Of a DNA stretch of 64,000 bases, positions 1-64,000 are shown piece by piece (position 1 is the stretch's first letter; every line of letters begins with the position of its first letter). A program made the position numbers and the translations under genes. This DNA is from Stigmatella aurantiaca. GTDB taxonomy: Bacteria > Myxococcota > Myxococcia > Myxococcales > Myxococcaceae. The DNA is taken from NCBI RefSeq assembly GCF_900109545.1, contig NZ_FOAP01000027.1:1-64000 (forward strand), in the 5' to 3' direction. Below the pieces are notes generated by a model, which had not been told where the DNA came from, searched no databases, and saw only the letters and a program-made list of their open reading frames with translations.

Positions 1-260
1 GCGGTACAGGCAGGACGGGGCAGGGCGGGTAGGACGGGGCGGTACAGGCAGGACGGGGCAGGGCGGGTAGGGCGGGCTGGTTGAGCGGTACAGGGCAGGA
101 CGGGCGGTACAGGGCGGGACGGGGTTGGGTTGAGCAGGACAGTCAATACGGGGCAGGACGGGGTCGGGCGGGGACGGGGCAGGACAGGGTCGAGCGCGGG
201 ACGGGGCAGGACGGGCGGGGCAGGACGGGGGGACGGGACAGGACAGCGGGCGGTACGGGC
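1..260. repeat. G-rich tandem/interspersed repeat tract, continues off the left edge
   Basis: A 38-base unit beginning gcggtacaggcaggacgggg occurs twice almost perfectly, starting at bases 1 and 39. Shorter variants of the gcggtacagg and ggcaggacgggg blocks recur to about base 256. The strand is extremely G-rich with runs of four to six G, so G-quadruplex formation is conceivable. The open frames through this stretch are Gly/Arg/Gln-rich translations of the repeat and do not look like protein. The tract is cut by the window edge, so copy number is unknown. Confidence 0.8.
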
Positions 261-697
261 GAGTCATTCCGTGCGCAGGTGAGACTTAAAGGCTGCAAGG
301 GGTTGGGCGGGTTGGGGTTGGGGCAGCACTCGATTTCGCAATTCAAGACAGATTTCAGGGGGGCGGGGCAGAACGGGGGGATGGGGGAAGCGAGCGATGG
401 GGAAACACGTCGGGGAGGGGCTGCTGGGGGCGGCTCCTCCCCGATGTGTTTTTCAGCCCTGCGCTGCACCCTCCGCAGGCACCGCACGGCCTCGGCGGCG
501 TGCCTGGCCACCCCCCTCCTCGCGGCCCGGGGGCGCGCCGGCCACCCCCGCGCCCGGGGCCTTCCGGCAGGCGGACCCGCAGCATCCTGCACCCCTTGGT
601 GAACGCTTGAGGTATGATGGCCCGAAGTAACCCTGAGGGTCACCTCGCCTGGCCGTCGCCGCCCGGCGAGCCCCCGATCGATTGGATTGCCGCAGCC
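261..697. other. Intergenic region without a convincing gene
   Basis: Between the repeat tract and the regulator at 698 I see no frame with recognisable protein. Frames here are open on both strands, as expected for very GC-rich DNA, but the translations are Arg/Ala/Pro/Gly-rich and show no domain. A ttgagg motif at 607-612 could serve a longer form of the downstream regulator starting at 614 or 617. Confidence 0.5.
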
Positions 698-1096
698 ATG
701 GAAAAACCTCTCGCGAGCATTCTGGGAACCGCGGCGCGGAACGCCCGGGTCCGTGCGGGATTGACGCAGGAGGACGTGGCCGAGCGCATTGGCATGGCCT
801 CGGAGGTGTACGGGCGCATGGAGCGGGGGCAGATGCTGCCGCGGGTGGAGAACCTGCGAAGGCTCTGCCTGGTGCTCAAGGTGGCGCCGCACGAGTTCCT
901 CGGGCTGGAGGCGCTGGCGGGCACGCCGGCCTCGGGCGCCGGGGAGGAGCTCCGCCCCCGGCCGGACGACACCGCGGACCTGCGGCGGCTGCTGCGCCGG
1001 CTCCGTAAGCTCACCTCCCATCAGGTGAAGCTGCTGAGCCTCATCGCCGGGGCCATGGTGAACCGCAACCGCCCGGGCAAGGCGCGCGGCAAGTAG
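698..1096 (+). CDS. XRE-family helix-turn-helix transcriptional regulator
   Basis: A 132-residue DNA-binding protein. Residues about 8-70 form a Cro/CI-type helix-turn-helix: an ARNARVRAGLTQEDVAERIG core followed by SEVYGRMERGQ and NLRRLCLVLKV. The C-terminal part, about residues 90-130, is Arg/Leu-rich and probably helical, perhaps for dimerisation. I chose ATG 698 because the fold begins just after it. The frame is open from ATG 614 or 617, which has ttgagg just upstream, so a 160-residue form is possible. It stands alone, with a DUF2381 gene ending convergently 14 bases downstream. Its target is unknown; the family commonly controls neighbouring or stress genes. Confidence 0.85.
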   Translation: MEKPLASILGTAARNARVRAGLTQEDVAERIGMASEVYGRMERGQMLPRVENLRRLCLVLKVAPHEFLGLEALAGTPASGAGEELRPRPDDTADLRRLLRRLRKLTSHQVKLLSLIAGAMVNRNRPGKARGK

Positions 1097-1109
1097 GCGC
1101 GAGGCCGGC

Positions 1110-2006
1110 TCACGGGAAGCGCACGTTCTGGATGATCCACGGCGCGGTGTCCTGCGCCACGAGCACGAGCGTGTAGGGCCCCAGGCCGTCCAGGCCGCCC
1201 GAGGGAGGCACGTGCAGGAGCAGCTCCTGGGCCGGCCCGCGGGGCACGGGGGGCTCCAGCAGCTCCAGCGGCAGGGGGGGCTCGCCGGGGTGGCCCTGCA
1301 GCGTGGCCTGGAGGGGCTTCCACGGCGGGGCCCCCGCCTGGGGAAAGACGCTCATCCGCAAGGCGCGCTCCAGGGAGCTCGCGCGGTAGGCCAGGAACTC
1401 ATCGATGCGGGGGAACCCCGGCCCCTGGTCCGCCCGCACCTCCGAGCGCAAGTCCACCACCCGGAGGCTGTCGGTCATCCAGAAGTGCCCCATGGCGCCG
1501 GCCAGGTTCCGCCCCCGGCGCCACCAGGCCTCGTAGACGCCGAGCTGCTCGCGGCACTGCCGCAGCTCGCCGCGGAGCGCCGTGCCGGAGAGCCCCTCCG
1601 CGGGCCGGCTCGCCAGGGAGACTTCCACCTGCCGCTCGGCCAGGGACGAGGCGACGAGGACGAAGGCGGCGGAGACGCCCGGCTCGCGGAAGGGCACCTC
1701 CAGGCGCAGGCGCATGCCGGGCGCGAGCGTCTCGCCGGGCACCAGCACGAGGAGGCTGCCCATGGCCTCCACCTGCCGGAAGCGGAAGCGGTCCTCCAGG
1801 TGGAGCTCGCCGGGGCGCAGGGCGCGGTCGAACAGCAGGGTGGTGGCCTTCCCCGCCTGGATGCACACCTCGGGGGGAGCCACCCCGGCCTCCAGGCGGA
1901 GGTGGCGCACGTCGGGCTCGCACCGGGGCGGGGCGGGCCGCGCGGCGGCCGCCATCCCCCAGGTGAGCACCAGTCCCAGGACGGTGGTGCGAAGAACAGG
2001 GCACAT
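1110..2006 (-). CDS. DUF2381 (TIGR02268) family secreted protein
   Basis: A 298-residue protein with a signal peptide (hydrophobic residues about 5-20, AAARP region), so it is likely exported. The body carries features of the Myxococcus paralogous family DUF2381/TIGR02268: an early LLFDRAL region, LEDRFRFRQVEAMGSLLVLVPGE, and a middle stretch rich in R, E and W (YEAWWRRGRNLAG). Its function is unknown. It starts 24 bases after the kinase at 2031-3974 on the same strand, so the two are probably co-transcribed. DUF2381 genes next to Ser/Thr kinases are a pattern I recall from other myxobacteria. It may be a periplasmic or surface partner of the kinase ectodomain, but that is inference. Confidence 0.85.
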   Translation of the reverse strand: MCPVLRTTVLGLVLTWGMAAAARPAPPRCEPDVRHLRLEAGVAPPEVCIQAGKATTLLFDRALRPGELHLEDRFRFRQVEAMGSLLVLVPGETLAPGMRLRLEVPFREPGVSAAFVLVASSLAERQVEVSLASRPAEGLSGTALRGELRQCREQLGVYEAWWRRGRNLAGAMGHFWMTDSLRVVDLRSEVRADQGPGFPRIDEFLAYRASSLERALRMSVFPQAGAPPWKPLQATLQGHPGEPPLPLELLEPPVPRGPAQELLLHVPPSGGLDGLGPYTLVLVAQDTAPWIIQNVRFP

Positions 2007-2030
2007 GGCACGGAGTCTCGGGGAGACGAA

Positions 2031-3974
2031 TCAGGGCAGCTTGCCGGGCGGGGGCATCCGGGAGACGTCCTTGGCGTCCCCGAACATCTTCTCCACCCGG
2101 AAGGCCCGGCCCACCATGTCGATTTTCCGGGCCTCCACGGGCTCCACGTAGAGCCAGCCCTCGGGCGTCCAGTTCGGGTTGTACGGGTCCACGTCCTGGC
2201 TGTGGAAGAGCTGGTAGCACACGGGGATGCGCTCCCCATCGGGCAGGCGCGCCTCGGTGAACCGGCCGATGAAGATGCGCTGGGTCCGGTACGCCTGGCC
2301 CACCAGCACCGTGTGCATGGGCAGGGCGCCCTCCTTGCCGGGCCAGACCACCAGCGCCTCGAGGGGGCCTTCCGGGGGCGCGGGGGCGATGAAGGGGTGG
2401 TGGTAGTCGCCCGTGTCCCCGAGGCGGACGTAGAAGGTGTCGCGCCACTTGTTCAGCCGGTACGGCTCCATGGCCTCGCGCGAGCCCGGAGGGCAGGGCT
2501 CCCGGGGCACCGAGAGGCGCAGCGCGCCGCCGGAGCTGGCACAGCCTCCGGCCAGCGCGCAGGCGGCCACGGTGGCACCGACGAGCCGCGGCAGGCGCTT
2601 GCTCGCCCCGGGCGCGGGCGAAGCGGGGGACGGATTCGCGGGGCTCTTGTTCGGCATGGCGGGACCTTTCGGGGCGGGGGGAGGCGGGGGCGCGGCGGCG
2701 AAGGGCGGAGGCTCCGCCCCCACGGGCGGGAGCACGGGGGGCACGGGCCCCGCGTCCCAGGCCTCCATGGGCGCGAAGGGCACCTCGGCGAACGTGGGGC
2801 CCGCAGGGGCGGCGGACGGATCCGCGGGCGCTGCCGAGGGCCGCGTGGCGTGCCAGAGGCCCAGGCCCACACCGCCCACGGCCAGCAGCGCCAGCCCGCC
2901 CAGGAGCACGGGGCTCCGCGTCCGCCGCGGTGGGGGCGGCACGGGGGGCGGCGGCGCGGCGGGGGGCTCCTGGGGCTCGGACCAGGGGGGGCGGGAGGTG
3001 CGGACCGGGGGCGGGCGGCCCTCGGGCGGATCCGCTCCCACCATGAGGAGGGCCTCCTCCATGCCCTCGGTCGTGGCGGCCTCCGCGCCCACGCCCAGGG
3101 GGATGTCGAGCGCCAGGCGCTCATCCTGGAGCAGGGCCTCGAACTGCTCATGGAGCGCCCAGCCGCTGCTGGGGCGCTCCGCGGGGTCCTTCGCGAGCAG
3201 GCGCTGGACGAGCTGCGAGAGGGCGGGGGGGATGAGCGGGTGGAGCACCTCGGGTGGGACCGGCATCTGGTTTTCGATCCGGTGGACGAGCACCTCGCGC
3301 GGCAGGTTCGGGGGGAAGGGCGGCACGCCGGTGAGCGCCTCGTAGAGGGTGCCGCCCAGGGCGTAGAGGTCATCGCCGGGGCGGAAGGCGTAGCGGGCCA
3401 GGGGGTTGCTGTACTGCTGGCGCAGGAAGCGCAGGGCCTCGGGGGTGCGCAGGTGGGGGGTGCCGGGGGGCAGGGGCCCCTCGGTGAGGGGCACGGAGTC
3501 GGCATGGTCCCCGGCGCCGAAGTCCACGAGCAGGGGCGCGCGGTCCGCGGCGCGCACGAGGATGTTGGAGCCCTTCAGGTCCCGGTGGAGGATGTCCTGG
3601 GCGTGCAGCGCATCCAGGGTGCGCGCCAGGGTGTCGAACAGGACGAGCACCTCGCGCAGGGTGGGGCGGTGGTGGCGCACCCAGCCGGTGAGCGTGGGAC
3701 CCTCCACGTAGTCCATGACGACGTAGTGGTAGCCGGTGCGCGGGTGCGGCCAGCGGCCATGGCCCCAGACGCGCACGACGTGGGGGTGGCTGGTGAGCAG
3801 CAGACAGGCCAGCTCGCGCCGGGCGCGGCCATCGGTGCGGTTGAGGTCCGGGCTGTCCGGGCCATGGACGGCGAACTTGAGGGCGAAGGACTCCCCGCCG
3901 GCTTCCACGCGGAACACGGCGCCGAAGCCACCCGAGCCCAGCCGGGACACGATGCGCCAGGGGCCGACCCACAT
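2031..3974 (-). CDS. Serine/threonine protein kinase with Pro-rich linker and transmembrane segment
   Basis: A 647-residue Hanks-type kinase. From the ATG at 3974, the glycine loop GSGGFG is near residue 14, the ATP-binding Lys (FALKF) is at 33, HRDLKGSN at 130-137 and DFG at 151-153, so the catalytic core looks intact. After the kinase domain (to about 285) come a Pro-rich linker, a transmembrane helix at about 355-374, another Pro/Ala stretch, and a second hydrophobic segment at about 463-478 ending in LAGGC. That segment is unusual because it resembles an internal lipobox. The C-terminal 170 residues would be extracytoplasmic. The frame is open to 4067 but those residues are not kinase-like, hence the internal start. 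The DUF2381 gene follows directly. Confidence 0.9.
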   Translation of the reverse strand: MWVGPWRIVSRLGSGGFGAVFRVEAGGESFALKFAVHGPDSPDLNRTDGRARRELACLLLTSHPHVVRVWGHGRWPHPRTGYHYVVMDYVEGPTLTGWVRHHRPTLREVLVLFDTLARTLDALHAQDILHRDLKGSNILVRAADRAPLLVDFGAGDHADSVPLTEGPLPPGTPHLRTPEALRFLRQQYSNPLARYAFRPGDDLYALGGTLYEALTGVPPFPPNLPREVLVHRIENQMPVPPEVLHPLIPPALSQLVQRLLAKDPAERPSSGWALHEQFEALLQDERLALDIPLGVGAEAATTEGMEEALLMVGADPPEGRPPPVRTSRPPWSEPQEPPAAPPPPVPPPPRRTRSPVLLGGLALLAVGGVGLGLWHATRPSAAPADPSAAPAGPTFAEVPFAPMEAWDAGPVPPVLPPVGAEPPPFAAAPPPPPAPKGPAMPNKSPANPSPASPAPGASKRLPRLVGATVAACALAGGCASSGGALRLSVPREPCPPGSREAMEPYRLNKWRDTFYVRLGDTGDYHHPFIAPAPPEGPLEALVVWPGKEGALPMHTVLVGQAYRTQRIFIGRFTEARLPDGERIPVCYQLFHSQDVDPYNPNWTPEGWLYVEPVEARKIDMVGRAFRVEKMFGDAKDVSRMPPPGKLP

Positions 3975-4146
3975 GTCCGGCTGAAGATGGAAGGGGTGGG
4001 AACGCACGGACAGGTGACCCAGGAGGACGGCTGAACCCAGTATGACCTGATAGGCAGGGTGGTTCAAGCACAGACGTGACCCACCAGGTCACGTCCGGCA
4101 GAGGAGGTGCTGGGTTGGATGGGTTCCTGGGGTAGGCTCGGGCCGC

Positions 4147-4617
4147 ATGAGTGACACGCTGGTGCGGGCACTGGGGCTTCAGCCTCATCCCGAGGGTGGG
4201 TATTACCGGGAGATGTACCGGGCCACGGCCCAGGTGGAGACGCCCCGGGGCAGGCGCCCGGCGGGTACGGCCATCTACTACCTGCTGCCGCGCGGGACGT
4301 TCTCCGCGTGGCACCGGCTGGCCTCGGACGAGGTGTGGCACTTCTACGAGGGGGAGCCGCTGACGCTCTACCTGCTGGGGGACGGCGGGCTGGAGCAGGT
4401 GGTGCTCGGCCGCGAGGTGGCGCGGGGCGAGCGGCCCCAGGTGGTCATCTCGGCCGGGGTGCTCCAGGCGGCGGTGCCCCAGGGGGCCTACACGCTCGTG
4501 GGCTGCACGGTGGCGCCCGGCTTCGACTTCGCGGACTGGGAGATGCCCTCCCGGGAGGCGCTCGTGGCGCGCCACCCGGAGCATGCGGAGGTGCTCCGGC
4601 GGCTCTCGCGGCCCTGA
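4147..4617 (+). CDS. Cupin-like DUF985 family protein
   Basis: A 156-residue small cytosolic protein of the DUF985 cupin family. It starts with the typical LGLQPHPEGGYYREMYRA and continues with AIYYLLPRGTFSAWHRL, DEVWHFYEGEPLTLYLL, and a late GCTVAPGFDFADWEM stretch, all hallmarks of this single-domain beta-barrel. Histidines and glutamates in HRL, EVWHF and E(G/P)L line the pocket where cupins usually hold a metal or sugar ligand, but the substrate of the family is not established. It lies alone on the plus strand. The convergent TPR gene ends only 4 bases downstream, leaving no room for a separate terminator. Confidence 0.9.
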   Translation: MSDTLVRALGLQPHPEGGYYREMYRATAQVETPRGRRPAGTAIYYLLPRGTFSAWHRLASDEVWHFYEGEPLTLYLLGDGGLEQVVLGREVARGERPQVVISAGVLQAAVPQGAYTLVGCTVAPGFDFADWEMPSREALVARHPEHAEVLRRLSRP

Positions 4618-4621
4618 GCGC

Positions 4622-5800
4622 TCAGGACACGAGCTTCAGGAGCCGCTCGGCCTGCTCGCGCACGGCGGGGTCGGTGCTCTTGAGCGCCTTGTGCGCATGC
4701 CCCGCCGCGGCGGCCTTGTCCGTCTTCACCAGGGCGAGCCCCATGTTGAGGTTCGCGCCCGGCTCCTCGGGGTGCGCGGCGAGCACGCGCGCGAGCAGCT
4801 CCTTGGCCTTGGCGGTGGTCTCCGGCCGGGCCAGGTAGTGCACCGCCAGCTCGTTCGAGGGGCCCGGCTCGGTGGGCGCCAGCGCCACGGCCTCCTCCAG
4901 GAGCTGGAGCGCCTCGGCCACTTCCTTCTGCTCGCCGATGAGCAGCGCCCGCGCCAGGCCCAGCTTGGGCTCCCAGGCCCTGGGCGCCAGCGCCACCGCC
5001 TCGCGGAAGGTGCGGCGCGCCTCGCTCAGGTTGCCCGACAGGAGCATCACCAGCCCCTGGAGGTAGGGGCCGTTGGGGTTCTTCGGGTCGAGCTGCCGGA
5101 AGTCGATGACGGACTTGAGCGCCAGCTTCGGCTTGTTGGCGAAGACGCACAGCTTGATGAAGTCCTCGTGCAGCTCGGGCTTCTGGGGGGCGCGCTGGAG
5201 GGCCTTCTGCAGCGCGAGCTGCGCCTTGCCCACCTGCCCCAGCTGCACCAGCACCTTGGAGGCGAGCTGCAGCGGCAGCGACTCGCGGGGCGCCAGCGTG
5301 GCCGCGTACTTGAAGCACTTGAGCGCCTGGGGCAACTGGCCCTGCTTCCACACCGCCACCCCCAGGTACGTGGTGGCGTGCGGACTCTTGGGAGCCACTT
5401 TCAGGGCCTGGACGAACGCCTGCGCGGCCTCGGCTTCCTTGCCGGGCAACAGCAGCAGCGCGTGTCCCAGGTTGTAGAACTCGAGGAAGCCGGCCTCGGG
5501 GTTCTTCGCCAGCTCGCGCAGCTCGTCGAGCGCGCCCTCGTCCTTCTGCCCTTCGGCCTTCAGCCGGGCCAGGAAGCCCCGCGCCTCGGGGTGGGCGGGC
5601 TCCAGCGCCAGCACCTGCTCCAGCAGCGGCCGGGCCTGCCCGGACTCCTGCTGCGCCAGGTGCAGGCGCGCCAGGCCGAGCAGGGCCGCGGTGTCCTGGG
5701 GGTTCTTGGCCAGAGCCCCCTGGAATTCACGGGCTGCCGCCGGCAGCAGCCCCATCTTCATCAGCTTGTAGCCCTCTTTCGCGGTGCGCTCGATCGCCAT
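4622..5800 (-). CDS. Tetratricopeptide repeat protein
   Basis: About 392 residues of helical repeats with no signal peptide. TPR-like 34-residue units recur (MGLLPAAAREFQGALAKNPQ, LGLARLHLAQQ...LLEQVLALEPAHPEARG, and so on, with A-x-x-x-x-P caps), so the protein is probably an all-repeat scaffold for protein-protein interaction in the cytoplasm. Start choice is uncertain: ATG 5800 (MAIERTAKEGY) and ATG 5815 are both in frame and neither has a strong ribosome site. It lies 46 bases downstream of the gene at 5847-6734 on the same strand and may share its transcript. The partner is unknown. Confidence 0.85.
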   Translation of the reverse strand: MAIERTAKEGYKLMKMGLLPAAAREFQGALAKNPQDTAALLGLARLHLAQQESGQARPLLEQVLALEPAHPEARGFLARLKAEGQKDEGALDELRELAKNPEAGFLEFYNLGHALLLLPGKEAEAAQAFVQALKVAPKSPHATTYLGVAVWKQGQLPQALKCFKYAATLAPRESLPLQLASKVLVQLGQVGKAQLALQKALQRAPQKPELHEDFIKLCVFANKPKLALKSVIDFRQLDPKNPNGPYLQGLVMLLSGNLSEARRTFREAVALAPRAWEPKLGLARALLIGEQKEVAEALQLLEEAVALAPTEPGPSNELAVHYLARPETTAKAKELLARVLAAHPEEPGANLNMGLALVKTDKAAAAGHAHKALKSTDPAVREQAERLLKLVS

Positions 5801-5846
5801 GTGCACCGCATGCAATCAGAAAGAGGGCCCCGGAAGGAAGCCGGGC

Positions 5847-6734
5847 TCAGTTGAACGGGTTCAGGTCGATGTCCGGGATGAGGTCATCGATGAACTCGCC
5901 CACGTCCTCGAGCCGGTCCCCGGCCCACTCGCCCACGTTCTCCAGCTGCTCGCCGGCCCACTCCACGCCCTCTTCGGCCAGGCCGCCCAGCACCTCGCCC
6001 GCGAAGCGCACCGTGTTGCCCGCGTTGATGTTGCCCTGCACGTCCACGCCGAAGCCCACGCCCGCCGAGGCCTCCGCGCCCACGTCGAAGGACAGCCCCT
6101 CGCTCGTCAGCTCGATGTCCGCGTGCGCATCGCCGCTCACGCCCGCCGTGGCGCTCAGCTCCACGCTGCCGCTGGCCAGCTCCCGGCCCTCGTGCTCCAC
6201 CTTCACGCCACCGGTGAGCGAGGCGCGCGCGCCCGCGAAGCCCTCGGCGCCCGCGTTGATGGACACCTGGCCGTCGGTGCCGATGTGGATGTCCAGGTTC
6301 AGGCTGCCGTCGGCACCCACCACGCCCTCGGCGCTCAGGTCCACGGTGATGTCCAGCTTCTCGCCGGCCACTTCCACTTCGAAGGTCTTCGTCGCGCTGG
6401 CGCCGCCCTCGGCCAGGGTGGCGTTCACGTCCACCGACAGGTTCACGTCGATGCCGCCCACGCCGACGCTGGCGTCCGCGTTGCCCTCCACCGAGAAGCT
6501 CGGGCCGGACACGTGGGCCTCGCCCTGGATGCCGCCGGGCAGCGTGCCGGAGGTGCTTGCCTCGAACGCCGAGCCCGACTCGTAGCCGCCGCTCACCTGG
6601 CGCTGGGCAATCGGAGCGCTGCCCTCGACGTTGGTCTCCACCCGGTTCTTCGGCTGCGCAGGGGGCTGCGCGGGCTTCTGGGTGTTGGGGGTGGTGGGGG
6701 TCGTCGTCGGGCGGTTCGGATTGATGCCAGCCAT
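5847..6734 (-). CDS. Hypothetical Gly/Ala/Ser-rich beta-structured protein with acidic helical tail
   Basis: A 295-residue protein I do not recognise. Residues 1-45 are a disordered Pro/Thr-rich leader. From about 55 to 240 alternating hydrophobic and small residues (SVDVNATLAEG, EVEVAGEKLDITVDLSAEG, SINAGAEGFAGARASLTGG) suggest repeated beta-strands, as in surface or toxin-associated stalks. The last 50 residues hold an 11-residue acidic repeat (WAGEQLENVGE then WAGDRLEDVGE) and end in IDDLIPDIDLNPFN. There is no classical signal peptide. Start ATG 6734 is preceded by AGAGG on the minus strand; in-frame codons up to 6827 are less likely. It may be co-transcribed with the TPR gene downstream. 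Confidence 0.7.
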   Translation of the reverse strand: MAGINPNRPTTTPTTPNTQKPAQPPAQPKNRVETNVEGSAPIAQRQVSGGYESGSAFEASTSGTLPGGIQGEAHVSGPSFSVEGNADASVGVGGIDVNLSVDVNATLAEGGASATKTFEVEVAGEKLDITVDLSAEGVVGADGSLNLDIHIGTDGQVSINAGAEGFAGARASLTGGVKVEHEGRELASGSVELSATAGVSGDAHADIELTSEGLSFDVGAEASAGVGFGVDVQGNINAGNTVRFAGEVLGGLAEEGVEWAGEQLENVGEWAGDRLEDVGEFIDDLIPDIDLNPFN

Positions 6735-6879
6735 GAGGCCTCTGGGGGCAGGGGGCGTACCCACAGGTACACCAGACCTCTGCATTATCGGATCAGGGCT
6801 TTCCGAGTTTCCTCCCCCCCCGATCATTTTTTCTCATCTTCTCAGCCGGGGTAGGTGCAGGGAGGATGTAAGAATACAA

Positions 6880-6911
6880 AGGGCCCGTCCTTCGTGCGAA
6901 GGACAGGCCCT
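6880..6911 (-). terminator. Rho-independent terminator of the cold-shock gene
   Basis: A GGGCC-C-GTCCTTC / GAAGGAC-A-GGCCC stem with a short GTGC loop lies 37 bases past the cold-shock stop codon. Read on the minus strand it is followed by TTTGTATTC. The long stem and T-rich tail make it a convincing intrinsic terminator. Confidence 0.8.
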
Positions 6912-6947
6912 GAGCCACAGGCCGCGGAGGGCCCGGGGGGAAGCGGT

Positions 6948-7151
6948 TCAGATGGGCCGGACGTTCTGCGCCTGCAGGCCCTTGGGGCCGCGGCTCACCT
7001 CGAACTCCACCCGCTGCCCCTCAGCGAGGCTGCGGAAGCCATCGGCCTGGATGGCCGTGTGGTGGCAGAACACGTCATCGCCCCCGCCGTCCTGGGTGAT
7101 GAAGCCGAAGCCCTTCGCATCATTGAACCACTTCACGACACCAGTAGCCAT
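6948..7151 (-). CDS. Cold-shock protein (CspA family)
   Basis: A 67-residue single cold-shock domain. It has the RNP1 motif KGFGFI (residues about 13-18) and an RNP2-like DVFCHHTAI (residues 26-34; usual families have VFVHFSAI), preceded by the standard [14 protein letters not shown] start. Such proteins bind single-stranded RNA/DNA and act as RNA chaperones in the cytoplasm. The frame is open upstream to 7451 but only the last 67 codons are the conserved fold, so ATG 7151 is the start. The gene has its own terminator and is divergent from the desaturase gene. The 5-prime region contains a small hairpin (7203-7219) that could be part of the untranslated leader. Confidence 0.95.
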
Positions 7152-7202
7152 TTCCGCATCCTCGTTCGTCCGTGCGCTGGGAATGGCGCCGGAAGACCCT
7201 CG

Positions 7203-7228
7203 CAACCCGATGAGGGTTGGAAATTTCC
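7203..7228. promoter_or_regulatory. Inverted repeat and palindrome upstream of the cold-shock gene
   Basis: CAACCC (7203-7208) and GGGTTG (7214-7219) form a hairpin with a 5-base loop. A perfect 10-base palindrome GGAAATTTCC follows immediately at 7219-7228. Both lie between the divergent cold-shock and desaturase genes, 50-80 bases before the cold-shock start, so they may be an operator or a leader structure. Function is inferred from position only. Confidence 0.35.
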
Positions 7229-7363
7229 TGACACCTTTGAGGGGCAAAATCCAGGGGGGGAAGCGGTTTTTGGCCGGGCCCCCGCCAAATCGGATGTTCA
7301 GCAGCCAGCAAGGCCTGGGTTGATGGTAGCCAGTGAACATCCAGGTGGGGTACAGCAGGCCCC

Positions 7364-8329
7364 ATGCTCCGATACTCCGCCGATCGCCGGACGCTGCTGT
7401 GGTGCGCAGCCATGCCCGTCGTGGCCCTGTCGATGTACGCGAACCCGGCACTGATTCCCTGGATGAGCCCGCTGGCGTGCTACCTGGCGTTGTCCGCGGG
7501 AGTGATTGCCCACAACCACAACCACTGCCCCACCTTCAAGAACCGCACGCTCAACAACACGTTCGGCATGTGGCTGTCCATCTTCTACGGCTACCCGACG
7601 TTCGCGTGGATTCCCACGCACAACCTGAACCACCACAAGTTCGTGAACAAGGCGGGGGACGCCACCATCACCTGGCGCTACACCAACCGCCACACCCCCT
7701 GGGTAGCCTTCTCGTACTTCTTCGTCTCCAGCTACTTCCAGAGCGATCCCATCAAGGCCTTCATCCGCAAGGCGCGCTCCAACAACCCCTCGCTCTTCCG
7801 GCAGATCGTCACCCAGTACGCGGTGTGGGCCGGCGTGCACCTGGCGCTGCTGGGGCTGGCCATCGCGCTGCACGGGCCCCTGCTGGGCGCCAAGGTGTGG
7901 GGCCTCGCGTTCCTGCTGCCCGCCCTGTTCGCGCTGTGGACCATCATGTTCTTCAATTACATCCAGCACGTGCACACCGACCCGTGGAGCGAGCACAACC
8001 ACAGCCGCAGCTTCGTGGGCCGGGCCATCAACTACCTGCTCTTCAACAATGCCTTGCACGCCGCGCACCACGAGATGCCGGGGGCGCACTGGAGCACCCT
8101 CTGGGAGGCGCACGGGAAGATTGCCCCGGCGATTGATCCGGCGCTGCGCACGCGCAGCTTCTTCGCCTTCTGCTTCCGCAACTACGTGCTGGCCCCCTTC
8201 TTCCCCCGCTTCGGCACGAAGCAGGTGGGGCGCGCGCCCTTCGAGCCGCCCACGGGAGAGAAGGTGGAGGTGGCGTTCGGAGACGAGCTGCAGGCGGTGG
8301 AGTCAGGCATCAACGCCGCACGCGTGTAG
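7364..8329 (+). CDS. Fatty acid desaturase
   Basis: A 321-residue integral membrane desaturase. The three histidine clusters that hold the di-iron centre are present: HNHNH (residues about 50-54), HNLNHH (about 86-91) and HAAHH (about 231-235). Hydrophobic segments at about 13-47, 67-80 and 165-205 anchor it in the inner membrane. Such enzymes insert a double bond into acyl chains using oxygen and reduced ferredoxin or cytochrome; which chain and position cannot be read here. No electron-donor gene is adjacent. The neighbouring divergent cold-shock gene suggests, but does not show, a link to membrane fluidity at low temperature. ATG 7364 was chosen as the first Met giving a full N-terminus. 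Confidence 0.92.
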
Positions 8330-8426
8330 GCCCGCAAAGACCCGTGGGCCCGGCGCCAACCCTCGGCACCGCGCCCACGCGCCTTTCCCGTCCTTGTTGA
8401 GCTGGAGCCGGGGCTCCTGAAAGCCC

Positions 8427-8984
8427 TTACGGCAGGAAGCGAGCGAGGACGGACCACTTGCTGGAGGCGCCCGCGCGCATGTTCAGGATCGCGGTCACGC
8501 CGATGACGCCCGCCATGCAGGCCAGGTTCACGATGCCCATCACGTCGATGGCCTTCATGGCCTTGACGGCGTTCTCCGGCGTCTCCTCGGTGGGCGTCAG
8601 GCCCGTCTCGGAGGGCACGCGGCCCTCGGGGGCCTGGGCGGCCAGGTACTTGCCGCTGGCGATGTTGGCGGCGCCCAGCGCCACGGTGGCGCCCAGCAGC
8701 ACGTCCTTGGCGATGACCAGCGCGCGCGTGGTGGAGTCGATCTCCTTGCCCGACAGCTTGTAGCGGCCGAAGAGCCAGGTGAGCGCCGCGGTGCCGATGG
8801 AGGCGGCGTTGACGATGTTGAAGCCGTTCCAGGCCAGGTTCGTGACTTGCCCGCGCTCCTCGGTGGAGGAAATCACCTTCACCGCCGGGTTGAGGGCGAT
8901 CTTCCCGAAGAGCGAACCGCCGAAGCCCGCCGCGAGGCCGAGGTTGTGCAGCACGAGACCGGTCGACGAGAGAACAGGGACCAT
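8427..8984 (-). CDS. Hypothetical membrane protein
   Basis: A 185-residue protein that I do not recognise. Hydrophobic stretches at about 6-30 (LVLHNLGLAAGFGGSLFGKIA), 55-72, 88-110 and 148-168 predict four membrane helices, with a hydrophilic Pro/Glu/Thr-rich loop near 115-140. It has no cysteines arranged as a metal site except one near the last helix. It is monocistronic: the desaturase converges from the left and the large kinase ends to the right on the same strand 159 bases upstream. The conserved-looking LNPAVKVISSTEERGQVTN segment is a useful search handle. Confidence 0.7.
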   Translation of the reverse strand: MVPVLSSTGLVLHNLGLAAGFGGSLFGKIALNPAVKVISSTEERGQVTNLAWNGFNIVNAASIGTAALTWLFGRYKLSGKEIDSTTRALVIAKDVLLGATVALGAANIASGKYLAAQAPEGRVPSETGLTPTEETPENAVKAMKAIDVMGIVNLACMAGVIGVTAILNMRAGASSKWSVLARFLP

Positions 8985-9143
8985 TGAGTGACTCCAGGTA
9001 AGTTGTGGATGTCCTCAGGGTACGCATCGCGTTCCTGGCGGGGAGCGCTTGCGCGCATTTCTCGTGGATCTCCGCGCGAAGAGAGGCTGCTGTCCGGGGG
9101 ACACGCCGGGGGCCTGGCTGGCTGCCTGCTGCCCGGTGAGGGC

Positions 9144-11873
9144 CTAGCGCTGGGTGCGGCGGGCGTTGCGGATGTACTCCTCGCGCTCCCGGCGCGTCAT
9201 GTTCGTCACGTCCACGAGGTCCACCGCGAGCGCGCCCGCGTTGTCCTCCACGCGGGTGTCGGGGAAGGTGCAGCGCAGCGTCTCGAGGCCGTCGAGCTGG
9301 TAGCGCTTGCCCACCTCCAGCACGCGGTAGGTGCGGCGGGACTTCTCCGCGTCCGCGCCGCGCTCCATGCACAGCACGCGGCGCACGCGGCCCTTGGTGC
9401 CGGAGCGCAGCTCGGCGAAGTCGTCACGCACGGTGAACAGGTAGGTGGACTTCGGGTTGAGGCCGCGCAGGGCCATCTGGTGCCCGGGCTTGAGGGGCAG
9501 GGCGTGCTTCTGCGCCTCGAAGAGCAGGTAGCGCGGCGGCTTCCACTTGGACTCGAAGAGCTGCACGCGCACGGTGCCGCGGTTGTCCTCCAGGCCCGTC
9601 TCGTCCAGGGCGAAGACGTGGATGCGCTTGGCGCCCTTGATGGGGCGGGCGGTGCCCGACAGCAGGCCGAAGCTGTCATCGGCCGGCATGTCCCCCTCCA
9701 GGAAGTACGCCAGGGTGTTGGAGGTGGGGCTGCCTTCCGTGTACGCCGCGCCGCCTTCGGTGTGCAGGGAGTAGGTGGTGCCCGGGTTCAGCTCGATGCT
9801 GGCCGTCGTGTACTCGGGCACGGGCAGGGCGTTGTACTGGGTGCGCAGCACCAGGAGCCGCGTGGGGTAGAGGACCTCCTGGAACTCCCGCTCCGGGCCG
9901 CTCCCCGGCTGCGCGGGCGGCGCCTCCGGGGGCGGCGCCTGCGGGGGCGGTGCTTCCACCACGGCGGCCACGCCCGCATCGGCGGGGCTGGCCTTCCCGG
10001 GCTCGGGCGGCGTCCCCTCGGCGGGGGCGGGCTCCACGGCGCTGGGGTCCTTCTGGAGCTCCGCGTGGAGGGGCGGATCATCCCGCCCATCGGGCGTGAA
10101 GCGCTTCGTCCAGGGCAGGCGCCCGGGCAGGGTGAGCACCACGGTGTTCGCCTCGTCGATGACGAAGCCGTTGACGAACAGCGGCGTCTTGCCCTTCACC
10201 ATGCGGCCGTTGAGCGCCACCTCGGCCCCGGGGGGCGTGGAGGTGACCCAGACGGTGGCCGTGGGGGGCTGGCCGGCGTTGGGGTCCCTCGTGAGGAGCG
10301 AGCTGAGGCCGTAGAGGACGCCGATGACGAGGGCCAGGCTGAGCATGCCCAGGCTGATCTTCCGCACCAGCGTCTGCCGCTGCTCGGCCCGCTCCTGCTC
10401 CTCATGGGCCTTGAGCGCGCGCGCCACCTCCAGGGTGGTGTCGGCGCCGCGGGTGGGGGGGATGACCGTCTTGCTGGGGGAGGCCAGGGCCGGCTGGGTG
10501 CCCCCGTCCAGCGGGGCCATGAGCGAGGGGTGCGCGGGCGTCACCTCGTCGTCATCGGTGGCGTCGGGCAGCGAGGGGCCGGGCCGGTCGGAGCCGAGCG
10601 CGCGGCGGACGCCCGAGGTGGGCACGTTCAGGCCGGTGGACCGCCGCGGGTCGCTCTTGCGTGAGCCGTTGCTCGCGGGCCGGGGGCCGCTGTCGTTCGG
10701 GGAGCGCGCGCCGGAGCTCACCTGCCGCGCGCCGGAGCCCGCCGCGCGGGTGGTGCCCGGGTTGGAGCGGCTGCGCGGGGCGCTGCCCACCGAGGGCGTC
10801 TTCGCGCGCGTGAGCGCCGGGTCCACCCCCATCTTCTGCCAGGAGGCGAGCTGCTCGCGGAAGGCGGCGGGCACCTCCACCTTGCGCCCATCCGCGGAGA
10901 GCTCCTCGCTGAACAGGTGCGCCACGAACTGGGAGAGCAGCGTGGGGGTGAAGCGCGGGTTCTCGCGGTAGAGCAGCTCCACCAGCGCGTCGCTGAGCGC
11001 CTTGGCGGTGGGGTAGCGCTCGTCCCGGTCCAGCGCCAGGGCGCTGGCGATGATGCCCTCCAGCTCCGGGGAGATGGCCGGGTTCAGCTCGGAGGGCGGG
11101 GTGTAGTCGCCGCGGAGGATGCGGGGCAGCACGGTGACGAACTCGCCCTCGTAGGGGCGCCGGCCGCACACCGCCTCGTAGAGCACCACGCCCGCGGCGT
11201 ACACGTCCGTGCGTAAGTCCAGGTCCTGCCGCCCCTGCGCCTGCTCCGGGGAGAAGTAGGGGTACTTGCCCTTCACCACGCCCGGCGACGTCTTCGACTC
11301 GACGATGCTCGTGGCCTTGGCGATGCCGAAGTCGATGACCTTGACTTCGCCCTCGTACGAGAGGAGCACGTTGTCCGGGGACACGTCCCGGTGCACCAGC
11401 CCCAGGGCCTCCCCGTCCTCGCCCACGTGGCGGTGCGCGTAGTCCAGCCCGTCGCACAGCTTGCTGACCACGTGCAGGGCGAGCGGAATGGGCAGGAAGC
11501 CCAGGCCGGACTTGGCCGTGCGGCGCAGCACCTTGGAGAGGGGCTGGCCGTACACGAACTCCAGGGCGATGAAGTACTGGCCGTCCACCTCGCCGAAGTC
11601 GAAGACCTGGGCGATGTTGCCGTGGCTCAGCCCCATGGCCACCCGCGCCTCGCTGATGAACATCTCGACGAAGTCCGCATCGTCGGCGAAGTGGGGGAGG
11701 ATCTGCTTGATGACGCAGGGCTTCGTCACCCCCGCGGCGCCCGTCATGCGCGCACGGTAGGTGACCGCCATGCCGCCCGCAGCGAGCTTGGACAGCAGGA
11801 CGTATTTGCCGAATTCCAGGGGGCCGTGGTCCGCCAAGATGCAGTGGGGGCAGGGGTGAGCTGGGCGGAGCAT
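9144..11873 (-). CDS. Large serine/threonine protein kinase with PEGA domain
   Basis: A 909-residue membrane-anchored Hanks kinase. The N-terminus has a CPHC motif at residues 8-11. The kinase domain spans about 20-300: loop AAGGMA at 31-36, Lys56 in CVIKQI, HRDVSPDN at 161-168 and DFG at 181-183, all intact. A Ser/Arg/Pro-rich linker (about 355-480) leads to one transmembrane helix at 505-526. A PEGA domain follows at about 540-600 (VWVTSTPPGAEVALNG), then an Ala/Pro linker and a large extracytoplasmic region to the end. The frame is open to 12128, but residues before the ATG at 11873 are not kinase-like and overlap the divergent promoter zone. HRDVSPDN is common in myxobacterial Pkn proteins. 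Confidence 0.92.
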   Translation of the reverse strand: MLRPAHPCPHCILADHGPLEFGKYVLLSKLAAGGMAVTYRARMTGAAGVTKPCVIKQILPHFADDADFVEMFISEARVAMGLSHGNIAQVFDFGEVDGQYFIALEFVYGQPLSKVLRRTAKSGLGFLPIPLALHVVSKLCDGLDYAHRHVGEDGEALGLVHRDVSPDNVLLSYEGEVKVIDFGIAKATSIVESKTSPGVVKGKYPYFSPEQAQGRQDLDLRTDVYAAGVVLYEAVCGRRPYEGEFVTVLPRILRGDYTPPSELNPAISPELEGIIASALALDRDERYPTAKALSDALVELLYRENPRFTPTLLSQFVAHLFSEELSADGRKVEVPAAFREQLASWQKMGVDPALTRAKTPSVGSAPRSRSNPGTTRAAGSGARQVSSGARSPNDSGPRPASNGSRKSDPRRSTGLNVPTSGVRRALGSDRPGPSLPDATDDDEVTPAHPSLMAPLDGGTQPALASPSKTVIPPTRGADTTLEVARALKAHEEQERAEQRQTLVRKISLGMLSLALVIGVLYGLSSLLTRDPNAGQPPTATVWVTSTPPGAEVALNGRMVKGKTPLFVNGFVIDEANTVVLTLPGRLPWTKRFTPDGRDDPPLHAELQKDPSAVEPAPAEGTPPEPGKASPADAGVAAVVEAPPPQAPPPEAPPAQPGSGPEREFQEVLYPTRLLVLRTQYNALPVPEYTTASIELNPGTTYSLHTEGGAAYTEGSPTSNTLAYFLEGDMPADDSFGLLSGTARPIKGAKRIHVFALDETGLEDNRGTVRVQLFESKWKPPRYLLFEAQKHALPLKPGHQMALRGLNPKSTYLFTVRDDFAELRSGTKGRVRRVLCMERGADAEKSRRTYRVLEVGKRYQLDGLETLRCTFPDTRVEDNAGALAVDLVDVTNMTRREREEYIRNARRTQR

Positions 11874-11994
11874 ACCCCGGGTCCATGCGAAAAACCGAAA
11901 GTTCCCGGCCTCCCCTTGTGCGCCCCGGTGGACGTGGGGGGACAAAGCGCATAGGCACCTCACCGCCTCCGCGAGGGAGGGCCGAGGTGAACGG

Positions 11995-13146
11995 ATGACG
12001 CAACCGCTGTCCCGCTGGACCCGCACCCTGCGCGTGGCGCTGGCGCTGCTGGCCTGGCCGCTGGGGGCCAGGGCCGGGGAGGAGGGGCCCCTCGCTCCCC
12101 CCGCGGCTCCGCTCGCCTCCGGGGTCACGGAGGCGCTGGGCCCCGAGTCCCCGAGGCCCCCGTTCCAGGCGCTACCGGCGGCGCTCTCGGTGGTGCCAGG
12201 GCTCGTGTTTCACGGGCTGGGGACGTGGGTGGCCGGGGACACGGGGAGCGCGAAGCGGCTGTTCGCCCTGGAGGGCGCGGGGCTGGGGCTCCTGGCGGTG
12301 GGGGGCGTGCCCATCGCGCTCACGGGGGCCTCGCGGCGCACCATCGCCCCGCTGTACGCGGTGGCCCTGACGGGGGCGAGCCTCGTGTCCATCTCCGCCG
12401 CGGCGAACCTGTACGCGGCGGTGTCTCCGGCGTTCCCGCCGGGGGCGCCCGCGCGGGCCCTGCCCCCGGTGGAGGTGGAGCTGGGCTACCAGCACGTGTA
12501 CGACCCGGCCTTCGACTACCGGCACTTCCTGTCGCTGGGGGCCACGGCGCGGCGGGACGCGGTGCGGCTGGAGGGCGCGCTGCACCTGGCGCCGGGCGAG
12601 GGCAACACCCGGGTGCGGCTGGGCGGCGCGTACCGGCTGCTGGGGGCGCCCGAGGGGGCGCGGGCGGGCGCGGAGGGCACGGCGCTGGATGTGGAGGGCG
12701 GGGTGGTGTTCCACCGCTTTGGCCCGGAGGGCTTCGCGATGGGCGGGGCGGAGGCGGGCCTGCGCGGGCGGTATGACATGGCGCGGCTGAGCCCTCGGCT
12801 GGAGGGCTCGTTCGCGGAGGTGGGGGCGGGCTTCGCCTACCAGGGCTACAGCTACTTCGGCCCGGTGTCCGAGGACGCGCTGCACGAGCAGCTCCTCTTC
12901 TCGTTCGGCTATGGCGTGTACCTGGGGCGGGGCGGGCCGGTGCGGGGCGAGGCCCTCCTTTATTACAACCACCGCAAGGACGACTTCGCCGGGGGCGTGA
13001 AGGCGGCGGTGGGGGTGCTGGGCCTCTTCGGCCTGCGGGGCCGGCTGTTCTGGAGCGAGCGGTGGGGCGTGTCCGCGGAGATGCAGGCGGGCTCGGCCTA
13101 CGTGGCGCGGGTGGCGGCGGTGTACGCGCTGGGAGGTGAGCGGTGA
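11995..13146 (+). CDS. Exported protein, possibly outer-membrane beta-barrel
   Basis: A 383-residue protein with an N-terminal signal peptide (residues about 10-28, ALALLAWPLGARAG). Residues 55-140 contain three hydrophobic segments. From about 155 onward alternating strands such as VELGYQHVYDPAFDYRHFLS, VRLEGALHLAPG, TRVRLGGAYRLLG and VRGEALLYYNHRKD look like amphipathic beta-strands of a barrel. Function is unknown. Its TGA overlaps the GTG of the metallophosphoesterase lipoprotein by 4 bases (GTGA), a strong sign of translational coupling, so the two proteins probably work together in the envelope. It is divergent from the large kinase. Confidence 0.75.
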   Translation: MTQPLSRWTRTLRVALALLAWPLGARAGEEGPLAPPAAPLASGVTEALGPESPRPPFQALPAALSVVPGLVFHGLGTWVAGDTGSAKRLFALEGAGLGLLAVGGVPIALTGASRRTIAPLYAVALTGASLVSISAAANLYAAVSPAFPPGAPARALPPVEVELGYQHVYDPAFDYRHFLSLGATARRDAVRLEGALHLAPGEGNTRVRLGGAYRLLGAPEGARAGAEGTALDVEGGVVFHRFGPEGFAMGGAEAGLRGRYDMARLSPRLEGSFAEVGAGFAYQGYSYFGPVSEDALHEQLLFSFGYGVYLGRGGPVRGEALLYYNHRKDDFAGGVKAAVGVLGLFGLRGRLFWSERWGVSAEMQAGSAYVARVAAVYALGGER

Positions 13147-14246
13147 GACGCTTGGGGTGGGCCGTGCTGGGGTGTCTGCTGGCCGGGTGCGTGCGGCCCG
13201 CGGAGGGGCGCGCGCAGAAGGATCTGGAGATCGGCCGCGCCGAGGCGGGAGGGCTGTCCGTGCGGGTGGAGGAGGGGCTGGCGGCGGTGCGGGGCCTGGA
13301 GTCCGGGGCGCTGACGCTGTGGGGCAACGCGCCCGTGCTCCACGTGCGCGCGGTGGCGGCAGCCGATGCGCCCGAGGGGTGGACGGTGGTGGTGCGCAAC
13401 GCCCTGCCGGACGCGGCGCTGACGGCGGAGGTGGAGGGCACGGGCGAGCTGCTGCCGGTGGAGGGCGGGCCCACGCCGGTGCCCACGGTGAAGACGTGGC
13501 GGGTGCGGTTGCGGCCCGGCGTGGCGGCGCGGCTCACGGTGGCGCCACCGGGGTGGAGCGAGGCGCGGCCCTTCCGGTTCGCGGCGCTGGCGGACGTGCA
13601 GGAGGCGCTGCCCAAGGTGGGGGACATCTACGCGCGCATGAACGAGGACCCTTCGCTGCGCTTCATCTTCTTCTCGGGGGATTTGACGGAGCGGGGCACC
13701 CGGGAGCAGCTGGAGGAGTTCCAGGAGCGGCTCACCGAGTCCCGCATTCCGCTGTTCGCCACGCTGGGCAACCACGAGACCTACAGCACGGGGGACGTGG
13801 CGTACCAGGCGCTGGTGGGGCGGGCCAGCCACCACTTCGGCTTCCAGGGGGTGCACTTCACCATGGTGGACTCGGCGGACGGCACGGTGGATCCGCTCGT
13901 GGAGGAGCAGCTCGACACGTGGCTGGAGGCCGCGCGCGGCGCGGTGCACGTGGTGGGCATGCACATCGCGCCGCTGGAGCCCATCGGGGTGCGCAACGGC
14001 TCCTTCAGCAGCCGCAACGAGGCGGCCAGTCTGGTGGGCAAGCTGGCGCGGGCGGGGGTGGACCTGACGCTCTATGGCCACGTGCACTCGTATTACGCTT
14101 TCTCGAACGCGGGCATCCCGGCCTTCATCTCGGGCGGCGGCGGAGCCATCCCCGAGCGCTTCGACGGGGTGGGGCGGCACTACCTGGCGGTGGAGGTGGA
14201 TCCGGCTGCGGGGGTGAAGGACGTGGTGCTGGTGCGGGTGGACTGA
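13143..14246 (+). CDS. Calcineurin-like metallophosphoesterase lipoprotein
   Basis: A 367-residue lipoprotein: signal peptide with lipobox LLAGC, Cys at about residue 16. The phosphoesterase core carries LADVQ, FFSGDLTERG, LGNHE, a central His in GMHIAP, and YGHVH. The first motif reads D-V-Q where many members have D-x-H, a substitution known in some subfamilies. An N-terminal beta-domain (residues about 30-135) precedes the catalytic domain, as in purple-acid-phosphatase-like enzymes. It probably hydrolyses a phosphate ester in the periplasm using two metal ions; substrate unknown. GTG 13143 is the start because the preceding gene ends in the same GTGA. A hairpin at 14282-14301 follows. Confidence 0.88.
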   Translation: MRRLGWAVLGCLLAGCVRPAEGRAQKDLEIGRAEAGGLSVRVEEGLAAVRGLESGALTLWGNAPVLHVRAVAAADAPEGWTVVVRNALPDAALTAEVEGTGELLPVEGGPTPVPTVKTWRVRLRPGVAARLTVAPPGWSEARPFRFAALADVQEALPKVGDIYARMNEDPSLRFIFFSGDLTERGTREQLEEFQERLTESRIPLFATLGNHETYSTGDVAYQALVGRASHHFGFQGVHFTMVDSADGTVDPLVEEQLDTWLEAARGAVHVVGMHIAPLEPIGVRNGSFSSRNEAASLVGKLARAGVDLTLYGHVHSYYAFSNAGIPAFISGGGGAIPERFDGVGRHYLAVEVDPAAGVKDVVLVRVD

Positions 14247-14281
14247 AGGCGCCGCTGGCGGGCGCGGGAATGGATCCATCC

Positions 14282-14301
14282 GGGGCCGATTTCTCGGCCC
14301 C
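14282..14301 (+). terminator. Perfect hairpin after the metallophosphoesterase gene
   Basis: GGGGCCGA (14282-14289), loop TTTC, TCGGCCCC (14294-14301) form a perfect 8-bp stem 36 bases after the stop codon. There is no clean T-run, so it may be a weak or Rho-assisted terminator. Confidence 0.4.
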
Positions 14302-14368
14302 AGATTCGGGGCCCTTGAAAAGGCGCTGAACATCTGTGCAGATGGTGGGCCTACCTCGGAGGTCCACC

Positions 14369-14887
14369 ATGTTCGATCCGTCCGGAAATGATCCCATTTC
14401 TCCCTCGATGCAGGACTTGTTGAAGCTGTTCGGCCAGGAGCTGGCCGCGGTGAAGTTCCCCGATGTGGACCGCGGGGTGCTGGAAGAGGCGGCCGCGCGG
14501 GTGAAGCAGAAGGCGGACGAGGTGGCCAAGGCGCAGGCGGCGCTCGAGGCGGCGCGCCAGGCGCTGTACGAGGGCCAGGAGGCGCTCCTGCAGAAGGGGC
14601 AGCGGGCGCTGGCCTACGCGCGCATCTTCGCCGAGGAGGACGCGGAGCTGAGCGCGAAGCTGGACACCATCAGCCTGCCCCGGCCGGTGCGCAAGGCGCC
14701 CCGGGTGGAGGGCACGCTGGTGCAGGACCCGCAGGCCGCCGCGCCCGGAGAGGATGCCGCGCCGCGCCGCCGGGGCCGTCCGCCGAAGGCCCGCGCCAGC
14801 GCGCAGCTGTTCGCCGATGGCGCCTCGCCGGAGGCCATCGCCGCGGCGGAGGCCGAGCCGGTCAACGGCGCGCTGCACACCGCCTGA
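14369..14887 (+). CDS. Hypothetical coiled-coil protein with AT-hook-like motif
   Basis: A 172-residue soluble protein not matched to any family I know. Residues about 35-90 are a continuous Ala/Glu/Lys helix (LEEAAARVKQKADEVAKAQA onward), probably coiled coil. Residues about 133-141 read RRRGRPPKA, which matches the RGRP core of AT-hook minor-groove DNA-binding motifs. The tail is Ala/Glu-rich. AT-hook proteins are known regulators in myxobacteria, but a single hook gives only a suggestion. ATG 14369 is chosen over 14336: gtccacc precedes it and the extra 11 residues look non-coding. It stands alone before the tRNA gene. Confidence 0.7.
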   Translation: MFDPSGNDPISPSMQDLLKLFGQELAAVKFPDVDRGVLEEAAARVKQKADEVAKAQAALEAARQALYEGQEALLQKGQRALAYARIFAEEDAELSAKLDTISLPRPVRKAPRVEGTLVQDPQAAAPGEDAAPRRRGRPPKARASAQLFADGASPEAIAAAEAEPVNGALHTA

Positions 14888-15009
14888 GCAGGGCACGGCT
14901 CCCCTGCCTTTCCCCCCGGCGCTCGGGCAGATGTTCCGCACTGAACGCCTCGGGGGGGCGGCGGCCCCACCGGAGGGCTGGAAACCTGCGGGGATCCATG
15001 CGAGAGAAG

Positions 15010-15038
15010 TTTCCGCCAGGACCGGGATGGCCTACACT
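15010..15038 (+). promoter_or_regulatory. Candidate sigma-70 promoter for tRNA-Gln
   Basis: TTTCCG (15010-15015), a 17-base spacer, and TACACT (15033-15038) place a likely transcription start about 20 bases before the mature tRNA 5-prime end. The match is partial at -35 and good at -10, and the position fits a tRNA promoter. Confidence 0.5.
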
Positions 15039-15062
15039 CCGGTCTCGGACAGCGCGAGATTA

Positions 15063-15137
15063 CTGGGGCGTCGTCTAATGGCAGGACGTCAGACTTTGAA
15101 TCTGATTATCAAGGTTCGAATCCTTGCGCCCCAGCCA
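15063..15137 (+). tRNA. tRNA-Gln (anticodon TTG)
   Basis: A complete cloverleaf. The acceptor stem pairs TGGGGCG with CGCCCCA (7 bp), followed by discriminator G and an encoded CCA at 15135-15137. The anticodon stem is TCAGA/TCTGA around loop CTTTGAA, so the anticodon is TTG, reading CAA/CAG glutamine codons. The T-arm is CAAGG-TTCGAAT-CCTTG and the D-arm contains GTCTAATGGCAGGAC. A CTCCC...GGGAG hairpin at 15143-15175 may end the transcript. Confidence 0.96.
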
Positions 15138-15142
15138 CCTTT

Positions 15143-15175
15143 CTCCCGGGCGGAGTGCCTCCGGTAGCCTGGGAG
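15143..15175 (+). terminator. GC-rich hairpin downstream of tRNA-Gln
   Basis: CTCCC-G-GGC pairs with GCC-T-GGGAG around an inner CGGAG/CTCCG stem. There is no T-run. It lies between the tRNA and the archaemetzincin-like gene at 15199 and may be a terminator or processing element. Confidence 0.3.
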
Positions 15176-15198
15176 CTGCGCAAAGGACGGTGGCGTTG

Positions 15199-15726
15199 AT
15201 GACACGGAAGGTGCTCCTCCTGGTCACCGTGGGTCAGCCTGCCACTTCCCTGCTCAAGGACTTCGAAGAGCCGCTGTCCACGCACCTGGGCGTGCAGGCG
15301 GTGGCGGGCAAGACGGCCCTGTCCCGGCCGGACTATGCCTTCAACAAGAGCCGGTCCCAGTACCACTGCAATGCCATCCTGCGCCGGCTGGTGACGCTCC
15401 AGGAGCCCTCGCACGCGATGGTGCTGGGCATCACCGACGTGGACCTCTTCGTGCCGGACACGGCCTTCGTCTTCGGCGAGGCGGACCGCGAGTCCCGGAG
15501 CGCCGTGGTGAGCGATGCCCGGCTGCGCGCGGGCGCGGGCCCCGAGCTGGTGCGCCGCCGCGCGCAGGTGGAGGCGCTCCACCAGGTGGGGCACCTGCTG
15601 GGGCTGTCCTTCTGCGAGGACACGCGCTGCCTCATGTCGCTGGCGCAGACGCCGCAGGACGTCGACCGCAAGCAGCTGGCGCTCTGCAACCCGTGCCGCA
15701 ACGAGCTGAACAAGCTTCAGCGCTAA
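15199..15726 (+). CDS. Archaemetzincin-like protein with altered catalytic motif
   Basis: A 175-residue protein with the archaemetzincin plan: central GITDVDLFVPDTAFVFGEA, then the zinc region at 128-146 and a CNPC pair at 163-166. The family signature is HExxHxxGxxHC-x4-CxM-x16/17-CxxC. Here the sequence is HQVGHLLGLSFC-EDTR-CLM: the catalytic Glu is Gln129 and the third zinc-binding His is Phe138, while all four structural-zinc cysteines (139, 144, 163, 166) are kept. It is therefore probably not an active peptidase but may keep its fold and a structural zinc. ATG 15199 is chosen because the fold starts there; earlier codons overlap the tRNA. Confidence 0.85.
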   Translation: MTRKVLLLVTVGQPATSLLKDFEEPLSTHLGVQAVAGKTALSRPDYAFNKSRSQYHCNAILRRLVTLQEPSHAMVLGITDVDLFVPDTAFVFGEADRESRSAVVSDARLRAGAGPELVRRRAQVEALHQVGHLLGLSFCEDTRCLMSLAQTPQDVDRKQLALCNPCRNELNKLQR

Positions 15727-15799
15727 GCCCTGCCGGAGGTTTGACGGCGCGCCCGGTGCCCTCCAGAGTGGCGCGCGGATCAGCAAAGGCGGGGAGCCC

Positions 15800-16762
15800 A
15801 TGAAGCAACTTGGATGGAAGGCCGGCGCGCTGGTGCTCGCGCTGGCACTGACGGCGTGCGAGGACCTCCAGTTCGGTGACGGTGGCGGCGGTGGTGGCGG
15901 CGGCAGCGTGCTGTTCAGCCGCGGCTTCGTCTTCGTGCGCGAGGACCGCAACCTCTACGTGGTGGATGACCGGGGCGATGCGAATGACCCCCAGCGGCTC
16001 ACCACGGGGGGCGGCGTCTCCCACCCCTCGGTGGACCGCTCCGGCCGCCTCGCCGTCTTCGTGCAGCAGACCTCGGACTTCACCTTTGAGATTCGCACGG
16101 TGCCCACGGCGGGCACGGGCGCGCCCTCCACGGTCATCGCCTCGGGGGACACGGCGTGCCGCACCTGCACCCAGTTCCGCTACCCTACGTTCAGCCCGGA
16201 CGGCCGGGTCATCGTGTTCTCGTTCAATGATGGCACGGGCGCGCTGTCGCTCGGCCGGGTGAACGTGGACGGCAGTGGTTTCCAGGAGCTCACCCCCAAC
16301 ACCTCCGTGTCCTTCGGGGCGCCGTCCTTCTATCCGGACGGGCTGAGCGTGCTGGTGCCCGCGGGCTTCAACAGCGGCTACCTCAACCAGCTCAAGCGCG
16401 TCACCCTGGCCAACGGCGTGATTGCCAACATCGCCGACAACCTCAACAGCGAGGTGGTGAACCGCGCGGTGGTGTCGCCGGATGGCTCCCAGGTGGTGTT
16501 CGATGGCGGCCCCGTCTCGGGCTCCCGCATCTACGTGGCCTCGCTGCGCCCCTCGTTCGGGACGCCCACCCGCCTGACGGACCACCCGGGCGAGCCCCGC
16601 GCGCAGGACACCTACCCGAGCTGGATGAGCGCCAACCAGGTGGGCTTCCTCTCCAATGCGGGCAACACCCAGAGCATCTACCGCATCACCGTGGGGGCCG
16701 TGACCGGCGCGGGCACGTTCCTCATCCCCACGGCGGCCGAGCCCTCGTACGGGGGCCTCTGA
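15800..16762 (+). CDS. TolB/PD40-like beta-propeller lipoprotein
   Basis: A 320-residue lipoprotein: signal peptide with LALTAC, lipid-bearing Cys near residue 20, then a Gly-rich spacer. Repeats of the PD40/TolB type follow, seen as TFSPDGRVIVFSF, SFYPDGLSVLVP, VVSPDGSQVVFDGG and PSWMSANQVGFLS, each with R-L-T or similar turns between blades. Such proteins sit on the periplasmic side of a membrane and bind other proteins; enzymatic activity is unlikely. A CRTC pair lies in one loop. It precedes the ankyrin gene by 92 bases on the same strand. Confidence 0.85.
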   Translation: MKQLGWKAGALVLALALTACEDLQFGDGGGGGGGGSVLFSRGFVFVREDRNLYVVDDRGDANDPQRLTTGGGVSHPSVDRSGRLAVFVQQTSDFTFEIRTVPTAGTGAPSTVIASGDTACRTCTQFRYPTFSPDGRVIVFSFNDGTGALSLGRVNVDGSGFQELTPNTSVSFGAPSFYPDGLSVLVPAGFNSGYLNQLKRVTLANGVIANIADNLNSEVVNRAVVSPDGSQVVFDGGPVSGSRIYVASLRPSFGTPTRLTDHPGEPRAQDTYPSWMSANQVGFLSNAGNTQSIYRITVGAVTGAGTFLIPTAAEPSYGGL

Positions 16763-16854
16763 CGGCCGGCCGGTGGGCCGCCCGCCCGGGCCGCGGGGTG
16801 CTGGCGCCCGGGGGCCCGGAGCGGCGATGCTGCCTTCTTCAGTAAGGAGAGCGG

Positions 16855-17334
16855 ATGTCCCTGTTCGATGCCGTGAGCGCGGGTGAGCTGGCCCGCGTAC
16901 AAGCGCTGCTGGCCGAGGGCGAGGACCCCAACCTCCCGGGAGAGCGGGGCCGCACACCGCTCATGGTGGCGGGAGAAGCCGGGCATGTGGAGGTGGTCCG
17001 GGCGCTGCTGGCCGCGGGCGCCGAGCCCTTCCTCACGGATGAGCTGGGCGAGACGGCGCTGCTCATCGCCGCGGCCCACGGCCAGGCCGAGGTGTGTGAG
17101 CTGCTGCTGCCCCACGCGAGCGAGGATGACCGCGATCTGGCGCGGCGCCTGCTGAGAGACTGCGGCCGGCCCCCCGGGGAGCTGCCCCCGGCGCCCCCGG
17201 ACGAGGGCCCCGGGCCCAGCGACTCGCGCCGCAAGCTCGCCTCGGTGAGCGCCTACGTGGCGAACAAGCTGGGCGATGACGGGCCCACGAAGCGGCTGGC
17301 GCGCCTGTTCCGCTCGGAGAAGGGGCGCAAGTAG
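16855..17334 (+). CDS. Ankyrin repeat protein
   Basis: A 159-residue cytosolic protein. Residues about 2-95 hold two to three ankyrin repeats: FDAVSAGELARVQALLAEG, then RTPLMVAGEAGHVEVVRALL, then ETALLIAAAHGQAEVCELLL, each with the TPLxxA-G-x-xVV-LL pattern. The C-terminal 60 residues are Pro-rich then basic (RRKLASVSAYVANKLG and KRLARLFRSEKGRK). It probably mediates protein binding; the partner is unknown. A possible ribosome site, aaggaga, lies just before ATG 16855. The convergent reductase gene ends 7 bases away. Confidence 0.9.
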   Translation: MSLFDAVSAGELARVQALLAEGEDPNLPGERGRTPLMVAGEAGHVEVVRALLAAGAEPFLTDELGETALLIAAAHGQAEVCELLLPHASEDDRDLARRLLRDCGRPPGELPPAPPDEGPGPSDSRRKLASVSAYVANKLGDDGPTKRLARLFRSEKGRK

Positions 17335-17341
17335 CCCCGCG

Positions 17342-17866
17342 TCAGCGCAGCACCTGGTAGTGCAGCAGCACCACGCCCCCGCGGTACACCTTGGTGGAGA
17401 GTAGCTCCAGCCGCGAGGGCGCCTTCAGCACGGAGACGAGCGGGGTGCCCTCGCCCAGCAGCACGGGGTTGAGCTTGAGGAGCACCTCGTCGACGAGCCC
17501 CTCGGCGAACAGCCCCGAGGCGAGCTCCCCGCCGCCGCACAGCCAGAGATCCCTTCCCTCCTGCGCCTTCAGCGTCCGGACCGTGGCGGCGGGCTCGCCC
17601 GCGACGAGCTTCACCCGGGGGTGGGGGCTCTCCTTCAGCGTGCGCGAGAAGACGTAGCTGTCCAGGTGGGGATAGGGGTCGGCCACGCCCAGCTTCAGGC
17701 CCACCTCGTAGGTTTTGCGCCCCATCAGCACGGCGCCGTAGCCCTGCATCGCCTCGATGAACTCGGGGATGTGGCCGCCCTCGGTGGGGAAGAAGTCGAA
17801 GGACCCATCCCGCCGGGAGATGAGCCCATCGGCGGTGGTGGCCACATGGTACTTGAGCTTGCGCAT
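17342..17866 (-). CDS. Dihydrofolate reductase-family (RibD C-terminal-like) protein
   Basis: A 174-residue NADPH-binding reductase-like protein. It starts MRKLKYHVATTADGLISR and has the family marks GAVLMGRKTYE, YVFSRTL, and a glycine-rich LWLCGGGELASGLF loop followed by VDEVLLKLNPVLLGEGTPL. The family reduces pteridine or aminopyrimidine substrates; stand-alone copies like this have no fixed substrate. ATG 17866 was chosen because the conserved strand begins there; codons to 17902 precede it. It lies downstream of the EtfD-like gene on the same strand, but a strong terminator at 17940-17973 separates them, so it is probably transcribed on its own. Confidence 0.9.
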   Translation of the reverse strand: MRKLKYHVATTADGLISRRDGSFDFFPTEGGHIPEFIEAMQGYGAVLMGRKTYEVGLKLGVADPYPHLDSYVFSRTLKESPHPRVKLVAGEPAATVRTLKAQEGRDLWLCGGGELASGLFAEGLVDEVLLKLNPVLLGEGTPLVSVLKAPSRLELLSTKVYRGGVVLLHYQVLR

Positions 17867-17939
17867 CGGCTTCTCCAGGCACGGCGGGTGTGTGCCGCAC
17901 ACTGGCAGGGAGGGTGCCCTCCTGTCCCCGGAAACACGA

Positions 17940-17973
17940 AGGGCCCGGCGCTCCCTTCGAGCGGCCGGGCCCC
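17940..17973 (-). terminator. Intrinsic terminator after the EtfD-like gene
   Basis: GGGCCCGGC-GCTC pairs with GAGC-G-GCCGGGCCC around CCTTC, 27 bases past the stop codon at 18000. On the minus strand the stem is followed by TTCGTGTTTC. It is a stable stem with a moderately T-rich tail. Confidence 0.7.
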
Positions 17974-17999
17974 TGGAGTTTCTCAGCCTGCCCGCGCGG

Positions 18000-20159
18000 T
18001 TACTCGGGCTTGGGGCTCACCGTGGCGCTGGGCGACACCGTGGCGGGGCTTCGCCGGATCTCCATGGCGTCCGCCACCAGCTCGGTGATGTCCTTCACCT
18101 GGATGTTCTCCTCGCGGCCGGTGTCGTTCACCGCGTCCTTGAGCATCGTGGAGCAGAACGGGCACGCCACGGCCACCACGCCCGTGCCGCCCTTCTCCTT
18201 GTAGTCGCCCACCTGGCCCGGCTTCTTCTTGTCCGTGGCGTCCGGGTACGGCGTGGAGGCGTCCGTGGCGTGCTGCAGCGTGAGCGCCACCTCGTTGATG
18301 CGGTTGTGGTTGATGCGCGTGCCGATGTGCTCCTCCATCCACATGCGTCCGCCACCGGCGCCGCAGCAGAAGCCCTCGCGCTTGCTGCGCTGCATCTCCA
18401 CCACCTCCAGGCCCGGGATGGCCTTGAGCACCTCGCGCGGCGCGTCGTACACGCCGTTGTGGCGGCCCAGGTAGCAGGGGTCGTGGTAGGTGAGCTTCGA
18501 GTTCATCACCTGCGAGAGCTTGATGCGCTTCTCGTTCAGCAAGTCGTTGATGAGCTGCGTGTGGTTGATGACGCGGTAGTCCCCGCCGAACTCCGGGTAC
18601 TCGTTCTTGATGGTGTTGAAGCAGTGCGGGCACTGGGTGATGACCGCCTTCACCCCCAGCCCGTTCCACGTCTCCACGTTCGTCTTCGCCATCGTCTGGT
18701 ACAGGTACTCGTTGCCCATGCGGCGCGCGGACTCGCCGTTGCAGACTTCCTGCTTGGACAGCGTGGCGAAGCTCACCCCGGCCTCGCGCAGGATTTTCAC
18801 CAGCGCGCGGCTCACCTTCTTCTGCTTGTCGTCGTAGCTGCCCGCGCAGCCCACGAAGAACAGGTACTCGTACGGGCCGCCGCCGTCACCCCAGGTGGGC
18901 AGCGCCAGGTCCTCCGCCCACTCGTCGCGCCGGTCCTGGCCCAGGCCCCAGGGGTTGCCCTGGCGCTCGATGCCCTCGAAGACGCGCTGAATCTCCGGCG
19001 GGAACTCCGCCTTCACCTGCACCTGGTAGCGGCGCATGTCGATGAGGCGCGGGATGTTCTCGATGAACACCGGACAGGCCGTCTCGCACCAGCCGCAGCT
19101 CGTGCACGCCCACACCGTCTCGGCCTTCAGCGCGCTGCCGACGATTTCGGGCAGGGCCTCCTTCACGCCGTTGGGGCCATAGCCCTCTTCCACCCAGCGC
19201 TCGTGGTCCCAGATCCAGTGCTTGAGGTCCTGGTTGACGCCCTTGTGCGTGAGCGGCTTGCCGGTGATGTACGTGGGGCAGTGCGTCTGGCAGCGGCCGC
19301 ACTCGGTGCAGGAGTAGAGGTCCAGGCCCTGCTTCCAGGTGAGGTCCTTCACCGTGGCGGTGCCGAACTCCTCCTTCTCCAGGTTGGGCGTGCCCAGCTT
19401 GCCGTTGGCGTGGGTGCGCTGGAAGAAGACGTTGGGCAGGCCGGTGATGATGTGGAAGTGCTTGCCCAGGGGCAGGAAGTTCAGGAACGCCAGGATGATG
19501 GTCAGGTGGATCCAGAACCCGGCCAGACCCACCACGTGGGCCGCCGTGGGGCCGAGCGCGAACATGCCCAGGCCGAACACGCTCGTGGTGGGCTCCCACC
19601 ACACGAAGCCGCCGTCCTGGGCCACCATGTGGCTGCCGCCGAAGAGGAACTCCGTCACCATCAGCGCGCCGATGAAGCCCAGGATGAGGTAGGCCTCCCA
19701 CGAGGGCGTCACCCGGTCCGGCTTCACCTTGGCGCGGAAGAAGACGAAGTAGGCCACGCCCAGCACCGCCAGCGTCGCCACCACGTCCTTCACCAGCAGG
19801 TAGACCTTGTAGAGCCCGAGCAGCAGGGGCTGGCCGGCCCAGAACGGATCCGACAGGTTCGTGAGCACCTCCAGCGCGGTGGTGCTGAAGCCCATGGCGA
19901 ACAGCATCAGGGTGCGCACCGCCAGCACCATGAACGCCGCGTAGATGAAGATGTGCATCAAGCCCGGCGTGAACTCCTCCGGGTCCACCATGCGCTTCTG
20001 GCCCAGGCCGAAGCGCAGGAGCTGCATGGCGCGGAAGGGGATGTTGTCCAGCCGGTTCTCCCCCTTCATCGCGAGCAGGACGCCGGCACGGCCCGCCATG
20101 GTCATGACGAAGACGGAGAGAGCTACCGCGAGGAGCAAACCTGTGATGATGGGACTCAT
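18000..20159 (-). CDS. Membrane (Fe-S) oxidoreductase, EtfD/HdrD-like
   Basis: A 719-residue integral membrane protein. Residues 1-235 hold about six membrane helices like the gamma subunit of nitrate reductase, with His residues that could bind haem. Two 4Fe-4S motifs follow: CTECGRC...CP at 284-294 and CTSCGWC...CP at 352-362. Two cysteine-rich CCG domains then occur, the first around VGCAGSYDD/CPHC, the second HDPCYLGR...GFCCGAGGG. This order is that of EtfD-type proteins, which take electrons from electron-transfer flavoprotein during acyl-CoA oxidation and pass them to menaquinone. No etfAB genes are adjacent. ATG 20159 starts the first helix; upstream codons to 20258 do not look coding. 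Confidence 0.88.
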   Translation of the reverse strand: MSPIITGLLLAVALSVFVMTMAGRAGVLLAMKGENRLDNIPFRAMQLLRFGLGQKRMVDPEEFTPGLMHIFIYAAFMVLAVRTLMLFAMGFSTTALEVLTNLSDPFWAGQPLLLGLYKVYLLVKDVVATLAVLGVAYFVFFRAKVKPDRVTPSWEAYLILGFIGALMVTEFLFGGSHMVAQDGGFVWWEPTTSVFGLGMFALGPTAAHVVGLAGFWIHLTIILAFLNFLPLGKHFHIITGLPNVFFQRTHANGKLGTPNLEKEEFGTATVKDLTWKQGLDLYSCTECGRCQTHCPTYITGKPLTHKGVNQDLKHWIWDHERWVEEGYGPNGVKEALPEIVGSALKAETVWACTSCGWCETACPVFIENIPRLIDMRRYQVQVKAEFPPEIQRVFEGIERQGNPWGLGQDRRDEWAEDLALPTWGDGGGPYEYLFFVGCAGSYDDKQKKVSRALVKILREAGVSFATLSKQEVCNGESARRMGNEYLYQTMAKTNVETWNGLGVKAVITQCPHCFNTIKNEYPEFGGDYRVINHTQLINDLLNEKRIKLSQVMNSKLTYHDPCYLGRHNGVYDAPREVLKAIPGLEVVEMQRSKREGFCCGAGGGRMWMEEHIGTRINHNRINEVALTLQHATDASTPYPDATDKKKPGQVGDYKEKGGTGVVAVACPFCSTMLKDAVNDTGREENIQVKDITELVADAMEIRRSPATVSPSATVSPKPE

Positions 20160-20498
20160 GGGGTTCCAGTGTGCGCGAAGCCCGGGACAAGAGGGGACTT
20201 CCCGATGCCGCGAAGCGGCATAACGCCTCCAAGCTAACAGGGTTGATTCATGAATCAAGCGCCCCTTGCACCCGGTGTTCCGGGGCCGGCACGTGGGGGG
20301 CCCTGGTCCCCCGGAGCGGGGCTGTAAACCCGGGGCACCGGAGGGGATTCCCGGCGGGGAGGGGCGGTGGCGCCGCCCTTTGCTCTGGGGCAGGCGGCCA
20401 GGCAGCCCTGCCTCCCAGACCGTGGGAGGGGCAACGGTTTACAACGCGGGAGGCCATGCCCATCGTGGACGTAAATCGGTCAACGCGAGGGGTGCGGC
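20160..20498. other. Intergenic region with a widely spaced inverted repeat
   Basis: No gene is supported here. A short inverted repeat TGTAAACC (20323-20330) and GGTTTACA (20437-20444), 106 bases apart, brackets a GC-rich stretch. It lies between the start of the EtfD-like gene (minus strand) and a small acidic ORF (plus strand), so the two half-sites could be operators for a looping or spaced-site regulator. Only the repeat itself is directly seen. Confidence 0.4.
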
Positions 20499-20663
20499 AT
20501 GCGGCACGACGACACGTCATACATGGAAGATGTGGAGTGGGGGCGCGTGGTCCGGGATGACGAGGCCCCGGAAGATGGAGACCCGCAGGTGACCGTGAAC
20601 GCCGGGGGCCGGCAATGGGTCCACGGGGAAGAGGACTGGGGCGGCTGGAGCGCCGCCGAGTAG
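20499..20663 (+). CDS. Small acidic hypothetical protein (54 aa)
   Basis: An ATG-initiated 54-codon frame, preceded by gaggggtg about 7 bases upstream. The product is strongly acidic (many D and E, motif YMEDVEWGRVVRDDEAPEDG) and ends in EEDWGGWSAAE with several tryptophans. Its composition differs from random GC-rich frames, which give Arg/Ala/Pro/Gly, so it is probably a real small gene. No family is recognised. It stands alone between the EtfD-like and VWA genes. Confidence 0.5.
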   Translation: MRHDDTSYMEDVEWGRVVRDDEAPEDGDPQVTVNAGGRQWVHGEEDWGGWSAAE

Positions 20664-20946
20664 GGGCCTGCGCGAGAGCGGGGCCTGTGAGGGCATCCCC
20701 GGTGCCCTCGGGGTGGCTGTCGCGGCGCTGCTCTTGGAATGGGTGGCGGTCCGCTTTTTCGGGGCAGATCATCTCCTCACATCAACGGGGTTCTCTCCAT
20801 GGCCCGGGGATTTGGGGTGGGGTGATGGGTGGGACAGCTCAACGGCCCGGAAGGAAGGGCGTGGGCTGAAATGTCGGTGGCCACCTGCCCTCCGGGCCGG
20901 GAACGCGGCACAATGGCCCCCTTTCTCACCTTCGTAAGGAAGTTCG
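20664..20946. other. Intergenic region before the VWA gene
   Basis: I see no convincing gene or RNA here. The last bases before 20947 contain taaggaag, a plausible ribosome site for the VWA gene. Confidence 0.4.
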
Positions 20947-22191
20947 ATGAAGCAGATGGCCTGGGCGATGGAGCGGGACGGCGAGCAGGGCCGGGAAGTC
21001 CTCTTGCTGGTCTCCCTGGAGGCCGAGGAGAGCACCCCCCGTGCCCCCGTCGCCGTGAACCTCCTCATCGATCGCAGCGCGTCCATGCGCGGCGCCCCCC
21101 TGGTGGCCGCCATCGATGCGGCCCAGTCGCTCGTGGCCCAGGCCGGGCCGCGTGACTACATCGGCCTGCTCGCCTTCGATGGCGTCCCCGAGCAGCTCCT
21201 GCCCGTGCGCGCCATGGAGCCCGATGCCAAGACGGAGCTCTCCGAGCGGCTCTCCGCCCTGGAGACGGGCTCGGGCACCGCGCTCCACGAGGCCGTGGAG
21301 CTGGGCGCCTCCTCGCTTCACCGCGTCCTCATCCCCGGCGCGCGCCGCAAGCTCCTGCTGCTCACCGATGGCGAGCCCTCCGTGGGCCCCGCCGCCGTGG
21401 CCGACTTCAAGACGCTGGGCGCCAAGGTGGCCGACTCCAGCGTTACCCTCCACGCGCTCGGCCTGGGCCGCCACTACATCCCGGAGATTCTCGAGGCGCT
21501 CAGCGCCCCGTCCGGCACCGGGTTTGCCCACGCGGATGACGCCGAGGCGCTGCCCACCACCGTGGCCGGCATGGTGACCGAGCTCTTCGGCGAGGTGGCC
21601 TCGGATGCGCGCATCCACGTGCTGCCCACGGGCTTCTCCGAGCTGCGCTGCCGCCACCGCTACTCCACGCGCCTGGAGGGCGATGCCATGAGCGTGCTGC
21701 TCGGGGCCGTGTCCCAGGCCTGTCTGCGCCGTGCCCTCTTCACCGGGCGCCTGGCGGGGGCCGACTGGAACTTCAGCCTGACCGCCTCCTATGTGGAGAA
21801 CGGCGATACGCGCAGGCCCTCCATCCCCCTGATTCGCGTCGCCTCCGACAGCGTGCAGGGGCGGCGCGTGAGCGCGGTGAACACGGAGTTGGACCTGGTG
21901 GCCGCCGAGGGGGCGGCCTGGAAGTCGCTCTCCCGGCGCGATGTGGAGGCCGCCGGGCGGGCCCTCGCCCAGGCCGAGTCCGCCCTGCGGGAGCTGGTCC
22001 GGCTTAACGTGGAGGACGTGCCCGCCCGCCGCCACCTGGAGCGGCTGGCCGACCTGCGCCTGGCCGTGGAGCGCCGCGTGGCGGAGCTGCCCGCGCTCCT
22101 GGTGCGCCGCGCCAAGGCCGAGGGCGCCCGGACCTCCGTCAGTCAGGTCATGCGCCTGCCCGCCGCCTCCAAGAAGAAGGTGGAGCACTGA
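20947..22191 (+). CDS. VWA domain-containing protein
   Basis: A 414-residue protein with a von Willebrand A domain at about residues 33-200. The metal site DRSAS (residues 42-46) matches D-x-S-x-S, with the later Thr/Asp partners in TGSGTAL and LLTDGEPS. The region after 220 is a beta domain followed by a helical tail (residues about 310-400, EAAGRALAQAESALRELVRL) ending in Lys-rich SKKKVEH. There is no signal peptide, so it is probably cytosolic. VWA proteins bind partner proteins through the metal ion. It lies 142 bases before the DsbD-like gene on the same strand but likely has its own transcript. Confidence 0.9.
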   Translation: MKQMAWAMERDGEQGREVLLLVSLEAEESTPRAPVAVNLLIDRSASMRGAPLVAAIDAAQSLVAQAGPRDYIGLLAFDGVPEQLLPVRAMEPDAKTELSERLSALETGSGTALHEAVELGASSLHRVLIPGARRKLLLLTDGEPSVGPAAVADFKTLGAKVADSSVTLHALGLGRHYIPEILEALSAPSGTGFAHADDAEALPTTVAGMVTELFGEVASDARIHVLPTGFSELRCRHRYSTRLEGDAMSVLLGAVSQACLRRALFTGRLAGADWNFSLTASYVENGDTRRPSIPLIRVASDSVQGRRVSAVNTELDLVAAEGAAWKSLSRRDVEAAGRALAQAESALRELVRLNVEDVPARRHLERLADLRLAVERRVAELPALLVRRAKAEGARTSVSQVMRLPAASKKKVEH

Positions 22192-22333
22192 GGCGCCCGC
22201 CGTTCCGCCGCGCCTGAAACTCCGCGCCCACAGCCGTCACCACTGTCATGAGGAATGCCCGCCCGCTTGCCGGGGTTGATGAGGGCCTCACTCCAGGTGG
22301 CATGCAGCACGCGGTTGGATTAACGGGAGGCGC

Positions 22334-24577
22334 ATGACGCGGCGGTGTCGAGCGATGTGGGCTGGGGTGCTCCTGTGGGCAGGCAGCGCGGTGGCGTGGG
22401 CGGAGCTGCCCGCCTCGGCCGTGCGCAGCGGTGCGCCCGACGAGGGGGAGCCCCGGGTCGAGGCGGCGCTGCTGGTGGATGCCACCCAGGTGAAGCCGGG
22501 GGACGCGTTCCGGGTGGGCGTGCGGTTCCGGATGGACCCGGACTGGCACATCTACTGGAAGAACCCCGGGGACTCGGGGCTGTCCACCGAGGTGTCGTGG
22601 GACACGCCGGGCACCACCGTGGGCGAGCTGCGCTGGCCCTTCCCCGCCACCTTCCGCACCCCGGACAACTTCATCGTCACCCATGGCTACCACCACGAGG
22701 TGATTCTCTTCGCGGAGGCGCGCGCCTCGGCCCAGGCCGAGGGGGCCCTCACGCTGTCGGCCGCGGTGGATGCGCTGGTGTGCGCCGAGCGGTGCATCCC
22801 CGCGGAGATGGTGCTCACCCGCTCGGTGCCCGTGGGGCCCGAGACGCTGCGGGACGTGGAGGCCACGGCCGCCTTCGATGCCTTCCAGGCCCAGGTGCCG
22901 CTCGGGGAGGAGGCCGCGGTCCACACCGCCTCGCTCACCCTGGATGCGCCCACGCTTCAGGCCGGGCAGCCCTTCACGGGCACCCTCACCGTGGCGGCGC
23001 GCGAGGGGCAGCCGCCCGTGCCCGGCGTGGAGGGGGACTTCTTCGTGTCCGATCGCCTGCCGGGAATCGCCAAGGTGGCCCTCACGCAGCAGGCCCCGGG
23101 CCGCTACCGCCTGGAGGGCAAGGCCGAGCCGGGTGAGCCGCCCGCCGAGGCCCCCCGGCTCAAGGGCGTGCTGCGGCTGGGCACCGCCCAGGCGGGATTC
23201 CAGTCCCTGGAGGTGAACCTGGCGATGGCGCCCATGGTGCCCGCCCCGCCGGAGGCCGTGGCCGCGGCGCCCGCGCCCGCGCCTGCCTTCCCGAAGCCGG
23301 GGGCCGCCTCGGTGGCGGCCGCGCCGGCCGAGTCCCCGCTGTCCCTGGGCGTGGCGCTGCTGTTCGCCTTCCTGGGCGGCGCCATCCTCAACCTCATGCC
23401 GTGCGTCTTCCCGGTGCTGGCGCTCAAGGCATATGGCTTCACGCGCCTGGTCCAGGAGGACCGCCGGCACGTGGGCATGCACGCCCTGGCGTACACGGGC
23501 GGCATCGTCGGGTCGATGGGCGTGCTGGCCGCGGTGGTGCTGGCGGTGCGCGCCGGCGGGGCGAGCGTGGGCTGGGGCTTCCAGTTCCAGGAGCCGCTCT
23601 TCGTCGCCGGGGTGAGCGCGGTGCTGGTGGCGTTCGCGCTCAACCTCTTTGGCGTCTACCACCTGGGCGCGGATGGCACGGCCATCGCGGGCAAGGTGGA
23701 TGCCACGAGCGGCCTGGCGCGCAGCGCGGGCGAGGGCATGCTGGCGGTGGTGCTCGCCACGCCGTGCTCGGCGCCCCTCCTGGGCACGGCGGTGGGCTTT
23801 GCCTTCGCGGCGGGGCCGCTCACGGTGGTGGCCACCTTCGTCGCGCTGGGGCTCGGGCTGGCGCTGCCCTTCTGCGTGCTGGTGATGGTGCCGGGGCTGG
23901 CCAAGCGGCTGCCGAAGCCGGGCGCGTGGATGGAGGTGGGCAAGCAGCTCCTGGGCTTCGCGCTGCTGGGCACCACGGTGTGGCTCCTGTGGGTGATGGG
24001 GGGCCTTGCCGGGGTGGACGGCATGGCGCGGCTGCTCGCGTTCCTCGTGGCGGTGGCCCTGGGCGCGTGGCTGTATGGGCGCTCGCAGGCCACGGAAGGC
24101 ACGTGGAAGTGGGTGGGGCGCGGCGTGGCGCTGGCGCTGCTGCTGGGCATGGGCGGCTTCGCGCTGCGCTTCGAGGAGGCGGCCGCCGGGCGCCAGGCCT
24201 CCACCACGGCGCATGCGCAGCCCTGGGAGGAGGCCGCGGTGGCCTCGGCGCTCCAGGCCGGCCAGCCCGTCTTCATCGACTTCACCGCCGACTGGTGCCT
24301 CACCTGCAAGTTCAACGAGCGCACGGTGCTGGCGCGCGAGGACGTGCGCGCCGCCTTCGCGCGGCACCAGGTGGCCTTCTTCGTGGCGGACTGGACGCGG
24401 CGGGATGCGCGCATCTCGGCCCAGCTGGCCGCGCATGGCCGGGCCGGCGTGCCCATGTATCTGGTCATCAGCCCCTCGGCGCCGGCGCAGCCGGAGGTTC
24501 TTCCGGAATTGCTCACGCAGGACCTTGTTATCCAGGCCGTGGAGCGTGCGGCCGGACACCGCCGTGATGCGACATGA
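22334..24577 (+). CDS. DsbD/ScsB-like membrane thiol-disulfide reductase
   Basis: A 747-residue three-part redox protein. After a signal peptide (residues 1-23), a periplasmic beta domain (to about 300) has paired cysteines in LVCAERC (150 and 154). An eight-helix membrane domain follows at about 335-610, with the key cysteines in NLMPCVFPV (357) and ATPCSAP (478). A C-terminal thioredoxin domain carries DWCLTCK (655 and 658). This is the order of DsbD/ScsB, which carry electrons from cytosolic thioredoxin to periplasmic thiols. The secreted redoxin gene 77 bases downstream is a likely electron acceptor. ATG 22334 follows gggaggcgc. Confidence 0.92.
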   Translation: MTRRCRAMWAGVLLWAGSAVAWAELPASAVRSGAPDEGEPRVEAALLVDATQVKPGDAFRVGVRFRMDPDWHIYWKNPGDSGLSTEVSWDTPGTTVGELRWPFPATFRTPDNFIVTHGYHHEVILFAEARASAQAEGALTLSAAVDALVCAERCIPAEMVLTRSVPVGPETLRDVEATAAFDAFQAQVPLGEEAAVHTASLTLDAPTLQAGQPFTGTLTVAAREGQPPVPGVEGDFFVSDRLPGIAKVALTQQAPGRYRLEGKAEPGEPPAEAPRLKGVLRLGTAQAGFQSLEVNLAMAPMVPAPPEAVAAAPAPAPAFPKPGAASVAAAPAESPLSLGVALLFAFLGGAILNLMPCVFPVLALKAYGFTRLVQEDRRHVGMHALAYTGGIVGSMGVLAAVVLAVRAGGASVGWGFQFQEPLFVAGVSAVLVAFALNLFGVYHLGADGTAIAGKVDATSGLARSAGEGMLAVVLATPCSAPLLGTAVGFAFAAGPLTVVATFVALGLGLALPFCVLVMVPGLAKRLPKPGAWMEVGKQLLGFALLGTTVWLLWVMGGLAGVDGMARLLAFLVAVALGAWLYGRSQATEGTWKWVGRGVALALLLGMGGFALRFEEAAAGRQASTTAHAQPWEEAAVASALQAGQPVFIDFTADWCLTCKFNERTVLAREDVRAAFARHQVAFFVADWTRRDARISAQLAAHGRAGVPMYLVISPSAPAQPEVLPELLTQDLVIQAVERAAGHRRDAT

Positions 24578-24654
24578 GGGTGGCTGGCGCCGCCAGGCCT
24601 CCCCACCTTTGACACCCGAGCCTCGAAGCCCAAGCATCCTAAGGAGATGAAGCC

Positions 24655-25245
24655 ATGAAGCGTGCCCTCACTGCGTTCGCGCTCACCACCGCCCTCGGTC
24701 TGGCCGCCCCCGCCCTGGCCGCCGACACCGTGGAGGTGGGCAAGCCCGCCCCCGACTTCAAGCTGAAGGACGAGGCCGGCAAGGAGCACTCGCTGTCCCA
24801 GTACAAGGGCAAGCTGGTGGTGCTCGAGTGGACCAACCCCGGCTGCCCCTTCGTCCAGCGCCACTACAGCGCCAACACCATGGAGACCACCCTGAAGGGC
24901 TATGACGCCAACAAGGTGGTGTGGCTGGCGGTGGACTCCACCTCCAGCAACACGGCGGACAAGTCCGCCTCCTGGAAGAAGACCGAGGGCTTCACCTACC
25001 CGGTCCTCCTGGACACCGACGGCAAGGTGGGCCACGCCTACAACGCGAAGACCACCCCGCACATGTACGTCATCGATGAGAAGGGCGTGCTGCGCTACGC
25101 GGGCGCCATCGACGATGACCCGCGCGGCAAGAAGGACACGGACGTGAACTACGTGAAGACGGCGCTGGATGCGCTCACCACGGGCAAGGCCGTGCCGACC
25201 GCCACCTCCGAGCCGTACGGCTGCACCGTGAAGTACAAGAGCTGA
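24655..25245 (+). CDS. Secreted AhpC/TSA-family redoxin
   Basis: A 196-residue exported thioredoxin-fold protein. The signal peptide ends near ALAADT (residues 1-23). The redoxin domain starts at VGKPAPDFKLKDEAGK and has a single active-site cysteine in TNPGCPFVQRHY (Cys64), with a second conserved cysteine at the end in YGCTVKY (Cys191). This NPxCPFV...GC-VKY pattern marks a recognisable subgroup of peroxiredoxin-like proteins. It probably uses electrons delivered by the DsbD-like protein encoded just upstream to reduce a peroxide or disulfide. An aaggag site precedes ATG 24655. An intrinsic terminator follows. Confidence 0.92.
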   Translation: MKRALTAFALTTALGLAAPALAADTVEVGKPAPDFKLKDEAGKEHSLSQYKGKLVVLEWTNPGCPFVQRHYSANTMETTLKGYDANKVVWLAVDSTSSNTADKSASWKKTEGFTYPVLLDTDGKVGHAYNAKTTPHMYVIDEKGVLRYAGAIDDDPRGKKDTDVNYVKTALDALTTGKAVPTATSEPYGCTVKYKS

Positions 25246-25278
25246 GCGGCCGTCTCCCGGTGTTCAGGGGCCTGTAAC

Positions 25279-25327
25279 GGCGCGTGTCTGGCTTCGCACG
25301 GGTTTCCAGACGCGCGGCCCGTTTTCT
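25279..25327 (+). terminator. Intrinsic terminator after the DsbD-redoxin operon
   Basis: GCGCGTGTCTGG (25280-25291) pairs, with a two-base bulge, with CCAGACGCGC (25306-25315), followed by GGCCCGTTTTC. It lies 34 bases after the redoxin stop codon. Confidence 0.6.
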
Positions 25328-25490
25328 CAGCGGGTAGGAAAGACCCAGGCGGGAGGGCCAGCCCCTCGGCAGTCTGCCTGTTTCGCAAGGGCGCGGAACT
25401 TCACGTTCATTTGTGAATCTTTTATATCTCGGGGCTCGTATCTGCCGAGGCGACGCTGTTCTCCGTGCCGTCGTTCGAAGGATTGCCCCT

Positions 25491-28400
25491 GTGCCCACGC
25501 GTCTGTCACTCGCGCTGTTGATGGTATCCCTGGCCACCGCCTGTATCGACGGCCACCCTCCCGTCAACGCGGGGGAGCTGAGACGGGGGCCGGATGCGGC
25601 GCTCTCCACCGTGGAGGTGCAGCCCGCCACGGGCATCGTCGCGGACGGCGTGAGCGTCGCGCGCGTCATCGTCACGGTGCGGGACAGGTCGGGCAAGACT
25701 TTAAGCGCGCAGGCGGTGGCCTTCACCGCCACGGGCACGGACAACCTCCTGGTCCAGCCGCCCGCCACGGGTGAAACGGGCGTGGCCGAGGGCAGCATCG
25801 CCTCCACGCGCGCGGAGACGAAGGTGCTCACCGTCACCGTGGGCACGGGCAGCGAGCAGGTGACGCTCACGCAGCGGCCCGAGGTGACGTTCGTTCCGGG
25901 GGCCGCGGGGCTCTCGTTCCTCACCCAGCCGCCGGCCACCTCGCGCGCGGGGGCGGTGTTCGCCCCGCCGGTGCAGGTCCGGGTGCAGGACGGCACGGGC
26001 AACGTGCCGGCCGAGCCGGTGGCGGTGACGCTGAGCCTGGAGCCCGCGGCGGGCGGCGCGGTGCTGAGCGGCACCCTCTCGCAGACGACGGCCGCGGGCA
26101 CGGCGGCGTTCGCGGACCTGGATGTGAAGAAGGCGGGCACGGGGTACCGGCTGCGCGCCAGCGCGCCGGGGTATGCCCCCGTGGACAGCGAGCCCTTCGA
26201 CATCACTGCGGGGGTGGCCGACCCGTCGAAGACCACCGTGGTGGTCGAGCCGTCGAAGACCACCGTGGTGGCCGATGGCGAGGACTTCACCTCCATCACC
26301 CTCACCGCGCGCGATGCGTTCGGCAACCCCGTGGCGGGGCAGACGATTGGGTTCTCCGCCTCGGGCACGCTCAACGTGCTCTCGTCCGCCGCGGGCGTGA
26401 CGGACGCGGACGGCACGTTCACCACGGAGCTGCGCTCCACCAAGGCCGAGCCGAAGACCGTGACGGCCACCCTGGCCGGCACGGCGCTGCCCTCGTCCCC
26501 GGCGGTGATGTTCATCCCGGGGCCGCCCGCGCGGCTGGCGTTCCTGACGCAGCCGCCCGAGACGGTGCCCGTGGGGCAGGTGCTCTCGCCCGCCGTGCAG
26601 GTACAGGCGTTCGATGCGCGGGACAATGCGGTGCAGGACTCGGGCTTGGCGGTGACGGTGGCGCTGGTGGCCACGAACGGCGCCACGCTTCAGGGCACCG
26701 CGGCGCGGATGACGGCCACGGGCGTGGCTTCCTTCGATGACCTGAGCCTCCAGCAGACCGGCACGGACTACCGGCTGAGCGCCAGCGCGGGGAGCCTGCC
26801 CGCGGTGCAGAGCGAGCCCTTCGATGTCGTCTCCTCGCAGCCCGACCTGAGCAAGACGACGGTGGAGGTGAGCAAGAGCCCCGTGGTGGCCGATGGCGTG
26901 GACTTCACCACCGTGACGGTCACCGTGCGGGATGCGTTCGGCAACCCCCTGTCCGGCCATGCGGTGGGGCTGAGCGTCACGGGGACGGGCAATGTCCTCT
27001 CGGCCGCGGGCGGCACCAGCGGCGCGGACGGCAAGGTCACCGCGGCGCTGCGCTCCACGAAGGCCGAGGCGAAGACGGTGGAGGCCACGCTCGCCGGGAC
27101 GGTGTTGACGCCTCACCCCGAGGTGGTGTTCGTGCCCGGGCCGGCCGCGAGGCTGGCCTTCGCGACGCAGCCGCCTCCCGTGACGCCCGCGGGGCAGGTG
27201 CTCTCGCCCGCCGTGCGCGTCCAGGTGCTCGACGCGAAGGACAACCCCGTGGTGTTTCCGGCGCTCACGGTGACGCTGGAGCTGGTGGCCACCAACGGTG
27301 CGGTGCTCCAGGGCACGGCGGCGCAGATGACGGCCGAGAGCGTGGCCGCCTTCGGCGACCTGAGCCTCCAGAAGGCGGGCACGGGCTACCGGCTGAATGC
27401 CAGCGCGGGGAGCCTGCCCGTGGTGCAGAGCGAGCCCTTTGACATCACCGCACTGGAGCCCGCGCTCGACAAGACGACGGTGGAAGTCAGCAAGAGCCCC
27501 GTGGTGGCCGATGGCGTGGACTTCACCACCGTGACCGTCACCGTCCGGGACACCTACGGCAATCCCCTGGCCGGCAAGGCCGTGGGGCTGAGCGTCACGG
27601 GCACGGGCAATGTCCTGTCGTCCCCGGGAGGCACGACGGGCGCGGCGGGCACGTTCACCGCCGAGGTGCGCTCCACGAAGGCCGAGACGAAGACGGTGGA
27701 GGCCACGCTGGCGGGGGCGGTGCTGCCGCCACACCCCGAGGCGGTGTTCGTGCCCGGGCCGCCCGCGAAGCTGGCCTTCGCGACGCAGCCGCCCCCCACG
27801 ACGCCCGCGGGCCAGGCCTTGACGCCGGCGGTCCGGGTCCAGGTGCTCGATGCGCATGACAACCCGGTGGTGTCGCCGGCGCTCACGGTGACGGTGGCCC
27901 TGGTGGCCACCAACGGCGCGGTGCTCCAGGGCACGGCGGCGCGGATGGCGGCCGAGAGCGTGGCCACCTTCGATGACCTGAGCATCGTGCAGCCCGGCAC
28001 GGGCTACCGGTTGAGCGCCAGCGCGGCGAGCCTGCCCGCGGTGCAGAGCGAGCCGTTCACCATCGCCCCCCTGGAGCCCTCGCTCGACAAGACGACGGTG
28101 GAAGTCAGCAAGAGCCCCGTGGTGGCCGATGACGTGGACTTCACCACCCTGACGGTCACCGCCCGGGATGGTTTGAACAACCCGGTGCCCGGACAGGCGG
28201 TGACGGTGGCCGTCTCGGGCTCGGACAACACCCTGCCGGCCGCCTCGGGCACCACGGGCCCGGACGGACGGTTCACCACGACGCTGCGCTCCACCAAGGC
28301 CGAGACCAAGGAGGTCCAGGCGACGTTGAATGGCACCGCCGTTCCCCAGCGCCCCCAGGTGGTGTTCATCGCGGGCCCTGCCCAGAAGCTCGTCTTCGCC

Positions 28401-31400
28401 ACCCAGCCGCCGTCCAGCGCCGCCGCGGGCGCGCTCCTGGACATCGCCGTCCAGGTGCTCGATGCCCATGACAACGTGGTGACGGGAGCCACCGCCCCGG
28501 TGGCGCTCGCCCTGGATGCCAGCAACGGCGCCACGCTGGAGGGCACCACGAGCCAGGTGCCCGCCAGTGGCCTGGCCACCTTCGGAGACGTGAACGTCCG
28601 GAAGGCGGGCACGGGCTACCGGCTGCGCGCCACGTCGGCGGGCCTGACCCCGGCGGTGAGTGAGCCCTTCTCGGTCACCGCGGGTGCGCCCGTGGTCCTC
28701 ACCTCCTCGCTCACCGTGTCGCCCACCACGCCCATTCCCGCGGACAACACCACCGAGGCCACGCTGCTCGTGAGGGTGCGCGATGCCTACGGCAACGCGG
28801 TGGCGGGCGAGCCCGTGGCCCTGACCGTCTCGGGGCTGGGCAACACGCTGGCGCCCGAGAGCGGCGTCTCCAGCGCGACGGGGGAGTTCACCGCCCGGCT
28901 GAAGTCCTCGCGCGCGGAGGTGAAGACGGTGCAGGCGCAGGTGGGCACGCTGGCGCTGGCGTCCCAGGACGTCACCTTCGTGCCGGGCGGCCTGGCGCTG
29001 CTCACGCTGACGGCCTCGCCCCTGGAGCTGGAGGCCGATGGCATCGCGCAGACCCTCCTGACGGCCACCGCCGAGGACGCGGCCGGCAACCGCATCCCAG
29101 GCCTGTCCCTGACGTTCAGCGCGGGGGGCGCGCAGAACACCTTCACCGTGCCCTCGGGCACCACGGATGCGAACGGCCAGCTCCTGTCCCAGCTCCGCTC
29201 GACGTCCTCCGGGGTGAAGCCGGTGAACGTCACCGGCGAGGGCAAGGTGGGCACCGTCCTCGTCACCTTCCTGCGGCCGGGCGCGCAGATCTCCAACCCG
29301 CACCTGCCCGTGAACCCCGCCTCCGGCTGCGTGGTGGTCGAGTACACGCTCGCCCAGCCACAGTCGGCGCGGGCCGATGTCCTCATCGAGTACGAGTCCC
29401 AGGGGGTCTTCAAGCGCGTCACCCAGGCGGGCTCGCTCACCGGCTCGGGCCTGCAGGGGCTGGCCACCTCCCCCACGGGCCTCACGCACACGTTCCTCTG
29501 GAACAGCACCGCGGACGTGGCGCTCGCCGATGTGACGACCCGGCTGCGCCTCACCGCGCAGGTCTCGGGCGCGCTGCCCTCCAGCACCCTCCTGGCGGGC
29601 GTGAACCTGCGCAATGGGCTGCGCTTCGAGCCGCCGGGCCTGGTGCCCGCGGGCAGCAGCGCGCAGGTGCTGGGGCGCCTGGACGTGGATGGGGATGGCC
29701 GGATGGACGTGGTGGCGGGCAGCGCCACCTCGGGCGAGCTTCAGGTGCTCAAGGGCACGGGCGCGGGCACCTTCGGCGCCCCCACCGCCGTCAGCCTGGG
29801 CACGGGCGAGGGCGCCGTGGCGCTGCTCGTGGCGGACCTCAACCGCGATGGCAGGCCGGACGTGCTGGTGGCCTCTCCCACGCACAAGGTCTTCCTCGTG
29901 CCGGGGGGCGTGAGCGCCCTGGGCACGCCGGGCCTCCTGGCCACGCTCTCGGGCGTGACGCGGGGGCTCACGGTGGGCGACTTCAACCGGGATGGCCGGC
30001 TGGACTGGGCGGGCGTCACGGACGCGGGCACGCTGGAGATCTCCCTCGCCACGGCCACGGGCTTCGCGGCCCCCGCGGTGCGGAGCGTGGGTGGCACGCC
30101 CGTGGCCCTGGCCGCCGGGGACTTCAACCAGGATGACCGGATGGATCTGCTGTTCGGAGGCCCCTCCGGGGACGTGCAGGTGATGCTGGGCACGGGCGCG
30201 GGCACCTTCGGCGCGGCCTCGCCGCTGGGCGTGGGGCCGGGCACGGTGGCGCTCGCGGTGGCGGAGCTGAACCGGGATGGCCGGCTGGACGTGGTGGCGG
30301 CCCGGGGCACGCAGGGCCTGGTGAGCGTGGCGCATGGCAACCCCGATGGCACCTTCTCCGTGCTGCCGGCGGTGAACACCGGGGGCACGCCCTCGGCCGT
30401 GGCCGTGGAGGACCTGGATGGCAACGGGCAGCCGGACGTGCTGGTGGCGGGCGTGGGCGGCAACGTGCTCGTCCTGAAGGGCCAGAGCGATGGCTCCCTT
30501 TCCTCCTCGCCCCTGAGCGTCCCCGCGGGCGGGCCGAACTCGGCGGTGGTGGTGGTGGACGCGGACCTCAGCGGCCGGCCCGACGTGGTGGCCGCGCTGG
30601 GCGGCGCGGGCCTGTCCGTGGTGCTCAACACGCGGGCGGACCGCTGCGAGGGCTCCCTCGACGCGGCCCTCCAGCTCACGGTGTCCACCAAGCCGTCGGC
30701 GTCCACGACGCCGGACCTCGACGGGGACGGCCGGCCGGACCTGGTGGTCGCCTCCGAGGGGGCCTCGGCGGTCGACATCGCGCGCGGGCTCGGCAACGGG
30801 ACGTTCACCGCCTTCACCACGGTGCCGCTCGGCACGGGCGCGGTGAATCCCCAGGGCGTGGCGAGCGGGGACTTCAACGCGGATGGCCGCGTGGACCTGG
30901 TGACCGCGAACCTGGGCTCGGGCAGCGTGAGCCTGCTGCTCGCCAACGGCTCGGGAGGGTATGACGTCTCCACCCTGTCCTCGGGTTCCTCGACGCGGGC
31001 GGTGGCCACTGCGGACTTCGACCTGGATGGGCACCTGGACATCGCCGCCGTCAACACGGGGGCGAACAACGTGAGGGTATTCTTCGGCAACGGCGACGGC
31101 ACCTTCGGGGAGAGCAAGACCCTCAACACCGCATCGGCCCCCTATGCGCTCGTGGTGGCGGACTTCAATGGGGATGGGCGGCCCGACATCGCCACCGCCA
31201 ACAGCTCGTCCGGCAACGTCACCTCGCTGCGCAACGACGGCGGCCGGGTGTTCACCGCGCTGAGCGTGTTCGCGGTGAGGCCCGGGCCGCGCTCCCTGGC
31301 CGCCGCCGACTTCAACCGGGACAACAAGATGGACCTGGCCGTGGCCAACTACGGCGATGACTCGGTCAGCGTGCTGCTGGGGCAGGGCAACGGCACCTTC

Positions 31401-32792
31401 GCGACGGCCATCAACACGACGGCCAACCAGGGGGCCAAACAGGAGTTCCGTCAACCCCGTGGCGTGGCGGTGGGTGACTTCAACGCGGATGGCTGGCCCG
31501 ATGTGGCGGTGGGCAGCAGCCTGGGCCCCAGCATCGCCTTGCTGCTGGGCAATCCCGTGGCGGCAGGCAGCCCCTACGGCCCGATGCTCCTGGGGCCCAC
31601 GCTCGCCGTGGGCACGGGCCTGAGCAGCCTCACGGGCGTGGATCTGGATGGGGATGGGCGGCGGGACCTGGTGGCCACCCTGAGCACGGCCAGCAGCTCT
31701 CCCCACCGCGTCAGCGTGCTGCGGGGCACGGGCTCCACGGCCATGGGCACCCGGGGCTTCTCCGTCCTGGCCACCTCCACCACGGCGGATGCGCGCGGCG
31801 CCCTGGTGGCGGACGTGAACCGGGACGGGAAGCCGGACCTGCTCACCGTCAACACCACCACCTTGGTCATGAGCCTGCTGCTGAACGATGGCACCGGGCA
31901 CTTCCCGGAGCTGCACGCGCACCCGGTGGGCAGCAGCTCCCAGTCGGTGGTGGTGGGCGACGTGAACCGGGATGGAAAGCCCGACATGCTGGTGGCCAGC
32001 AGCGGCTCCGGCCTCATCTACATCCACCTGGGCAATGGGACCGGAGGCGTGGAGAGCACCTCCACGCGCGCCTCCAGCTCGGCGCGGTCCCTGGCGCTCG
32101 TGGACATGGATCAGGATGGGGACCTGGACATCGTGGTGGGCAGCGGCTCGTCGGTGGGCATCCACCTCAACGATGGCAGCGGCACCTTCGGTACCCTCGT
32201 CACCGCGCCGTCCTCGGGTGGCTCGCCGCGCTCCCTCATCACCGCGGACTTCAATGGGGATGGCCGGCTGGATGCCGCCTTCGCCAACTCCAGCGCCTCC
32301 AACAGCGTGGGCGTGCTGCTGGGCAACGGGGTGGGCAACTTCACGGCCGCGAAGTTGGTGAACCTGGGCACCGCCTGCGTGAGCCTGGCGGCCGGAGACC
32401 TCGACCAGGACGGGAAGCTGGACCTGGCGGTGGCGTGCGGCATTCCGGGCAACACCACCAACAACCAGGTGCGCGTCCTGAAGGGCCAGGGCAACGGCAA
32501 CTTCACGCCCACCGTCGCGCTGTCCACCTCCAGCCCCAGCGCGATGGAGGGCGTCGCCATCGCCGACCTGGATGGGGATGGGCGGCTGGATGTCGCGGCG
32601 ACGGCCCTCGCGGGCAGCGCCGAGAGCGTGGTGGTGTGGCGGGGCAATGGCGCGGGGGGCTTCGGCGGCCCCGTGGCCTGGGCCACCGTGGCGGGCGGCC
32701 AGTCCCTGGCGGTGGGGGACTTCAACGGCGATGGCTTGATGGACGCCTTCACCGGCGGCAACAGCCAGGCCGGCGTGCTCCTCAGCCGCTGA
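25491..32792 (+). CDS. Giant surface lipoprotein with Ig-like and FG-GAP/VCBS repeats
   Basis: A 2433-residue lipoprotein. Start GTG 25491 is preceded by AAGGA at 8 bases and opens directly into a signal peptide with SLATAC; the frame upstream to 25413 lacks such a signal. Residues about 25-1280 contain seven Big_1-type Ig-like units (recurring SKTTVEV...VVADGVDFT...VRDAFGNPL) interleaved with about five LAFATQPP...TGYRL modules. After a linker domain, the C-terminal 1100 residues hold about twenty FG-GAP/VCBS repeats with calcium-loop motifs like DLDGDGRPDLVV and DFNGDGRLD, probably a set of beta-propellers. Such proteins are surface adhesins or scaffolds. Its stop overlaps the convergent PIN gene by 11 bases. 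Confidence 0.9.
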   Translation: MPTRLSLALLMVSLATACIDGHPPVNAGELRRGPDAALSTVEVQPATGIVADGVSVARVIVTVRDRSGKTLSAQAVAFTATGTDNLLVQPPATGETGVAEGSIASTRAETKVLTVTVGTGSEQVTLTQRPEVTFVPGAAGLSFLTQPPATSRAGAVFAPPVQVRVQDGTGNVPAEPVAVTLSLEPAAGGAVLSGTLSQTTAAGTAAFADLDVKKAGTGYRLRASAPGYAPVDSEPFDITAGVADPSKTTVVVEPSKTTVVADGEDFTSITLTARDAFGNPVAGQTIGFSASGTLNVLSSAAGVTDADGTFTTELRSTKAEPKTVTATLAGTALPSSPAVMFIPGPPARLAFLTQPPETVPVGQVLSPAVQVQAFDARDNAVQDSGLAVTVALVATNGATLQGTAARMTATGVASFDDLSLQQTGTDYRLSASAGSLPAVQSEPFDVVSSQPDLSKTTVEVSKSPVVADGVDFTTVTVTVRDAFGNPLSGHAVGLSVTGTGNVLSAAGGTSGADGKVTAALRSTKAEAKTVEATLAGTVLTPHPEVVFVPGPAARLAFATQPPPVTPAGQVLSPAVRVQVLDAKDNPVVFPALTVTLELVATNGAVLQGTAAQMTAESVAAFGDLSLQKAGTGYRLNASAGSLPVVQSEPFDITALEPALDKTTVEVSKSPVVADGVDFTTVTVTVRDTYGNPLAGKAVGLSVTGTGNVLSSPGGTTGAAGTFTAEVRSTKAETKTVEATLAGAVLPPHPEAVFVPGPPAKLAFATQPPPTTPAGQALTPAVRVQVLDAHDNPVVSPALTVTVALVATNGAVLQGTAARMAAESVATFDDLSIVQPGTGYRLSASAASLPAVQSEPFTIAPLEPSLDKTTVEVSKSPVVADDVDFTTLTVTARDGLNNPVPGQAVTVAVSGSDNTLPAASGTTGPDGRFTTTLRSTKAETKEVQATLNGTAVPQRPQVVFIAGPAQKLVFATQPPSSAAAGALLDIAVQVLDAHDNVVTGATAPVALALDASNGATLEGTTSQVPASGLATFGDVNVRKAGTGYRLRATSAGLTPAVSEPFSVTAGAPVVLTSSLTVSPTTPIPADNTTEATLLVRVRDAYGNAVAGEPVALTVSGLGNTLAPESGVSSATGEFTARLKSSRAEVKTVQAQVGTLALASQDVTFVPGGLALLTLTASPLELEADGIAQTLLTATAEDAAGNRIPGLSLTFSAGGAQNTFTVPSGTTDANGQLLSQLRSTSSGVKPVNVTGEGKVGTVLVTFLRPGAQISNPHLPVNPASGCVVVEYTLAQPQSARADVLIEYESQGVFKRVTQAGSLTGSGLQGLATSPTGLTHTFLWNSTADVALADVTTRLRLTAQVSGALPSSTLLAGVNLRNGLRFEPPGLVPAGSSAQVLGRLDVDGDGRMDVVAGSATSGELQVLKGTGAGTFGAPTAVSLGTGEGAVALLVADLNRDGRPDVLVASPTHKVFLVPGGVSALGTPGLLATLSGVTRGLTVGDFNRDGRLDWAGVTDAGTLEISLATATGFAAPAVRSVGGTPVALAAGDFNQDDRMDLLFGGPSGDVQVMLGTGAGTFGAASPLGVGPGTVALAVAELNRDGRLDVVAARGTQGLVSVAHGNPDGTFSVLPAVNTGGTPSAVAVEDLDGNGQPDVLVAGVGGNVLVLKGQSDGSLSSSPLSVPAGGPNSAVVVVDADLSGRPDVVAALGGAGLSVVLNTRADRCEGSLDAALQLTVSTKPSASTTPDLDGDGRPDLVVASEGASAVDIARGLGNGTFTAFTTVPLGTGAVNPQGVASGDFNADGRVDLVTANLGSGSVSLLLANGSGGYDVSTLSSGSSTRAVATADFDLDGHLDIAAVNTGANNVRVFFGNGDGTFGESKTLNTASAPYALVVADFNGDGRPDIATANSSSGNVTSLRNDGGRVFTALSVFAVRPGPRSLAAADFNRDNKMDLAVANYGDDSVSVLLGQGNGTFATAINTTANQGAKQEFRQPRGVAVGDFNADGWPDVAVGSSLGPSIALLLGNPVAAGSPYGPMLLGPTLAVGTGLSSLTGVDLDGDGRRDLVATLSTASSSPHRVSVLRGTGSTAMGTRGFSVLATSTTADARGALVADVNRDGKPDLLTVNTTTLVMSLLLNDGTGHFPELHAHPVGSSSQSVVVGDVNRDGKPDMLVASSGSGLIYIHLGNGTGGVESTSTRASSSARSLALVDMDQDGDLDIVVGSGSSVGIHLNDGSGTFGTLVTAPSSGGSPRSLITADFNGDGRLDAAFANSSASNSVGVLLGNGVGNFTAAKLVNLGTACVSLAAGDLDQDGKLDLAVACGIPGNTTNNQVRVLKGQGNGNFTPTVALSTSSPSAMEGVAIADLDGDGRLDVAATALAGSAESVVVWRGNGAGGFGGPVAWATVAGGQSLAVGDFNGDGLMDAFTGGNSQAGVLLSR
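26840..28150 (+). repeat. Near-identical coding repeats within the giant lipoprotein gene
   Basis: The segment encoding KTTVEVSKSPVVADGVDFTT recurs at about 26853-26913, 27471-27531 and 28089-28149 with very few base changes. The roughly 618-base period corresponds to one Ig-like plus one LAFATQPP module. DNA-level identity beyond what the protein requires suggests recent duplication or gene conversion between modules. Confidence 0.75.
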
Positions 32793-33246
32793 AGCCCGCG
32801 AGCCGCGCGGAGGCCTGCCGGAGGCTGAGGATTTCGAACGGCAGGCCCCGCCGATCGGCGAGCGACAGCACCTGGCGGTCCTTGCTCACCAGCCAGTGCG
32901 CCCCCGTGCGGGCCGCCAGCTCCAGGAACTTCTGGTCACTCCGGTCCCGGCAGCGCGGCACCCCCGCCACCGGCGCCGTGGCCTCGGGCGCCAGGCGCAC
33001 CAGCCCCCGGTAGCGCTCGAGCAGGGCGTGACGGTTCACACCCTCGCGGGGGAAGTCACGAAAGGTGAGCACGCGCTCCAGCTCCGTCAGCGTGTCCCGG
33101 TCCGCCCAGGCGATCAGTTTGTCCACTGAGAGGGCTTCACTCAGGCCCCGCGCAAGAGGATCATTGAAGAGCAGCAGGTCGAGCACGACGTTGGTATCGA
33201 GGATCAGCGACAGCGGCGCCTGAGGGGTGGGAGGCGAGGGGGGCAT
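32782..33246 (-). CDS. PIN-domain protein (putative toxin component)
   Basis: A 154-residue PIN-domain ribonuclease-like protein. Acidic residues expected for the metal site are present: Asp in LILDTNVVLDLL (about 17), Glu in TLTELERVL, Asp in CRDRSDQKFLELA and Asp in LVSKDRQVL. This fits the PIN family of putative toxin-antitoxin toxins (TIGR00305-like). No antitoxin-like gene is adjacent, so it may be orphan or have another role in RNA decay. Its last 11 bases overlap the end of the giant lipoprotein gene. The start region faces a 26-base dyad at 33284-33309. Confidence 0.85.
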   Translation of the reverse strand: MPPSPPTPQAPLSLILDTNVVLDLLLFNDPLARGLSEALSVDKLIAWADRDTLTELERVLTFRDFPREGVNRHALLERYRGLVRLAPEATAPVAGVPRCRDRSDQKFLELAARTGAHWLVSKDRQVLSLADRRGLPFEILSLRQASARLAGFSG

Positions 33247-33283
33247 GTGGGCAATGCGCTCTGTCTCGGGTCAGACCGGAGCA

Positions 33284-33309
33284 CTGTCGATTTCAGATCA
33301 TTTCGACAG
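33284..33309. promoter_or_regulatory. Dyad-symmetric candidate operator
   Basis: CTGTCGA (33284-33290) and TCGACAG (33303-33309) form 7-base inverted arms separated by 12 bases. The element lies between the divergent PIN gene (start 33246) and the CARDB lipoprotein gene (start 33420). The following 70 bases are unusually AT-rich for this genome, as expected of a promoter region. Confidence 0.45.
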
Positions 33310-33419
33310 AGACACTTGAAGAGATAGCACTTGTCGGGCAATTTAGTAATATGGTAAAAATCCGCCAATAACAAAAAAGCGGACCTTCCGTGACTCCTAC
33401 CCGCCAGGGGGATGAAGCG

Positions 33420-36400
33420 ATGCGCAGCAACAAGCAAAGAGGCCGGATCAGTCGATGGGGCAGCAAGGCGCGGCGTGGCGTGAGCATGCTCACGTTCGCC
33501 ACGCTGGCGTCGTGCAGCTTGATGAAAGAGGACGAAAGCCAGGCACGCCAGACGGGCGCCGCGGTGGGGGAAGGAGGCGTCTGTGAAGTTCAGCCGCCGT
33601 TCACCCCCAACTTCGAGCCGGAGCTGGAGTGGCAGTGGAGCGGCAGCTCCATCCTGCCCAATCACAAGCAGGTGATGATGACGCCGGTGGTCGTCGAGGT
33701 GAACGGCGACGGCGTACCGGACGTGGTGTTCAACTCGTTCGAGAACAGCAACTACACCTCGAACGGCGTGCTCCGGGCGGTCAGCGGCGCGGACGGCAGC
33801 GAGCTGTGGACGGTGACGGATCCGCTGTTCCGGATCCGCGGCGCGGCGAGCATCGCGGCCGGCGACATCGACGGCGACGGCAAGGTGGAGATCTGCACCG
33901 TGCCGGAGAACGCGGCCGGCATCATCTGCTTCGAGAACGACGGCACGTTCAAGTTCCGCACCGCGCGCGAGTCGGCCAATGACTGGGGCGGCCCGTCGCT
34001 GGCGGATCTGGACGGCGACGGCAAGGTGGAGATCATCGACGGGGCCACCGTCTACACCAACACGGGCGCGCTCAAGTGGAAGGGCTCGGAAGGCGCCAGC
34101 GGCATTCCTGGCTCGGGCGCGCTCTCCATCGCGGCGGACATCGACCTGGACGGCAAGCTGGAGGTGGTCGCCGACCGCGTCATCTACCGGCATGACGGCG
34201 CGGTGAAGTGCATCAACCGCAGCGTCTATTACGGCCTGCCGGGCGTGGCCAACTTCGACTCGGATCCGTACGGCGAAGTGGTGGTGGTGACGGCCGGCAA
34301 CGTGGTGCTGATGGACGACAACTGCGCCCTGCTGTGGTCCAAGCCGCTGCCCGGTGGCGGCCAGGGTGGCGCGCCGAACATCGCGGACTTCGACAACGAC
34401 GGCAAGGCCGAGGTCGGCGTCGCGGGCAAGTCGTTCTACACCGTGTTCGACACGAACGGCGCGGTGCTCTGGTCCAAGCCGGTCACGGACGCGAGCTCCA
34501 ACCGCACGGGCTCCTCCACCTTCGACTTCGAGGGTGACGGCAAGGCGGAGGTCGTCTACGCGGACGAGCTCCGGCTGCGCATCTACGACGGGGCCACGGG
34601 CACGGTGCGCTTCGATGTGCCCAACAGCTCGGGCACCGCGTACGAGAACCCGATCATCGCCGACGTGGATGGGGATGACAGCGCGGAGATCCTCGTCGTG
34701 GGCAACACCTACAACGCCAGCGCCATCGGCCTGCGCGTCTTCCGCGACAAGAAGGATGGCTGGGTGAACACCCGCCGCATCTGGAACCAGCACGCCTACT
34801 CGGTCACCGGCGTCAACGACGACGGGACGATTCCGAAGGCCCCGAAGGCCAACTGGCAGGTGAGCGGCCTGAACACCTTCCGCTCCAACAGCCAGGGCAC
34901 GGGCACCAAGAGCGCCTACGCGGCGCCGGACCTCGTCACCACGGCGGTGACGTCCGCGTGCGAGGCGGATTCCGAGAGCAACGGCAAGCTCGTGCGCATC
35001 ACCGCGAAGGTGCGCAACCAGGGCGATGCGGCCATCTCCGCGGGCCTGCCGGTGGCCTTCTACCAGGGCAACCCGGCCACGGGCGGGGAGCTGCTGGGCG
35101 TCACCACCGTCAACGGCGTGCTGGCCCCGGGCCACGACGCGTCCGTGTCCGTGACGGTTCCCCCGCGCATGACGTCCTCCGAGGTCGTGGTGTGGGCGGT
35201 GGCCGATGACAACGGCGGCGGCCAGGGCCGCGAGCTGGAGTGCCGCGAGAACAACAACGGCCTGTCGGCGGCGGTCGCCCTGGGCTGCACGCCCCCGGCG
35301 GCGCCGGACCTGGTCGCGCAGGGTGTGACGGCGGTGTGCGTGGCCGGTGGCGAGGGTGGCAGCACCACCGTGAGCGTCTCCACCGTGGTCCGCAACGCGG
35401 GCAACGCGCCCGCCGCCGCGGGCACGCCGGTGGCGTTCTACCTGGGCAACCCCCTGTCGGGCGGCGCGCTGCTGGGCGTCACCCTCATCCCGGGCCCGGT
35501 GGGCGCGGGCGAGGACACCCTGGTCTCCATCGAGATCGCTCCCCAGTCGGCCGGCAACGTCACCGTGTACGCGGTGGTGGATGACTTCGGCAACGGCCAG
35601 GGCCGCGAGGCGGAGTCCAACGAGACGAACAACACGGCCTCGGGGGCGGTGAGCCTGTACTGCGCGCCTCCCGAGCCTCCCGCGGCGCCGGACGTGACGG
35701 CCGCGAACGTGGCGGCCGTGTGCGAGACCAACTCCGAGAACTCCAGCATCGTGACGGTCTCGGCGGTGGTGAGCAACGCGGGCAACGCGGCCACGTCCGC
35801 GGGCCTGCCGGTGGCCTTCTACCGCGGCAACCCGGCCGCGGGCGGCACGCTGCTGGCCGTGACGACGCTGCCGGAGCCGCTGGCGGCGGGCGCCCAGGCG
35901 GTGGCCTCCGTGCAGCTCCCTCCCCAGGCTGCGGGCAACGTCACCGTGTACGCGGTGGCTGACGACTTCGGCAACGGCCAGGGCCGTGAGGCGGAGTCCA
36001 ACGAGAACAACAACGCCACCTCGGCCAGCGTGAGCCTGTACTGCGCGCCTCCCGAGCCTCCCGCGGCGCCGGACCTGACGGCCACGGGCGTGACGGCGGT
36101 GTGCGTGGGCGGCAGCGAGGGCACCAGCACCGTGGTGAGCCTGTCCACCGTGGTGCGCAACGCGGGCAACAAGGCGGTCGCCGCGGGCGTGCCGGTGGCC
36201 TTCTACCGGGGCAACCCGGCCGCGGGCGGCACCCTGCTGGGCGTCACCACCGTCCCGGGCCCCCTGGGCGCGGGCGAGGACACCCTGGTCTCCATCGAGA
36301 TCGCTCCCCAGTCCGCGGGAGACGTCACCGTGTACGCGGTGGCGGATGACTTCGGCAACGGCCAGGGCCGCGAGACGGAGTCCAACGAGACGAACAACAC

Positions 36401-37967
36401 GGCCTCGGCTCCGGTGAGCCTGTCGTGCTACACGCCTCCTCCTCCGGCGCCGGACCTGACGGCGGCGAACCTGACGGCGGCCTGCGCGGCCGGCTCCGAG
36501 GGCAACAACGTGGTGACGCTCACCGCGACGGTGCGCAACCAGGGCAACAAGGCGGTGGCGGCGGGCCTGCCGGTCACCTTCTACCGCGGTGGCACGGTGC
36601 TGGGCGTCACCACGGTCGCGGGTGAGCTGGCGGCGGGCGCCGAGGCCACGGTCACCCTGCAGATTGCCTCCCAGTCCCAGGGCGCGGTCTCGGTGACCGT
36701 GTCCGCGGACGACTACGGCAACGGCCAGGGCCGCGAGGCGGAGTCCGACGAGACGAACAACACGGCCACCGCCTCGGTGAGCCTGTACTGCGCTCCCCCG
36801 GAGCCTCCTCCGTCGCCGGACCTGACGGCGGCGAACGTGGCGGCGGCCTGCGCCACGGGTTCGGATGGGAACGCCATCCTGCGGCTCACCGCCACGGTGC
36901 GCAACGCGGGTCCGGCCTCCGTGGCCGCGGGTCTGCCGGTGGCCTTCTACCGGAGCAACCCGGCCACGGGCGGCGCGCTGCTGGGGGTCACCACCGTCCA
37001 GGGTCCGCTCGCCGCGGGCGCCGAGGCGACGGTCACCCTGGAGATCGCCTCGCAGACGGGCACCGCGGTCAGCGTGTTCGTGGTGGCCGACGACCTGGGC
37101 AACGGCCAGGGCCGTGAGGCGGAGTCCAACGAGAACAACAACAGCGCCTCGGCGACGGTGAACCTGGTGTGCGCGCCGCCGGAGCCCCCGGAGTGCGTGG
37201 AGCTGCCGCTCAACGACTACAACCTGTTCCTCACGGGCGACTACACCGAGGGAACGGACCTGGAGGGCCGGGTGGCCGCGGGTGGCAACATCTCCATGAC
37301 GAACTTCTCGGTGGGCTGGAAGCTGCCGGAGTCCGATGCCTCCCCGAAGATCATCGCCGGTGGCAACCTGACGCTGAGCAACGGCAGCGTGTGGGGCACC
37401 GCGCTGTACGGCGGCACCTACAGCGCCAGCCACGTGGACTACCTGCAGGGCGGCAGCGCCTCGAAGGCCACCCCGGTGGACTTCGCGGCCCGCGGCGCCC
37501 AGCTGCGCGCGCTGTCCAACCAGCTGGCCGGCCTGCCCGCCACGGGTGAGACCCAGGCTCCGCCCTGGAACGTCCTCACCCTGCAGGGCACCAACGTCGA
37601 GTCGGGCCTGGAGGTGTTCGAGGTGAGCGCGGCGGACCTGTCGCGCGCCACCCAGCTCATCATCCGCGGCGTGTCCACCACGTCCGTGGCGGTCGTCAAC
37701 GTGCGCGGCCCGTCGGTCACCCTCAAGGGCGGCCGCGAGTACGCGGGCAACAACGTGCTGTTCAACTACGTGGACGCCACGAGCATCACCGCCAGCGCCT
37801 ACGGCATCCACGGCACGGTGCTGGCGCCCGACGCGCGCATCTTCTTCTCGAACGGAAGCTGGGATGGCGGCATCTACGCCAAGTCGCTGACGGGTAACGC
37901 CGAGGGCCACCACGCGCCCCTGCCGAACCCCGGCTGCCCCAACAACCCCGTGGGCAAGAAGCGCTAA
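33420..37967 (+). CDS. Large CARDB-repeat lipoprotein with FG-GAP and choice-of-anchor A domains
   Basis: A 1515-residue envelope lipoprotein. The N-terminus is Arg-rich (RRGVSMLTF) and ends in ATLASC, a lipobox. Residues about 60-500 carry FG-GAP-like repeats (DIDGDGKVEI, DLDGDGKVEI, DFDNDGKAEVGV). Six CARDB-like beta-sandwich repeats follow, each starting (A/S)PDL-T-x-x-V-x-A-x-C and ending SLYCAPPEPP, with two cysteines per unit that could form disulfides. The last 220 residues are a choice-of-anchor A domain (LNDYNLFLTGDYTEGTDLEG...). It is probably an extracellular scaffold or adhesin. Start ATG 33420 follows gggggatg; ATG 33390 is less likely. A strong terminator follows. Confidence 0.88.
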   Translation: MRSNKQRGRISRWGSKARRGVSMLTFATLASCSLMKEDESQARQTGAAVGEGGVCEVQPPFTPNFEPELEWQWSGSSILPNHKQVMMTPVVVEVNGDGVPDVVFNSFENSNYTSNGVLRAVSGADGSELWTVTDPLFRIRGAASIAAGDIDGDGKVEICTVPENAAGIICFENDGTFKFRTARESANDWGGPSLADLDGDGKVEIIDGATVYTNTGALKWKGSEGASGIPGSGALSIAADIDLDGKLEVVADRVIYRHDGAVKCINRSVYYGLPGVANFDSDPYGEVVVVTAGNVVLMDDNCALLWSKPLPGGGQGGAPNIADFDNDGKAEVGVAGKSFYTVFDTNGAVLWSKPVTDASSNRTGSSTFDFEGDGKAEVVYADELRLRIYDGATGTVRFDVPNSSGTAYENPIIADVDGDDSAEILVVGNTYNASAIGLRVFRDKKDGWVNTRRIWNQHAYSVTGVNDDGTIPKAPKANWQVSGLNTFRSNSQGTGTKSAYAAPDLVTTAVTSACEADSESNGKLVRITAKVRNQGDAAISAGLPVAFYQGNPATGGELLGVTTVNGVLAPGHDASVSVTVPPRMTSSEVVVWAVADDNGGGQGRELECRENNNGLSAAVALGCTPPAAPDLVAQGVTAVCVAGGEGGSTTVSVSTVVRNAGNAPAAAGTPVAFYLGNPLSGGALLGVTLIPGPVGAGEDTLVSIEIAPQSAGNVTVYAVVDDFGNGQGREAESNETNNTASGAVSLYCAPPEPPAAPDVTAANVAAVCETNSENSSIVTVSAVVSNAGNAATSAGLPVAFYRGNPAAGGTLLAVTTLPEPLAAGAQAVASVQLPPQAAGNVTVYAVADDFGNGQGREAESNENNNATSASVSLYCAPPEPPAAPDLTATGVTAVCVGGSEGTSTVVSLSTVVRNAGNKAVAAGVPVAFYRGNPAAGGTLLGVTTVPGPLGAGEDTLVSIEIAPQSAGDVTVYAVADDFGNGQGRETESNETNNTASAPVSLSCYTPPPPAPDLTAANLTAACAAGSEGNNVVTLTATVRNQGNKAVAAGLPVTFYRGGTVLGVTTVAGELAAGAEATVTLQIASQSQGAVSVTVSADDYGNGQGREAESDETNNTATASVSLYCAPPEPPPSPDLTAANVAAACATGSDGNAILRLTATVRNAGPASVAAGLPVAFYRSNPATGGALLGVTTVQGPLAAGAEATVTLEIASQTGTAVSVFVVADDLGNGQGREAESNENNNSASATVNLVCAPPEPPECVELPLNDYNLFLTGDYTEGTDLEGRVAAGGNISMTNFSVGWKLPESDASPKIIAGGNLTLSNGSVWGTALYGGTYSASHVDYLQGGSASKATPVDFAARGAQLRALSNQLAGLPATGETQAPPWNVLTLQGTNVESGLEVFEVSAADLSRATQLIIRGVSTTSVAVVNVRGPSVTLKGGREYAGNNVLFNYVDATSITASAYGIHGTVLAPDARIFFSNGSWDGGIYAKSLTGNAEGHHAPLPNPGCPNNPVGKKR
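34922..37150 (+). repeat. Six CARDB coding repeats with high DNA similarity
   Basis: Units of about 360-375 bases repeat six times. Stretches such as tccatcgagatcgctcccca recur exactly (about 35526 and 36292), as does gacttcggcaacggccaggg. Similarity at silent positions points to tandem expansion. Confidence 0.75.
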
Positions 37968-38013
37968 GTGAAGACGGGGAGGGCTCCTCCGGGGGCCCTC
38001 TCTGAGCAGGTCC

Positions 38014-38056
38014 GGGCGCGCGGCTTCCTCCGGGAGGCCGCGCGCCCTTGCCTTTT
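38014..38056 (+). terminator. Strong intrinsic terminator after the CARDB lipoprotein gene
   Basis: GGGCGCGCGGC (38014-38024) pairs perfectly with GCCGCGCGCCC (38037-38047) around a 12-base loop, followed by TTGCCTTTTC. This is an 11-bp GC stem with a T-rich tail, also positioned to separate the convergent GNAT gene. Confidence 0.85.
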
Positions 38057-38063
38057 CAGGGCC

Positions 38064-38537
38064 TCAGAGCTTCAGCTCGAAGCGGCGCGTGGGGCCCGCG
38101 AGGGCGGGCACGAGGGGCTGGAAGCCGAGGCCCTGGCAGAGGCCGATGGCCGCGTGCATGGTGGGCAGCGTGTCCAGCCGCATGGCGGCATAGCGCAGGG
38201 TCCGGGCCTCCTCGAGGATGGCGCGGGCCAGGCGCTGGCCCAGCCCCTGGCCGCGGTGCCGGACGCGCACGTACAGCCGCTTCATCTCGCAGAGGCCCGG
38301 CGCCAGGGGGCGCAGGGCGGCACACCCCACGGGGCCATGGTCCCCGGTGGCGAGGAACAGGCAGCCCCCGGGCGGGGCGTAGTCCGCGGGGAACCCGCGC
38401 ATCTCCCGGGTGAAGTCCTGGAAGTCCAGGTGGATGCCGAGCGCGGCGGCGTACTCGAGCACGAGGGTCCGGGCCTGCTGCACCTGCCACGGTTGGGTGG
38501 CGCGGATGATCTCGACTCCGCCTGTGTGCGCCCCCAT
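38064..38537 (-). CDS. GNAT-family N-acetyltransferase
   Basis: A 157-residue acetyltransferase-fold protein. The acetyl-CoA-binding motif is seen in EMKRLYVRVRHRGQGLGQRL (R-x-x-G-x-G/A pattern, residues about 85-104), followed by the helix AILEEARTLRY and the beta-strand MRLDTL, then FQPLVPALAGPTRRFEL. It presumably transfers an acetyl group to an amine substrate that cannot be named. It is monocistronic, with its stop close to the strong terminator of the convergent lipoprotein gene and a 49-base gap to the epimerase upstream. Confidence 0.9.
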   Translation of the reverse strand: MGAHTGGVEIIRATQPWQVQQARTLVLEYAAALGIHLDFQDFTREMRGFPADYAPPGGCLFLATGDHGPVGCAALRPLAPGLCEMKRLYVRVRHRGQGLGQRLARAILEEARTLRYAAMRLDTLPTMHAAIGLCQGLGFQPLVPALAGPTRRFELKL

Positions 38538-38586
38538 GGGGGCGGCACGTTACCACGGAACGGCGGGGGGCGGCCTGGGGGCCCGC

Positions 38587-39672
38587 TCAGGCCAGCTCCA
38601 CCCCATGGCCCGCGGCGGCCGAGGCGATGCTCACGCGGGAGGCCTCCTGCTGGTAGCCGCCCCGGAAGGGGTGCTGGGCGATGAACAGGGGGGTGTCCAG
38701 GTCCGCGTAGTGAAAGCCGCCCAGGCCCGCGGCGAAGTGGGCGGAGAGGCTCATGGAGAGCACGCTCTCCACCATGCCGCCAATCATCAGCTCCAGGCCG
38801 GCGGCGCGGGCCAGGTTCCACATCGTCAGGGACTCCACCACGCCGCACTTCATCGTCTTGAGGTTGATGCCGTGCGCGGCGCGCTCGCGCACCAGGCGCA
38901 GCACATCCGCCGCGGAGCGGGCGGACTCGTCGGCGCAGATGGGGATGCGCGAGCCGTGGGCGAGGCTCGCCAGGCCCTCGAAGTCCCCGGGCGGCACGGG
39001 CTGCTCGAAGAGGGACAGGGGCACCTGGGCCCGCTCCAGCCCCGCGAGGAAGGCGCGCGCCTGGGCCACGGTGTAGCCGCCGTTGGCGTCGGCGAAGAGG
39101 CGCGCCTGGGGGGCCACCTCGCGGATGGCGGCGAGCCGCTCCACGTCCTGCCCGGGGTCGCCCGCGCCGACCTTCACCTTCAGGGTGGTGATGCCGCGGG
39201 CGAGGATGGCCCGGGCGGAGGCGATGGCGTGGGCGCGGTCCCCGGCCGTCACCGTCATGTCGATGTCCAGCGCGGTGCCGGCCCCGCCGAAGAACACCCA
39301 CAGGGGCACGCGGTGGTGGCGGGCCAGGGCATCGAGCAGCGCCGTCTCCAGGGCGCAGAGGGCCGCGGGCGCCTTCGGGAGCGCCTCGGCGAGCAGCGCG
39401 GACAGGGGGCGCCAGGCGCGCACGTCCTTCCCGAGCAGGGGCTCGCGCACGGACTCGAGCGCGGCGAGGGTGCCCGCCTGCGTCTCGCCGCTCACGGCGG
39501 GGAAGGGGGCGGCCTCGCCCAGGCCGGTGGTGCCATCGGCGAGGGTGAGGCGCACGAGCACGTTGTGGGCCACGTGCTGGGCGCCGGTGGCGATGGCGAA
39601 GGGCTCGGTGAGGGGCAGGTCCAGTGGCTCGAAGGCCAGCGCGGTGATGAGCGTGGGGTGCATGGGCGGCAC
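38587..39672 (-). CDS. Enolase-superfamily dipeptide epimerase
   Basis: A 361-residue enzyme of the muconate-lactonising subgroup, best matching L-Ala-D/L-Glu (dipeptide) epimerases. Catalytic lysines sit in TTLKVKVG (Lys165 and 167). The metal ligands are Asp195 (FADANGGY), Glu223 (LFEQP) and Asp248 (CADES), and the second-face lysine lies in INLKTMKCG (272 or 275). The family reverses the alpha-carbon stereochemistry of dipeptides such as L-Ala-D-Glu released from murein, a fit for a bacterium that lyses prey, though substrate is inferred. Starts at 39672 and 39663 are both possible. The sensor gene ends 24 bases upstream on the same strand. Confidence 0.88.
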   Translation of the reverse strand: MPPMHPTLITALAFEPLDLPLTEPFAIATGAQHVAHNVLVRLTLADGTTGLGEAAPFPAVSGETQAGTLAALESVREPLLGKDVRAWRPLSALLAEALPKAPAALCALETALLDALARHHRVPLWVFFGGAGTALDIDMTVTAGDRAHAIASARAILARGITTLKVKVGAGDPGQDVERLAAIREVAPQARLFADANGGYTVAQARAFLAGLERAQVPLSLFEQPVPPGDFEGLASLAHGSRIPICADESARSAADVLRLVRERAAHGINLKTMKCGVVESLTMWNLARAAGLELMIGGMVESVLSMSLSAHFAAGLGGFHYADLDTPLFIAQHPFRGGYQQEASRVSIASAAAGHGVELA

Positions 39673-39696
39673 CGTTCTAATCCAAGACGCGGCCGT

Positions 39697-40602
39697 TTAC
39701 TGGCGCCGCCGCTCCAGCTCGCGCGCCAGGGACTCCTCCAGGCCACGCAGGACGGTGTCCACGTCGAAGGACTCGCCCTGCGTCTCCCAGTCCAGCAGGG
39801 GGTCCGCCACCCCCATGCGCTGGGTGAGGGTGCGCAGCTTCACCAGGGCCCGCTCCAGGGTGCCGAGCAGGGCGGCCTCCTGGGGCACGCGCTGCTGGAG
39901 CAGGGAGAGGCCCAGCTCCAGGGACTGGAGCGGGGTGTTGGCCGCGTCGCGCAGCACGAGCAGCAGCCGCGCCAGTTGCTGCAGGGACTCCGCCTCGGTG
40001 CGCGCCTGGTTCAGCCGCTCCTCGACGCGCTGGGTGCGCACGCGGAAGGCGAGCAGCCCGAAGGCCACGGCGCCCCAGACGAGGGTAATCCACGGCTCCC
40101 AGGGCATGCCCAGGCGCGTGTGCAGCCCCAGGCCGTACCAGAGCAGCACGCTCTCCAGGGCGAAGAGGCCAATGAGCACGCTGCCCAGCGCCAGCCCCGT
40201 GGGGGCCACCAGCCCGATGCCCACCATGAGCAGGCGGTGGCCCGTGAGCGGCAGCCACACCTGCCCGGAGGCGGCCATGGCCGCGGCCATGGCCACCTCG
40301 GCCACGGCGAAGAGGCCCAGGTAGGGCAGCACCACCGCCACGAAGACGCCCACTCCCAGCCCGCGCTGGGGGTGCCGCCGGTGGGCGAAGAGCAGCCCCA
40401 GGAGCCCCAGGGCCACGAGCACGTGCAGCCCCCGGAGCTCGGGCAGCAGCCAGGCCCCCGGGAAGGTCCGCGCGTCGATGAAGGCGTAGGCCGTCTCGGC
40501 GAGCACCGTCAGGCCGGAGGCCCAGACGGCCGACCACCAGGCCCGGACCGGGTGCTCGCGCGTGGCCCAGAACGCCAGGGGCCTAGGGCCGGCTGGGGAC
40601 AT
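39697..40602 (-). CDS. Membrane sensor-like protein with incomplete histidine-kinase module
   Basis: A 301-residue protein. About five or six membrane helices fill residues 20-200 (AFIDARTFPGAW, HVLVALGLLGLLF, GVFVAVVLPYLGLFAVAEVA, LIGLFALESVLLW). The cytoplasmic tail at about 205-275 resembles a dimerisation/HisKA helix, but the place of the phospho-accepting His reads RDAANTPLQ where kinases have SHELRTPL, and no ATP-binding (N, G1, G2) motifs follow. It therefore cannot be a normal histidine kinase on its own. Its start overlaps the end of the receiver gene by 20 bases, so the two are translationally linked. It may sense a signal and modulate another kinase. Confidence 0.75.
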   Translation of the reverse strand: MSPAGPRPLAFWATREHPVRAWWSAVWASGLTVLAETAYAFIDARTFPGAWLLPELRGLHVLVALGLLGLLFAHRRHPQRGLGVGVFVAVVLPYLGLFAVAEVAMAAAMAASGQVWLPLTGHRLLMVGIGLVAPTGLALGSVLIGLFALESVLLWYGLGLHTRLGMPWEPWITLVWGAVAFGLLAFRVRTQRVEERLNQARTEAESLQQLARLLLVLRDAANTPLQSLELGLSLLQQRVPQEAALLGTLERALVKLRTLTQRMGVADPLLDWETQGESFDVDTVLRGLEESLARELERRRQ

Positions 40603-40966
40603 CCAGCTCCCTCACCAGCGCCATCACGTCCTTCGCGCCGACAGGCTTGGTCATGACGCGCGCGTCCGCCAGCCGCCGCGCCTCCTCCAGCCCGGGGTGG
40701 GAGCGGGCATGGCCCGTCAGGAAGACGGTGCGCCCCGTGAAGCCGTTCTCCCGCAGCCAGTGGTAGGCGTCCAGCCCGCTGGGCCTCCCTGCGCCCAGGT
40801 TCACGTCCAGCAGCGCCAGCACGCACCCGGCCACCTGCGCGCGCTGCCGGCCCAGCTCCTCGAAGGAGCGCGCGCTCACGCAGGACTCCGCGCCGGAGAG
40901 CAGCAGCATGTCGCACAGAAGGGACCTGAGATCGTTGTCGTCCTCGAGCACCAGCACCCGTCGCAC
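40583..40966 (-). CDS. Single-domain response regulator receiver
   Basis: A 127-residue CheY-like receiver with no output domain. It has the acidic pair EDD near residue 8-10, the phospho-acceptor Asp in ALLDVNLG (about 54), Thr/Ser switch in FLTGHA, and conserved Lys in MTKPVG. It likely passes phosphate or a conformational signal. The following gene, an atypical sensor lacking His and ATPase, overlaps its last 20 bases, making the pair unusual because no complete kinase is nearby. Confidence 0.9.
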   Translation of the reverse strand: MRRVLVLEDDNDLRSLLCDMLLLSGAESCVSARSFEELGRQRAQVAGCVLALLDVNLGAGRPSGLDAYHWLRENGFTGRTVFLTGHARSHPGLEEARRLADARVMTKPVGAKDVMALVRELDVPSRP

Positions 40967-41219
40967 ATCCGCCCCCTTCGGCAGCTTGCCCCCGCGAGGT
41001 TCACCCCCCCCGGACGGTTTCGCAAGCCACCTCTCCGGGTGTTTCCCGGGCCTTGCCTACAATGTGGGATACGCGCACGGCGGGTCCAGTTCACCCCAGC
41101 GCACACTTTTCGGGGTGATCCCAGGCAACTTCCCCCCGGCCGGTGAGACAATGGGAGTCGAGGATCAACCGCCCATGCCCTCACGAGGTGGGCCGAACAT
41201 AGAGTGAGGAGTTTTTCCC
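40967..41219. other. Intergenic region between divergent genes
   Basis: No gene is supported. gaggag at 41206-41211 is a good ribosome site for the gene at 41220. The region must hold promoters for both directions, but I see no clear pair of -35/-10 boxes. Confidence 0.4.
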
Positions 41220-42011
41220 ATGCGCGTCAACGGCAACGGCGGTCCCGTCCGGCCCAAGCAGGGCGAACTGGAGACCCCCAAGTCCACGGGTTCCAAGGAA
41301 GCGTCTCAACCCCAAGCGCGCGGAGCAGCCTCCCGGCAGTCCTCACCTGTGGGCACCAACGATGGTTTCGAGTCCGCGCCGAAGCTGGCGCGGGGCAGCG
41401 CGGGCGGCACGGCCCAGGCGCGCGGGGCGAAGGACGCCCCCGCCGAGGTCCGCACCGGGCAGATGGACTACTACCGGCAGCGCCAGGAGGACTTCGTGCG
41501 GCGCAACCCGGGCCAGAAGCCGCCGGACTACTACCTGGGCTACGGCAACAAGTACGCCGAGAAGTTCGCCAGCCTGGGGCCGAAAGACTTGTCCCCCGAG
41601 GGGCTGAAGTGGCGCGACCGGACGCTCAAGGCGCTCCAGGACGCCATGGAGACGAAGCGGATGGAGGATCCGGCGGCGTTCGCGCAGCTCGAGCGCGACC
41701 CGGAGGCCTTCCGCCAGTTCGCCTATGACACGCACGCGGATGCGTACGTGAAGTCGGGCCTGTTCGAGCTGCCCGCGCAGGACCTGGTGAAGATCGCCTC
41801 CACGCCTGAGTTCCGCGACTTGCTGAACAAGGACGGCGTGAAGCAGATCGCCGATGTGCTGGGCCGGCTGAAGCCGGAGGACGTGGCGCGCATCGGCGAG
41901 GAGTCCTTCAAGCAGATCGGCCAGGCGCTGGACGACTTCCGCAAGAACTTCAAGCTGCCGAAGTTGCCGCTGCCGCCGCTCTTGCCGCTGCCGAGCTTGC
42001 GGCTTCCCTGA
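41220..42011 (+). CDS. Hypothetical protein with disordered N-terminus and helical body
   Basis: A 263-residue protein not assigned to a family. The first 75 residues are disordered (Pro, Gly, Ser, Gln-rich; MRVNGNGGPVRPKQGELETP). Residues about 80-235 are a charged helical body (MDYYRQRQEDFVRRNPGQKP, YYLGYGNKYAEKF, RDRTLKALQDAMETKRMED). The end, NFKLPKLPLPPLLPLPSLRLP, is an odd Lys/Pro/Leu tail that could insert in or bind a membrane. There is no signal peptide. GAGGAG with good spacing precedes ATG 41220. It may be co-transcribed with the BNR gene 57 bases downstream. Confidence 0.75.
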   Translation: MRVNGNGGPVRPKQGELETPKSTGSKEASQPQARGAASRQSSPVGTNDGFESAPKLARGSAGGTAQARGAKDAPAEVRTGQMDYYRQRQEDFVRRNPGQKPPDYYLGYGNKYAEKFASLGPKDLSPEGLKWRDRTLKALQDAMETKRMEDPAAFAQLERDPEAFRQFAYDTHADAYVKSGLFELPAQDLVKIASTPEFRDLLNKDGVKQIADVLGRLKPEDVARIGEESFKQIGQALDDFRKNFKLPKLPLPPLLPLPSLRLP

Positions 42012-42068
42012 GACGGGGTGGGCTGGCATCCTCGAACCGGCGAACGGCTCCAGGCGAGAGGATAGAGC

Positions 42069-42989
42069 GTGGCGGAGACAATCTGGGAGAAGCGGGGAGC
42101 GCTGGCGGAGGGGCTGCGGGCAGGGGCCGTGGCCGCCAGCCGGGACGGCTTCGGGCTGGTGAGCGCGGTGGCGGAGCCCACGGCCGGCGCGCTGCAGGAC
42201 CGCATGAGGGCCCGCCGCGCGCACGTGTACCGGGCCACGGCCCAGGGGCTGGAGCGCGTCTACGAGGGCCCCGGCTGGATTCAGGCGCTGGAGGGCCACG
42301 GGCCGCTGTGCGCGGCGCTGGGGGCCACGCTGAAGGCCTCGGGCTCCGGCTCGGACTACCACCTGCTCGTGTCCACGGATGGCGGCCGCCAGTGGGGCGT
42401 GCGCGGCCCGGTGCCCGCGCCGAGCGCCGTGCAGGTGCTGGCGGTGAGCGCGCAGGAGTTCTGGGTGCTGGGGGCGTACTTCCTGGGCCGGACGCTGGAT
42501 GGCGGCGCGACGTGGGAAGAGGTGGAGCTGGAGGGCGAGCGCAACCCCCACGCGGAGCGGCTGCGGCGCACGGAGCAGGGCCCGGCGGTGCTGGGCAAGG
42601 GCCTGATGCTCACGCGGGATGGCGGCGCCACGTGGAGCCGGGAGTCCGCGGGCGGGGCGCGGCTGGTGGACGTGGACGGCGCCTACGTGGTGGCGGCCGA
42701 GGGCCTCCAGGCGCGGCTGGGCGAGCGGCGGGGCGGGGAGGTGCGCTGGCTGTCGGCGCTGCCCGTGGGCCGGGAGCCGCTGCGGCTGACCGTGGAGGGC
42801 ACGCGCGTGCGGGTGCTGACGCGCAACACGGACCCCAGCAAGGGCGTGGAGCCCACGGTGCACGTGAGCGAGGACGGCGGCAAGACGTGGTCCGCGCAGA
42901 AGCACGAGCTGGGCGCGCACGTGGACATCGCGGGCCCGCACGGGCTGGGCCTGGATATACGGGGCACGGTGTACGGCCGCCTGGCGTGA
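42069..42989 (+). CDS. BNR/sialidase-like beta-propeller protein
   Basis: A 306-residue protein with four BNR (Asp-box) repeats: STDGGRQW, TLDGGATW, TRDGGATW and SEDGGKTW, spaced as in six-bladed propellers of the sialidase/photosystem II stability-factor type. No sialidase arginine triad is evident, so it is probably a binding propeller and not a glycosidase. It lacks a signal peptide and starts with GTG 42069. The convergent gene ends 21 bases downstream. Confidence 0.85.
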   Translation: MAETIWEKRGALAEGLRAGAVAASRDGFGLVSAVAEPTAGALQDRMRARRAHVYRATAQGLERVYEGPGWIQALEGHGPLCAALGATLKASGSGSDYHLLVSTDGGRQWGVRGPVPAPSAVQVLAVSAQEFWVLGAYFLGRTLDGGATWEEVELEGERNPHAERLRRTEQGPAVLGKGLMLTRDGGATWSRESAGGARLVDVDGAYVVAAEGLQARLGERRGGEVRWLSALPVGREPLRLTVEGTRVRVLTRNTDPSKGVEPTVHVSEDGGKTWSAQKHELGAHVDIAGPHGLGLDIRGTVYGRLA

Positions 42990-43010
42990 GGCGGCCGCGG
43001 GCCCCGGGCC

Positions 43011-44309
43011 TCAGAGCCCGTGGGCCGGGGCGATGACCTTCTCCCAGAGCGGACGGTTGAACTCGAAGCCGTTGCCGATGCCGCTGGCCGGGAGCTGGTA
43101 GAGCCCGTAGTCCTTGCCCTTGGCGTAGTTGCGGTAGCCCTTGCCCACCTTGAAGAACAGGTCCGTGGCGCCCACGGCGATGCGGTTCACCACCGCGGTG
43201 GTGGGGGTGCCCGCGGGCATGGCGCCGTAGGCCATGAGCACCGCGTGGTTGATGAGGTCCGGCTTGAAGCCGTCATAGGCATAGAAGGTGGCGCTGCGCT
43301 CGCCGTTGGCGTCGTTGGAGCGGAACTCCTTGAGCTGGCCCACCTTGCCCTTGTTGGGCAGCTCCGCGCAGCCGGCGGTGAGGTAGCCGGAGCGCTCGCC
43401 CGTGCTCAGGAGCACGCCGGCGCCATTGTTGAGGCCGCAGTCGACGGGGGTGCTGAAGGTGTTGTTGGCCAGGAGCACGTAGATGTCGAAGAGCTGGTCG
43501 AGCGCGAGCCCCTTGTAGCGGTAGTTCTTGATGGCGTTCTGGATCTTCGTGGCGCTGGGGGCGCCGGAGGCCGGGTTGCTCACGTTCGTGTTGAACACGG
43601 CGGCCAGGTGGGTGAGGCCCGCGGCGTTGAGCTGGGAGACGAACGCGGCGTGCTGATAGCCATTGAGGAACGTGTCGGTGGCGGTGCGGCCTCCCAGGTA
43701 GAGCGTGGAGACGAGCATCGCGCCCACCATGCCCTCCTGGTAGTTGGGGTTCCAGCCGCGGTTGAGGTTGGTGTCGCCATCGATGCCGGTGGGCACGGCA
43801 CCGTTCAGGTAGCTGGTGTCGGAGGTGGTGTAGGCCGAGCCCACCAGCGTGGCCTTCATGATGAGGTCCACCTTCGTCTTCTCGGCGGCGGTGAGCAGGT
43901 TCCAGACGCGCGGGGTGCGCTTGGCGATGGCGAACATGCCCGTCATCATCCGCTCGTGCTGGGCCATGTAGCCGCCGTTGCCGAACGGGTCGCGGTTGTT
44001 GCCGATGACGTAGCGGATCTGCTGGAGCAGCCGCGCGTCCGCGCCCGTGTTTCCCGTGAAGGACGCGATGGCGAGGAGGATGGACTGGCCGTTGCAGTTG
44101 GAGCAGTAGCGCTCGCCGGAGGCGTTGACGCCGAACCAGCCCAGGGGCGCGGCGATGGCCAGGTCCACCGTGGCCTGCGGAGGGCTGGCGAGCACGGGGG
44201 CCGCGAGGGCGGCGTCCGAGGTGCCCTCGGACGGAAGCTCCCCGGAGGTGAGTTCACCCCCGCAGCCGAGGAGCGAGGAGAGGACGAGCGAAGACAGAAA
44301 GCGGCGCAT
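43011..44309 (-). CDS. Secreted lipoprotein of unknown function
   Basis: A 432-residue lipoprotein: signal with SSLLGC, Cys near residue 16. The mature part is mostly helical with features like VNASGERYCSNCNGQSILLA, GNNRDPFGNGGYMAQHERMM, NRGWNPNYQEGMVGAMLVST and GFEFNRPLWEKVIAP. The even spread of helices with conserved Trp/Tyr/Asn suggests an (alpha/alpha) toroid like some polysaccharide lyases or hydrolases, but I recognise no catalytic signature and cannot assign a function. It is monocistronic, with 75 bases to the acetate kinase stop on the same strand. Confidence 0.75.
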   Translation of the reverse strand: MRRFLSSLVLSSLLGCGGELTSGELPSEGTSDAALAAPVLASPPQATVDLAIAAPLGWFGVNASGERYCSNCNGQSILLAIASFTGNTGADARLLQQIRYVIGNNRDPFGNGGYMAQHERMMTGMFAIAKRTPRVWNLLTAAEKTKVDLIMKATLVGSAYTTSDTSYLNGAVPTGIDGDTNLNRGWNPNYQEGMVGAMLVSTLYLGGRTATDTFLNGYQHAAFVSQLNAAGLTHLAAVFNTNVSNPASGAPSATKIQNAIKNYRYKGLALDQLFDIYVLLANNTFSTPVDCGLNNGAGVLLSTGERSGYLTAGCAELPNKGKVGQLKEFRSNDANGERSATFYAYDGFKPDLINHAVLMAYGAMPAGTPTTAVVNRIAVGATDLFFKVGKGYRNYAKGKDYGLYQLPASGIGNGFEFNRPLWEKVIAPAHGL

Positions 44310-44384
44310 GGAGAGACTCCTGAACAGGGGACGCTGACCAGAGAGGGGTTGTCTCCAAGAAATACCATCAAAACGTGTAATTCG

Positions 44385-45515
44385 TCAGGGGCGGAGCAAC
44401 CGGCGCACGTGGTGGGCGATGCGGCCTTCCTCGTCGCTGGGGAGGACACGCACCGCGTAGCGCGGAGGGCTCGCGTCATCCAGCGCGATGCCCAGGTGGC
44501 CTAGCCTCGCGCAGACCTGTTGCCGGACCTCGTGGCTGTTCTCGCCCACGCCCCCCGTGAACACGAGCAGGTCCAGGCCGCCCAGAACGGCCGCATAGGC
44601 GCCCACCGTCTTGGCGACGCTCCGGGTGAAGACGGAGAGTGCCAGGGCCGCGGCGGTGTCCCCCGAGGCGGCGGCCTTCGTCAGCGCCTGCATGTCCGGA
44701 GAACCGCCCGAGAGGCCCTGGAGCCCCGCGTCATGGTTCACCAGGGCCTCCAGCGCGTCCACGTCCAGCCGGGCGGAGCGCATGAGCCAGAGCAGCACGC
44801 CCGGATCCAGATCGCCCGTGCGGGTGGCCATGGGGATGCCGCCGGTGGGCGTGAGGCCCATGGAGGTGTCCACGGAAGTGCCGTGTTCGAGCGCGGCGAG
44901 GCTGGCCCCACTGCCCAGGTGCGCCACGACGGTGCGCGCGGGCACGTCCGGCCGGAGCTGCTCCACGATGGACTCATAGGACAGGCCATGGAAGCCATAG
45001 CGCTGCACGCCCTGCTCCCGGTACGCGCGGGGCAGGGCGTACGCCGAGGCCTCCTCCGGCAGCGTGGCGTGAAACGCCGTGTCGAAGCACGCGAACTGCG
45101 GCACGCCGGGATAGCGCTTCTGCACCGCGCGGATCAGCTCCAGGGCGGGCGGAATGTGGAGGGGCGCGAAGTGGGTGGCCTCCTCCAGCGCATGGAGCAC
45201 CTCGGGGGTGAGCGCCTGGTGCTGGCGCAGGTGGGGGCCGCCGTGGACGAGGCGGTGGCCAATGGCCACGGGCGCCCCTGGATGAAACGTCTCCAGCCGG
45301 GAGACGGCCGCGCGGAAGGCTTCCTCCTGCGACGGATGGGCGGCGGCCTCGCTGAGCACCTGCGTACCCGCGCCATCCCGGATCGACAGCTTGCCGTGCG
45401 CACCGCCGATGTGGACGGCGGAGCCCTTGAAGAGCACGGCCTCCGAGTGCCCGGCATAGAGGCCGAACTTCAGCGAGGACGAGCCGCTGTTGATGACGAG
45501 CAGGGCGCCGCTCAT
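44385..45515 (-). CDS. ackA: Acetate kinase
   Basis: A 376-residue cytosolic kinase converting acetyl phosphate and ADP to acetate and ATP. Family marks are [11 protein letters not shown] at the N-terminus, GHRLVHGG, catalytic Asp in [42 protein letters not shown] and FTGGVGENS. Start ATG 45515 overlaps the phosphoketolase TGA in ATGA (45512-45515), so the two are translationally coupled and form the second half of the phosphoketolase route. The in-frame Met at 45527 lies inside the upstream gene and is unlikely. Confidence 0.93.
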
Positions 45516-47872
45516 CGCGCGGTCCACTTCCAGCCTTTGACCTCGGGCATGTCCTCACCGTGCTCGGAGACGTAGAGCTTGTGGCGCTGGCTGACCTCCG
45601 AGTAGCGCTGCTCGGCCGCATCGCGCCGGTGGCGCACGGCGGGCGCCTGACGGATGGCATCGAGCGCGAGCGTGTAGCGGTCCATGCCGTTGAGCACGGT
45701 CATGTCGAAGGGCGTGGTGGTGGTGCCCTCCTCCTTGTAGCCGTGGACGTGGATGTTCCCGTGGTTGGCCCGCTTGTAGGTGAGCTTGTGCACGATGGCC
45801 GGGTAGCCGTGGAACGCGAAGATGACGGGCTTGTCCTCGGAGAACAGGCGGTTGAAGTCCTCGTGGTTGAGCCCATGGGGGTGGTCCTCCACGGGCTCCA
45901 GCGTGAACAGGTCCACGACGTTGACGACGCGCACCTTCAGCTCGGGCGCCCACTCGCGCAGCACGGTCACCGCGGCCAGGGTTTCCAGGGTGGGCACATC
46001 CCCGGCGCAGGCCATGACGACGTCGGGCTCACCTTCCCCGTGGCTCGCCCAGTCCCAGGTGCCGATGCCGGCCGCGCAGTGGCGCACGGCGCTCTCGCGG
46101 TCGAGCCACACGGGGGCGGCCTGCTTCCCGGCGATGATGAGGTTCACGTAGTTCTTCGTGCGCAGACAGTGGTCGGTGACGGACAGGAGCGTGTTGGCAT
46201 CCGGGGGCAGGTAGATGCGCACCGTGTCGGCCTTCTTGTTGGCCACGTGGTCGATGAAGCCTGGATCCTGGTGGGAGAAGCCGTTGTGGTCCTGGCGCCA
46301 GACGTGGGAGCTGAGCAGGTAGTTCAGCGAGGCGATGTCCGCGCGCCACGGCAGCTCCTTGGCGGATTTGATCCACTTGGCGTGCTGGTTGAACATCGAG
46401 TCGATGAGGTGGATGAACGCCTCGTAGCAGGAGAAGAAGCCGTGGCGGCCGGTGAGCAGGTAGCCCTCGAGCCAGCCCTGGCAGAGGTGCTCGCTGAGCA
46501 CCTCCATCACCCGGCCCTCGGTGGAGAGCGACTCGTCCACGTCCTCGTAGCGGGCATTCCACCGCTTGCCGCTGGCCTCGTAGACGGCCTGGAGGCGGTT
46601 GGAGGCGTTCTCGTCCGGGGCGAACATGCGGAAGTTCTTCGTCCCGAGGTTCTTGCGCATGACGTCGCGCAGGTAGCCGCCGAGCACCTGGGTGGCGCTC
46701 ACCTGGACGGAGCCCGGCGTCTCGAAGGGCACCGCGTAGTCGCGGAAGTTGGGCAGCACGAGGGGCACGAGGAGCTTGCCGCCATTGGCGTGGATGTTGG
46801 CGCCCATGCGCAGGCGGCCCTTGGGGGCGATGTCCGCCAGCTCTTCGCGGAAGGTGCCGTTCGCGTCGAAGAGCTCCTGGGGCCGGTAGCTGCGCAGCCA
46901 CGCTTCGAGGAGCCGCAGGTGCTCCGGGTTCGAGTGGACCTCCGAGAGGGGAACCTGGTGGGCGCGCCAGGTGCCCTCCACGGGCTTGCCATCGACGGTG
47001 CGGGGGCAGGTCCACCCCTTGGGCGTCTTGAGGATGAGCATGGGCCAGCGCGGGCGTGACGCGTCCTTCTGCTCGCGGGCCTTGTGCTGGATGGCGCGGA
47101 TCTCGGCATAGAGCGTGTCGAGCACGGCGGCCATCTGCTGGTGCATCGTCTTCGGGTCATCCCCTTCGAGGAAGGAGGGGTTGTAGCCGTAGCCCCGGAA
47201 GAGAGCCTCCAGCTCGTCGGGGTCGATGCGCGCGAGCAGCGTGGGGTTGGCGATCTTGTAGCCGTTGAGGTGGAGGATGGGCAGCACGGCACCATCGGTG
47301 ATGGGGTTGAGGAACTTGTTGGAATGCCAGCTCGCGGCGAGGGGGCCCGTCTCGGCCTCTCCATCGCCGACGACACAGGCGACGATGAGGTCCGGGTTGT
47401 CGAAGGCGGCGCCGTAGGCGTGGAGCAGGGAGTAGCCGAGCTCGCCACCCTCGCTGATGGAGCCGGGGACTTCGGGGGCGTCATGGCTGGGGACGCCATA
47501 GGGCCAGGAGAACTGGCGGAACAGGCGCTTCAGGCCATCGGCGTTGCGCTCGATGTTGGGATAGGTCTCCGTGTAGGAGCCTTCGAGGAAGGTGTTGGCG
47601 ATGATGCCGGGGGCGCCATGGCCGGGGCCAATCAGATACATCATGTTGGCCTGGTGCAGGCGGATGATGCGGTTGAGGTGGACGTAGATGAAGTTGAGCC
47701 CGGGCGTGGTGCCGAAGTGGCCCAGCAGGCGGGGCTTGAGGTCATCGAGGGTGAGGGGGCGCTCCAGGAGCGGGTTGTTCTTGAGGTAGATCTGCCCGAC
47801 GGAGAGGTAGTTGGCGGCGCGCCAGTACGCGTCGATCTTCTCCAGCTCCTGCGTGCTCAGCGGACCCGACAT
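45512..47872 (-). CDS. xfp: Phosphoketolase (xylulose-5-phosphate/fructose-6-phosphate)
   Basis: A 786-residue thiamine-diphosphate enzyme of the usual family length. It splits xylulose-5-P or fructose-6-P with phosphate to acetyl phosphate plus glyceraldehyde-3-P or erythrose-4-P. Signatures include [31 protein letters not shown] (the TPP/Mg motif), and [16 protein letters not shown]-type conserved blocks. Acetyl phosphate made here feeds acetate kinase, whose start overlaps this stop codon. The pair gives a glycolysis bypass that keeps carbon as C2. The start faces a 211-base divergent region. Confidence 0.95.
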
Positions 47873-48083
47873 GCCAGCTCCTTGCCCAGGGGAAGGATCC
47901 GGCCTTACCGAAGACCCGAAATGGGCAGAAGTGTCCCCCGGGAGGGGAGGGGGAAATCATCAAGCGGCGGACACTGCGGTGCTTTGCGAGGGACGTGTCC
48001 GCGCGGCTTGGCTTTTAATTCCCCTGCGCTGAGTGACGAGGAAGTTGTTAACAATTCATCCTTCCAGACCTTCGAGGCCGCCC
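47873..48083. promoter_or_regulatory. Divergent regulatory region with TTGTTAACAA palindrome
   Basis: The spacer between xfp and a small plus-strand gene holds a perfect 10-base palindrome at 48045-48054 (TTGTTAACAA) in a locally AT-rich patch. It is 30 bases before the small gene start and could be an operator. No promoter boxes stand out. Confidence 0.35.
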
Positions 48084-48383
48084 ATGCAAGTTGGTTCGTC
48101 TGCAAGTGCCCATCCCTCCGCCGTTTCCCCTGCTCCGAGCGTGGGGACGAAGGGTGGCCCTCCGCGGACGGCCCAACCGAGCGCGCTGGAAGCGGAGCAG
48201 AAGTACCTCGCTGAGGTGCGCAAGCAACTGGCCGACGTGGCGAATGGCCTGGCGGAGAAGCTGGCGAAGCAGGAGCCCGGGAGCCCGGTGGCGGCCCAGC
48301 TTCGGATCCGGCTGGAGACCCTTCAGCGGTTTGGCGAGAAGCTCGGCGTGCAGCAGGAAGACGTAAGCGCCAAGGCCCACTGA
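48084..48383 (+). CDS. Hypothetical small protein with helical C-terminus
   Basis: A 99-residue protein with a disordered Ser/Pro/Ala N-terminus (residues 1-38) and a helical C-terminal half (ALEAEQKYLAEVRKQLADVA, LRIRLETLQRFGEKLG), probably coiled coil. ATG 48084 is preceded by GAGG; the frame opens at 48033 but that Met lies in the AT-rich promoter patch. Function unknown. It converges on the minus-strand accessory block. Confidence 0.65.
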   Translation: MQVGSSASAHPSAVSPAPSVGTKGGPPRTAQPSALEAEQKYLAEVRKQLADVANGLAEKLAKQEPGSPVAAQLRIRLETLQRFGEKLGVQQEDVSAKAH

Positions 48384-48395
48384 GGCGGGCGGGGA

Positions 48396-48884
48396 CTACG
48401 TGGCAGGAGTGAAGCCGGCTGCTGCCGCTACCGCCCGGGCGTGAGTGATGCTCTGCATCCCTTCCTTGCGCAAGGAGTGATTTTTCGGGATGCGTTTGAG
48501 CCTTCGCTCCACGTCGGCCAACATGTCGAACGCTTGCCGGGCTTTGGTGGAGAAGCGGTGCAAGGATTGAACGTAGAGACAGGCCACATGCACCCGATGG
48601 GTGATGTCCGCGTATCCGAGCCGCTCACATCGGCGCAAAAGGGGGCCAAACTCGGCCCACCCAGCATCCTCTCCGTACGCTTCGGTGAGGAGCAGCTTCG
48701 CGGTGAGCTGCTGGATGTGCAGGCGCTCGCGGGGAGTCTCCGCTTCGCGTAGCAGTTCCTTCTCCTGGTCCAACACAGCGCGCTTTAACTCCGTGTAGGG
48801 AACGTTCGCCTTGTAGAGCTTGACCATCAGGTCATCGCGGCGGTTGGCAACGCTCTGCCACCAATCTTTGCGCGAGCGCTTCAC
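48396..48884 (-). CDS. Helical partner protein B (paralogue of 50050-50544)
   Basis: A 162-residue cytosolic, probably all-helical protein, paralogous along its length to the protein of 50050-50544: both start V-x-RSRK-x-WW, share RLH-x-x-x-LTA, WAEFGPLLRR or WQDFGPWLRR, CLYVQSL or TLYVQAL, and a final I(T/A)HAR-x-x-A. GTG 48884 is the start because it overlaps the TGA of lipoprotein B (GTGA). Family unknown. By position it is the last gene of the accessory block and the partner of lipoprotein B, which would fit an immunity protein or chaperone; this is inferred from pairing only. Confidence 0.75.
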   Translation of the reverse strand: MKRSRKDWWQSVANRRDDLMVKLYKANVPYTELKRAVLDQEKELLREAETPRERLHIQQLTAKLLLTEAYGEDAGWAEFGPLLRRCERLGYADITHRVHVACLYVQSLHRFSTKARQAFDMLADVERRLKRIPKNHSLRKEGMQSITHARAVAAAAGFTPAT

Positions 48885-49351
48885 GCTCCACCTCCCGGAC
48901 AGGGGTGCTCGTTTGCTTCCTCTGGCCACTCACCAGTTCGCATGCAGAGATCCATGCACGATTGGCACTGGCTCTCTCCCCAGACACGCCGTTGCTGTTC
49001 CCCCGAAAAAGACTCTTTGCAGGCAGCATAATGGTCCCGGCATCGTCCGCGCCGCCTCTGCTTTTCCTCTGGAGTCGGAATGGGCGGCGAAACCGGCTCC
49101 GGTTTCTTCTTGGGGCTGGGTGGACGATTGGACTTGGGCGGGTTTCCGGTCTTGGGCTGGCTTCTGGGTTCCACGGTTCCCGTGCATCGCTCCCAGGCCC
49201 CTGGGTGTTCCTTGAGGCAACAAGTTTCTGTGTCGTCGCCCGGCTGGCACCCCAGCCCATTCATCGAACACCCAGTCAAGCGCAACAAGCCTGCAGTGAG
49301 CAGCAGTCCAAGTGGCAGGTGTGAGGATTGAGGCTGCCTGCCTGTGCGCAT
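48881..49351 (-). CDS. Cys-rich lipoprotein B (putative secreted effector)
   Basis: A 156-residue predicted lipoprotein: hydrophobic signal ending LLRLTGC. A first Cys cluster (DTETCCLKEHPGAWERC), a Lys/Pro-rich linker, then a C-terminal domain RCRDHYAACK...GESQCQSCMDLC...WPEEANEHPC. The same pattern occurs in lipoprotein A (50547-51146): D-T-x-x-x-CCLK, RCRD-x-x-x-x-C, C-x-x-C-x-x-x-C, WP-x-x-x-N-x-x-x-C. The domain may be a small disulfide or metal-bound fold; no nuclease or peptidase motif is evident. The stop overlaps the partner start. Signal and linker plus variable C-terminus resemble lipoprotein toxins of myxobacterial outer-membrane exchange, but that is inference. Confidence 0.75.
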   Translation of the reverse strand: MRTGRQPQSSHLPLGLLLTAGLLRLTGCSMNGLGCQPGDDTETCCLKEHPGAWERCTGTVEPRSQPKTGNPPKSNRPPSPKKKPEPVSPPIPTPEEKQRRRGRCRDHYAACKESFSGEQQRRVWGESQCQSCMDLCMRTGEWPEEANEHPCPGGGA

Positions 49352-49451
49352 GATCGTTACCCAAGTCGAGGCGCAATCCGGTTCAATCCCGTGGAGCGTG
49401 GGAAGCCGTCCGCGATCTTGCTATAAGGTGACTTCTCGTGCCAGGGCGTTA

Positions 49452-50024
49452 TCAGACTTCGTCGAACCTCCCGCCCGCGATGCCGGTTCGTTCCAGGGCT
49501 TCCTTGATGGTTTCGTGGACGATGAGCGGCGGGTGGTAACCCCACAGGCGGAACACGCGGGCATCGCCTGTTTTCGACGGGTCGATGCGGAGGCCAGAGA
49601 CGACCTGGTACTGCTCTACCCGGTCTGGCCGGCCGTCTTCGGGTGTCCAGCGCCGGGCCTCCTCACAGGCTGCATCGTCGATGCACCGGATCTCCCGTGC
49701 GACATTCAGCAGAAAGTACGGTTCGGATTGTCCTTCGACCTCGACCGGGAAGAGCTGAACATCGCTGGAGGCCATGTCACGGAACACGGCAGCAGCCCGC
49801 GCGCTGACGATGGGCGTTTGCCCGGCGCCAGCAAACTCGATGTCCAGCGGTTTGCCAGGCTTGAAGAGGGGAATGCGCAGCCGCTCGCGAAGCTCGACCG
49901 GCTTGCCTTGGATGAACGCCCAGATGTCGTCCACTTCCTGTCCGTTGAGGTGCGCAGGCTCCGCGAGATACCAACGCCCTGGCACATAGACGTCGATCTT
50001 CAGGTCAAAGAATCGTTTTGACAT
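49452..50024 (-). CDS. Imm11-family protein (putative immunity protein)
   Basis: A 190-residue soluble protein that I recognise as imm11-like (PF07791-type), common in myxobacteria. It opens MSKRFFDLKIDVYVPGRWYL and contains AEPAHLNGQEVDDIWAFIQG, VELRERLRIPLF, IRCIDDAACEEA, RRWTPEDGRPDRVEQYQVVSGL, RIDPSKTGDARVFRLWG and IKEALERTGIAGGRF. The family is associated with polymorphic-toxin immunity. It sits between partner A (25 bases upstream) and lipoprotein B (100 bases downstream), so it looks co-transcribed. No toxin with an AHH or similar nuclease domain is seen directly next to it, leaving its target open. Confidence 0.85.
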   Translation of the reverse strand: MSKRFFDLKIDVYVPGRWYLAEPAHLNGQEVDDIWAFIQGKPVELRERLRIPLFKPGKPLDIEFAGAGQTPIVSARAAAVFRDMASSDVQLFPVEVEGQSEPYFLLNVAREIRCIDDAACEEARRWTPEDGRPDRVEQYQVVSGLRIDPSKTGDARVFRLWGYHPPLIVHETIKEALERTGIAGGRFDEV

Positions 50025-50049
50025 TTCGGTGCATGTGCTTCCCCGCGTG

Positions 50050-50544
50050 TTACCTCTCCTGGGGGGGCTCTATACCGTGTCGGGTGGCCTCGCGCCGCGC
50101 GTGTGCAATACCGTCCAGCATTTGTTGGCGCGAGGGCCGATGCTGGGGCAATCGCCGCACCCGGCGCTCCGTATCTGCCAGCATGGCGAAGGCGGCCGCT
50201 GCTTGCTCTCGAAAGCTGGGCAAGGCTTGCACGTAGAGGGTCGAGACGTGGAAGCGGTCCCAGAGGGTCGGAAAACCAAGCCTCCTGATTCTGCGCAGCC
50301 ATGGGCCAAAGTCCTGCCATGGGCGCATGTGGCTGAACGCCTCGTGTACAGCCGTCAGCGCCGTCAGACGCTTCAAGTGCAGGCGTTCGGCTGGACTTCG
50401 TGCTTCTCTTGCAAATTGCCGCTCTAGCTCCTGAAGTGCCGCCACGACGACTTCAAAGGGCATTTCAGCGTGAGCCAGACCGAAGGTGAGCCACTCGCGT
50501 TGCTCTGCCACCGTGAGCCACCACTGCTTGCGAGAGCGCGGCAC
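50050..50544 (-). CDS. Helical partner protein A (paralogue of 48396-48884)
   Basis: A 164-residue helical protein paralogous to partner B (about one-third identity by eye). The start is GTG 50544: an AGGAGG site lies 9 bases upstream within an open stretch, and the lipoprotein A stop TAG is two bases before it. An earlier GTG at 50565 would place the ribosome site inside the gene. Features are VPRSRKQWWLTV, RLHLKRLTALTAVHEAF, WQDFGPWLRRIRRLGF, VSTLYVQAL and IAHARREA. Function unknown; tight coupling to lipoprotein A suggests the two act together. Confidence 0.75.
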   Translation of the reverse strand: MPRSRKQWWLTVAEQREWLTFGLAHAEMPFEVVVAALQELERQFAREARSPAERLHLKRLTALTAVHEAFSHMRPWQDFGPWLRRIRRLGFPTLWDRFHVSTLYVQALPSFREQAAAAFAMLADTERRVRRLPQHRPSRQQMLDGIAHARREATRHGIEPPQER

Positions 50545-50546
50545 AG

Positions 50547-51146
50547 CTAGAATCCTCCTAAGCACTGAAAGTCGTTGACGCTCTCAGGCCAAAAGCCTTC
50601 CGCCACGCAGCGCTCGTAGCAGGCCCGGCAGACGGTCTGGCCGTGTTGCCCACGCTTCTCGTGTTCGCCGCCCATCGCGATGCACTGGCCCCAATAGTCG
50701 CGGCACCTCCGCTCCCGCTCTCTTCTACCCTCCGTTGATGCACCCGGAGGGAGCGCAACCGGTCCGGGCGCGTCCTTGGGTGTCCGCTTCGGGGCTGGCT
50801 TGGGGGCTTGATTCGGAGCCACCGTCCCGCAGCGCTCGTACTGGCCTGGGTTCTTCTTGAGGCAGCACGAGACCGTCGTATCGGTCTGGTTGCAATCTGC
50901 CGCCTGCGCGATGGTGTTGCCCCTCTTCGCGGGGGCGTTCCCAACCTTCGAGCCGGCGTCCGCCAAGCCTGAACCCCCTGTGCCCGAGGGCACGGATGGG
51001 GTGGTGCTACAACCCGCCGCGCCCCAGAGTCCGGCACACAGTACGAGCGCGCGAACAACGGAGCAGCGCGTGTGGCTGTCTGGGTTCTTGGATGCTCTCT
51101 TTCGCGCCGATGAGCCCGGACTGGCAAGGCAAGATCTTGAGGTCAT
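50547..51146 (-). CDS. Cys-rich lipoprotein A (putative secreted effector)
   Basis: A 199-residue predicted lipoprotein with an N-terminal basic leader, hydrophobic VVRALVLCAGLWGAAGC lipobox and a Ser/Pro/Gly spacer. Conserved with lipoprotein B: DTTVSCCLKKNPGQYERC, then a Pro/Lys linker, then RCRDYWGQC...GQTVCRACYERCVAEGFWPESVN...C. Ten or so cysteines in the mature part suggest disulfide bonding or metal binding. It begins 5 bases after the kinase stop and ends 2 bases before partner A, so kinase-lipoprotein-partner look like one transcript. Toxic activity is possible but not visible. ATG 51146 is chosen; a shorter start is possible because the leader before the signal is long. Confidence 0.75.
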   Translation of the reverse strand: MTSRSCLASPGSSARKRASKNPDSHTRCSVVRALVLCAGLWGAAGCSTTPSVPSGTGGSGLADAGSKVGNAPAKRGNTIAQAADCNQTDTTVSCCLKKNPGQYERCGTVAPNQAPKPAPKRTPKDAPGPVALPPGASTEGRRERERRCRDYWGQCIAMGGEHEKRGQHGQTVCRACYERCVAEGFWPESVNDFQCLGGF

Positions 51147-51151
51147 GGTGC

Positions 51152-52624
51152 CTAGCGAGGAGTGGCGGGATGGGAGGTTGGAGTAGGTGCCGGACGGAAA
51201 GCGGGCATGTAGCAGCCGCCTCTGTGTAGGTATCCATCTTCACAGGCATCCCTAGGAACATCCAACTTCACCCAGCACCCATTGTTGATAGCGATTTGGG
51301 TTTTGCGAGGACACCTGCCCGTGCTGTCTGGGCGGTCCTGTCCAGGGAAGGGTTTATGGGGAAGCTCCAAGGTGATTCCCTCCCGGCCAGAGGGAAGGAC
51401 GGTGGATGCAGGTGAGTCCGTCACCGCTGTATCCCCCGCAGCCACGTTTCCCCCTGGCCGATGCTCTAGGGCTGCGGTGGAGGGATTCACTGCGAGGAAT
51501 TGCGGCCATAGTGCCCAACTCACGCCCAGGGTGAGGAGTACGCCAGCCACTACGGTGGGCCACCAAGGAGGGCCGGACCTTCGCGTTCTCTTGAGAGCTT
51601 CGTGTGCATCCGACAGACGGAACTCAGGGCGTTCGAATCTTGGCTCGAAGGCCAATGCCTCCGAGGGCCAAGCGGCAGGCTCGTTCAGGCCTTCCTCGAA
51701 GAGCGATTGAACTGCACCGGCGCCCGCGTGACGTGCTGCGCTGTCCAAGGCCTGGGTCAGTTCCTGTGCAGTGGCCCGGTGCTCGGGCCTTGGAGACAGC
51801 ATGTGCAGGATGAGTGCGCTCAGGATGGAATCCACCCGGGGATTGAGTTCCTGAGGAGACCGAGGGCCCACTCCATTCTGGCTCCACACTTGGGAGGCTG
51901 CGTCCCAGGGCTCCGTGGATGGAGGATAGGCACCCGTCACCAGCCGGTAGGCGCTCACCCCCAGCGCGAAGACATCATCGGCCGGTTGCACCTCGTAAGG
52001 CCGCTCCGCGTCCAGGCCCGCGCGCTGGGCATAGGCCCAGGCCTCGGGGCTGCGGTAGCGCGGCGTTGCCGGTGGGAACAGCGGCGGTGTCAGCCGCTCG
52101 GCCCCGGCGTAGTAACCGGATCCATAGTCCATGAGGAAGGCATGGCCCTCCGCCCCTCCCTGGACGAGGATGTTGTCGCCTTTCACATCCCGGTGCACCG
52201 CCCCTACCTCGACCGTCTGGGCGAGGGCGCTGGCCACCTGTGACAGCACCCGGAGCACCTGCCGGGACGTGAGCGCGTGGCGCGCGGCCCACCCATACAA
52301 GGAGACGCCGTCCACCCACTCCATGACGAGATAGGGATGGGCACGCCCCGCCGCGTTCAGCCACTCGCCTTGATCAAACAGGCGCGGAACGCTGGGATGG
52401 CGCAGGCGGCTGAGCAGGGCCACCTCCCGCGCGAATCGTGGGTCCTCGGAATGGGACGCCAGCTTGAGCGCCACCTCCGTCACGTCTGAGTTTCCCCGGC
52501 GCACGGCGCGGTAGACCGTTCCGTACGAGCCCCGGCCCCGCCACTCCCGCAGCTCCCAGGGCCCCACGCGCGTGCCCGGTGGCAGCCGGGTCGGGTCTCC
52601 ATGCGATGCGTCCGTCGAAGCCAT
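51152..52624 (-). CDS. Serine/threonine kinase with Cys-rich ectodomain
   Basis: A 490-residue kinase. Loop GRGSYG is near 30-35, Lys54 in VALKL, HRDVKGDN at 144-151, and DYG at 166-168 where most kinases have DFG. A transmembrane helix spans about 353-375. The extracytoplasmic tail contains CPRKTQIAINNGCWVKLDVP then a second Cys pair (DACEDGY...GGCYMP), typical of myxobacterial kinases. It heads the accessory block: lipoprotein A starts 5 bases after its stop. Divergent from the LamG protein gene. It may phosphorylate a cytosolic partner in response to an envelope signal. Confidence 0.9.
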   Translation of the reverse strand: MASTDASHGDPTRLPPGTRVGPWELREWRGRGSYGTVYRAVRRGNSDVTEVALKLASHSEDPRFAREVALLSRLRHPSVPRLFDQGEWLNAAGRAHPYLVMEWVDGVSLYGWAARHALTSRQVLRVLSQVASALAQTVEVGAVHRDVKGDNILVQGGAEGHAFLMDYGSGYYAGAERLTPPLFPPATPRYRSPEAWAYAQRAGLDAERPYEVQPADDVFALGVSAYRLVTGAYPPSTEPWDAASQVWSQNGVGPRSPQELNPRVDSILSALILHMLSPRPEHRATAQELTQALDSAARHAGAGAVQSLFEEGLNEPAAWPSEALAFEPRFERPEFRLSDAHEALKRTRRSGPPWWPTVVAGVLLTLGVSWALWPQFLAVNPSTAALEHRPGGNVAAGDTAVTDSPASTVLPSGREGITLELPHKPFPGQDRPDSTGRCPRKTQIAINNGCWVKLDVPRDACEDGYLHRGGCYMPAFRPAPTPTSHPATPR

Positions 52625-52805
52625 CCACAGCCCTCCCGCCGCGCCCGAAGGAACCCGGGCTCTCCACTATAGGCGCGAGGCTTTCAGCAGGAGCCGCTGT
52701 CAGAGGCTCACGCACGGCTCAGGAAAGGTGTGTCTTCTGGGCGGCGACAGGACCGGTTGGTCTTGGAGATGTCGTGTATCCTGTTTTCCTGCTCTAGGAG
52801 GATTC

Positions 52806-55400
52806 ATGGCACTCCCGCATCGTCCCCCCCGGTGGTTCTCAGGACTGTTCCTCTCGCTGGTGGGGTGTCTTCTTGCCCCGCAGGAGGCGTCCGCGGCCAC
52901 CCGTCCCTCGTTGGTGAACACGCGCATCTCCACGCCCTTTGGCGCCAATGGGCACTCCTCCACCGTGGATGGGCGCATCTTCATCGGCAACAACGGTGAG
53001 GACCACGCGACGACCACCACCAAGTGGCGCGCCCGCGTGTTCCGCCCCGAGGCCATCACCTATGACGCCGAGGGCAAGCCCAGCTTCTCGGCGGCCTTCT
53101 CCGCTGGCGTCACCACCGAGGTGAAGAACGGCGAGAACGCCCTCGCGTTCTGCTTCACCAACCCCGCGCAGCCCTACACGCTCAGCAACGGCGTGGCCGT
53201 CTATCAGCCCTACATCGTCGACTCGAAGATGTTCAACGGCGACAACATCTTCCGCCGCCGGCCCATCGACGTGCGCGTGAATCAGCCGTTCACCCCGCAG
53301 GCGGAGGTGGCCTCGTTCACCACGGGCGCCCTGGAGACGCTGAAGACCACCACGGGCGTGAACCTCCGGGGCATCGAGCCGACGATGACCTCCGATGGCC
53401 GCCTGCTCATCTTCCAGGGCGCACCGGCCAACAACGGCGACATCGACTACATGATGTACTCGTACAACCCCACGCCCTGCGCGCCCACGGGTTGGAGCGT
53501 CCCGCGCCCCCTCTCGATGATGTTCAACGACACCACGCCGGGCCTGAAGCGCTATCCGCTCTCCTGGCAGCGCATGAAGGCCGCCACTGGCGAGGCGTTC
53601 GGAGACACCACCGCAGGGGCCCTCATTCGCGGTGCCTACGCCTGGGTGGACCACGAGGGGCGCAACCTCCTCTACATCGCCGTGCGCTACACCGACGGCG
53701 CGCGCCGCGAGGCCGTCAGCCTCATCGGCTCGGAGACGGGGTGGATCGCCCAGCACCTCGACGGCAGCATCAACACCAACCGCATGGACATGGCCCACCT
53801 CTTCTACTCGGGGCCCATGTGGAACTTCGAGCAGGAGCGCCCCGGCGCCCAGAACTTCCCCCCGGGCTCGAGCAACGCCGCGCGCTTCCTGCCCGTCACC
53901 AAGACGCACGACGTGCTGGCCCTCTTTGGCAGCAACACGGGGGACTACAACGAGGTGGACCTCGGGGAGATCGCCAATCCCTTCCAGTTGCTCTCCCTGC
54001 CCATGAACGAGCTGGTGACCCGCGCGGGCGATTACGATTTGACGCGCACGCCGGACCTCTCGGGCCGCTTCTTCACCGCGACGCTCAAGGGCACCGCCCA
54101 GGTCTCCGACACGAACGCGCCCACCCAGCCCACCACGGGCTCGCTGTGGGAGCCGCACGCCAAGGGCCGGGCGCTGGTGCTGCCCGGGGGCGGCGCCGCC
54201 ACGGTGAACTTCACGGACGCGAGCAACACCGTGCCGGGCGTGGGCGCCCCCGTCCGGGGCTTCACCGTGCAGCTCGCCGTCCGCCCGGACGCGGCCATCA
54301 ACCAGGGCTGCACCGGCAACCCCTACCGCTACCTGCTGCAGAAGCAGGGCGGGCTGGACCTCATCTACGAGGCGAACCACGGCGTGCAGATGTCCTTCGT
54401 CATCAACGGCACCCGCGTCCGGCTGGGTGTCAGCCCGCCGCTGCCCACCGGCCGCTGGTCGCACGTGGCCTACACGTGGGATGGCGTCACCGGCCAGTTC
54501 GGCGAGTACCTCAACGGCGTGGCCACGGGGCGCACGCTGCCCAACGCGCCGGGAACCTTCCGGCTGGGCACCGGCCAGATGTCGATCGGCGCGGGCGACG
54601 CCCTGGACACGCAGAACTGCCCGGCCCAGGGCGAGGGCTCCTTCAAGGGCTTCATCGACGAGGTGCAGCTCTTCACCCACGCGCGCTCCAACCGCAGCGT
54701 CTGCATGAGCGCGCTGGGCGCGGACTGCAAGGAGGATGCGATTCAGGAGGAGCCCACCGCGGGCCAGTTCGTGATGAGCCAGCAGAACCCCGGCTGCAAC
54801 AGCTTCTCCGCGCTGGGCTCGCTCGCGTGCGCGCAGTCCATGCACCGCGTCTGCGCGCAGCGCGGGGCGGATGACGCGCTCGCCTCGGCCACCAACTTCT
54901 GGGAGACGCTGCGCCAGGTGGTCAGCAACCAGCCCCCCATCTCGCTCGTGGGCGTGCCTGCCTCGGCGAGTGCCACGGAGGTGTCCGTGGCGTGCGCCCC
55001 CATCCAGCACGTGAGCCTGGGGGTGACGTTCGAGGAGCTGGCGCGCAAGCACGACGGCTGCACGGACGAGCGGGCCGCGCAGAGCACGCACTGCGCCGCG
55101 GCGGTGCGCCGCTGGTGCAGCAGCCTCGGGTGGACCACGGGACAGATTTTCGAGATGACCTCGCGCCCGTGGGTGGGGTGCTTCAACTCGGGGCTCGTGC
55201 GGGATGTGCCCCGGAGCCAGCTCGGCCCCGCCAGCACCGCGGGCAACTTCAGCTCCACCGAGTCCCGGCTGGAGGTCAGCGCGTGGTGCCAGGTCCAGGG
55301 CTACAGCGCGGGCGTGGTGCAGGAGGTCGGCAGCAGCACCACCGCCGGCGTCCACTGCTTCCGGGCGGCCACGACGCGGCCGTGGAAGTTCCTGCCCTAG
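52806..55400 (+). CDS. Secreted LamG-domain protein
   Basis: An 864-residue exported protein, start ATG 52806 after a strong taggagg site. Signal peptide about residues 10-30 (FSGLFLSLVGCLLAPQEASA). An N-terminal region with WD/propeller-like or unclassified segments (GRIFIGNNGED, GIEPTMTSDGRLLIFQG) is followed by a LamG/concanavalin-like domain at about 470-630 (TVQLAVRPDAAIN, GRWSHVAYTWDGVTGQFGEYLNG, FKGFIDEVQLF). The last 200 residues hold about ten cysteines and tryptophans (ALACAQSMHRVC, AAAVRRWCSSLGW, VSAWCQVQGY), likely a disulfide-linked domain. Probably a surface or secreted carbohydrate- or protein-binding factor; no catalytic motif seen. Confidence 0.8.
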   Translation: MALPHRPPRWFSGLFLSLVGCLLAPQEASAATRPSLVNTRISTPFGANGHSSTVDGRIFIGNNGEDHATTTTKWRARVFRPEAITYDAEGKPSFSAAFSAGVTTEVKNGENALAFCFTNPAQPYTLSNGVAVYQPYIVDSKMFNGDNIFRRRPIDVRVNQPFTPQAEVASFTTGALETLKTTTGVNLRGIEPTMTSDGRLLIFQGAPANNGDIDYMMYSYNPTPCAPTGWSVPRPLSMMFNDTTPGLKRYPLSWQRMKAATGEAFGDTTAGALIRGAYAWVDHEGRNLLYIAVRYTDGARREAVSLIGSETGWIAQHLDGSINTNRMDMAHLFYSGPMWNFEQERPGAQNFPPGSSNAARFLPVTKTHDVLALFGSNTGDYNEVDLGEIANPFQLLSLPMNELVTRAGDYDLTRTPDLSGRFFTATLKGTAQVSDTNAPTQPTTGSLWEPHAKGRALVLPGGGAATVNFTDASNTVPGVGAPVRGFTVQLAVRPDAAINQGCTGNPYRYLLQKQGGLDLIYEANHGVQMSFVINGTRVRLGVSPPLPTGRWSHVAYTWDGVTGQFGEYLNGVATGRTLPNAPGTFRLGTGQMSIGAGDALDTQNCPAQGEGSFKGFIDEVQLFTHARSNRSVCMSALGADCKEDAIQEEPTAGQFVMSQQNPGCNSFSALGSLACAQSMHRVCAQRGADDALASATNFWETLRQVVSNQPPISLVGVPASASATEVSVACAPIQHVSLGVTFEELARKHDGCTDERAAQSTHCAAAVRRWCSSLGWTTGQIFEMTSRPWVGCFNSGLVRDVPRSQLGPASTAGNFSSTESRLEVSAWCQVQGYSAGVVQEVGSSTTAGVHCFRAATTRPWKFLP

Positions 55401-55637
55401 CGGGGGCCTGAGGCGGGTGACGGCAGTCACCACCTGGGACTGCGGTCATCAGGCCTCGAGGCGGTGTTCCGGGTGGAGCGGGCGGCCTCCGCCCCCGCCC
55501 GGGACGGGGAGTTCCAAGCCCTTCAAGGGTTTGCGCACATATCCCACGGTTGCCTCCAGGGTGGCATGGTTGGTGCTTCTGTGTGCAGCGTTCCGCAGCG
55601 CCAACCTCCTCCCCGCTGACCCAAAGGAATCGCTCCC

Positions 55638-56351
55638 ATGTCCGCCATCGCTCCTGCCTCCTTCAAGATGCCCATCGCCCCTCCGGTCGCCCCTGTTTCC
55701 CAGGGCACGGGCGGGTTCGGCACGAGCGCCGTGGGAGGTCCGTCCGAGCTGACGAAGGCGCAGCAGCCGCTGGCGGTGCAGGACGGCTTCAGCGGCGGTC
55801 CGGGCCTCCAGGGCAAGCGCAACCTCGTGGACCTGTCGGGCGGGAGCGCCCCCGGCGTGGGCGGCCCGGGGGAGGCGGGGGGCGCCAATGGCTTGTCGGA
55901 GCTGATCGCTCAGCTCATCGAGATGCTCAAGCAGCAGAACGGGGTCCCGCCGGGAGGTGAGGCCACGGGTGCAGGCGGTGGCGGCGCGGGCGGCGGCTGT
56001 GGCGGTGGCGGGGGGGGAGGCCTGGGCGGTGGCCTGGGCGGCCTGGGTGGCGCGGGCGGCGGGATGGGCGGCCTGGGCGGCGCGGGCGGCGGCCTGGGCG
56101 GCCTGGGTGGCGCGGGCGGCGGCCTGGGTGGCGCGGGCGGCGGCCTGGGTGGCGCGGAAGGCCTGGGCGGCGCGGGCGCGTCCGAGGGGGCCGGGGGCGA
56201 TGGGTTCTCCGATCTCATCCAGCAGCTCTCGAAGGTGATGGAGACCTTCACGCAACTGGCTCAGAGCGCCCAGCAGATGGGCCTGCTGGGCGGGGGCGCC
56301 GGGGGCGCGGCGCTGGGTGGCGTGCAGGACCTGGGGGTCCCGACGCTGTAA
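55638..56351 (+). CDS. Gly-rich hypothetical protein A
   Basis: A 237-residue protein with an N-terminal Pro/Val/Ala stretch, a helix at about 85-100 (LSELIAQLIEMLKQQ), then about 75 residues almost entirely Gly, Leu and Ala (repeated GGLGGAGGG-type units), and a C-terminal helix (FSDLIQQLSKVMETFTQLAQ). It has the same overall plan as the gene at 57722. Gly-rich, helix-flanked, low-Cys proteins occur among harpin-like secreted proteins, but no specific homology is claimed. The repeat is also a DNA repeat (56000-56170). Function unknown; it precedes an acyltransferase on the same strand. Confidence 0.7.
   Translation: MSAIAPASFKMPIAPPVAPVSQGTGGFGTSAVGGPSELTKAQQPLAVQDGFSGGPGLQGKRNLVDLSGGSAPGVGGPGEAGGANGLSELIAQLIEMLKQQNGVPPGGEATGAGGGGAGGGCGGGGGGGLGGGLGGLGGAGGGMGGLGGAGGGLGGLGGAGGGLGGAGGGLGGAEGLGGAGASEGAGGDGFSDLIQQLSKVMETFTQLAQSAQQMGLLGGGAGGAALGGVQDLGVPTL
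56000..56170 (+). repeat. In-frame GGCCTGGGCGGC-type repeats in the Gly-rich gene
   Basis: Units such as ggcctgggcggcgcgggcgg recur at least eight times in frame, with small variations, inside the Gly-rich gene at 55638-56351. They are prone to slippage, so length variation among relatives is likely. Confidence 0.8.
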
Positions 56352-56456
56352 GCAGTTGATTCCTTTGGGAAGACTTCCGGGAGCCACCGTCCTCTGAAGC
56401 AGGGAGAGGAGGCTGGCTCCCTGTCTGCTTGGAGCGGACGGGGCAGTGCGTTCAGA

Positions 56457-57557
56457 ATGCCACCCCTCTCCATGCCGTCCTCCTCCCCCCCCACGCTGAA
56501 GCAGTGTCTGGACAGCCCGCGCAACAATCTGGACTTCATCCGGTTGGTGGCCGCCACGGGCGTCATTTTCTCTCACGCGTTTCCGCTGGCAGAGGGATTG
56601 GGCACGCGCGAGCCGTTGGAAGACTTCAGCCACGGGCAGATGTCCCTGGGACGCCTGTGCGTGGCGGTCTTCCTCATCATCAGCGGGCTGCTCATCACGC
56701 GCAGCCAGGAGCGCAGCCCCAGCCAGGCGCACTACCTGTGGGCGCGCGTGCTGCGCATCTTCCCCGGGCTGGCGGTGGTGCTGCTGGCGAGCGCCTTCGT
56801 GCTGGGCCCGGTCCTGACGGAGCTGCCGCTGGAAGGGTATCTCCGGTCTCCGGACACGTACTCGTACGTGTGGCGCAACTTCACCCTGTACCAGTCCCAG
56901 TGGGAGTTGCCGGGCGTCTTCGAGGGCAATGCCTATCCGCGCGCGGTGAATGGCTCGCTGTGGACGCTGAAGTACGAGGTGGGCTTCTACCTGCTGGTGG
57001 CGGGGCTGGGCATGGTGGGGCTGCTGCGGCGCGGGTGGGCCCTGGCGGGGTGGGGGCTCGCGGCGGTGGCGCCCCTCATCCCGTACGTGGGGCCCCGGCT
57101 GGGCTGGTGGCAGGAGCTGTCGCTCTACTTCGGCTCCGGGCTGGCGCTGTACCTGTGGCGGGACCGGGTGCGGCTGAGCCCGTGGGCGGCGCTGGGGTGC
57201 CTGGTGGTGGTCGGGGCCACGGCCTGGTGGGGCGTGGGAATGCGGCTCGCCGTGGGAAGCTGTGGGGCGTACCTGGTGATGTACCTGGCGTTCCGGCCCG
57301 GGTGGCGGGTGAACCTCTCGCGCTTCGGGGACATCTCCTACGGCGTCTACATCTATGCCTTTCCGGTGCAGCAGCTCGTCACGGCCCTGCTGGGCGGCCG
57401 GATGTCGGGCTGGGTGAACGTGGCGCTCTCCGTGCCGCTCGTGGCGGGGCTGGCGGCGCTGTCCTGGCACTTCGTCGAGAAGCCCGCGATGCGATGGAAG
57501 GGCGCGCCGCCCTCGCTGCTCGCGCGCGTCCTGCCCGCCCGGGTGCGCGCGGTCTGA
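56457..57557 (+). CDS. Acyltransferase 3 (OafA/YrhL-like) membrane protein
   Basis: A 366-residue integral membrane acyltransferase. Its N-terminal NNLDFIRLVAATGVIFSHAFPL is the family start with the catalytic-candidate His (SHAF), followed by FLIISGLLITRS and about ten membrane helices (for example LVVVGATAWWGVGMRLA), ending FVEKPAMRW, another family mark. Such proteins move acyl groups, usually acetyl, from the cytosol to sugars of surface polysaccharides. It lies between two Gly-rich paralogues on the same strand, which may be coincidence. ATG 56457 or 56472 are both possible starts. Confidence 0.9.
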   Translation: MPPLSMPSSSPPTLKQCLDSPRNNLDFIRLVAATGVIFSHAFPLAEGLGTREPLEDFSHGQMSLGRLCVAVFLIISGLLITRSQERSPSQAHYLWARVLRIFPGLAVVLLASAFVLGPVLTELPLEGYLRSPDTYSYVWRNFTLYQSQWELPGVFEGNAYPRAVNGSLWTLKYEVGFYLLVAGLGMVGLLRRGWALAGWGLAAVAPLIPYVGPRLGWWQELSLYFGSGLALYLWRDRVRLSPWAALGCLVVVGATAWWGVGMRLAVGSCGAYLVMYLAFRPGWRVNLSRFGDISYGVYIYAFPVQQLVTALLGGRMSGWVNVALSVPLVAGLAALSWHFVEKPAMRWKGAPPSLLARVLPARVRAV

Positions 57558-57721
57558 GAGGGGGGGGGCGCTGGTGACAGCCGTCCCCCTCGGGAGAGAA
57601 GTCACCAGCCCTTGGGGAGAGGTGCAGGGCGGAGCGCACCTTGGCACGAAGTGTGCTCCAGGCTGGGACATCGGCGCCTACGAGACGCCGCTCCCTCGCC
57701 GTCCCTCCAGGAAGCTCCGCC

Positions 57722-58303
57722 ATGTCCATCGCCGCCCTTGCCGCCCGTCCCCCTTCGCTGCCTGCCGCCTCCGAGCTCACCGCCGCGCCGAGCGCCGCGA
57801 TCGCCCTGCCGCAGGCGCAGCAGTCCCTGGCCGTCAGTCCGGAGCGGCAACTGTCCCTGCCCCGGGACAGCTTCATGGAGGTGGCCCCGCGCGGGGACAA
57901 GTTCCTGCCGGACCTGTGCGAGCCGCTGTCGAGGCGGAACCTGCCGCAATCGCCGGGAGAGCTGGGCACGAACCTGACACCGCCGGACCTGAGCACGCAG
58001 CCGGTGGACGGCCCGAACGGCACCGAGAAGTTGGCGAGCCTGCTCTCCCATCTCATCGAGGCACTGGGCGGCGCGCCGGTGCAGGGACCAGGCGGTCCGA
58101 ACTCCGAGGGCCCGGGCTCGTGTGGCCCGGGGGGGGGCGCGAGCGGCGGGAAGGCGTGCGGCGGGGGCGCTCCGGGCGCGGGAGGGCCGGGCGCGGGTGA
58201 GGGGCTGAGCAGCTTGGACGGCGTCGTCCAGCAACTGACGCAGGCGGTGGAGTCCCTCGCGGCCCTGGCGCAGGGCGTGGCGGTGACCGGAAACACGCTC
58301 TAA
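57722..58303 (+). CDS. Gly-rich hypothetical protein B
   Basis: A 193-residue protein with an Ala/Pro N-terminus, middle region with several prolines, helix around EKLASLLSHLIEALGG, a Gly/Pro/Ala stretch with several cysteines (GSCGPGGG, GKACGGG), and a final helix LSSLDGVVQQLTQAVESLAA. Its helix-Gly stretch-helix plan matches protein A (55638), so the two are probably paralogues. ATG 57722 follows AGGAAG; longer frames to 57641 lack a good site. A GC hairpin follows the stop codon. Confidence 0.7.
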   Translation: MSIAALAARPPSLPAASELTAAPSAAIALPQAQQSLAVSPERQLSLPRDSFMEVAPRGDKFLPDLCEPLSRRNLPQSPGELGTNLTPPDLSTQPVDGPNGTEKLASLLSHLIEALGGAPVQGPGGPNSEGPGSCGPGGGASGGKACGGGAPGAGGPGAGEGLSSLDGVVQQLTQAVESLAALAQGVAVTGNTL

Positions 58304-58312
58304 ACACCCGGC

Positions 58313-58350
58313 ATGAAAAAAGGGGCGCGGCCTTCGCGGCCACGCCCCTC
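58313..58350 (-). terminator. Terminator between the protease gene and Gly-rich gene B
   Basis: GGGGCG-C-GGCC pairs with GGCC-A-CGCCCC around TTCGC. On the minus strand it is followed by TTTTTT, so it terminates the protease gene; the hairpin may also act on the plus strand. Confidence 0.75.
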
Positions 58351-58370
58351 GTTACTTCAGGTGAGAGGGA

Positions 58371-59918
58371 TTAGCGGTAATCCCACTTCTGGTTGGCCGC
58401 GCCGTTGCAATCCCAGAGGTGCAGCTTGGCGCCGCTGGCCGAGTTGACACCCACGATGTCCACGCACTTGTTGGCCAGGTAGCTCACCAGGTCCCCCGCG
58501 CCGCTGAGCACGAAGTCCTGGGCGCGGTTGCCATTGCAGCTGACGAGCTGGATGGGCGTGCCGTTGGCCGTGGAGGCGTTGGCGACGTCCACGCACTTGC
58601 CGCCGATCTGCAGCGTGCTGCCCACCCAGGTGAACTTCTGGGCGTTGGTGCCGTTGCAGTCCCACATCTGGAGCTGCACGCCGTCGGAGAAGTTGGAGTT
58701 GGGCACGTCGATGCACTTGCCGTTGAGGCGCGAGACGAACCCCTTGCCGCCGCTGCTGCCACCGCCCGTGCGGAGCGTGAGGCCGTAGGTGCTCAGGATG
58801 GGGTTGATGGGCTGGAAGAACGTCTGGGGGCTGGAGGACTCGCAGCCGCCGGCGATGCCGGAGGTGACGCCCTGGGCCTGGGTGCCGGAGATGACCGAGC
58901 CGCCTGAGTCACCGGGGTTGGCGCACGCGTTGGTGTGCGACATGCCGTAGACGGGGCCGTTGGAGTAGTTGACGGTGATGTTCTTGGCCACGAGCGTGCC
59001 GCAGCGCCAGCCCGTGGTGTAGCCGGAGCGGCAGATGGAGGCGCCGATGCCGGCCTCCTGCGAGCCCGCCACGGTGACGTTCGCGTTGTTGTAGCTGTAG
59101 ACCCAGGGCTGCGGCGTCCACGAGCCGTTGGTGGCCACCCAGCCCCAGTCGTTGGTGGGGAAGGTGGAGGCGCGGATGGTGCCCATCGCCACGCCGTTGT
59201 GGCCGGAGGTGGCGGTGCCCGCGCCGCCGCAGTGGCCGGCGGTGACGAAGCCACCGTTCACCGAGAAGCCCACCGAACAGCGCGCGTTGCTGAAGTAGTA
59301 GGGATCTCCGCCGCGCACGTCGTACGCGAGCTGGGGCGCCTGGGTGGACTCCACGATGCGGATGGTGCCGTCCTTGGCGCCGCGGCTCTGGGCCACGAAG
59401 GCCTCGTTGCGCAGCTTCGACATGCCCGAGCCGCTGTCGGCGTGGACCACGACGCTGTTGGTGGCCACGTCCACCTGCCAGAAGTGGATGGACGGGCCGG
59501 CGTTCTTGGCGTTGGCGTTCAGCTCCGCCATCACCGCATCCAGGTGCGCCTGGCTCCGGGCCACGCGGCGGGGCTCGGCGCCCGCGCGGCGCACGCGCTC
59601 GGCGCCGGCCTCGTCGGTCACGCCGACGATGAGCTGGGTGCCGTCCGCGTTCAGCCACGCACCGCCGAACGAGCCGCCCAGCTCCTCACGCAGCGTCTTC
59701 TCCAGGGCGGGGGCCTTCGCCTCGAAGGCGAGCCGGCGGCTCAGCTGCTCCTCGGAGACCTTCAGGTCCCGGCGCATCACCGAGAGGAGCTCCGGGGACA
59801 CGTCCATCGCGGACACGGAGGCCGCGGCAGGGGCCGCCTCGGCGGGCAGGCCGTGCGCGGTGGCCAGTCCGGCGCACAGCGCCGTCAGGGTGGAGAGCGT
59901 GGGGAACTTTCGAGTCAT
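58371..59918 (-). CDS. Secreted trypsin-like serine protease with ricin-B lectin domain
   Basis: A 515-residue exported protease of the alpha-lytic (S1E) type. Signal peptide to about residue 28, then a pro-region to about 195. The catalytic domain shows the triad: His229 in VTAGHC, Asp257 in PTNDWGW, Ser338 in GDSGGS. Conserved disulfide partners include Cys214-Cys230. The C-terminus, about 392-515, is a ricin-B-type beta-trefoil with three QxW-like repeats (GKCIDVPN, GKCVDVAN, NKCVDIVG; LHLWDCNG), likely binding carbohydrate on prey or matrix. ATG 59918 is chosen because the signal peptide starts there. Its terminator lies just after the stop. Confidence 0.93.
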   Translation of the reverse strand: MTRKFPTLSTLTALCAGLATAHGLPAEAAPAAASVSAMDVSPELLSVMRRDLKVSEEQLSRRLAFEAKAPALEKTLREELGGSFGGAWLNADGTQLIVGVTDEAGAERVRRAGAEPRRVARSQAHLDAVMAELNANAKNAGPSIHFWQVDVATNSVVVHADSGSGMSKLRNEAFVAQSRGAKDGTIRIVESTQAPQLAYDVRGGDPYYFSNARCSVGFSVNGGFVTAGHCGGAGTATSGHNGVAMGTIRASTFPTNDWGWVATNGSWTPQPWVYSYNNANVTVAGSQEAGIGASICRSGYTTGWRCGTLVAKNITVNYSNGPVYGMSHTNACANPGDSGGSVISGTQAQGVTSGIAGGCESSSPQTFFQPINPILSTYGLTLRTGGGSSGGKGFVSRLNGKCIDVPNSNFSDGVQLQMWDCNGTNAQKFTWVGSTLQIGGKCVDVANASTANGTPIQLVSCNGNRAQDFVLSGAGDLVSYLANKCVDIVGVNSASGAKLHLWDCNGAANQKWDYR

Positions 59919-59992
59919 GGCGTGAGGTCCTCTTGGAAAGGAAGCCGTGTCTCTAGTCTCACCCCGGAATACGGTCAATGTATGAAAAACAA

Positions 59993-60004
59993 GACAACGT
60001 TGTC
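59993..60004. promoter_or_regulatory. Perfect 12-base palindrome in the divergent protease/membrane-gene region
   Basis: GACAACGTTGTC is a perfect palindrome, flanked by imperfect inverted arms (TGAAAAACA and TGTTTCA). It lies between the protease start (59918) and the membrane gene at 60075, in AT-richer sequence, and looks like a regulator binding site. Confidence 0.5.
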
Positions 60005-60074
60005 ATTCCGATGATTGTTTCATTCCGGTGTTCCTTCTCCGCCGGAGCGGAGGGGCGGCCACTATGGTGGCCGC

Positions 60075-60302
60075 ATGAGAGGACTTTCCAAGGTGGCCGG
60101 GGTGAGTCTGGCGTTGACGGGGCGCGTCGCAGCCGCGTGCCCCACCTGCCGTCCCGCGGTGGAGGCGGGCATCTTCGACGAACACTTCTGGGGACGGCTG
60201 GCCATCACGGCCCTGCCCTTCGCCCTCATCCTGTGCATTGTCTTCTTGGCGCACCGCGCTGGAAGCAGTGCGTCAGCGCGCCTTCCGGAGGAGCGGCGAT
60301 GA
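60075..60302 (+). CDS. Small membrane protein with CPTC motif
   Basis: A 75-residue protein: basic start, hydrophobic VAGVSLALTGRVAAACPTC (residues 8-26), and a second membrane helix at about 45-62 (ITALPFALILCIVFLA). A CPTC pair sits at the outer membrane-water boundary, possibly for metal or redox binding. Its TGA overlaps the ATG of the DUF2243 gene (ATGA, 60299-60302), so the two are translationally coupled. Confidence 0.75.
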   Translation: MRGLSKVAGVSLALTGRVAAACPTCRPAVEAGIFDEHFWGRLAITALPFALILCIVFLAHRAGSSASARLPEERR

Positions 60303-60817
60303 GTGGCCTGAGACAGGGGCCGCTGGTGTCCGCCGGGGTGCTGCTGGGGGTGGGGCTGGGGGGCTTCGTGGACGGCATCGTCCTGCACCAGCTCTTGCAG
60401 TGGCACAACATGCTCTCCAGCATCCTGCCGCCGGATGACCTGGTGCGCGCCAAGGTGAACATGTTCTGGGATGGCCTCTTCCACGCCTTCACCTGGCTGA
60501 TGACGGCGGGGGGCCTGGGGCTGCTGTGGCGCGCGGGCCAGCGCGCGGATGTGCCCTGGTCCACGCGCACGCTCCTGGGCGCGCTGCTCGCGGGCTGGGG
60601 CCTGTTCAACACCGTGGAGGGGCTCATCGACCACCAGCTCCTCGGCGTGCACCACGTGAAGCCCGGGCCGCACGCGCTGGCGTGGGACCTGGGCTTCCTG
60701 GCCTTCGGCGTGCTGCTGCTCGTGGGCGGCGGGGCGCTCATCCGCGCGGGACGCGAGGACCGCACCCCGCGCGGAGGGGCCGCTACAGCTTCACCTCCTC
60801 GCGCTCCGGGCGGGTGA
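60299..60817 (+). CDS. DUF2243 family membrane protein
   Basis: A 172-residue membrane protein with DUF2243 marks: GVGLGGFVDGIVLHQLLQWHN, DGLFHAFTWLMT, GLFNTVEGLIDHQLLGVHHV and ALAWDLGFLAFGVLLL. Four membrane helices alternate with His-containing loops that could bind metal or haem. Function of the family is not established; its coupling to the CPTC protein suggests a shared metal or redox role. Its 3-prime end overlaps the convergent SUFU-domain gene by 35 bases. Confidence 0.9.
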   Translation: MSGLRQGPLVSAGVLLGVGLGGFVDGIVLHQLLQWHNMLSSILPPDDLVRAKVNMFWDGLFHAFTWLMTAGGLGLLWRAGQRADVPWSTRTLLGALLAGWGLFNTVEGLIDHQLLGVHHVKPGPHALAWDLGFLAFGVLLLVGGGALIRAGREDRTPRGGAATASPPRAPGG

Positions 60818-61469
60818 CGAGGCCCGCGCCCGCCTCATGGAGCTTGGCCATCAGCTTGTCCATGCCGTTGGAGCGGCTGAAGGCCATCTCGTTGCGCGTG
60901 GTGCCCACCAGCGTGAGCAGCTGCACCTTGCCCGAGGGCAGGGTGAACTCGGCGGGGCGCGAGGTGTCCCGCACGAAGACGAAGCCGTTGAGCTTCGTCT
61001 CGCCGCCGGTGAGCGAGCCCTCCACCGGGTAGCGGTGGTTGAGGGCGAAGGCGCGCAGGCACACCAGGTTGTAGGCCATCATGTCCAGCAGCCGGAGCAC
61101 CGGCCACTGCGCCTCCTCGGCGGTGTGGATGACCATCTCGTAGCCGATGCCGCTGGGGGCCGCCTCGTCCACCTCCGCGCCAGGGACCACGGTGAAGGGG
61201 TTGGACAGGCCGCTCGTCACGTAGGTCCAGTAGGGGTACTGCTCGCTCGGGGGCGCCACGCGCACGCCCATGGGGCCCCAGTTCGGGTCCAGCTCCTTCA
61301 CCTGGGCCAGGTCGCTCTCGAGCCAGGCCTGCAGGGCGTCCGTCTGGTCCAGCGTGAACACCTCTTCGCTGATGGCCCCGAACAGCTTCGGGTACTCCAC
61401 CTCGTCGCGATCCGCCCAGCAGTCCTCATACCACTGGACGAAATCCTCTTCGGTCTCGGGGGCTTTCAT
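60783..61469 (-). CDS. Suppressor-of-fused (SUFU) domain protein
   Basis: A 228-residue protein with a SUFU-like domain across most of its length (YPYWTYVTSGLSNPF, EMVIHTAEEAQWPVLRLLDM, AEFTLPSGKVQLLTLVGTTRNEMAF). Start ATG 61469 opens MKAPETEEDFVQWYEDCW; codons up to 61553 do not look coding. Bacterial SUFU proteins occur in toxin-immunity and other contexts, with no single known role. It overlaps DUF2243 convergently and follows the GNAT gene on the same strand. Confidence 0.88.
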   Translation of the reverse strand: MKAPETEEDFVQWYEDCWADRDEVEYPKLFGAISEEVFTLDQTDALQAWLESDLAQVKELDPNWGPMGVRVAPPSEQYPYWTYVTSGLSNPFTVVPGAEVDEAAPSGIGYEMVIHTAEEAQWPVLRLLDMMAYNLVCLRAFALNHRYPVEGSLTGGETKLNGFVFVRDTSRPAEFTLPSGKVQLLTLVGTTRNEMAFSRSNGMDKLMAKLHEAGAGLVTRPEREEVKL

Positions 61470-61545
61470 ACGGCCCGACTCTAAAGGTCTTCCCCCATTT
61501 GACAACTTCGTTCGTACGCCGGCCCCCCGCGAGGTGGAGACCTTC

Positions 61546-62715
61546 TTACACACCCTCCAGGGGCCAGGGCTTGAGGCCGGCGAGCCGCTCGGCCTCCTCC
61601 ACGGCGAGCGCCAGGTGGGCGCGCTCGCGGCGCAGCGCGTCCCGGATGGTGCGGTCCAGCCGGGGGTCGAAGAGCAGGTGGGCGCTGTGCACGGCGGTGG
61701 GCTCGAAGCCGCGCGCCACCTTGTGCTCGCCGCCCGCGCCGGGCTCGAACACCTTGCGCCCCGCGCGGATGCTCTCCTCCACCGAGTGGTACAGGCAGAC
61801 GTTGAAGTGCAGGAAGGGGTGCTCCTCGAAGCACCCCCAGTACCGCCCGTAGAGCCGCTCCTTCGTCACCGCGTTGAAGGCCCCGGCCACCACCTTGCCC
61901 CCGCGCACCGCCTCCACCATCTCCATGGCCTCGGGCATGGCGCGGAACACGCGGGCGAAGAAGTCCGGGGTGAGCTGCACCTGGCCCCAGGCGTGGCGCT
62001 CGCACGTGGCGGCGTAGAAGCCGTGGGCGCGCCGGGCGTGCTCCGGGCCCAGCTCGCTGCCCGGCACGGTGCGCAGGGTGATGCCCTGCCCGGCCGCGGC
62101 GCCGCGCTCGCGCTTGAACTGGTTGCGGCGCTTGGAGGTGAAGCGCGACAGGTAGTCCTCGTAGCTCTGGTAGCCGGGGTTCTTCCAGTGGAACTGCAGC
62201 GTGAGCCTTCGCGCCATGCCGGTGCGCTCCAGGAAGTCCGCCTCCTCCTCGGTGGGGTAGAGGACGTGCACGGAGGAGCAGCCCTCCTCGCGCGCGCTCT
62301 CGATGGCGGCCTCCATGATGGCGTGGCGCGCATCGCTCACGTTCTCACCCTCGGCCACGAGGAAGCGCGGCGCGGTGGCGGGGGAGAGCGGGGCGCCGAT
62401 GAGCAGCTTCGGGTAGTACGCCACGCCCATGCGCTGGGCCACCTGGGCCCAGGCGAAGTCGTAGATGTACTCGCCCATGCTGTGGAACTTGAAGTAGGCG
62501 GGGGAGGCCGCCACGAGCGTGCCGCCGCGCCACAGCGTGAGGTGGTGGGGCGCCCAGCCCGTCTCCTCCTGGGCGCTGCCGCTCTCCTCCATGGCGGCCA
62601 GCCATGCGTGCCGGATGAAGGGGGGCGCATCGGCACCCGCCAGCGCATCCCACTGCGCGGCGGGCACGTCGGTGATGGAGTCGAGCACCTGAACGCGGAT
62701 GGATGGATCGAGCAC
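61546..62715 (-). CDS. GNAT family (DUF482/COG3146-like) protein
   Basis: A 389-residue protein of the COG3146 family, related to FemX/peptidoglycan-bridge acyltransferases. Marks are PPFIRHAWLAAMEESG, ASPAYFKFHSMGEYIYDFAWA, PYYPKLL-type AYYPKLLIGAPLSP, TSKRRNQFKRERG, and the late EHPFLHFNVCLYHSVEESI and GAGGEHKVARGF. The enzyme probably joins an amino acid or acyl group to an amine; the exact substrate is not established. Its stop is 76 bases from the SUFU start, and the DUF2378 gene ends 64 bases upstream, so the three may be co-transcribed. Confidence 0.9.
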   Translation of the reverse strand: MLDPSIRVQVLDSITDVPAAQWDALAGADAPPFIRHAWLAAMEESGSAQEETGWAPHHLTLWRGGTLVAASPAYFKFHSMGEYIYDFAWAQVAQRMGVAYYPKLLIGAPLSPATAPRFLVAEGENVSDARHAIMEAAIESAREEGCSSVHVLYPTEEEADFLERTGMARRLTLQFHWKNPGYQSYEDYLSRFTSKRRNQFKRERGAAAGQGITLRTVPGSELGPEHARRAHGFYAATCERHAWGQVQLTPDFFARVFRAMPEAMEMVEAVRGGKVVAGAFNAVTKERLYGRYWGCFEEHPFLHFNVCLYHSVEESIRAGRKVFEPGAGGEHKVARGFEPTAVHSAHLLFDPRLDRTIRDALRRERAHLALAVEEAERLAGLKPWPLEGV

Positions 62716-62779
62716 GGGGACGGTTTTAACGCGGACCGGCCCCGGGTGCCGAGTTCCATCCAGCCCGGCGGGCCCGCGC

Positions 62780-63409
62780 TCAGTCCCAGGCCAGCTCGTA
62801 CTCGGAGTCCATCGGGCCCGTGGCGCGCGAGAGGACGCGGGGGTTGCGGGCGTTGACGGACTCCAGCACGGCGCTCAGCACGCCCTCGTTGTAGTGCGGG
62901 AGCATGAAGTCGCGCGAGAAGGCGACGCGCGCGGCCTTGTCACCCATCATCGTCACGGTGCGCTCGCCGTAGCTCACCGCGGAGCGGTAGGCGTTGGGAA
63001 TCTTGTCCAGCAGGCGCTTGGGCGAGTCGCCCGAGAGCAGCAGCACGGTGCGCCCCGCCATGGAGCTGAGGAAGTCGCGCGTGGCCTGCATGCCCAGGCG
63101 GCGCTGGGTCGTCTCCGGGCTGCCGAGCTGCGAGGTGAGAATCTGCGAGGCGGCGAGCGACAGGCGCAGGAAGTCCGAGACGGGGTAGCTGGAGAAGTCG
63201 ATGAAGCGCCGCTCGAAGCGCTTGTCGTTGAGCCGGGCGTGGCACTGCTTCAGCGCGGGCTCACCGCCGAAGGTGATGACGGCCGACAGCACCCCGTTGA
63301 AGAACAGCCCCCGGGCGGTGTCCGTGGGCGTGGCCAGAGCGATGCGCCGGGCGTATTCGGTCTCCATGGCCTGAGAGAGGGACGCTGCCGAGGGGCTGCG
63401 TTGAGTCAT
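62780..63409 (-). CDS. DUF2378 (TIGR02265) family protein
   Basis: A 209-residue protein of a Myxococcus-type paralogous family. It shows GLFFNGVLSAVITFGG, ERRFIDFSSYPVSDFLRLSLAAS and a C-terminal ESVNARNPRVLSRATG. Function is unknown; it is probably cytosolic, with helix-rich content. It is divergent from bioA, with about 170 bases between the starts, and its stop lies 64 bases before the GNAT gene. Confidence 0.9.
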   Translation of the reverse strand: MTQRSPSAASLSQAMETEYARRIALATPTDTARGLFFNGVLSAVITFGGEPALKQCHARLNDKRFERRFIDFSSYPVSDFLRLSLAASQILTSQLGSPETTQRRLGMQATRDFLSSMAGRTVLLLSGDSPKRLLDKIPNAYRSAVSYGERTVTMMGDKAARVAFSRDFMLPHYNEGVLSAVLESVNARNPRVLSRATGPMDSEYELAWD

Positions 63410-63580
63410 GGGGACGGCGGCTCCTGAGGAAACAGACCGGGATTATTCCACAAGATACCAGACGCCAGGAAAGGGAAGGGGCCTGCGCCTGGAGGGGTTG
63501 CGAGCGGGCAGAGGCCGGGGCAGAACGCGCGCCGCGGGGCCGGTGCGATGCGTCAACCCGGCTGGAAAGAGGGTGCGAGC

Positions 63581-64000
63581 GTGAAACGCGAGGAGCTGAA
63601 CCGGGAGGCCATCGTCGCGCTGGACAAGCGGCACGTGTGGCACCCCTACACCGCGATGGAGACCTACATCCAGGCCACGAATCCCCTGGTGGTGGTAGGG
63701 GCCGAGGGGGCCTACCTGACGGATGCGGACGGCCGGCGCTACCTGGACGCGAACAGCTCCTGGTGGGTGTCCACGCTGGGGCACCGGCACCCGCGGTTGG
63801 TGAAGGCGCTGGTGGAGCAGGTGGGGGTGCTCGGGCACGTGTCGCTCGCGGGCATCACCCACGCGCCCGCGGCGCGGCTGGCTTCGGAGCTGGTGGCGCT
63901 GGCGCCGGGGGCGGGGCAGGAGGCGCTGCCCGCGGGGGAACGGCTCTCGCGGGTGTTCTACGTGGACAACGGGAGCACGGCGGTGGAGGTGGCCATCAAG
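63581..64000 (+). CDS. bioA: Adenosylmethionine-8-amino-7-oxononanoate aminotransferase, truncated by window end
   Basis: The first 140 codons of a PLP-dependent aminotransferase, running off the right edge. DKRHVWHPYTAMETYI is a near-diagnostic BioA start; LDANSSWWVSTLGHRHPRL and VDNGSTAVEVAIK follow, as in the family. The enzyme makes 7,8-diaminopelargonic acid in biotin synthesis. GTG 63581 is preferred: agaggg lies 8 bases upstream; the in-frame ATG 63548 would add 11 non-conserved residues. The lysine that binds PLP lies outside the window. Confidence 0.9.
   Translation, partial: MKREELNREAIVALDKRHVWHPYTAMETYIQATNPLVVVGAEGAYLTDADGRRYLDANSSWWVSTLGHRHPRLVKALVEQVGVLGHVSLAGITHAPAARLASELVALAPGAGQEALPAGERLSRVFYVDNGSTAVEVAIK

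Follow-up and report, generated by a model that had tools for sequence, protein, structure and literature searches.

An archaemetzincin with a degenerate active site

The window analysed here is a stretch of 64,000 nucleotides of Stigmatella aurantiaca (contig NZ_FOAP01000027.1, positions 1 to 64,000). Its features around a tRNA-Gln gene are collected in Table 1. The gene at 15199-15726 translates into a protein of 175 aa reading HQVGHLLGLSFCEDTRCLM...CNPC, which belongs to the M54 peptidases by both sequence and fold. It matches Pfam Peptidase_M54 (PF07998) with 62.4 bits against a cut-off of 24.4, and its predicted structure (pLDDT 95.3) finds its best PDB match in the archaemetzincin 2x7m (Z 25.9, rmsd 1.8 over 172 residues). 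The fold is thus predicted to be intact. The archaeal archaemetzincins AmzA (PDB 2x7m, 3zvs/4axq) and 3lmc share the fold of the model over its full length, with Z values of 23-26. Unlike the window protein, they carry the complete HExxHxxGxxHC motif. In standard assays, however, archaeal AfAmzA showed no activity of its own (PMC3427221).

Where an active M54 peptidase has HExxHxxGxxH, the window protein reads HQVGHLLGLSF, in the layout H128-Q129-VG-H132-LLGLS-F138-C139. His128 and His132 are retained, while Gln129 replaces the catalytic Glu and Phe138 the third zinc His. The four-cysteine pattern of active M54 proteins, Cx4CxM...CxxC, is present. The original prediction, which had named Gln129, Phe138 and four intact cysteines, proved right in every detail. 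The codons at the four motif sites are CAC/CAG/CAC/TTC, and since the nearest genome (96% identical protein) carries the same four, a sequencing error is ruled out.

Table 1. Coordinates of features at the locus within the window.
Feature	Position	Strand	Remark
tRNA-Gln, anticodon TTG	15064..15137	+	directly upstream, 61 nt before ATG
Pseudo-archaemetzincin (NCBIfam NF033824, Myxo_non_zincin)	15199..15726	+	175 aa, ATG start
Degenerate active-site motif HQVGHLLGLSFC	15580..15615	+	residues 128-139
Four structural-zinc cysteines 139, 144, 163, 166 and Met-turn Met146	15613..15696	+	all five invariant in 81/81 orthologues
PD40 (WD40-like) protein gene, downstream	15800..16762	+	near 73/81 orthologues
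Fe-S binding protein gene	18000..20258	-	syntenic locus marker in families f1, f2, f5, f6

Loss of the catalytic residues across a lineage

The window protein scores 321.5 bits against NF033824, 'non-proteolytic archaemetzincin-like protein', an equivalog-level model with a curated cut-off of 250, and does not differ from this family. The archaemetzincin fold devoid of peptidase residues is therefore already catalogued by NCBIfam, and the pseudo-enzyme call as such is known. In our sample of the phylum, NF033824 exceeds its cut-off in 90 of 179 genomes, all of them in the window's own family. Our literature search found no papers naming NF033824, and neither M54 nor CarG is mentioned in a review from 2024 on inactive homologues of metallopeptidases.

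We aligned 160 M54 proteins, among them three solved archaeal ones. A tree of all 160 rows was built with a quick method, and a careful tree was computed for 64 sequences. On the full tree, a single clade (SH-aLRT 96) unites the 81 distinct orthologues of the window's family, and it is recovered with bootstrap 100 and SH-aLRT 98 when the motif columns are omitted. None of the 81 has the third zinc His; 73 carry Tyr there and 8, including the window protein, the rarer Phe. The Glu position holds Gln in 72 orthologues, Leu in 6, His in 1 and Glu in only two, which read HEAGHxxGLSY. The first His is kept in 79; the exceptions, with Asn and Thr, are two species congeneric with that of the window. 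All 81 have the second His, Gly, Met and four Cys in common. On the question raised by the original prediction, whether this is a conserved lineage or a single mutation, the answer is a lineage: with the third His gone from 81/81 and Glu from 79/81, close relatives do not carry HE and His at these sites, and a lone mutation is ruled out. Read from the sequences, the residue loss in the window's family is shown to have one old origin. The codons fit single steps, CAC -> TAC -> TTC and GAG -> CAG, in the direction that we take as the probable one.

This pattern poses the question whether some chemistry has survived. In the forms with Tyr a residual metal site may in principle exist, because both remaining His are so widely kept and Tyr could ligate a metal. 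His128, His132 and Tyr138, or a water molecule, would then hold the metal for a different chemistry or for weak hydrolysis. The two His, the Tyr (73/81) and the Gln (72/81) are conserved more strongly than a dead site left to drift would require. We nevertheless consider such an enzyme unlikely: in the window's own branch, at least, a three-ligand site cannot form, because Phe stands at the Tyr position there and the closest congeners have also lost the first His (Asn, Thr).

Linkage to tRNA-Gln(TTG)

In 80/81 orthologues, tRNA-Gln(TTG) lies directly upstream on the same strand. The same holds, with a tRNA-Gln, for order-level orthologues from two other families, f5 and f6. The only other tRNA-Gln match in the window's genome is tRNA-Gln(CTG). 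With starts chosen by a simple rule, the distances from tRNA to start are mostly about 25-70 nt, and only 1/96 has a T5 run in the 60 nt that follow the tRNA. Because of these short distances and the scarcity of T5 runs, co-transcription of the tRNA and the pseudo-archaemetzincin gene is plausible. A gapless alignment gave no clear promoter consensus ahead of the tRNA, and a sigma-70 scan found no promoter there.

A class-level relative (L105, 959-1743) carries an intact archaemetzincin with tRNA-Gln(TTG) close upstream on the opposite strand, and the tRNA-Gln linkage may therefore predate the order. The window also encodes, at 14336-14887 (+), a small protein with an AT-hook-like RRRGRPPK segment, whose coding region stops about 180 nt ahead of the tRNA-Gln. 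It has no Pfam match, and near the locus its homologues occur within the genus and in a single further one (G116).

Apparent repeated loss of activity at one locus

Five orthologues from family f5 (L071, L137, L138, L139 and L142) share the tRNA-Gln and Fe-S gene neighbours and are 45-49% identical to the window protein. Unlike it, they have an intact HExxHxxGxxHC. Other f5 genera read HATGH, HGVGH, HQLGH or HAAGQ at the same locus and retain the third His. In the f6 copies all ligands are gone (VAVGK, WAVGL), and the f2 copy reads DAVGQ and has the Fe-S neighbour without the tRNA. As some relatives at this locus are intact and others are degenerate in different ways, catalysis has apparently been lost several times at the tRNA-Gln locus while the fold was kept. 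The 64-sequence tree, from which the four motif columns were excluded, requires five changes between intact and degenerate labels, a count that takes in a few sequences from outside the locus; well-supported branches make three of the changes unavoidable. If losses are assumed to be irreversible, we read about seven from this tree; the exact number is soft, since a single base change can turn Gln or Ala back into Glu and reversal is thus possible. Our searches found no record of the tRNA-Gln linkage or of repeated loss of activity for NF033824, nor of intact and degenerate orthologues side by side.

Outside this group, three proteins of another M54 group in family f17 (L103, L106, L107) read HQLGLIRGLAHC, having lost Glu and the second His and retained the third. 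This f17 group represents a further, separate degeneration.

Repeated loss of catalytic residues might also mean that the gene is a neutral relic, decaying while it is carried along with an essential tRNA-Gln. In line with this, the protein was not found in genus g20 (G025, G147, G148), a genus of the window's family with small genomes of 2.1-2.7 Mb, where weak matches to the NF033824 model lie far below the cut-off. We regard the relic as quite improbable, however, since there are no internal stops among the matches listed, and 45 positions are near-invariant across the 81 sequences, many of them outside the motif. Apart from the lost residues, these include P44, A47, N49, K50, R52, Q54, H56, G77, D80, D82, L83, F84, P86, G93, A95, D96, R97, R108, R120 and R121; many near-invariant positions are common to the intact relatives. 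dN/dS is also below 1. With NG86, values are 0.22-0.24 for close pairs from within the window's genus and 0.49 for the closest pair (with few changes present), and the median over all pairs is 0.42, a figure inflated by saturated dS. With YN00, the median of 15 pairs is 0.045, and two congeneric pairs come out at 0.12-0.13. All dS values are rough owing to GC-rich codons, and both methods say that the coding sequence is under purifying selection. The gene at 15199-15726 does not look like a relic.

G025 retains a CarG match and a tRNA-Gln. In a further genome, G104, the gene and tRNA-Gln(TTG) are both missing from the assembly, which points to an assembly gap; a real absence of the gene was therefore rejected.

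Comparison with CarG

The inactive archaemetzincin already known from myxobacteria is CarG, which lacks protease activity, binds zinc and works via CarD (PMC8156234; PMC9304148). It does not bind DNA, forms one unit with CarD and is made from a carD-carG operon (PMC8156234; PMC9304148; PMC3427221). Like the window protein, CarG of Myxococcus xanthus is an inactive archaemetzincin of about 170 aa with Glu replaced by Gln and the four Cys kept; its motif is HQx2Hx2Ex2HCx4CxMx16Cx2C (PMC8156234). Could the window protein be CarG itself, a CarD partner regulating ECF-sigma promoters? Fold family, size (170-175 aa) and the Glu -> Gln change are common to both, and an inactive archaemetzincin is what the CarG literature describes.

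We give this identity next to no credence, as synteny, motif and tree all rule it out. The window's genome has its own carD-carG pair on another contig (C6, L091 1997-3450), where a CarD of 306 aa with RGRPP AT-hooks is directly followed by a CarG reading HQLGHLWELHHC with the third His kept. The window gene, in contrast, lies behind tRNA-Gln and not directly downstream of carD, and its motif HQVGHLLGLSFC keeps the Gly, often Glu in CarG, and has the third His replaced. A CarG match was present in 59/59 relatives searched. CarG forms its own clade (SH-aLRT 100) in which the third His is kept in 32/32, and 0/32 CarG loci have a tRNA-Gln upstream. The window genome's CarG scores 24 bits against NF033824, and CarG shows a genuine, though distant, profile match to the window's group, at 24% identity.

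Within CarG, the first His is Gln in 11/32 sequences and the third Cys is Asp in 3/32, while a full HExxH...H survives in a few (L094, L098). CarG also seems to have decayed stepwise. The degenerations of CarG and of the window's family are best read as independent, because CarG loses Glu and sometimes the first His, whereas the window's family loses Glu and the third His.

Many pseudo-enzymes are decoys or regulators of active cousins. The window protein might likewise act on an active archaemetzincin produced alongside it in the cell, and some relatives do have extra HExxH M54 proteins (e.g. G002, G003). The window genome, however, has only two M54 matches, the window protein and CarG, and Glu is lost in both. 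With both genes degenerate and no third found, we rejected the idea that the protein regulates an active M54 relative encoded here, and a decoy role appears very improbable.

Discussion

We favour the view, with a probability of roughly 0.6, that the gene encodes a pseudopeptidase: a protein that keeps the fold and the Cys4 site, does not perform the usual metzincin cleavage, acts by protein-protein contacts and is probably expressed from a transcript beginning ahead of tRNA-Gln(TTG). The pseudo-enzyme reading of the original prediction is well supported by the absence of the third His and Glu from nearly the whole clade, a fold predicted to be intact and purifying selection. From these residues we infer that the window protein lacks peptidase activity. 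With the third catalytic-zinc ligand (His -> Tyr/Phe) and the general base (Glu -> Gln) gone, peptide cleavage of the usual metzincin type is not expected.

The four cysteines would hold a structural zinc that stabilises a binding module. Action would most likely proceed through protein-protein contacts, the old substrate cleft being the probable docking surface. The paralogue CarG, a non-DNA-binding partner of CarD that holds two zinc atoms, offers a possible model for this mode. A binding or regulatory role is suggested by CarG and by the conservation; as CarG and the window clade are distant and form separate clades, a common mode of action would be an analogy. The transcript probably starts ahead of tRNA-Gln(TTG), so that tRNA and protein may be expressed together.

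A wider picture can be drawn tentatively, and we hold it as possible rather than probable. A tRNA-Gln-linked archaemetzincin may have stayed at one locus from the time of the order's ancestor, in a role without need of proteolysis, so that the active site was lost repeatedly while fold, structural zinc and tRNA linkage were kept. It would be a second, CarD-independent pseudo-archaemetzincin regulator of myxobacteria, perhaps coupled to tRNA-Gln(UUG) in expression or function.

Taken together, this protease fold appears to have been inactivated in myxobacteria on at least two occasions, in CarG, a proven transcription-factor partner, and in the window's family. The presence of intact and degenerate versions at one orthologous locus provides a system for asking why a peptidase fold that does not cut is kept.
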